Below, one piece after another: positions 1-21,833 of a DNA stretch of 21,833 nucleotides. Location: positions 1-21,833 of the IMG/VR virus record IMGVR_UViG_3300023103_000065; one strand, written 5' to 3'. The notes under the pieces were generated by a model. The model worked only from the letters and a program-made list of their open reading frames with translations, was not told the origin of the DNA and did not search any database. This DNA comes from a virus. The position numbers were made by a program, and so were the translations under genes. The stretch's first letter is position 1. Each line of letters starts with the position of its first letter.

Positions 1-24
1 TTGTTGTTACAAACAACGAACCGA

Positions 25-228
25 ATGGTAAAACATATCAAAAGTAAGGCGAGGAAACCTCACGACCCAAATAAAATTGCTGCTATCAAGGCTACTGCCA
101 ACCATTTTTCTGTTACGGAAACTTATGTAAGAAGGGCAGTTGTTGGAGATGCTCAATATGGGCAAAGTGAGGATATTAAAAAGCATTTTCAGAAAATATA
201 CGACAAAATAAAATCCATTACCGAGTAA
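25..228 (+). CDS. Small helix-turn-helix protein, Ner-like position
   Basis: A 67-residue basic protein. The segment at about residues 19-43 (IAAIKATANHFSVTETYVRRA and following) reads like a helix-turn-helix: an Ala-rich first helix, a turn at FSVT, and a recognition-like helix ETYVRRAV. I chose the ATG at 25 because the only upstream start is a TTG at the window edge; starting there would add 8 residues. It ends 12 bases before the transposase gene. Phage Mu has the small DNA-binding regulator Ner directly upstream of A, so a Ner-like role in controlling early transcription is plausible from position. The family assignment is inference; I do not recognise a specific homologue. The repressor gene and left end that would normally lie upstream are outside the window. 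Confidence 0.55.
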   Translation: MVKHIKSKARKPHDPNKIAAIKATANHFSVTETYVRRAVVGDAQYGQSEDIKKHFQKIYDKIKSITE

Positions 229-240
229 AAATTCTGACCA

Positions 241-2283
241 ATGCCGCATATCTGGAATAACATAGTAGTTGTAACGGTGGATGATTTGGTACCGTCTTTT
301 TATACTACCATATCCTGTTTACAGCAAGAACTCTACAGATACAAGGAACTGGATTATGGAATTAAACAGGTTCGCAAAGGAGGTAATGGTAGAAAAATGC
401 TTATTGCGTTTGATAGTTTACAAAAATTTATCCAGGATGCACTTGGCGACCCAAGGAAAGTAAGCACCCCATTGGATACTTACTACAAAACAGATGCAGA
501 TGCAATAAGATTTTACAACCAGTACAGGTTTGAAGATAATACCGGGCTTTCATTGAAGCATATTGAGGAATATGTAACCAATGCTTCTGTTCTCAAGGCT
601 GCAATGGTGCTGAAAGAGGCAAGGGAACATGAAAGGAAAACAAAAGGTGGTTCACTAAAGGGCATCATGCTATCGCTTTGCAACGATGTTGCCCATTTTA
701 ACAAAAGCCTCAAAACAAATTATAAGGGATTGCAGCACACGTTGCCATCTTCAGAAAAACGGTTTAAAGAAACTTTCAAAGAGTTTTCAAATGGCTTTAA
801 TTATGCCAATCTTATTAGTGGCAAATTAAGAAATGAAAACCGCAAACTAGTTAGTGACGGATTGCTTGAATTTTTAAACAATCTTTTTGCAGGGCAATTG
901 CATAAGCCAACAAGAACAGAAGTAGCTAAGCAGTATGAAAGTTTTTTGGCTGGATACATGGAAGTAATAAGCCAAGAAACAGGTGAGGTGTACGATCCTA
1001 AAAATTTCAAGCCATTATCTCAAAATACCATTATTAACTATTTGGGCAAATGGCAGGATAAAGTTGCAACACATAAGTTACGCAGTGGCGACAGGCAAAA
1101 ATATATGGGCGATTACAAGCCTTACCATAGCCTAGACCGCCCACAATATGCAGGATCCATTATTTCCATAGATGACAGGCAACCGCCATTCAAATATGAC
1201 AACCTGAATAACCGTATTTGGTTTTACAATGGCATTGACTTAGCAAGTGAAGCATTTACTTGCTGGGTATATGGCAAGAGTAAAGAGGGCATCATTACAG
1301 AATTCTATAGGCAATTGATAAGAAACTATACAAGCTGGGGTATTAATTTACCTGCTGAACTTGAAGCAGAAAGCAACCTTAATTCAAGCTTCACGAACAC
1401 CTTCCTACAGCCAGGTGCGATGTTCGAGCATGTTCGTATAGAGGCTAACAATGCAAGGGGCAAGCGTATAGAAAGATATTTTGGCAACCTGCGTTATGGT
1501 AGTGAGAAGCAGCGTGAAGGCTGGTTGGCACGCCCATTTGCAAGGAATGAAGCGAACCAAATTGGCAACAATACTGCACCTGTTGTGCCATACAATACCA
1601 TTGCCCAAAACAGCCTAAAAGATATTGAGGACTGGAACAATAGCCCACATGCTGTACATGCAGATAAAACAAGATGGGAAGTGTTTTTGGAAATGCAGCA
1701 TCCACAGTTAAAACCTACCAACTGGAGTGCCATACTACCTTATTTGGGTTACAAAACACAAACCAGTTGTGGGCTTAATGGTATCATCAAATTAAATAAT
1801 GAAGAGTACTTGTTGGGGCTGGATGGCGAAGTGCTGCTTGGTGAGAAACTTATTGGCATGATGAAGATTTTAGCTGGGGAAAACATTGATGTCTATTGGT
1901 TGGATGGCAACAATGGGGAGGTGTTAAAAGCAAGTATTTTTTTACGCAATACTGACCGTCCAATTTGTGAGGCCATTGCCAAGCCAAAATATCAACGTGC
2001 AATAATAGAGCGTACTGAACGGGACAACCAGAACTACGAAATGATGAGTGCGTACGTTGCTAGCATTGAAGGCTATGCAAGAATGAAAACTGCGAGCATT
2101 AATAAGTTGCTGATTATAGATAAGACCCCAAGAACGTTGAACCGTGGGTTTGTGATTAATGAATTGAAAAGATACGAACCTACTATCCATATAGGTGCAG
2201 AGGTGGAAACTATGGAGGAGATACCCGAAGCATTTTCTGAAATGGAACCAATGCCAAAATCAAACTTAAAAGACAGGTTTTAA
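241..2283 (+). CDS. Mu-like DDE transposase (MuA family)
   Basis: A 680-residue protein close in size to MuA (663). The RNase H-like catalytic core lies at about residues 300-425. The first acidic residue is in SIISIDDRQPPF (D311); the last is the Glu in NNARGKRIERYFG (E411). Where the second Asp is expected the sequence reads PAELEAESNLNSSF, so the likely residue is E377, giving D-66-E-33-E. Residues 490-580 resemble the Mu transposase C-terminal beta-barrel (KPTNWSAILPYLGY through LNNEEYLLG). The N-terminal 70 residues probably hold DNA-binding function. The C-terminal tail, after about 585, would correspond to the MuB-contacting region. It catalyses strand transfer of the element ends into target DNA. 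The ATPase gene follows after 18 bases, as A and B do in Mu. Family assignment is confident; the Glu alignment is my reading. Confidence 0.93.
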   Translation: MPHIWNNIVVVTVDDLVPSFYTTISCLQQELYRYKELDYGIKQVRKGGNGRKMLIAFDSLQKFIQDALGDPRKVSTPLDTYYKTDADAIRFYNQYRFEDNTGLSLKHIEEYVTNASVLKAAMVLKEAREHERKTKGGSLKGIMLSLCNDVAHFNKSLKTNYKGLQHTLPSSEKRFKETFKEFSNGFNYANLISGKLRNENRKLVSDGLLEFLNNLFAGQLHKPTRTEVAKQYESFLAGYMEVISQETGEVYDPKNFKPLSQNTIINYLGKWQDKVATHKLRSGDRQKYMGDYKPYHSLDRPQYAGSIISIDDRQPPFKYDNLNNRIWFYNGIDLASEAFTCWVYGKSKEGIITEFYRQLIRNYTSWGINLPAELEAESNLNSSFTNTFLQPGAMFEHVRIEANNARGKRIERYFGNLRYGSEKQREGWLARPFARNEANQIGNNTAPVVPYNTIAQNSLKDIEDWNNSPHAVHADKTRWEVFLEMQHPQLKPTNWSAILPYLGYKTQTSCGLNGIIKLNNEEYLLGLDGEVLLGEKLIGMMKILAGENIDVYWLDGNNGEVLKASIFLRNTDRPICEAIAKPKYQRAIIERTERDNQNYEMMSAYVASIEGYARMKTASINKLLIIDKTPRTLNRGFVINELKRYEPTIHIGAEVETMEEIPEAFSEMEPMPKSNLKDRF

Positions 2284-2301
2284 GCAGATCAATAATCAAC
2301 C

Positions 2302-3201
2302 ATGATACAAACAACAGGGCAGCAAAAGCAATTAATAGTGGAAAAACTGTTGGAGCAACGGAAAAATTTTGATGGAACGGACCAACAGTTTTCAAAGCAA
2401 TGGGACATCAACTATTCCATTTTCAGCCGCTTAAAAACAGCTACTTCATTTGATGGGTTGTTGCGTGAAGCTCAATGGCTGAATCTAGGTAGGGAACTGG
2501 ATGTGGAAATGGCCCAACGCAAATGGAACATGGCCAAAACAGATGTATTTGCAGTAATAGAGCAAGATGTTTTATTCTGTAAAGACAATGCAAAAGCAAT
2601 GATTTGCGTGGACGATTGCGGTATTGGAAAAACATTCACTGCAAAGTACCTAAGCCGCAGTTTAAAGAACTGTTTCTATATAGATGCAAGCCAGGCAAAA
2701 ACAAAACAGCTATTCGTAAGGCTACTTGCCAAAACTATTGGAGTTGATGATAAAGATAAATATGTAAGGGTGAAATTAAATATAAAATATGCCCTGCGAA
2801 TGCTTCCCAACCCCATAATCATAATTGATGAAGCTGGGGACCTTGAATACACAGCCTTCCTTGAACTGAAGGAACTGTGGAATGCAACAGATAAAGCTTG
2901 TGGATGGTATATGATGGGTGCTGATGGGTTACGCTCTAAAATTGAACGTGGTATACAAAATAAAAAAGTTGGCTACAAGGAACTGTTCAGCAGGTACAGT
3001 GAAAGGTATACCAGCATAGTTCCTGCGGATAGGCAGGAGAAAATAGCCTTTTACAAGAAGCTGATCAGTGATGTGCTTACTGTAAACATGACCAGTAAAA
3101 CGAGGCTAAATGATATAGTAAGGCGTTGTCTTGTGAATGATGATGATGGCAATATTGGCGGATTGCGTAGGGCAGAAAGTCTATTAATTCTAAATCAATA
3201 A
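2302..3201 (+). CDS. MuB-like AAA+ ATPase, target-DNA activator
   Basis: A 299-residue ATPase (MuB is 312). Residues 20-50 form a predicted helix-turn-helix-like N-terminal segment (TDQQFSKQWDINYSIFSRLK), matching the DNA-binding N-domain of MuB. The P-loop is DDCGIGKT at residues 104-111 with K110; its first position is Asp rather than the usual Gly. Walker B is IIIIDEAGD at 172-180. Downstream, LFSRYSERY may contain the arginine finger. MuB-type proteins form ATP-dependent filaments on DNA, choose insertion targets and stimulate the transposase. The gene sits directly behind the transposase, and the next start follows 2 bases after its stop, so they are surely co-transcribed. Confidence is high from motifs plus position; IstB/TniB-type ATPases are relatives and the only real alternative. 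Confidence 0.88.
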   Translation: MIQTTGQQKQLIVEKLLEQRKNFDGTDQQFSKQWDINYSIFSRLKTATSFDGLLREAQWLNLGRELDVEMAQRKWNMAKTDVFAVIEQDVLFCKDNAKAMICVDDCGIGKTFTAKYLSRSLKNCFYIDASQAKTKQLFVRLLAKTIGVDDKDKYVRVKLNIKYALRMLPNPIIIIDEAGDLEYTAFLELKELWNATDKACGWYMMGADGLRSKIERGIQNKKVGYKELFSRYSERYTSIVPADRQEKIAFYKKLISDVLTVNMTSKTRLNDIVRRCLVNDDDGNIGGLRRAESLLILNQ

Positions 3202-3203
3202 AT

Positions 3204-3437
3204 ATGATAGTAACAATGAAATCCATCCAAAACAAGCATGTACATGTTGTTTGGATGTCAGCACCTGAAACAGTAATGGTAATGTCTGTTCAAGATGGAA
3301 CGCAGTATCCATTTGCAGGCTTTGACGGGTTAAATGACATGTACGAAAGTTTCCATCAGTCCTTTAGTGAGCAAACAGACTTTGCAACCACTATTAATTT
3401 TTTTAAACCCAACATTCAGCCAACAAAGGTGCTATGA
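3204..3437 (+). CDS. Hypothetical protein in early operon
   Basis: A 77-residue protein I do not recognise. It looks like a small mixed alpha/beta protein: a beta-rich start (HVHVVWMSAPETVMVMSVQ), then GLNDMYESFHQSF as a likely helix. The second ATG, at 3216, would give 73 residues and cannot be excluded. The gene begins 2 bases after the MuB stop, without a Shine-Dalgarno sequence, so translation is probably coupled. It is followed by a 55-base gap that includes a small 5-bp hairpin (GATGC-GAA-GCATC at 3445-3457) of unknown meaning. Confidence 0.6.
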   Translation: MIVTMKSIQNKHVHVVWMSAPETVMVMSVQDGTQYPFAGFDGLNDMYESFHQSFSEQTDFATTINFFKPNIQPTKVL

Positions 3438-3492
3438 GCATCACGATGCGAAGCATCAAAAACAGTAAAGAATCCATAAACAAAACATAGCA

Positions 3493-4134
3493 ATGTCCCG
3501 CAGCCTATCCATTAGAAACCTGTACGATAAAAAGTTTGAGCAATTGCAATTTGATGGCCATTACAATCAGGCAATGGGAAATCCTGAGAGCAATGGTATA
3601 TGGATTATTTGGGGCAAGGAAAAGAATGGCAAGACATGGTGGGCATTGAAGTTGGCAGATTACTTAAGCAACCAAACAAAAGTTCTTTATATAAGTGCGG
3701 AAGAGGGAACGGGGATGGACTTTGTGGATGCCTGTAAAAGGGCAGGATTGAGCACAAAGAACAATAACCTAAAGTTTGAAGAGTATCTAAGCATTAACGA
3801 ACTGACAGCGAAACTAAAGAGCCGAAAGAGTGCTAAGGTAATATTCATAGACAATGCCACTATTTACGCAGATGAGTTAAGGGCAGCAGGATTAAGGCAA
3901 CTGGTAAGGAATTTTCCTGATAAGCTTTTTATCATGTTGGCACATGAAGAGAAGCGGGAGCCATACACTGCATTGGCCAAATTGGCAAGGAAACTGGCAA
4001 AAATAATCATGCATGTTCAGGGACTAACAACGCAAATAAGCGGCAGGTGTCCCGGTGGAACCATAAGCATTGATGAAACAAAAGCAGCCCTGTATTGGGG
4101 AACTGAAACAACAAATAAAAATCAACAAATATGA
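3493..4134 (+). CDS. RecA-like P-loop ATPase
   Basis: A 213-residue protein with a clear nucleotide-binding fold. Walker A is GKEKNGKT at residues 41-48, preceded by a beta strand (GIWIIW). Walker B is KVIFIDNA at 115-122, and LFIMLAHEE at 145-153 looks like the sensor strand after it. Total length and strand order match single-domain RecA/DnaB/RadA-type phage ATPases. The family is often annotated only as 'AAA family ATPase'. The likely role is DNA binding, loading or recombination during replicative transposition; this is inference from the operon. Its stop overlaps the next start by 4 bases (ATGA), a sign of translational coupling. Confidence 0.75.
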   Translation: MSRSLSIRNLYDKKFEQLQFDGHYNQAMGNPESNGIWIIWGKEKNGKTWWALKLADYLSNQTKVLYISAEEGTGMDFVDACKRAGLSTKNNNLKFEEYLSINELTAKLKSRKSAKVIFIDNATIYADELRAAGLRQLVRNFPDKLFIMLAHEEKREPYTALAKLARKLAKIIMHVQGLTTQISGRCPGGTISIDETKAALYWGTETTNKNQQI

Positions 4135-4376
4135 CAGCAGAAAACTACATGGTAGTGCAGCTACCAAAAGAAAATCAAAGAGGCGATATAACTATTGGTG
4201 AGCCTATTTATTTTGATGATTACAATAAAGCCTTTGATTGTTTCAATGAGCTTGCCGCAGCAGAACAAATGCAATTGAGGCAACCAAAAGGAACAAGGCC
4301 ATTAAGGGCAGCCCTTGAGTATGTTGATATGGAGCTATGGGTAATAAAAAGGACCACTGAACTTCTTAAAAAATAA
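4131..4376 (+). CDS. Hypothetical protein in early operon
   Basis: An 81-residue acidic-to-neutral protein with no family I recognise. The N-terminal half is probably beta (YMVVQLPKENQRGDITIGEPIYFDDYNKA) and the C-terminal half is helical (AFDCFNELAAAEQMQLR). It overlaps the preceding ATPase by 4 bases and lies 5 bases before the DnaA-like gene, so it belongs to the same transcript and may be translated by re-initiation. Confidence 0.65.
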   Translation: MTAENYMVVQLPKENQRGDITIGEPIYFDDYNKAFDCFNELAAAEQMQLRQPKGTRPLRAALEYVDMELWVIKRTTELLKK

Positions 4377-4381
4377 AAATC

Positions 4382-4780
4382 ATGTCAAATACATTACAGG
4401 ATTGGGTGGTTGGCTTTGAAGAAGAACTTAACCGCAGGTTTGAAAAAAAAATATCACTGATTGTAGTGGAAAACCCTTCGGAAAAGAAAATGCTGCTAAT
4501 AACTGAAATAGTAGCTGAATTCTCAGGTGTTTCGGTTGGTGAAATGCTCGGCAAAAGCAGGGGGCTTGTACATGTGAGTGATGCAAGAATGGTGGCGATG
4601 TATTTTATAAAGCTGCATACTGATGCTCCTAAAAGAGCCATTGGAAAACTTTTTGGAAATAGGGACCACAGCACAGTTATACATGCCATAGAAACAGTTA
4701 AAACAAGAATTGCAACAGAGGATGCAAGGGCATTCTCACTTATCAAAAAAGTGGCACAGTGCATAGCCCAGAAAATGTAA
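4382..4780 (+). CDS. Stand-alone DnaA domain IV-like DNA-binding protein
   Basis: A 132-residue protein whose residues 38-110 match the C-terminal DNA-binding domain of bacterial DnaA. It has an IVAEFSGVSVGEMLGKSR first helix pair, then VSDARMVAMYFIK (the usual R-x-x-AMYL helix), then IGKLFGNRDHSTVIHA. That last stretch is the DnaA signature (residues 92-102; the host form is GGRDHxTVxHA). The AAA+ ATPase domain and domains I/II are absent; instead there is a 37-residue helical N-terminus. It could bind DnaA boxes, competing with or recruiting host DnaA, or serve as a transcription regulator. Such isolated domains also occur in other prophages. The domain call is strong, the role is open. Confidence 0.85.
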   Translation: MSNTLQDWVVGFEEELNRRFEKKISLIVVENPSEKKMLLITEIVAEFSGVSVGEMLGKSRGLVHVSDARMVAMYFIKLHTDAPKRAIGKLFGNRDHSTVIHAIETVKTRIATEDARAFSLIKKVAQCIAQKM

Positions 4781-4785
4781 TTCCC

Positions 4786-5178
4786 ATGCCTGCCAAGTTT
4801 AAAATAAACTCAGCTACCCATCAATCGGCCAACCATAACATTAATGTCGTTGCCCGAGTGCTGAAGGCTGCTAAAATGGACTATGGGCAATGGGCAAATG
4901 CCCTGTTTGAAACAGGATGCCGGTTTGTGGAAAGGAATATTGCAAACATCACCTTACAAAAACAGCTACTGGAAAATGAACGCTTTGGATTTTGGGACTG
5001 GTGGATGATCATGTCTATAAAGGATGATGAAAGCCTGCTTGCCCATCATCACTCCATTAATAACCCAGCTTCCTACGCTATGGAAAAAGAGCGGTTATTG
5101 AACTTGTTGGAATCGATAAAACGATTTGACTATTTCCTGAAGTCAAATATGAAGGTACAAGCCCTCAAAAAAACATAA
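4786..5178 (+). CDS. Hypothetical helical protein, possibly frame-extended at its 3' end
   Basis: A 130-residue protein, start chosen at the ATG 5 bases after the DnaA-like gene; a GTG at 4759 would overlap that gene and add 9 residues. I do not recognise the family. It is predicted mostly alpha-helical, with an aromatic-rich centre (ERFGFWDWWMIMS) and a long C-terminal helix (EKERLLNLLESIKRFDYFLK). It ends in ...ALKKT. The penultimate codons lie in a run of seven A's at 5167-5173, and the -1 frame stays open to 5309 (see the separate entry), so the true protein may be about 45 residues longer. No homology is claimed. Confidence 0.6.
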   Translation: MPAKFKINSATHQSANHNINVVARVLKAAKMDYGQWANALFETGCRFVERNIANITLQKQLLENERFGFWDWWMIMSIKDDESLLAHHHSINNPASYAMEKERLLNLLESIKRFDYFLKSNMKVQALKKT

Positions 5179-5309
5179 GCCCTAAATTTTATGGTGTTCA
5201 ACGGTTCATTGGCAATAATATCTTGAACACAGTAGAACGGTACAACGATTTCGATGCATCCGTGCTGGAATTGTCAAGACATATCCCAAACCTACATTAT
5301 AAGTATTAA
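5172..5309 (+). other. Open -1 frame after the 4786-5178 gene
   Basis: This frame has no ATG, GTG or TTG near its beginning, but it reads as plausible protein for 45 codons (NISPKFYGVQRFIGNNILN..., ending in IPNLHYKY) before TAA. It joins the upstream gene if the reading frame slips back one base in the A7 run at 5167-5173. It may be the natural C-terminus of that gene after a one-base deletion or assembly error, a recoded extension, or noise. The frame is open from 5130. Confidence 0.3.
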
Positions 5310-5329
5310 AAAACAAAAACGTATAAATC

Positions 5330-5500
5330 ATGATGATTATACTCACTATCACTAGCGTATTTACGGGCATGCTTATCTGTCTATCCATTAAGTATATAAT
5401 AGCATTACGCAGGTTCAAGAAGCAATTGTATATGCGTAGAATAGGGCATCCAAAAGCCTATTACAAACCACTTATTAAACCACACTTTTTCAGATTTTAA
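5330..5500 (+). CDS. Small single-pass membrane protein (56 residues)
   Basis: ATG ATG start at 5330, stop at 5498-5500. Residues 3-25 are strongly hydrophobic (MIILTITSVFTGMLICLSI and on), forming one transmembrane helix. The rest is very basic (ALRRFKKQLYMRRIGHPKA), so the C-terminus should stay in the cytoplasm by the positive-inside rule. It lies 20 bases before the Gam gene, within the early transcript. Its size and topology fit small phage inner-membrane proteins such as superinfection-exclusion or host-takeover peptides, but nothing in the sequence specifies which. It fills most of the otherwise gene-free 5310-5520 stretch. Confidence 0.55.
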   Translation: MMIILTITSVFTGMLICLSIKYIIALRRFKKQLYMRRIGHPKAYYKPLIKPHFFRF

Positions 5501-5520
5501 ACAATATAACAATTAAACCA

Positions 5521-6033
5521 ATGACAAGGACAAGTAAAAGAACAAACGTAAACGTATCGCTTTCTGAAGCCCAAGCAGCAGCAAACCTATATGCTGAAGC
5601 TAGTATTAAAAAAGACAAGCTGAATGCACAGTTAAATGAGAAACTGTATGCGTTAAGGCAACAATTTGAACCACAGATTACAGAATTGGAAGAGGTGCTT
5701 GCTGAACCTGTTGAACTGCTGGAAACATTTGCCATAGAGCAACGGAAGAACTGGGATGGCAAGAGCATTGAACTGGCCAACTGCGTCATTGGCTTTAGGA
5801 CCAATCCACCAAGTGTGGCAAAGCCAAAAAAAGTAACATGGGATTACCTTGTAGGTATGATGAAGGATAGTAAGCTGCTAAAGCCATTTGTTAGGGTAAA
5901 AGAAGATGTGGACAAAGCTGCCATACTGAAATTGAACGACCCTAAAGTATTAAGTGCAATGCAAAAAATTGGTATCGAAATAGAGCAGGAAGAAAATTTT
6001 TTTGTGGATACAAAAAAAGATAAAGCCGCTTAG
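5521..6033 (+). CDS. gam: Gam-like host-nuclease inhibitor
   Basis: A 170-residue protein, close to Mu Gam (174). Residues 12-80 are a long charged helix (SEAQAAANLYAEASIKKDKL onward, with FEPQITELEEVLAE), followed by the beta segment GKSIELANCVIGFRTNPPSV, the family's most recognisable region. A C-terminal helical part follows (WDYLVGMMKD, then AAILKLND). Mu Gam binds double-strand DNA ends and shields transposing or linear DNA from RecBCD-type exonucleases; it is related to Ku. It is the last gene before the strong terminator at 6044-6079, as expected for the end of an early operon. Confidence 0.85.
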   Translation: MTRTSKRTNVNVSLSEAQAAANLYAEASIKKDKLNAQLNEKLYALRQQFEPQITELEEVLAEPVELLETFAIEQRKNWDGKSIELANCVIGFRTNPPSVAKPKKVTWDYLVGMMKDSKLLKPFVRVKEDVDKAAILKLNDPKVLSAMQKIGIEIEQEENFFVDTKKDKAA

Positions 6034-6043
6034 TTGGATGGCT

Positions 6044-6079
6044 AAAGCCTGTTACTGCATTGCAGCAACAGGCTTTTTT
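6044..6079 (+). terminator. Rho-independent terminator after gam
   Basis: Stem AAAGCCTGTTACTGC, loop ATT, then GCAGCAACAGGC followed by six T's. The arms pair almost completely, with one unpaired or mismatched base near the apex. It begins 10 bases after the gam stop and closes the early operon. The A-rich 5' side may give weaker termination on the other strand. Confidence 0.88.
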
Positions 6080-6155
6080 GCTTATTCAACCGAAATAAAC
6101 TAAGCAGTTACCAAAATATTCCTACAACCTAAAAACAAATGCTGTTGCTGCATTG
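6049..6155. repeat. Near-perfect 14-bp direct repeat around the early terminator
   Basis: CTGTTACTGCATTG at 6049-6062 (inside the terminator left arm) recurs as CTGTTGCTGCATTG at 6142-6155, 13 of 14 identical, 93 bases apart. The second copy lies in the 118-base untranslated gap before the GemA-like gene. It is also perfectly complementary (CTGTTGCTGC, 6142-6151) to the terminator's right arm GCAGCAACAG at 6062-6071. It may be a decayed duplicate, a regulator site, or an alternative RNA pairing. The rest of 6080-6196 is A/T-rich and shows no convincing promoter. Confidence 0.45.
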
Positions 6156-6196
6156 AATAAAGAATCCAAAATTTTCTTTTTTTAATACATTTTTAA

Positions 6197-6628
6197 ATGA
6201 AAAACAAATACGCATTATTCTATGCCGCTTTCAACACTAGTACAAAAAAAGGTAACTCAAACACTAAGGAGGAAATGGTACAGCAGTTTACAAATGGCCG
6301 CACCAATTCATTAAAGGATTTGGACGAGGTGGAACTGCAGGAACTAATAAAGCAGCTGCAATTTATCGCATACGGATCGGCAGCAAAAGAAAGTAAAGCA
6401 AACAAAATGCGTAAAGCTATTATTGCCATATTCTACAGTATGGGTAAAACAGTAAGTGAAGCAAAGCAATGGTCAGAAAAACAGGGGGCAAAAGGAATTA
6501 AGAAATCCTTTAACGATTATACCACGGGTGAATTATTTGTATTGATTTCAATAGCTGAGAAAATAAAATCTGATTGGCAAAAAAGCATTAGGAAACAGCT
6601 AACACAAAAATTTGAAGAACAGGCCTAA
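6197..6628 (+). CDS. GemA/gp16-like protein (DUF1018-type)
   Basis: A 143-residue protein. Residues 70-125 carry the pattern seen in Mu GemA/gp16 relatives: NKMRKAIIAIFYSMGKTVSEAKQW, then KGIKKSFNDYTTGELFVLISIAEKI. That is a helix ending near 'MG', a short charged middle, then a 'T-x-x-EL-x-x-L-I' helix. The first 35 residues are a low-complexity Asn/Thr/Lys region. GemA in Mu modulates host gene expression and DNA relaxation; its exact biochemistry is not settled. It follows the early terminator by 118 bases, so it starts a middle transcript or depends on read-through. An internal AAGGAGG at 6269 is not at a plausible start. Moderate confidence: similarity is of pattern, not of strict motifs. 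Confidence 0.6.
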   Translation: MKNKYALFYAAFNTSTKKGNSNTKEEMVQQFTNGRTNSLKDLDEVELQELIKQLQFIAYGSAAKESKANKMRKAIIAIFYSMGKTVSEAKQWSEKQGAKGIKKSFNDYTTGELFVLISIAEKIKSDWQKSIRKQLTQKFEEQA

Positions 6629-6644
6629 TAATAACAACCTAAGC

Positions 6645-6857
6645 ATGACCTACACTATCACGAGCAATAAATATGGTGGCATTGTAACCATCACATTTAC
6701 AAATGGTTTTTGCGTTTTGTATGATACAGCAGAAGCAACGCTAACAGCTACTCAACATGAATGGTTATTAAAAGGGTTTGGCTGCAAGAACAGTCGTTTT
6801 TGCAGGAACTTGAAAAGGCTGGTGTGTTTAACATCGTTGGGGCAAAGCAGCAATTAA
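6645..6857 (+). CDS. N-terminal part of a frame-split phage protein
   Basis: From ATG 6645 this frame encodes a beta-rich segment (MTYTITSNKYGGIVTITFTN... ending ATLTATQHEWLL). That matches the N-terminal half of a two-domain family I associate with Bacteroidota phages: a beta domain finishing in a 'Q-x-x-WL' helix, then a 'FexFWxxY' domain. After about codon 43 the frame turns into an unlikely Cys/Arg/Ser-rich tail (GFGCKNSRFCRNLKR...) while the -1 frame continues the family pattern. The switch is best placed at AAAAGGG, about 6771-6777. It is probably one gene with 6761-7057, broken by a one-base indel or joined by a -1 shift. Confidence 0.5.
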   Translation: MTYTITSNKYGGIVTITFTNGFCVLYDTAEATLTATQHEWLLKGFGCKNSRFCRNLKRLVCLTSLGQSSN

Positions 6858-7057
6858 CCTTTGAGATGTTCTGGGACCGTTACAACGAAAAGATACGCAG
6901 CAGTAGAAAAAAGGCATTAATTAAGTGGCAGCGAATGAACCAGGAACAACAAATATTGGCTTACCTGCATGTGCCAAAATACGAACAAAACATACCTAAC
7001 GGCATTGCAAAAAAATATGCAGAAACTTATTTAAATTCCGAACTTTGGAACAACTAA
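6761..7057 (+). CDS. C-terminal part of a frame-split phage protein (FEMFW...Y domain)
   Basis: Open from the ATG at 6761, which directly follows an in-frame TGA. It encodes 98 residues with LTFEMFWDRYNEKIRSSRKK, then ALIKWQRMNQEQQILAYLHV, and ends AKKYAETYLNSELWNN. The order FexFWxxY-x-K, W-x-x-(hydrophobic)-x-x-E, Y-x-ETYLNxxxW is a recurrent small-domain pattern in Bacteroidota phage proteins, and it resembles C-terminal domains of replication-type proteins. Role unknown. It overlaps the 6645-6857 frame by 97 bases, far more than other overlaps in this compact region. That supports one original gene of about 137 residues, with a frame change near AAAAGGG. Confidence 0.6.
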   Translation: MVIKRVWLQEQSFLQELEKAGVFNIVGAKQQLTFEMFWDRYNEKIRSSRKKALIKWQRMNQEQQILAYLHVPKYEQNIPNGIAKKYAETYLNSELWNN

Positions 7058-7082
7058 GTAGTAATAACCAAACAAAAAAAAT

Positions 7083-7733
7083 ATGAAAAGGCTTTTATTG
7101 TCAATAATCACAATCGCATTATATGTTGGCTCTAATGCACAACAGCAAACAGTACAACAAGAAAAAGATAATTTGCTTTATGCTGACAAGACAAATCCCT
7201 ATGCAAAACTTGAGCAGAGCCTTAACGGTATAGGTAATGCTAGCTATGTCAGAGATTTTACAACCTTTCGCGGACTCGATTTTAATTTTAGCCAAGCTAG
7301 ATTTTCAGCATACTTGCAAGACCAGTTTAATTTGACTTATATAAAATCTGTAGATTCAAAGAACGCAATAAGTATTCAGTTTAAACCAAAAGTTACAACA
7401 AGTAATGAATACATGAATGTTAAATATGTATTTGAAAATCGTAAAGACCTTTTGGGTTATTATAAAACTGAAGACAATACGTATAAAATACTTACAAGCG
7501 TAGAAATAACAGGTACAAAAAAAATGATTATAGATCTTTTCCTTTCTTATTGGAAACCTTTGCAGACTACATTAGGCATTTACAAAATAGGTGAAGTAGC
7601 CAACAAAGAGTTCTGGAACGATAAAATTGTTTTATACGGATTATCGGCGACCTTAGCAAAAATTGCCATTCAAAAAGGAAACACTACAATGGATTATTAC
7701 AAAACATTTGGTGTTAATGCACCGAAAAAATGA
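7083..7733 (+). CDS. Exported protein of unknown function, moron candidate
   Basis: A 216-residue protein with a standard Sec signal peptide: MKRLL, a hydrophobic core, then GSNA before Gln20, fitting the Bacteroidota preference for Gln at +1. The mature part is polar, rich in Asn, Tyr, Lys and Thr, with no transmembrane helix and no cysteine. It contains YVRDFTTFRGLDFNFSQARF and a central beta-rich section (NAISIQFKPKVTTSNEYMNV). I do not recognise a family. It is likely periplasmic or surface-located. It sits between the middle genes and a terminator at 7791-7825, where many phages carry fitness cargo (lysogenic conversion, superinfection exclusion). Its codons look more AT-rich than those of the tail genes. 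The cargo role is inference. Confidence 0.7.
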   Translation: MKRLLLSIITIALYVGSNAQQQTVQQEKDNLLYADKTNPYAKLEQSLNGIGNASYVRDFTTFRGLDFNFSQARFSAYLQDQFNLTYIKSVDSKNAISIQFKPKVTTSNEYMNVKYVFENRKDLLGYYKTEDNTYKILTSVEITGTKKMIIDLFLSYWKPLQTTLGIYKIGEVANKEFWNDKIVLYGLSATLAKIAIQKGNTTMDYYKTFGVNAPKK

Positions 7734-7792
7734 TTATCTGTTTGCTAAGAATATTTGTAATAGTGGTGTTAATAGTATTGGATAAGTTTTAA
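7730..7792 (+). CDS. 20-residue hydrophobic peptide overlapping the exported protein's stop
   Basis: ATG at 7730-7732 overlaps the TGA of the preceding gene (ATGA), the arrangement of translationally coupled genes here. The peptide is almost entirely aliphatic (MIICLLRIFVIVV, then LIVLDKF) with one internal Arg and a charged end, just long enough for one membrane helix. Its stop abuts the terminator. No homology is claimed; tiny membrane peptides can be toxins, leader-like peptides or membrane partners, or this may be chance in AT-rich sequence. Confidence 0.3.
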   Translation: MIICLLRIFVIVVLIVLDKF

Positions 7793-7825
7793 AAGCTATC
7801 TGCCTTTTAGGTAGATAGCTTTTTT
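7791..7825 (+). terminator. Strong, probably bidirectional terminator
   Basis: AAAAGCTATCT pairs perfectly with AGATAGCTTTT across GCCTTTTAGGT, of which GCC and GGT can extend the stem. T's follow on the + strand and A's precede it, so it can work in both directions. It separates the exported-protein gene from the small gene at 7837. Confidence 0.88.
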
Positions 7826-7832
7826 AATTTTG
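7825..7832 (+). promoter_or_regulatory. Bacteroidota -7 box (TAATTTTG)
   Basis: TAATTTTG matches the Bacteroidota housekeeping -7 consensus TAnnTTTG exactly. I see no good TTTG at the usual distance upstream, where the terminator stem lies. The box ends 4 bases before the GTG at 7837, so a transcript from it would be nearly leaderless. It may be fortuitous in T-rich terminator-tail sequence. Confidence 0.3.
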
Positions 7833-7836
7833 TGCT

Positions 7837-8052
7837 GTGGCATACAACGCAAATAATAAAAAACAACAACAAATACATATTCTAGCAGTTTATCAATCTG
7901 TTAAGCACTATGATGTACCCGATACCTATATAGTTCGTTGCATATTTCCTAAGCACAATATTTTCATTAGTTATAGAACGTGGCTTAGTATTAAGAATGC
8001 AGCAACGCAGTCTGGGCCTAACGATAATAAGCTTTCCCTTTTTAACAATTAA
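7837..8052 (+). CDS. Hypothetical small protein
   Basis: A 71-residue basic protein from a GTG start; no ATG is available nearby. The central part (HILAVYQSVKHYDVPDTYIV, then RCIFPKHNIFISYRTWLSIK) reads like a compact folded domain, helix-loop-beta-helix, and might bind DNA, but I do not recognise it. In Mu the middle-to-late switch proteins (Mor, C) are small DNA-binding proteins at a comparable place, so that role can be considered; no specific motif supports it. Its stop overlaps the stop of the opposing minus-strand gene in the sequence TTAA (8049-8052). Confidence 0.5.
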   Translation: MAYNANNKKQQQIHILAVYQSVKHYDVPDTYIVRCIFPKHNIFISYRTWLSIKNAATQSGPNDNKLSLFNN

Positions 8053-8537
8053 TCATCTCCATTTGATACTAACCCCATATCAAAACTAATGCTTGGTGAT
8101 GGTGTCAACATTGGCTGTATGCAAGCACTTACATCTTTTATCTGTGTGGTAAAAACCATTTCATGCAGTTTTACACTATCATCTCTTTGCACATGCTTTT
8201 CGCTTGTTCTCATCAATGCACTGTAATGGCTGCTACCTGTATAGCCATGCAGTGCCTTGAACAGTAATTGCGTTAGTGTATAAAAGCTTTCGCTATCAAG
8301 TTCTTCGCCAGTGGGTACTTGCTGTGCAATTTTTAAAGATATTTCTGCCAATCCCAACTGACCATTGCTGCCAAGGTTCTGCCACTGTACGCTTGTTATA
8401 TCTATTAGCACACATGGCCATTCTTCAGGAAAGTTTGGGCTATCATAACCCAACTGTCCACAGTCCTCTGCTAAATACAGTACTTCTGGTACTTTATTGG
8501 CTATCCTGTATTGTATTTCTGTAATAATTGCTTCCAT
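8049..8537 (-). CDS. Tail terminator/completion-like protein, inverted
   Basis: A 162-residue protein on the minus strand, the only one in the window. Its first half, with DCGQLGYDSPNFPEEWPCVL and IDITSVQWQNLGSNGQLGLA then EISLKIAQQV, follows the pattern of Bacteroidota phage proteins encoded just before the tail sheath: a 'GQL...P..FPcvLiDi...W...G..Q.g...i.l' beta domain. That fits tail terminator/completion proteins (Mu gp37, lambda gpU role), which cap the tail at the neck. The C-terminus (MLTPSPSISFDMGLV) is extended. Expression must come from a promoter in 8538-8573, divergent from the tail operon; I found no consensus box there. Identity is pattern-based, moderate. Confidence 0.55.
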   Translation of the reverse strand: MEAIITEIQYRIANKVPEVLYLAEDCGQLGYDSPNFPEEWPCVLIDITSVQWQNLGSNGQLGLAEISLKIAQQVPTGEELDSESFYTLTQLLFKALHGYTGSSHYSALMRTSEKHVQRDDSVKLHEMVFTTQIKDVSACIQPMLTPSPSISFDMGLVSNGDD

Positions 8538-8573
8538 TATTTATTTTTTGGTGATAAATTATTTTAGTTCGCA

Positions 8574-8832
8574 ATGTTGTGTTTTATAGATTCTGGATTA
8601 TCCACGGTACAATGTTTTATGCCCTTACTTTTTATTACTGTCATTGTTGTTTCGCTCACAAAACTCCTTCTGAAAATAGCCTTTTAGAAAAATCACGGCA
8701 AGCCTTGCACAACTATTTGACAGCCCCTTTCAGCCATACGATTTTTGTGTTGTCAATGAGGTATTACCCGGAAAACAGGTTGGCTTCAAGACCTTAAAAC
8801 AGTTTTATGAAACAAGTTTCAGCATACTTTAA
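8574..8832 (+). pseudogene. Small membrane-protein gene interrupted by a +1 frame change
   Basis: ATG at 8574 opens a frame that encodes a 37-residue peptide with one transmembrane helix (PLLFITVIVVSLTKLLLKIA) and stops at TAG 8685-8687. The +1 frame, closed before 8680, then reads convincingly as protein for about 48 codons (RKITASLAQLFDSPFQPYDF, then VNEVLPGKQVGFKTLKQFYE) to TAA 8830-8832. The change of frame falls exactly at GCC TTT TAG: sliding one base forward on TTTT keeps the tRNA paired and avoids the stop. The joined product would have about 85 residues. A third frame (8579-8797) is also open but looks Cys/His-rich and unlikely. It could be an indel, an assembly error or +1 recoding. 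The gene overlaps the next start by 26 bases. Confidence 0.35.
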
Positions 8833-9082
8833 GGACTACTCTTTAAGCAACCAATGCTTCACTACTTCTGAAGGGTTTGTATTCCATGAAAAAGGCAATG
8901 CCAACTTACATGCACAAAGTTTACAGGACAAAAAGGTAGAGACGCATAAAAGGGAAAACGAAAACCCCAATGCCCAAAATACAGGCAAGGCTAGGGAGCC
9001 AGCTAAAGTGCCAAAGGTTGGTAAAACAGCCAAGGCATCCAAAGCATCTAAGCTTACTGCTAAAGATGCTGTAAGAAAATAA
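8807..9082 (+). CDS. Small basic phage protein with Lys/Ala-rich tail
   Basis: A 91-residue protein. The N-terminal 45 residues, VSAYFKDYSLSNQCFTTSEG then FVFHEKGNANLHAQSLQDKK, match a short motif I associate with Bacteroidota phages near the sheath gene ('cF.TsdG.vFhekG.A..HA..L.dk.v'). The remainder is a disordered, strongly basic Lys/Ala/Pro region (AREPAKVPKVGKTAKASKAS). Role unknown; a small structural or assembly protein is likely from its place 39 bases before the sheath. It overlaps the end of the broken upstream frame by 26 bases. Confidence 0.65.
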   Translation: MKQVSAYFKDYSLSNQCFTTSEGFVFHEKGNANLHAQSLQDKKVETHKRENENPNAQNTGKAREPAKVPKVGKTAKASKASKLTAKDAVRK

Positions 9083-9121
9083 AAACCACTAAACGCATTA
9101 TTCACCATTAATACATATTGA

Positions 9122-10315
9122 ATGTTACCTCGAGTAAAAATAAATTTTGAAAACGGCAATCTTGGATTGGTAGCCCCATCACCTGATGGATTGCTTGGTT
9201 TTGTTTGTACTGGCGTTACTGTCAGCACAACGTTTGTACTTTCCACTGCTTACCAATTATTCAAGTTTGCTGATTTAACCACTTTGGGAATTACCGTTAG
9301 CAACAACCCATCCATCTACAAGCTTATTAAGGAATTTTATGCAGAAGCAGGCGATGGCACAGAGGTTTGGCTAATGGGCTTTCCCGACACCGTGAAGCAT
9401 AGCGATATGGTGGATGTTGCCAGCGAATTGTATGGCAAAAAACTAGTGAATGCCACCAATGGCCGCCTTCGCGGCTTGGTAGTAAGCCGCACCCCTGGTG
9501 TAGGATACACGCCCACCATTACTGCTGGAATGGATGCAGATATTGCACTTGCTATGACCAATGCCCAAGCATTTGCAGAATGGTACACTACAGAAAAGTT
9601 TGCTCCAATTTTTGTACTGCTTGAAGGCTATGCCTACAGCGGCACAGCTTCTGCACTTACAGATCTTACTACACTTAGCAACAACCGTGTTAGCGTTTTC
9701 ATTGGCAATACTGTTGTCAATAGTCTAGCAGCATCAATGGGCGTTATAGCTGGAAGGCTTGCAGCAAGCCCTGTTCAAAGGAACATTGGCCGGTTTAGGG
9801 ATGGTGCATTGCAGCCCCTTAAAACATGGATTAAAGACACACCAACTGACCTTGCCAATGTGGTTGCGTTGCACGACAAGGGGTACATTACCTACAGAAC
9901 TTTTGTTAACCAAAGTGGCTACTATTTCAATGATGACTTTACTGCCACACTTCCAACAGATGACTATTGTCACCTTACAGCACGCAGGACCATTGACAAG
10001 GCTTACCGTATTGCATACACCAGCTTGCTAAAATATTTACTGGATGAGGTACCGGTAAACAATGATGGCACATTGTCAGTAGGATTTGTTAAGAATATTC
10101 AAGCCGACGTAGAAGGTACTATAGCAAGTAGTATGACAGCTAAAGGAGAATTGAGTGGCGATGTGGCCAGTGGCGATAAAGGAGTTGAATGCTACATAGA
10201 TCCTAATCAAAATATAATTAGCAATTCTTCATTAGTAGTGCGTATAAGAGTGAGGCCATTTGGCTATCCACGCTTTATAGATGTGTATCTGGGCTTCACT
10301 GCTTTAGCAGCTTAA
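9122..10315 (+). CDS. Contractile tail sheath protein (DUF2586-type)
   Basis: A 397-residue protein. It starts LPRVKINFENGNLGLVAPSP, a typical opening for DUF2586 sheaths of Bacteroidota phages. It continues through an alpha/beta core with TEVWLMGFPD, GRLRGLVVSRTPGVGYTPTI and APIFVLLEGYAYSGTAS. The C-terminal part (RRTIDKAYRIAYTSLLKYLL, then LVVRIRVRPFGYPRFIDVYL) forms the conserved domain that interlocks neighbouring subunits and rests on the tube. Its length is usual for short sheaths (Mu gpL is 495). It surrounds the tube and contracts to drive it through the cell envelope. The tube gene follows after 32 bases. High confidence for sheath. Confidence 0.88.
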   Translation: MLPRVKINFENGNLGLVAPSPDGLLGFVCTGVTVSTTFVLSTAYQLFKFADLTTLGITVSNNPSIYKLIKEFYAEAGDGTEVWLMGFPDTVKHSDMVDVASELYGKKLVNATNGRLRGLVVSRTPGVGYTPTITAGMDADIALAMTNAQAFAEWYTTEKFAPIFVLLEGYAYSGTASALTDLTTLSNNRVSVFIGNTVVNSLAASMGVIAGRLAASPVQRNIGRFRDGALQPLKTWIKDTPTDLANVVALHDKGYITYRTFVNQSGYYFNDDFTATLPTDDYCHLTARRTIDKAYRIAYTSLLKYLLDEVPVNNDGTLSVGFVKNIQADVEGTIASSMTAKGELSGDVASGDKGVECYIDPNQNIISNSSLVVRIRVRPFGYPRFIDVYLGFTALAA

Positions 10316-10347
10316 TAATAATAAATAACTATTAAAACTTTTCAAAA

Positions 10348-10767
10348 ATGGCATTCGATAGCAGGGAATATGAATGGGCTGATTTAAGCCTTAATATTAA
10401 TGGACGTGATGTTGTTGGCATGACATCCATCAAATACTCAGAGAAAATTGAAACAGAGCCACTTTATGCTAAGGGTCGTTATCCACACAGTATACAAACG
10501 GGTAATATATCCATTGAAGGTGAGTTTGAAGTAACACAAAGTGAATATGAAGCCTTGGTTAAGGCTGGAAAAGGAAGTGTTTTGAGGCTTCGAAATTTAA
10601 ATGCAACTGTATGTTATGGTACAGGATTAAGCGGTGATGCATTGATTGTAGATAATATTAGCGGCATTCAGATAACTGAAGGTGGCAAGGAGTTTAAGCA
10701 AGGTGATAAAAACACCAAAGTAAAACTTCCATTTAAAGCTACTGGATTACAAAATCAAACTAATTAA
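10348..10767 (+). CDS. Tail tube protein
   Basis: A 139-residue protein of the size of phage tube proteins. It is nearly all beta: SREYEWADLSLNINGRDVVG, then a basic loop (PLYAKGRYPHSIQTG) and GNISIEGEFEVTQSEYEALV, then GNKxxKVKLPFKATGLQ-type final strands. It fits the XkdM/gpM tube fold, which stacks as hexamers inside the sheath. Position directly after the sheath and before the chaperone is canonical for contractile tails. It lacks any Shine-Dalgarno sequence, like its neighbours. Confidence 0.82.
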   Translation: MAFDSREYEWADLSLNINGRDVVGMTSIKYSEKIETEPLYAKGRYPHSIQTGNISIEGEFEVTQSEYEALVKAGKGSVLRLRNLNATVCYGTGLSGDALIVDNISGIQITEGGKEFKQGDKNTKVKLPFKATGLQNQTN

Positions 10768-10776
10768 AAGATAAAT

Positions 10777-11067
10777 ATGAAAGCAACTACAGAACAAATT
10801 GAAGCATGGAAATCACAACACGGTGAAATTTATGAAATAGAAGTTGATGGGCACTTTGCATATGTAAAAACGCCTGACAGAAAAACACTTAGCTATGCTG
10901 GTAGTGTGGGTACAAAAGATCCTATTAAATTCAACGAAATCATTCTCAACAGTTGTTGGGTAGATGGTGACTTGGCCATTAAAACAGATGATAAGCTTTT
11001 CTTGGGAGCAGGACAGGTTTTGGGCGAAATCATCCAAGTTAAGGAGGCGTCCATAAAAAAGCTTTAG
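10777..11067 (+). CDS. Tail assembly chaperone, short form (G-like)
   Basis: A 96-residue protein between tube and tape measure, the invariable place of tail assembly chaperones (lambda G, P2 E, Mu gp41). It begins TTEQIEAWKSQHGEIYEIEV and has DGHFAYVKTPDRKTLSYAGS, then DPIKFNEIILNSCWVDGDLA. That is similar to Bacteroidota phage proteins in this slot. It ends ...KEASIKKL at TAG 11065. The last codons contain the slippery heptamer A AAA AAG, from which a longer product is made in the -1 frame. It probably coats the tape measure protein until the tube grows around it. Function is inferred from position and the recoding signal. Confidence 0.8.
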   Translation: MKATTEQIEAWKSQHGEIYEIEVDGHFAYVKTPDRKTLSYAGSVGTKDPIKFNEIILNSCWVDGDLAIKTDDKLFLGAGQVLGEIIQVKEASIKKL

Positions 11068-11228
11068 AGGCTGCTGTAGTGGACGACGATAGGGACTGGA
11101 TTAGATTGAGCAATGCTCAATTGATGTACTACATGAATATTGCTAATCCCGATAACCTTAGCGATAATGATTGGGCAATGCGATTGATGGAACTGGAATG
11201 GATTAGAAAAAAGGAGGCTGGAAAATAG
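10777..11228 (+). CDS. Tail assembly chaperone, -1 frameshift product (GT-like)
   Basis: Codons 94-95 of the short form are AAA AAG preceded by A, so the heptamer A AAA AAG lies in the right phase at 11055-11061. A slip back of one base continues for 55 codons to TAG 11226-11228: ALEAAVVDDDRDWIRLSNAQ, then LMYYMNIANPDNLSDNDWAM, then RLMELEWIRKKEAGK. This gives a protein of about 150 residues. The extension is acidic, helical and Trp-containing, like the T parts of GT proteins that contact the tape measure. An AAGGAGG at 11041-11047 lies 7 bases before the heptamer, where an upstream Shine-Dalgarno-like element can stimulate -1 slipping (dnaX precedent). No strong hairpin lies within 10 bases downstream; a 7-bp hairpin occurs at 11105-11121. 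Confidence 0.8.
11055..11061 (+). promoter_or_regulatory. -1 ribosomal frameshift site (A AAA AAG)
   Basis: The dnaX-type slippery heptamer is in phase with the chaperone frame, 3 bases before its TAG codon. Both tRNA-Lys can re-pair after slipping. The AAGGAGG at 11041-11047 lies upstream of it. Confidence 0.8.
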
Positions 11229-11422
11229 GTATGGCCAGGGCCATCAGAAGAGGAAAGAATATAGAAACCCAATAGGTATTGCAACAAAAACAGCAGCCAG
11301 CCTACAATTAAGAAATAATGGTTGTATCAAAAGGAAATAAAATGATTGATTCCTAGCAAAAATCAAAACTCTGATAATAACAGCATTCCAAGCAAAAAGT
11401 TATTACTTCATAGTATAAAAAT
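11229..11422 (+). other. Untranslated gap before the tape measure gene
   Basis: These 194 bases hold no gene I can support: only a 14-codon frame from ATG 11231 and a 12-codon frame further on. The sequence ATGGCCAGGGCCAT at 11231-11244 is an inverted repeat just after the chaperone stop and could form a 5-bp hairpin. All three forward frames have stops. It may be an untranslated leader, or a relic of a lost N-terminal part of the tape measure. Confidence 0.4.
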
Positions 11423-13066
11423 ATGGCAAATCTATTAGACTATATATTAAGCCTAGAAGAGCAAGTTACCAATAGCCTAAAAAAGGTAGGCATCAATACT
11501 GCAAGTATTAAGAAAACTGTTGAAGCAGATATGCAGAAAGCCAATATGGTAACTCTATTTAAGGGTAATGAGCAAGCTGCTAAAAATATGTATGATAAAA
11601 TTGCTAGCTATGGAAAAATCACCCCTTATGAAAAAAGTGATTTACTTGATGTGCAAAGAACAATGATGGGTTTTGGTGTTGAAGCACAGAAAAGCTTTGG
11701 GGTAATAAAGCAGATTGGAGACATCGCTATGGGCGATAAGGATAAAATGAAGGAGCTTGCTTTGGCATATAGCAAGGCAACTAGTGCTGGCAAATTACAT
11801 GGAGATAGTTTAAGTGAAATGATTAGTGCAGGCTTCAACCCATTGCAGGTGATTAGTGAACGAACGGGGCAGAGTATGACCAGCCTCCAACAGAAAATGG
11901 AAAATGGCCAAATTGATGCGAAGGCCTTGGCTAATGCTTTTGAAATGGCTACTGATAAGCAGGGACAGTTTTACAAAGGAGCTGAAAATGCTGATGCAAC
12001 AATAGGGGGCAAGTTGGCTAATTTAATGGAAGGCATCAATGACATCCAACAAAGTATTTTCAATGCACTTGCACCTATTTTAATACCACTTATTGAAGTG
12101 GGCAGCAAGGTCGTTGATAAAATAGGGAAAGGGATTGCTTGGTTATTAGGTAAGTTTAACGAAGGTGCTCCTATAATTGATAAAATAAGAACGGGTATTG
12201 CATGGTTAGTAAATAAATTCAACGAAGGTAATCCAGTAATACTTGGAATAGCTGCAGCACTTGGTGTTTTTGCAACAGCCCTATTATTGTACAATGGCTA
12301 TATGGCAATATCCAAGGTACTGCAGGCAAATTTTACACTCGAAGTTTGGAAAACTAATCTGGCTTTTTTGTCAAATCCTGTCTTTGGGATTATACTGGCT
12401 ATTGTGGTATTAATTGCTATTATTACTTATCTTATTTATGTTTTTGATGGATGGGGTGCAGCATGGGGCCACTTAATGGACTTTTTCAGTTATTCATGGG
12501 AGGCATTCAAATCTTCTTTTCTCATTATTTGGCTTACTGTAAAAGACGAGTTTTTGTCTGGTATTGAAGTGCTGCAAAAAGCATGGTACCAATTGAAGAG
12601 CCTTTGGGATGAAGATGGTGCAAAAGCAGGGTTGGCAAAAATTGAAAATCAGCAGAATGAACGAGCTGCAGAAATACTCAAGGCAAAAAATCAATTGAGG
12701 GACGAAGCTGAAAAAGCACTGGTAGCTGGTAGCAAGATATTTAGTAAGGAAGGCCTGCACGGCAATGGTAAAGCGTTGGCTGACTTGAAAAACGACATTA
12801 TGAGCAAACTGGGTATAACGCCCAATGCTCCTTCTGCCAAAGTAGGAACTAATAATTCAAACGGTGGCATAACAACCAAAATAACCAATGAAGCTGTAGC
12901 TACTGGCGGAACGAAAAACAATACCATTACAATAAATATAGGTAAACAAATTGAAAAGTTTACCATGATGGTAAACAATGCACAGGAAGGTGCAGAAAAA
13001 CTGAGAGAAATAATATTGGATGAGATGACAAGGGCAATAGCTATGAGCCAATCAATAACGCAATAA
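11423..13066 (+). CDS. Tail tape measure protein
   Basis: A 547-residue protein. Residues 42-185 hold the conserved tape measure domain: LFKGNEQAAKNMYDKIASYG, a central TMMGFGVEAQKSFGVIKQIG, then MISAGFNPLQVISERTGQSM. Hydrophobic stretches follow at about 274-296 and 318-341, as in other tape measures, with a charged helix (ENQQNERAAEILKAKNQLRD) and a C-terminal region ending in AIAMSQSITQ. Residues 232-273 are two adjacent 21-residue repeats. At about 1.5 angstrom per residue it sets a tail of roughly 80 nm, shorter than Mu. The part before the conserved domain is only about 40 residues. It also has a likely role in DNA passage through the membrane. High confidence. Confidence 0.87.
   Translation: MANLLDYILSLEEQVTNSLKKVGINTASIKKTVEADMQKANMVTLFKGNEQAAKNMYDKIASYGKITPYEKSDLLDVQRTMMGFGVEAQKSFGVIKQIGDIAMGDKDKMKELALAYSKATSAGKLHGDSLSEMISAGFNPLQVISERTGQSMTSLQQKMENGQIDAKALANAFEMATDKQGQFYKGAENADATIGGKLANLMEGINDIQQSIFNALAPILIPLIEVGSKVVDKIGKGIAWLLGKFNEGAPIIDKIRTGIAWLVNKFNEGNPVILGIAAALGVFATALLLYNGYMAISKVLQANFTLEVWKTNLAFLSNPVFGIILAIVVLIAIITYLIYVFDGWGAAWGHLMDFFSYSWEAFKSSFLIIWLTVKDEFLSGIEVLQKAWYQLKSLWDEDGAKAGLAKIENQQNERAAEILKAKNQLRDEAEKALVAGSKIFSKEGLHGNGKALADLKNDIMSKLGITPNAPSAKVGTNNSNGGITTKITNEAVATGGTKNNTITINIGKQIEKFTMMVNNAQEGAEKLREIILDEMTRAIAMSQSITQ
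12116..12241 (+). repeat. Two-copy 21-residue tandem repeat within the tape measure
   Basis: Copy 1 (12116-12178) encodes DKIGKGIAWLLGKFNEGAPI plus I; copy 2 (12179-12241) encodes DKIRTGIAWLVNKFNEGNPV plus I. 15 of 21 residues are the same, while many codons differ, so the duplication is old and kept at protein level. Each copy adds about 3 nm to the ruler. Confidence 0.75.
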
Positions 13067-13076
13067 AGCGAAAATT

Positions 13077-13670
13077 ATGGCTAATGAATTTGATTTGAAC
13101 GGATTAATAGGGGGTAAGGTTTTGCCTGTATCGTCATACCCTAAGGTAAAAGAGCCATCCATTAACAAAGTGGCAGCATATAATGGCGATGTGAGAGACT
13201 ACAGCACAGAAGGTGATACAAAATATTTTACCTCTTTTGCTACAAAGCAAGTAGTGCCGCTACGCTTCAAGTTGAAAACTGAAAGTGCATATTGGCTATT
13301 CCCTATAGAGCCAATGATAAGTGTAGATAGTAAGAATATTATTGCCAAACGTAATGTAGCCAAAAAAAGAGATGGGGGAGGAAGTATAAAAGAATATTGG
13401 ACACAGGACGATTGGCAGGTGAACATCAATGGGATTTTTAGCGATACTGCTTGGGGACTTAACTGGCCATTGGATGATGTGAAAGAACTGCTTAAATATT
13501 GCACAGCTAAAGAGCCAATAGAAGTTGCATGCACACCATTACTGGAACTGGGCATTACGCATATTGTTATTGAAGAGTATGAATTGCCTTTTACTAAAGG
13601 TCAGGAAAATCAAAACTTCACAATAAAAGCAGTAAGCGATAAAAGCTGGGACCTCTTTATAAAACGCTAA
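13077..13670 (+). CDS. Baseplate/hub-connecting protein (DUF6046-like)
   Basis: A 197-residue protein between the tape measure and the hub. Characteristic features are PLRFKLKTESAYWLFPIEPM, a basic stretch (NIIAKRNVAKKRDGGG), and SIKEYWTQDDWQVNINGIF at about 103-121, followed by a conserved-looking ITHIVIEEYELPFTKGQENQ and a final TIKAVSDKSWDLFIKR. I associate this with the DUF6046 family of Bacteroidota phages. In synteny it takes the place of Mu gpN or XkdP-type proteins that link tape measure, tube end and hub. The next gene starts 2 bases after its stop. The structural role is inference from gene order. Confidence 0.65.
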   Translation: MANEFDLNGLIGGKVLPVSSYPKVKEPSINKVAAYNGDVRDYSTEGDTKYFTSFATKQVVPLRFKLKTESAYWLFPIEPMISVDSKNIIAKRNVAKKRDGGGSIKEYWTQDDWQVNINGIFSDTAWGLNWPLDDVKELLKYCTAKEPIEVACTPLLELGITHIVIEEYELPFTKGQENQNFTIKAVSDKSWDLFIKR

Positions 13671-13672
13671 AC

Positions 13673-14701
13673 ATGTACTTCACAATAAACTGGGAAATAT
13701 GGATAGGTGAGTACAGACTAGGCATGCTGGATAGTGTGGAGATTCATGAAAGTGTTGAACTGCTCGCTGATACCTGCACCATAAAATTGCCAAGTACATT
13801 GTATAATAAAGCTATTGCAGCAATAAGTACAAACGAAATAGAAAGTACAATAAGAAGAGGTGATAAAGTGACAGTTTGGCTAGGGTACAATGTTGAAAAT
13901 TTTGAGAAGTTGCAGCCCTATTTCGAAGGTTATATGCTAGGTATAACAACGGACGATGGAAGCCTTATTATAAATTGTGAAGATGATTTGTTCTTATTTA
14001 GAAAAGCAATCAGCGACAAGCAATTTAAAGCAACAAGCCTGGAACAGATTGCAGAATACATAGTAAACGAGACTGGTAGTGGTTTATTAGTAAACTGCAC
14101 ATACACCATGAAATATGACAAGTTTGTAATAAACAAAGCAACTGGTTACGATGTGCTTAAAAAAATTGCAGAAGAAACTAAAGGAAACATTTATATGCAC
14201 AAAAATGCCGATGGTGTTAGTGTGTTAAACATTCATCCTCCTTATGTAGAAAGGCATGGATATGTTCACTATAGCTTCCAACAAAATATTGAAAGTAGTG
14301 ATTTGAAATATAAAAATTCCGATAATCATGTACTGGAAATTGAGGTAGAAAGTACTGGCAAGGATGGCAAGAAAATAACCGCTACTGCTGGTAAGGCTGG
14401 TGGCGATAAGAAAATAATAAAAGCTCACGGACTCACCAGAGAAGCTATGCAGAAACTGGCTGATGAAACCCATAAAAAACAAGTGTACGATGGTTACGAA
14501 GGCGGAATAACAACATGGCTACTTCCTTATGTTAAACCAGGCTTCAGTGCAGAAATAGTAGATGACGAATACAATTTCAAGAATGGTATTTACTATGTAA
14601 AAAGCGTAACCACTACATGCAGTAGCAGTGGCATTGCAAAGAAAGTGGACATGGGTATTAGGCTTGGAAACATTGAAACACCTAAAGTGGCAGCACCATG
14701 A
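13673..14701 (+). CDS. Baseplate hub protein (gpD/gp27-like)
   Basis: A 342-residue protein. Its N-terminal part (INWEIWIGEYRLGMLDSVEI, then HESVELLADTCTIKLPSTLY and RRGDKVTVWLGYN) is the first barrel of gpD/late-control-D-type hubs. DDGSLIINCEDDLFLFRKAI follows, and the helical-to-barrel centre has TSLEQIAEYIVNETG and VLKKIAEETKGNIYM. The C-terminal barrel includes PYVKPGFSAEIVDDEYNFKN with GIYYVKSVTTTCSSSG. Three copies would form the hub joining tube and spike. The stop overlaps the spike gene start by 4 bases (ATGA). Confidence 0.82.
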   Translation: MYFTINWEIWIGEYRLGMLDSVEIHESVELLADTCTIKLPSTLYNKAIAAISTNEIESTIRRGDKVTVWLGYNVENFEKLQPYFEGYMLGITTDDGSLIINCEDDLFLFRKAISDKQFKATSLEQIAEYIVNETGSGLLVNCTYTMKYDKFVINKATGYDVLKKIAEETKGNIYMHKNADGVSVLNIHPPYVERHGYVHYSFQQNIESSDLKYKNSDNHVLEIEVESTGKDGKKITATAGKAGGDKKIIKAHGLTREAMQKLADETHKKQVYDGYEGGITTWLLPYVKPGFSAEIVDDEYNFKNGIYYVKSVTTTCSSSGIAKKVDMGIRLGNIETPKVAAP

Positions 14702-15204
14702 GCAAGTACGCAAAACTGGGAGAAGCATTAAAAGGGCTTGCGGCAGATGCAATTATAACAATGCCTTTAATGAACGCACAAGTTATAAGCATCGAAGGTG
14801 AAAGCTGCACCATAAAAATTGGGGGACTGGAACTTGACGAAGTAAGAATAAAAGCCACCATCAATGGAAACACAAACAAGTTGATGGCAATTCCAAAGGT
14901 TGGCAGCATGGTACTGGTTGGCTCGCTAACTGGTGATTTAAAGGACTTGGCAATAGTAGGCGTGGATGAAGTTGCAAAGATCATGTACGAACAGGATGGA
15001 TTGGTAATTGAAGTGGACAGTGAGACAGGCAAAATTGCCATAGCCAATGACGATGTAAATATGAAAGGCCTGTTCCAGCAATTGGCGGGCTTGTTAAAAC
15101 AGTTCAAAGTTTTTACACCAGCAGGTCCAAGCGGAACGCCACTGCCCGATACAATTACTTCAATAACACAGTTTGAAACCGATTTTAAAAAGCTTTTAAA
15201 ATAG
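14698..15204 (+). CDS. Baseplate spike protein (gpV-like)
   Basis: A 168-residue protein with an OB-fold segment at about residues 22-85: MPLMNAQVISIEGESCTIKI, VRIKATINGNTNKLMAIPKV, GSMVLVGSLTGDLKDLAIVG. Repeating beta strands (GLVIEVDSETGKIAIANDDV) typical of a trimeric beta-helix stalk follow, then a helical C-terminus (KGLFQQLAGLLKQFKVF). This is how spikes in Bacteroidota contractile phages look; I see no PAAR-type tip protein and no metal-binding His motif at the end. The spike pierces the outer membrane. It overlaps the hub gene by 4 bases and abuts the next gene. Confidence 0.78.
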   Translation: MSKYAKLGEALKGLAADAIITMPLMNAQVISIEGESCTIKIGGLELDEVRIKATINGNTNKLMAIPKVGSMVLVGSLTGDLKDLAIVGVDEVAKIMYEQDGLVIEVDSETGKIAIANDDVNMKGLFQQLAGLLKQFKVFTPAGPSGTPLPDTITSITQFETDFKKLLK

Positions 15205-15423
15205 ATGGCACTCAATAAAACAACATTGAAAAATGGTATAAAGGGCCTGCTTACGGACATGCGGACAAGGGGCACCAATGCAGATGAAGAGTTTGCAACA
15301 AGACTGAGTGATTTGATTGAGGACTATGTTAAAAGCGGCGATGGAAAAATAACAACGGCAGTGCTTGTTGCCGGCAGTGTACCAGTAACAGGAACAGCTA
15401 CAGTAATTGTAAAGCAACAATAA
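15205..15423 (+). CDS. Small baseplate-cluster protein of unknown function
   Basis: A 72-residue protein that begins on the base after the spike stop. The first half is helical (LKNGIKGLLTDMRTRGTNAD, then EEFATRLSDLIEDYV). The second half is a Gly/Val/Thr beta segment (AVLVAGSVPVTGTATVIVKQ), the kind of end that could join a beta-helix or barrel. I do not recognise a named family. Gene order (spike, this, gp25-like) suggests an attachment or adaptor in the baseplate centre. Its TAA shares a base with the next ATG. Confidence 0.7.
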   Translation: MALNKTTLKNGIKGLLTDMRTRGTNADEEFATRLSDLIEDYVKSGDGKITTAVLVAGSVPVTGTATVIVKQQ

Positions 15424-15746
15424 TGAGAGGTATAGGAATATTGATTGGCGATGATTATGCTCTGAAGGTTGAACCCATAAGGGACAGTACTGGCAAAATA
15501 GCCAATGGATTAAAAATTGGCAATAGTATCCTGCAAAATACTGGGCTTATACTAATAGCAAGCAAAGGCGAATTTAAAGAAGAGCCTGTTATGGGTGTTG
15601 GTATTGAAGGGGTGCTTTTGGACAATGACTATTTGGAGTGGAGGCGGAAGATTCGCCTGCAAATGGAACTGGACAGGCAAACGGTGAAAGAAGTAACATT
15701 TAACTCAGTAGACAATCTTTCGATAGATGCAGTATATAACAATTAG
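15423..15746 (+). CDS. Baseplate wedge protein, gp25/gpW-like
   Basis: A 107-residue protein of the size of gp25-type wedge subunits. It includes GNSILQNTGLILIASKGEFK, then EEPVMGVGIEGVLLDNDYLE, then MELDRQTVKEVTFNSVDNLS. The sequence 'Q...li..skGEfkEeP..GvGi...L..' followed by a helix and a final strand 'D...v..v.....' is the usual form of this lysozyme-like wedge protein in Bacteroidota phages. It sits in the wedge ring with the J- and I-type proteins and contacts the sheath's first ring. The start overlaps the previous stop; the end overlaps the next gene by 20 bases. Confidence 0.75.
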   Translation: MRGIGILIGDDYALKVEPIRDSTGKIANGLKIGNSILQNTGLILIASKGEFKEEPVMGVGIEGVLLDNDYLEWRRKIRLQMELDRQTVKEVTFNSVDNLSIDAVYNN

Positions 15747-16017
15747 TAACGGGCAAACATTCTTGGATTTGGCCATGCAGCATGCAGGCAGTGCAGAAGC
15801 AGCCTTTGCTATGAGCCTGCAAAGCAATGTACCAATAACGCAGGAGTTACAAGCAGGTAACCAGTTGCCTGCACCAGCAGTTGTGAGCGATGGAATAAGA
15901 AATGCCTTCGCAGTAGAAAAAGCAAAACCCCTTTCTATCATAATCACACAAGGTGAAGATGCAATGAACGAAGGCATAGGGTACTGGGTAATGGAAGATG
16001 ATTTTGTAGTGTCATAA
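15727..16017 (+). CDS. LysM-like tail protein (gpX-type)
   Basis: A 96-residue protein. The first 50 residues follow a LysM pattern: QYITISNGQTFLDLAMQHAG, then MSLQSNVPITQELQAGNQLP. That is 'G-Q-t-(hydrophobic)-D-L-A' start, an 'N' in the turn, and 'l-x-x-G-x-x-L-P' end. Tail protein X and similar LysM-type pieces link hub and tube or bind peptidoglycan. The remainder (IRNAFAVEKAKPLSIIITQG, then EGIGYWVMEDDFVVS) is unfamiliar. It overlaps the wedge gene by 20 bases, so the two are translationally coupled. LysM reading is by pattern, moderate. Confidence 0.6.
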   Translation: MQYITISNGQTFLDLAMQHAGSAEAAFAMSLQSNVPITQELQAGNQLPAPAVVSDGIRNAFAVEKAKPLSIIITQGEDAMNEGIGYWVMEDDFVVS

Positions 16018-16026
16018 AAAAAAGCA

Positions 16027-16911
16027 ATGGGCAAAACAGTAGCAGAAATAAAAAAGCAAATGACGGATGCCTTTATAAGCAATCAATCAGTAATTGATGC
16101 TTATAGCTTGACATCAGGAAAAACCTTTGAAGACGAGTTCAGCACCGCAAGTATTGAAAGCATCATTTTTTACTGTGTAGCTTTCGGTATGTATGTAATC
16201 TACTCTTTTTTTGATTTGTTCAAAATGGAAATTGATACGGCCATAACCAATTATACCCATCCGTCGCTAACCATGTTTGCCGAAAAAATGAAAACGTTCC
16301 AGTATGGAGACAATGTGGTGGCCGGAAAGGATTACTACAACAACACGGGCATGACAGATGCTCAAATTGAAGCGAAAAAAGTAATCAAGTATGCTGCAGC
16401 ATTGGAACAATCTTTCAGCAATGGAAGGTTTGGCGTTAGGATAAAAGTGGCTGGGCAAGATGGTGGTGGCAACAGGATGCAGCTACCCACAACAGAATAC
16501 AATGCAGCAAAAGCATTCCTAAAAATATTTAAGCCAGGTGGCACCTACTGTGAACTGACAACGGATGATGCCGACTACTTGAAACTGCAATTGAGGGTTT
16601 ACTACAACCCCCTTGTGTTAAACAATCTTGGGCAGCGGCTGGATGGAACAGACAATGAGCCATTGCAAAAAGCGATAGATAAAAATTTGAAAAACCTGCC
16701 ATTTAATGGAAGGTTCAACCTGACAGCCCTAACAGATGCCATGCAGGCTGTGGAGGGCATTGCAGACCCACGGATTTTAGTTGCACAGACAAAGTACGCA
16801 GCACTGCCATACAGCAATGTGGTAGATGAGGTTGTGCCAGATGCAGGCTACCTAAAAATATATGACTTGGTGAACGATTTACAAATTGAATGGATAGCAA
16901 AAAGTGTATAA
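16027..16911 (+). CDS. Baseplate wedge protein, J-like
   Basis: A 294-residue protein, in the size range of baseplate J proteins. It has a long helical N-terminus (SIESIIFYCVAFGMYVIYSF, then MEIDTAITNYTHPSLTMFAE), then a middle with VKIAGQD-type strands (FGVRIKVAGQDGGGNRMQLP). The C-terminal part (ITDAMQAVEGI-type helix, LTALTDAMQAVEGIADPRIL, then VVDEVVPDAGYLKIYDLVND) corresponds to the end of gpJ folds. Position between the gp25-like/LysM genes and the I-like gene is standard. An A AAA AAG heptamer also occurs near its start (16050s) but without a useful -1 frame, so it is probably inert. It overlaps the next gene by 8 bases. Confidence 0.72.
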   Translation: MGKTVAEIKKQMTDAFISNQSVIDAYSLTSGKTFEDEFSTASIESIIFYCVAFGMYVIYSFFDLFKMEIDTAITNYTHPSLTMFAEKMKTFQYGDNVVAGKDYYNNTGMTDAQIEAKKVIKYAAALEQSFSNGRFGVRIKVAGQDGGGNRMQLPTTEYNAAKAFLKIFKPGGTYCELTTDDADYLKLQLRVYYNPLVLNNLGQRLDGTDNEPLQKAIDKNLKNLPFNGRFNLTALTDAMQAVEGIADPRILVAQTKYAALPYSNVVDEVVPDAGYLKIYDLVNDLQIEWIAKSV

Positions 16912-17389
16912 CGTCTTTAACATACAATTGAGCAAGCTGAGGGAGTGGCTTTTGCCTACCATGCTTCGCAAACCAGTGTTAATGGCATTTGCAAAAGCTG
17001 CCTATGCACCATTGGTAACACTGCACAACGGCTTTATGGCATTTAGGAAAGCTAAGTTTTACCAAATAGAGATGAACTATCAAACCTGCTATTTGGAAAG
17101 CTTTTTAAATGATAGGTTCGACCCCTCGCAGCGAAGGATTTATATAGAGGATGCCGAAAGCAGGGATGGGACATTTGTATTTACAAGGGCAGAAGACCAG
17201 CCATTGGTAATTCATAAGCGAATTGAGAGCGTGCCAAGGTTTATTTATACAAGGGGCGAAAGCAATGGCGATATGCTGAACGACTTTATTGTGTTTGTAC
17301 CTGCCAGCGTAACATTTGATGAATACGAACTAAGGGCAATGATTTCAACAAAGCTATCTGGTAAAAGATATAGTGTGCAACTGTTTTAA
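16904..17389 (+). CDS. Tail protein I-like baseplate protein
   Basis: A 161-residue protein. The amphipathic N-terminus (QLSKLREWLLPTMLRKPVLM) is followed by an aromatic helix (HNGFMAFRKAKFYQIEMNYQ), then CYLESFLNDRFDPSQRRIYI as a conserved-looking core, and a beta-rich end (DGDMLNDF-type, MLNDFIVFVPASVTFDEYEL). I place it as the I-like protein because it follows J in the P2/Mu order J-I-H and has the 'YL...LN..FD...R.IYIED' form of the Bacteroidota version. It would link the wedge to the fibres. The next 61 bases hold no gene. Confidence 0.62.
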   Translation: MYNVFNIQLSKLREWLLPTMLRKPVLMAFAKAAYAPLVTLHNGFMAFRKAKFYQIEMNYQTCYLESFLNDRFDPSQRRIYIEDAESRDGTFVFTRAEDQPLVIHKRIESVPRFIYTRGESNGDMLNDFIVFVPASVTFDEYELRAMISTKLSGKRYSVQLF

Positions 17390-17450
17390 CCGCATTTACC
17401 CATTGAGCATCTTCTCCTAAAGGATAAGGGGAAAGGAAAAATTATTTAAG

Positions 17451-18293
17451 ATGAACAAGAGAATTGACTTTAGCAACTTAGGTGGTTACCCAATAGCCGA
17501 AGAGGATTTTGAGTGGATGCAAAGCAGCTACAGGAATGCCTTTGCAGCACTGTCTGGGTTGATTGGCAACAACACCATTGTAAGTGGCATGGTTGAAACT
17601 GGTGGCAATGTTACCAGTGGATGGCTAAGCATTAATGGCGAATTGGTACCATTTATAGGCGGCACCATTGGCACCGGCGAATTCATCATTGATGAAACTT
17701 CCACACCATTGGTGTTTGATGATGGCATAAGCAGGGCAGCACTTTTTGAAAGGGTAGCAAGGTTTAGTGCTGGAGGCACTTATAATTATGCACAACTTAC
17801 AAGGCCAGGTACCATAAAGGAAATGTGGCAAAGATTTGATGTCAAAGAAGTTGATTGTGACAATGCCTATATCGCTACAAATTTTGACAGTACAGGTTTA
17901 GGCATTGGCGAAAGAGTTGGCTGGCAAGTGTGCAACGGCCAACGGGGAACAAAGAATAGGGGAGGAAGAATAAGTATAGGGTATAGTGATGTAACGGTTG
18001 ACCCTGTTGATAATGTTTGGGATGTTATTTATAATACTGCTGGTGCATTGGGTGGAGAAAAAAAGCACGTCATAACTCAAAGTGAATTGCCAAATATCAA
18101 CCTTAGTGCGAATGCTATTGGTAATAGGGGCTGGCCAGATGGAAGTGGGGATAGAAACAATAACCAGTATTTATTGGATACGCCTGGCGGTTCAAATGGT
18201 ACAAAAAATATTATTGTTCCATTGGGTGGTTCCAATTTTCCACATGAAAATAGACAGCCATTCATTGTTACTCTTTTCATCCAAAAATTGTAA
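17451..18293 (+). CDS. Tail fibre protein with tail-collar domain
   Basis: A 280-residue protein. Residues 1-60 are an attachment region (FSNLGGYPIAEEDFEWMQSS, then YRNAFAALSGLIG). About 150-280 form a tail-collar-type domain: GERVGWQVCNGQRGTKNRGG, RISIGYSDVTVDPVDNVW, GALGGEKKHVITQSELPNI, and the end NFPHENRQPFIVTLFIQKL. The order 'W.vcNGq.Gt...GR..iGy', 'GG...H.it..ELP', 'h.NrqPf....fI.k' is diagnostic. The Gly/Asn-rich loop at about 225-255 is where receptor-binding diversity would be expected. It probably contacts the host surface. High confidence for the domain. Confidence 0.82.
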   Translation: MNKRIDFSNLGGYPIAEEDFEWMQSSYRNAFAALSGLIGNNTIVSGMVETGGNVTSGWLSINGELVPFIGGTIGTGEFIIDETSTPLVFDDGISRAALFERVARFSAGGTYNYAQLTRPGTIKEMWQRFDVKEVDCDNAYIATNFDSTGLGIGERVGWQVCNGQRGTKNRGGRISIGYSDVTVDPVDNVWDVIYNTAGALGGEKKHVITQSELPNINLSANAIGNRGWPDGSGDRNNNQYLLDTPGGSNGTKNIIVPLGGSNFPHENRQPFIVTLFIQKL

Positions 18294-18296
18294 GAC

Positions 18297-18764
18297 ATGG
18301 CCATAAAAACAATAGATGAACTAAAGGCGTTTTTTGAAACAGGCGACAAACCAACACAGCAGCAATTTGCAGATTGGCTCGATAGTTTTTTTCATAGGAA
18401 TGACGGAATTGGGATTCCCAATGTTACTGGGCTCATAGCTGCATTGGCTTCAAAGGCTGATTTGGTTGGGGGAAAAGTAAGGCAGGAGCAATTGCCTGAT
18501 AGTATAGCTGAATATGTTGGCAATGCAGATTTCTCAAGGGATTTTCCAGCAAAAAGTATCATGTACTCTCTTGTTTGCGATGCAGCAAATGATATTACCA
18601 TTAATGTGGGGACAACAAGTGGGGGCGATGATATACTGAGCAACTATTTTGTAGCTGCCAACAGTCCCGAACCGCTGCTATTAAACAAGTACTTTAAAAA
18701 TGCTACCACTATTTATGTAAGCGGAATAACAGCAAACATCTTTTTTAAATTTTTTAAATGCTAA
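18297..18764 (+). CDS. Short tail-fibre protein
   Basis: A 155-residue protein. The opening (TIDELKAFFETGDKPTQQQF, then ADWLDSFFHRNDGI) is a motif I associate with fibre proteins at the end of Bacteroidota phage tail operons ('L...FetGDkPTq.QFaDwlDSf'). A short KADLVGGKVRQEQLPDSIAE segment resembles the linker in fibre shafts, and the C-terminal 60 residues are beta-rich and end hydrophobic (GITANIFFKFFKC). It begins 3 bases after the collar gene and its stop overlaps an alternative ATG of the next gene. It could be a fibre subunit or a connector for the large protein that follows. Confidence 0.65.
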   Translation: MAIKTIDELKAFFETGDKPTQQQFADWLDSFFHRNDGIGIPNVTGLIAALASKADLVGGKVRQEQLPDSIAEYVGNADFSRDFPAKSIMYSLVCDAANDITINVGTTSGGDDILSNYFVAANSPEPLLLNKYFKNATTIYVSGITANIFFKFFKC

Positions 18765-18766
18765 GT

Positions 18767-20734
18767 ATGAAAACAATATTAACTGTAACTGCCATGCTTG
18801 TTTGCATGATGGCAACCGCACAGGATTTTCCTTCTATAAAGATTAGTGGATACAAAGTTGACGGCATAAGTAATGACAGTACAATAGCCAATAAAAGCGC
18901 CACAAAGCTTATTAGTGAGTGGGCAGCAAAACAAGCCATTCTCGGAAGGTATAACTCATTGAGTTTAAACTTTGCAAATTATCTTTCTGCAACAAGTTTC
19001 AATAATGCCATTAATGGTTCTGCTTTGCAAGTACCATATTTTCGAAGTGGCGGCCACTCATTGGGCGGAAATGCCGGATTTACCTATGATACTATTAATA
19101 ACACGCTTACTGTAGGTGGTAATGGATTGGCAGCTTCGTTTACTGGCTCTGTGAATATCAGTAAAAGTCTAACAACAGGCAGTAACCATAATCAAAACTT
19201 AGCTGGCGATAACATTGCTATTGGTTATAACAACGGAACAAGTTATGTTAATCTTGGCAAGGTAGAAAATAACAACTCGAATTATTTCAATTGGGTTGGT
19301 AATACATGGAAAACATATTGGACTGCTAATGACAATGCTGGCTATGATGCAGGAAAAGTGTTTGCTGAAATATACCAAGGCAAAATAAAAATCACTAATG
19401 GCCTGTCTGGTACCTTTTCAAGTTCGTTAACAGCCCCAGTTATTTCGAGTGGTGCAAATACAACTGCTGATTACAAGATTTGTAATTATGATAATGGTGC
19501 TGCATACATACAAAACGTATGGTTTAACAATAGTGCCGTACAAGTTGGTGGTGACGCATGGGGTGCAAATCCGCACGGAGCCATGAGCTTTCAAACAGGC
19601 AGCAATTATGGACTTCACTTGGGCACTTATGGTACAAGCCATGATATATGGCTAGATGCACCTAATACAAAAGTTTCAAATAATCTATATGCAGGTGCGT
19701 TCAAAAAAAATGGGTCGTCGGATAGTTATGTTTTATTGGGTGGTGGTGGTCATGCTCCGCTTTCTTCTTTAGGTGGTGGATGGAGCAAAAATCTAAATTC
19801 TATAGGTGACCATAACGAAGCTTTTGCTGATCACTATGAATATAATATAAAGGATAACCCAGAGGACAATTATAAGTGGTGGAAAGTTGACCCAATGCAT
19901 CATTTTACTGGGCAGGGTGATTTTGAAAATCATTATAGTGAAGCATATATAACAACAGATTTTCAAACACTAATTGCTCAAGGTCAGGATATGGCATTGG
20001 GTGATTATCAGAATACTATTAACGAAACTTGGTTAAAAATAAATTCTAATGACAGAAATGTCAGAGCAATAGTTGATGGTGCCCCTTTACTTGAAATTTA
20101 TAGTCCCTCAGATGGTGATACTTGGTTAGGAGATAAAAATGAAGCTTGGAACGGTGGATATATCCATTTCGATCAGGACCAGAATGCAAACTTACAAGGG
20201 GGTAGAGAAACTAAAGTTGGTGATTTAAGAAAAAATTTTAATGAGTGGTTTTTGAAAATTAATAGTGAATACGAATTTGTAACACTCGGTAAAAATAATG
20301 ATGTCACTAATAGTGAAGGGAGCATGGCAATAGGTCAAAATAACCAAATTACAAGTGGTGCATTTGGCTACATATTGGGTAGTGATGATGTGCTGGAAGG
20401 CAACGATGAAAACTACATAGTTGGCCGCAACAACCTGATTGGCGGCAGTGTTGACAATACCTACATATTTGGGTATGGCAACGAGGCAAGAAACGAGGCT
20501 TCAGACATGATGCTTATCGGATTTGGGCTAACGGCCGAAAGTGACGTTATACAGGTTGGCTATGGGGCCGATGCCCTCAAAATTAAAAATGATGGTAGTA
20601 TCAAAACCAGCGAAGGTTTTGAATGGTTGAAAATACTTGGCCGTTATACTCCTTATACAACACCATCACAAGTAGACTGGCTAAAAATAAAAATTGAGGG
20701 AACTATTTATTATATACCACTTCATCAAAACTAA
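18767..20734 (+). CDS. Large fibre/adhesin-like protein with signal peptide
   Basis: 655 residues from the ATG at 18767; an ATG at 18758 would add 3 residues. It begins with a Sec signal peptide: MKTI, core LTVTAMLVCMM, ATA before Gln19. The Cys lacks a proper lipobox. The mature N-terminus (IKISGYKVDGISNDSTIANK) and following Gly/Asn/Ser-rich beta repeats are typical of Bacteroidota fibre proteins. Related segments recur (INETWLKINSN and FNEWFLKINSE). About 515-605 is a left-handed beta-roll of the YadA-head kind (GSMAIGQNNQITSGAFGYIL, NYIVGRNNLIGG, YIFGYGNEARNEASDMMLIG). The end (ILGRYTPYTTPSQ, WLKIKIEGTIYYIPLHQN) is a conserved fibre terminus. It is probably the host-recognition fibre, or a surface adhesin if truly exported. 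Confidence 0.75.
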   Translation: MKTILTVTAMLVCMMATAQDFPSIKISGYKVDGISNDSTIANKSATKLISEWAAKQAILGRYNSLSLNFANYLSATSFNNAINGSALQVPYFRSGGHSLGGNAGFTYDTINNTLTVGGNGLAASFTGSVNISKSLTTGSNHNQNLAGDNIAIGYNNGTSYVNLGKVENNNSNYFNWVGNTWKTYWTANDNAGYDAGKVFAEIYQGKIKITNGLSGTFSSSLTAPVISSGANTTADYKICNYDNGAAYIQNVWFNNSAVQVGGDAWGANPHGAMSFQTGSNYGLHLGTYGTSHDIWLDAPNTKVSNNLYAGAFKKNGSSDSYVLLGGGGHAPLSSLGGGWSKNLNSIGDHNEAFADHYEYNIKDNPEDNYKWWKVDPMHHFTGQGDFENHYSEAYITTDFQTLIAQGQDMALGDYQNTINETWLKINSNDRNVRAIVDGAPLLEIYSPSDGDTWLGDKNEAWNGGYIHFDQDQNANLQGGRETKVGDLRKNFNEWFLKINSEYEFVTLGKNNDVTNSEGSMAIGQNNQITSGAFGYILGSDDVLEGNDENYIVGRNNLIGGSVDNTYIFGYGNEARNEASDMMLIGFGLTAESDVIQVGYGADALKIKNDGSIKTSEGFEWLKILGRYTPYTTPSQVDWLKIKIEGTIYYIPLHQN

Positions 20735-20745
20735 AATCAACAGAC

Positions 20746-21234
20746 ATGAAAGGAATCGTTAGTGCATTAATAATATGCTTTATAGCAGTGCAATCTTTTG
20801 GACAGGATTCGTCCTTCCAAAAAAAATGGGTAAGACTTGATAGTGCAACCCTTGCCAAGAGCAGGTCAAAGAAAAACATCGATACTGCATTTCAAAGAAA
20901 GCCTTACAACTGGGACAGCCTGCACCTAGCAGTCAAGAGAAACTATAGAAACTTGAAGGATTCTGTGAACTGTAAAATTGTTTGGGTAAATAATAAGGGC
21001 ATTACCAAAACGGATACGGCCACTGTTTTCATTGAAGCAAAAAATGTTAGTGCGGTTCAGAATTTCGGGCAGTTCAAAACCCTGCCTTATGGGTCAATAG
21101 AATTGTCAAATAGCTATGGCAGGATATTCTTGCAGCCACTTTGGAAAATTAAAAATATACTGTTAAATAAAAACAGGCAAAGAATTCATAAGGACAGGAT
21201 AAGCTCTTACGTCCTTTTAAGCAAAAAATCTTAA
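20746..21234 (+). CDS. Exported protein of unknown function
   Basis: A 162-residue protein with a Sec signal peptide (MKGIVSALIICFIAVQSFG before Gln20). It starts 11 bases after the fibre gene. The mature protein is very basic (KKNIDTAFQRKPYNWDSLHL, then AVKRNYRNLKDSVNCKIVWV) with beta segments such as TATVFIEAKNVSAVQNFGQF and an Arg/Lys-rich C-terminus (LLNKNRQRIHKDRIS). I recognise no family and see no enzyme motif. Location between a fibre and a holin-like gene suggests envelope or lysis-related work, or an accessory of the fibre. Function is open. Confidence 0.65.
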   Translation: MKGIVSALIICFIAVQSFGQDSSFQKKWVRLDSATLAKSRSKKNIDTAFQRKPYNWDSLHLAVKRNYRNLKDSVNCKIVWVNNKGITKTDTATVFIEAKNVSAVQNFGQFKTLPYGSIELSNSYGRIFLQPLWKIKNILLNKNRQRIHKDRISSYVLLSKKS

Positions 21235-21256
21235 CCAACCACTTCAATTAAACAAA

Positions 21257-21610
21257 ATGAACAAATTGATATTCATTGTGGCTTTACTTTTTTCTGTTGC
21301 AGCAAATTCCCAAGTAAACCAGCCAGCACAACCTAAACAATTCATTGAAGGCTTATCTGCCGATGTTGCAAATTACAAAGACACTACTACAGGTATTACC
21401 TATGCAAAGTTATATGCCGGGGCAACTGTTGTGAATATTGCAGTTACTGCACAGGGTTACCGTGTTGCCTTCAAAGTATTGTTCTTTGCAGATAAGGCAA
21501 GCCTAATGGCTGGAAAAAAAGAAGTAGTGCAGCAACAGTACATGTTTGCTGTTAAAGCCTACCCACTTGAGGCTGATTTAAAAAAGGCATTTCTATCATT
21601 ATTCAAATAA
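21257..21610 (+). CDS. Small exported protein of unknown function
   Basis: A 117-residue protein with a clear Sec signal peptide (MNKLIFIVALLFSVAANS before Gln19). The mature part of about 99 residues is Ala/Thr-rich and beta-like: TTTGITYAKLYAGATVVNIA, VTAQGYRVAFKVLFFADKAS, then GKKEVVQQQYMFAVKAYPLE. It might be a small periplasmic sandwich fold. No motif identifies it. It follows the previous exported gene by 22 bases and precedes the holin-like gene by 7, so the three are one transcript. Confidence 0.65.
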   Translation: MNKLIFIVALLFSVAANSQVNQPAQPKQFIEGLSADVANYKDTTTGITYAKLYAGATVVNIAVTAQGYRVAFKVLFFADKASLMAGKKEVVQQQYMFAVKAYPLEADLKKAFLSLFK

Positions 21611-21617
21611 TATCTTA

Positions 21618-21833
21618 ATGCGGTACTTATATGAATACCTGAGTATCCTGATTCCTGTTGGAGCTGTATTTGTTGCTTTTTATACCAACGTAAATGTGCG
21701 GTTGAAAGCGTTGGAAATTCAAGTAAAGGACATGATAGAAAGCAAAAGAAACAACGACGAGAAGTACGATAGGATTATTGAGATGCTCAGTGATTTGCGT
21801 GTGGAAATGCAGAATAAAAAAAATCGCGATTAA
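21618..21833 (+). CDS. Holin-like/N-anchored coiled-coil protein
   Basis: A 71-residue protein ending exactly at the window edge (TAA 21831-21833). One transmembrane helix at about residues 7-24 (YLSILIPVGAVFVAFYTN) is followed by a charged helix likely to form a coiled coil (RLKALEIQVKDMIESKRNND, then RIIEMLSDLRVEMQNK). This is the layout of BhlA/UviB-type small holins and related phage membrane proteins. It follows the tail region, so the lysis genes may begin here and continue downstream. Holin is the best guess, but spanin-like or anchor roles also fit. Confidence 0.55.
   Translation: MRYLYEYLSILIPVGAVFVAFYTNVNVRLKALEIQVKDMIESKRNNDEKYDRIIEMLSDLRVEMQNKKNRD

Follow-up and report, generated by a model that had tools for sequence, protein, structure and literature searches.

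Genes at the end of the tail operon

The window, that is the whole stretch of DNA analysed here (21,833 nucleotides), comes from a contractile-tailed, Mu-like phage and is a linear 21.8-kb contig of IMG/VR. The sheath, protein D, J-like and other tail genes are homologous to those of Winoviridae phages of Flavobacterium and Winogradskyella. At the 3' end of the tail operon a collar-like protein is followed by a 155-aa gene, a 655-aa fibre, two small genes and a holin-like gene. These features, and one more signal-peptide gene further upstream, are:

7083-7733, + strand: fourth Q-rule signal-peptide protein, 216 aa, outside the tail module; MKRLLLSIITIALYVGSNA, then QQQ
17451-18293, + strand: collar-like tail protein, kept in relatives; 44% identity to L133:3229-4071, PHROG tail fiber 8469 with E 1.8e-6
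18297-18764, + strand: short adaptor, 155 aa, with an N-terminal tail-fibre attachment domain (about residues 1-45) and a small C-terminal beta-sandwich
18767-20734, + strand: predicted exported fibre of 655 aa (637 aa once the signal peptide is removed); over 36 aa its N-terminus is 56% identical to the signal-peptide fibre of L133
18767-18820, + strand: fibre signal peptide MKTILTVTAMLVCMMATA, cut before Gln, mature start QDFPS
20282-20560, + strand: YadA-head-like 15-16-residue repeats in the fibre, hydrophobic-Gly repeat
20746-21234, + strand: second signal-peptide protein, 162 aa; Sec/SPI MKGIVSALIICFIAVQSFG, then QDSS; the mature part holds five O-glycosylation sequons of the form D[ST][AILVMT]
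21257-21610, + strand: third signal-peptide protein (117 aa), which probably lies on the margin of the lysis cassette; Sec/SPI MNKLIFIVALLFSVAANS, then QVNQ
21618-21833, + strand: small holin-like protein at the end of the contig; a single membrane segment, N-terminal

Unlike in lotta8, we recognised no gene for a terminase, portal or capsid protein on the 5' side of the sheath gene (window 8049-8537 on the minus strand, and 9122 onward), although the minus-strand gene at 8049-8537 occupies the corresponding position. The gene at 7083-7733, which was absent from the original prediction, sits between the replication/transposition genes and the tail module, and no homologue of its product was found in phage records.

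When the ORFs of the window, a linear fragment, were compared with the fetched relatives, none matched their Clp-type protease or major capsid protein, which are the core head genes of Winoviridae. The head genes are probably beyond the contig end, and a further fibre gene could also be outside the window.

Signal peptides and the start of the fibre

Signal peptides were called by a home-made scorer of the n-, h- and c-regions and the -3/-1 positions, not by SignalP. Four of the 29 window genes score as signal-peptide genes, all with Gln at +1, as compared to 17 of 8700 shuffled versions of the window proteins (4 of them with Gln) and 16 of 1677 shadow ORFs of relatives (2 with Gln). Since shuffled proteins and shadow ORFs rarely score, the three adjacent Q-rule signal peptides are not due to chance. 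In Bacteroidetes the Q-rule means Gln at +1 of signal peptidase I substrates (PMC5837995), and the window proteins have the n/h/c signal peptide, small residues at -3/-1 and Gln at +1. The scorer is thus in agreement with the original prediction of Sec signal peptides, with the cut before Gln, in the fibre and the two genes after it, at the positions listed above.

The longest ORF of the fibre starts at 18758 (658 aa), and the ATG at 18767 (655 aa), 2 nt past the stop of the adaptor gene, is the better start. In relatives the ATG of the signal peptide overlaps the adaptor stop (ATGA in L021 and L099, TAATG in L052, L082 and L083) or follows it after 1 nt (L107), 2 nt (L133, L056, L089) or 4 nt (L018), with longer gaps in others. 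The pN/pS of the signal-peptide codons was 0.42, against 0.15 for the next 40 codons.

It had also been proposed that the trio could be one exported unit, which found no support; in L133, the closest relative, the gene order differs. The L133 fibre is followed by a non-exported 135-aa gene, a 111-aa signal-peptide gene and then a small membrane protein, a membrane/lipobox protein and a muramidase-like gene, the names of the last three coming from inspection. A single unit made up of the trio is improbable, and since the 111-aa exported gene of L133 adjoins lysis genes, 21257-21610 appears more likely to belong with lysis. Searches found no homologue of the 162-aa protein (20746-21234) or of the 117-aa protein (21257-21610).

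The fibre sequence

Direct homology searches with the window fibre as query gave no homologue in phages or viral contigs; its N-terminus matches L133 alone, and there was no PHROG or PDB match. A single-sequence AlphaFold model was unusable (pLDDT 30). The YadA-head-like beta-roll proposed earlier is partly borne out: a hydrophobic-Gly repeat of 15-16 residues, at residues 506, 521, 536, 551, 567 and 583, rises above the shuffled 95% limit, but the YadA head model of Pfam has no match at E<1. Nor did Pfam give a match at E<1 to the YadA C-terminal membrane anchor, apart from a weak Phage_spike, or any match to the T9SS C-terminal secretion domain. The autotransporter and T9SS identities were dropped, given the lack of a C-terminal anchor or secretion domain in Pfam and the tail-fibre position.

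As the fibre searches were empty, relatives were reached first via the J-like baseplate protein and next with a degenerate DNA pattern that describes the attachment domain. Alignment-based scans for relatives were fruitless, with too few conserved stretches, and a pattern for the fibre C-terminus matched no viral contig.

The adaptor and the gene that follows it

The first 43 or so residues of the adaptor are 43-62% identical to the start of the long fibres in lotta8, FPSV-S1 and L002, and full-length relatives occur in L133, L021, L056 and L048. The structure model has a pLDDT of about 90 over residues 71-155. Compared to known folds it gave only weak jelly-roll or CBM-like matches, and because of this weakness we claim no ligand for the adaptor. 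The window fibre accordingly has a neighbour with a tail-attachment domain and lies within the tail operon, as a tail fibre does.

With the attachment-domain pattern we obtained 66 stretches from prokaryote genomes and 73 from viral contigs; the hosts in these records include Pedobacter, Flavobacterium, Prolixibacteraceae, Saprospiraceae and Chitinophagales. With length classes set after the data were seen (short, <250 aa; long, >=400 aa), a signal-peptide gene came next in 15 of 26 independent phage or prophage clusters with a short adaptor, the window being one of the 15, and in none of 29 clusters with a long one-piece fibre (Fisher 6e-7). The genes just upstream of short adaptors were never signal-peptide genes (0/79; Fisher 1e-11), and adaptors of intermediate length had one next to them in 2 of 8 clusters. 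Gln was found at +1 in all 15 short-adaptor clusters, and in 17 of 17 when the two mid-length ones are included. Because signal-peptide genes follow short, and never long, attachment-domain proteins, the pair resembles a fibre split in two, with the short protein as the adaptor and the exported protein as the distal half that the adaptor lacks.

Six stretches from Aquimarina, Tenacibaculum and Flavobacteriaceae (L010, L011, L041, L046, L065, L073) have short adaptors followed by non-exported proteins, most of which start with M..SYFLKxGKGTYGxGxTQI. These proteins may represent a second docking solution.

Exported proteins in the relatives

The exported proteins beside adaptors resemble receptor-binding proteins. 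The last 40-50 residues of the L102 protein are 55-65% identical to tail tips of Klebsiella, Synechococcus and Sphingomonas phages, and others match PHROG tail, minor tail or tail fiber families, while several have no match at all. GDSL/SGNH esterase domains were found in two exported fibres (L089:782-3103 and L099:4604-7444), which could possibly be receptor-deacetylating tailspikes. In L107, L113, L124 and L136 the tail operons are complete from the sheath or tape measure to the end and hold no second large fibre gene.

Where exported fibres stand in tandem (L052, L082, L083, L148) the copies share 70-94% of their first 90 residues, and beyond these the figure is mostly 27-39%, a pattern that resembles the usual constant docking part with a variable tip. 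In L082:5448-13355, L083:251-6716 and L148:8551-12904 a constant exported protein of 283-290 aa precedes two or three alternative exported fibres whose N-termini are nearly the same, which gives the appearance of an array of fibre cassettes. No convincing inverted repeats able to flip the tandem fibres were found in L082 and L083.

One N-terminal domain, LQLNxVxxGxxxDSVLV..., occurs beside the adaptor with a signal peptide in L002, L023, L040, L058, L063, L102, L134 and L136, and in the same adaptor-linked slot without one in L019, L047, L101, L114 and fF4. The original prediction had regarded homologues starting after the hydrophobic segment as evidence against export. Such homologues do exist, but they have a hydrophilic leader of their own, and L084 carries both forms, with and without a signal peptide (MKKIIIICLLVIGMMTNAQTNQVITKKLQLNNVP and MSKQVITKKLQLNNVP). 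Judged from these sequences, the leader of the fibre is a replaceable module. Export is not obligatory for the fibre slot, since fF4, the nearest isolated short-adaptor relative, has a fibre free of a signal peptide.

Bacteroidota O-glycosylate noncytoplasmic proteins at D-S/T-A/L/V/I/M/T (PMC12871550). The window has two such sites in the fibre and five in the 162-aa protein. Relative to the shuffled expectation, the frequency of the sequon was 1.31 for mature exported fibres, as against 0.77 and 0.62 for the two classes of non-exported fibres. The rate ratio of exported to non-exported fibres was 1.83, with a cluster permutation p of 0.0009 (0.0104 and 0.0013 with coarser clustering). The excess of the exported fibres is concentrated in their first 70 mature residues, with 17.5 sequons per 1000 aa against 1.6. 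Within the LQLNxVxxGxxxDSVLV domain, 8 of 9 exported members have a site as against 1 of 7 non-exported (p 0.009), several of the exported members being closely related. The enrichment suggests that the fibres are really exported. The virion fibres of Cellulophaga phages are not rich in sequons.

Virion proteins of Cellulophaga phages

Ten tail-tip proteins of the isolates phi10:1, phi19:1 and phi39:1 have signal peptides and are listed as found in virions by MS/MS, statements that are the depositors' annotations and not spectra, and periplasmic proteins could contaminate particle preparations. In phi10:1 there are five consecutive signal-peptide tail-tip genes, gp091-gp095, of which gp091-gp094 carry the MS/MS annotation and gp095 does not; a pectate-lyase tailspike and a tail fiber are among the four so annotated. 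The four proteins gp101-gp104 of phi19:1 and the two proteins gp25-gp26 of phi39:1 are likewise signal-peptide tail-tip proteins annotated as MS/MS virion proteins. Gln is the likely +1 residue in nine of the ten, and Lys in phi19:1 gp104. None of the 29 other MS/MS virion proteins of phi10:1, phi19:1, phi39:1 and phi18:1 has a signal peptide.

The tailspike set recurs, with its leaders kept, in the podophages phi19:3, phi13:2 and phi46:3 and in Ingeline. Ingeline is a Cellulophaga phage assigned to a different family, the Duneviridae, and has four consecutive signal-peptide tail-tip genes (L160:2041-8449). The inspected stretches of Cellulophaga phi46:1 and Flavobacterium 11b held no signal-peptide tail proteins, the MS/MS proteins of phi18:1 have no signal peptide, and the phi17:2 tailspikes are without them. 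The trait is common, not universal. No homology was found between the Cellulophaga tail-tip proteins and the adaptor-linked fibres, so that the support from Cellulophaga is by analogy, and the exported-fibre solution seems to have evolved, or been taken up, on more than one occasion.

How the fibre may reach the virion

Tailed phages are, according to the textbooks, assembled in the cytoplasm. The best reading of the locus, to which we give a probability of about 0.7, is that a Sec-exported distal fibre would join the cytoplasm-built tail outside the cytoplasm. In a Mu-like Bacteroidota phage with a contractile tail, the product of 18767-20734 would form the distal part of the tail fibre and recognise the host. 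Its Sec signal peptide would take it to the periplasm, where signal peptidase I would cut before Gln; cyclisation of the Gln exposed in this way is probable, as is O-glycosylation of the mature N-terminal region. The tail would meanwhile be assembled in the cytoplasm with the adaptor 18297-18764, which would bring the tail-attachment domain but no receptor-binding part. Adaptor and fibre would then be joined outside the cytoplasm, in the simplest case as lysis brings periplasm and virions together. A fibre that joins particles outside the cytoplasm was among the options of the original prediction and has become the best one through the MS/MS annotation of unrelated signal-peptide fibres. For the window fibre itself we infer export, cleavage, modification, presence in the virion and the docking on the adaptor.

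It is also conceivable that the protein never becomes part of a virion. A secreted fibre-like protein could act as a decoy or exclusion factor that binds or modifies host receptors and thereby keeps progeny from re-adsorbing to debris and makes lysogens resistant to superinfection. Exported phage proteins beside tail genes are known, such as lambda Lom (PMC12309495) and the Q-rule proteins of Porphyromonas gingivalis phages (PMC10367356), and the esterase domains in some of the exported fibres would fit such a function. Against this, the exported proteins fill the fibre slot beside an adaptor without a tip of its own, relatives in the same slot have no signal peptide, and unrelated signal-peptide tailspikes and fibres are MS/MS-annotated as virion proteins. 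The host-surface adhesin or decoy of the original prediction is for these reasons less likely, and we regard it as unlikely. The fibre might also have a dual fate, partly exported as a decoy and partly kept in the cytoplasm and built into the tail with its leader uncut. One domain does occur in the same slot with and without a signal peptide, but the +1 Gln in 17 of 17 clusters and the sequon enrichment point to efficient export and processing, which makes this improbable.

Two further explanations deserve very little weight. Inner ATG codons are present in the window just before the cut (MMATAQDF), and translation from there would give an ordinary cytoplasmic fibre, a misread N-terminus having been one of the options considered earlier. 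This is hardly tenable, because the start at 18767 is coupled to the adaptor stop and the signal-peptide codons are under purifying selection; relatives such as L133 lack the inner Met and have a like short-gap or ATGA geometry. A misread start is thereby largely refuted by the relatives, and we consider it very improbable. The signal peptide together with the YadA-head-like repeats could bring to mind a host-type trimeric autotransporter or a T9SS surface adhesin carried as phage cargo. Such an origin is scarcely credible for a protein with no match to a YadA anchor or T9SS C-terminal domain, and with a position and adaptor coupling typical of a tail fibre.

Beyond this locus, it is suggested that Bacteroidota tailed phages commonly complete their virions outside the cytoplasm, because the annotated proteomics place exported fibres in finished particles. 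Sec-exported receptor-binding fibres, cyclised at the N-terminus and O-glycosylated in the periplasm, would dock at lysis on the adaptors of particles that are complete in other respects, and infectivity would be acquired only during exit. We hold this wider idea to be somewhat better than an even bet. If true, it would imply a late extracytoplasmic maturation in which the host's signal peptidase, glutaminyl cyclase and O-glycosylation act on a part of the virion, and the receptor-binding proteins of these phages should be expressed with their leader and in a Bacteroidota host. It would also bear on host-range tuning through exchange of exported fibre cassettes, and on the annotation of signal-peptide genes in gut and marine phages, which may be mistaken for host-surface morons.

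Comparison with known systems

In a survey of DGRs, the absence of signal peptides was taken as support for a phage origin of target proteins (PMC6199706). The open-licence literature that was searched yielded no account of tailed phages whose tail fibres carry signal peptides. Virion proteins made with signal peptides are familiar from the filamentous phage M13, in its coat proteins pIII and pVIII. M13 is, however, an extruded filamentous virus with a membrane-embedded coat, and not a lysing tailed phage. The Cellulophaga phages phi10:1 (gp091-gp095) and phi19:1 (gp101-gp104), both Assiduviridae, and phi39:1 (gp25-gp26) have, like the window, consecutive Sec signal-peptide tail-tip genes, mostly with Gln at +1, but their tails are non-contractile and no short adaptor of the window family was seen in them.

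Q-rule proteins of P. gingivalis phages have been noted earlier (PMC10367356), and the predicted cut exposes Gln as in the window; they differ in being of unknown function and read as modifiers of the host envelope, not as tail fibres. Lambda Lom (PMC12309495) is likewise exported and encoded among tail-fibre genes, but it is an outer-membrane beta-barrel of the host cell and not a virion fibre. Among the Winoviridae, lotta8 (gp046) and FPSV-S1 differ from the window in having one long fibre without a signal peptide, and fF4 has a short adaptor like that of the window but a fibre without a signal peptide. All three share with the window the attachment domain at the N-terminus and the set of tail genes.
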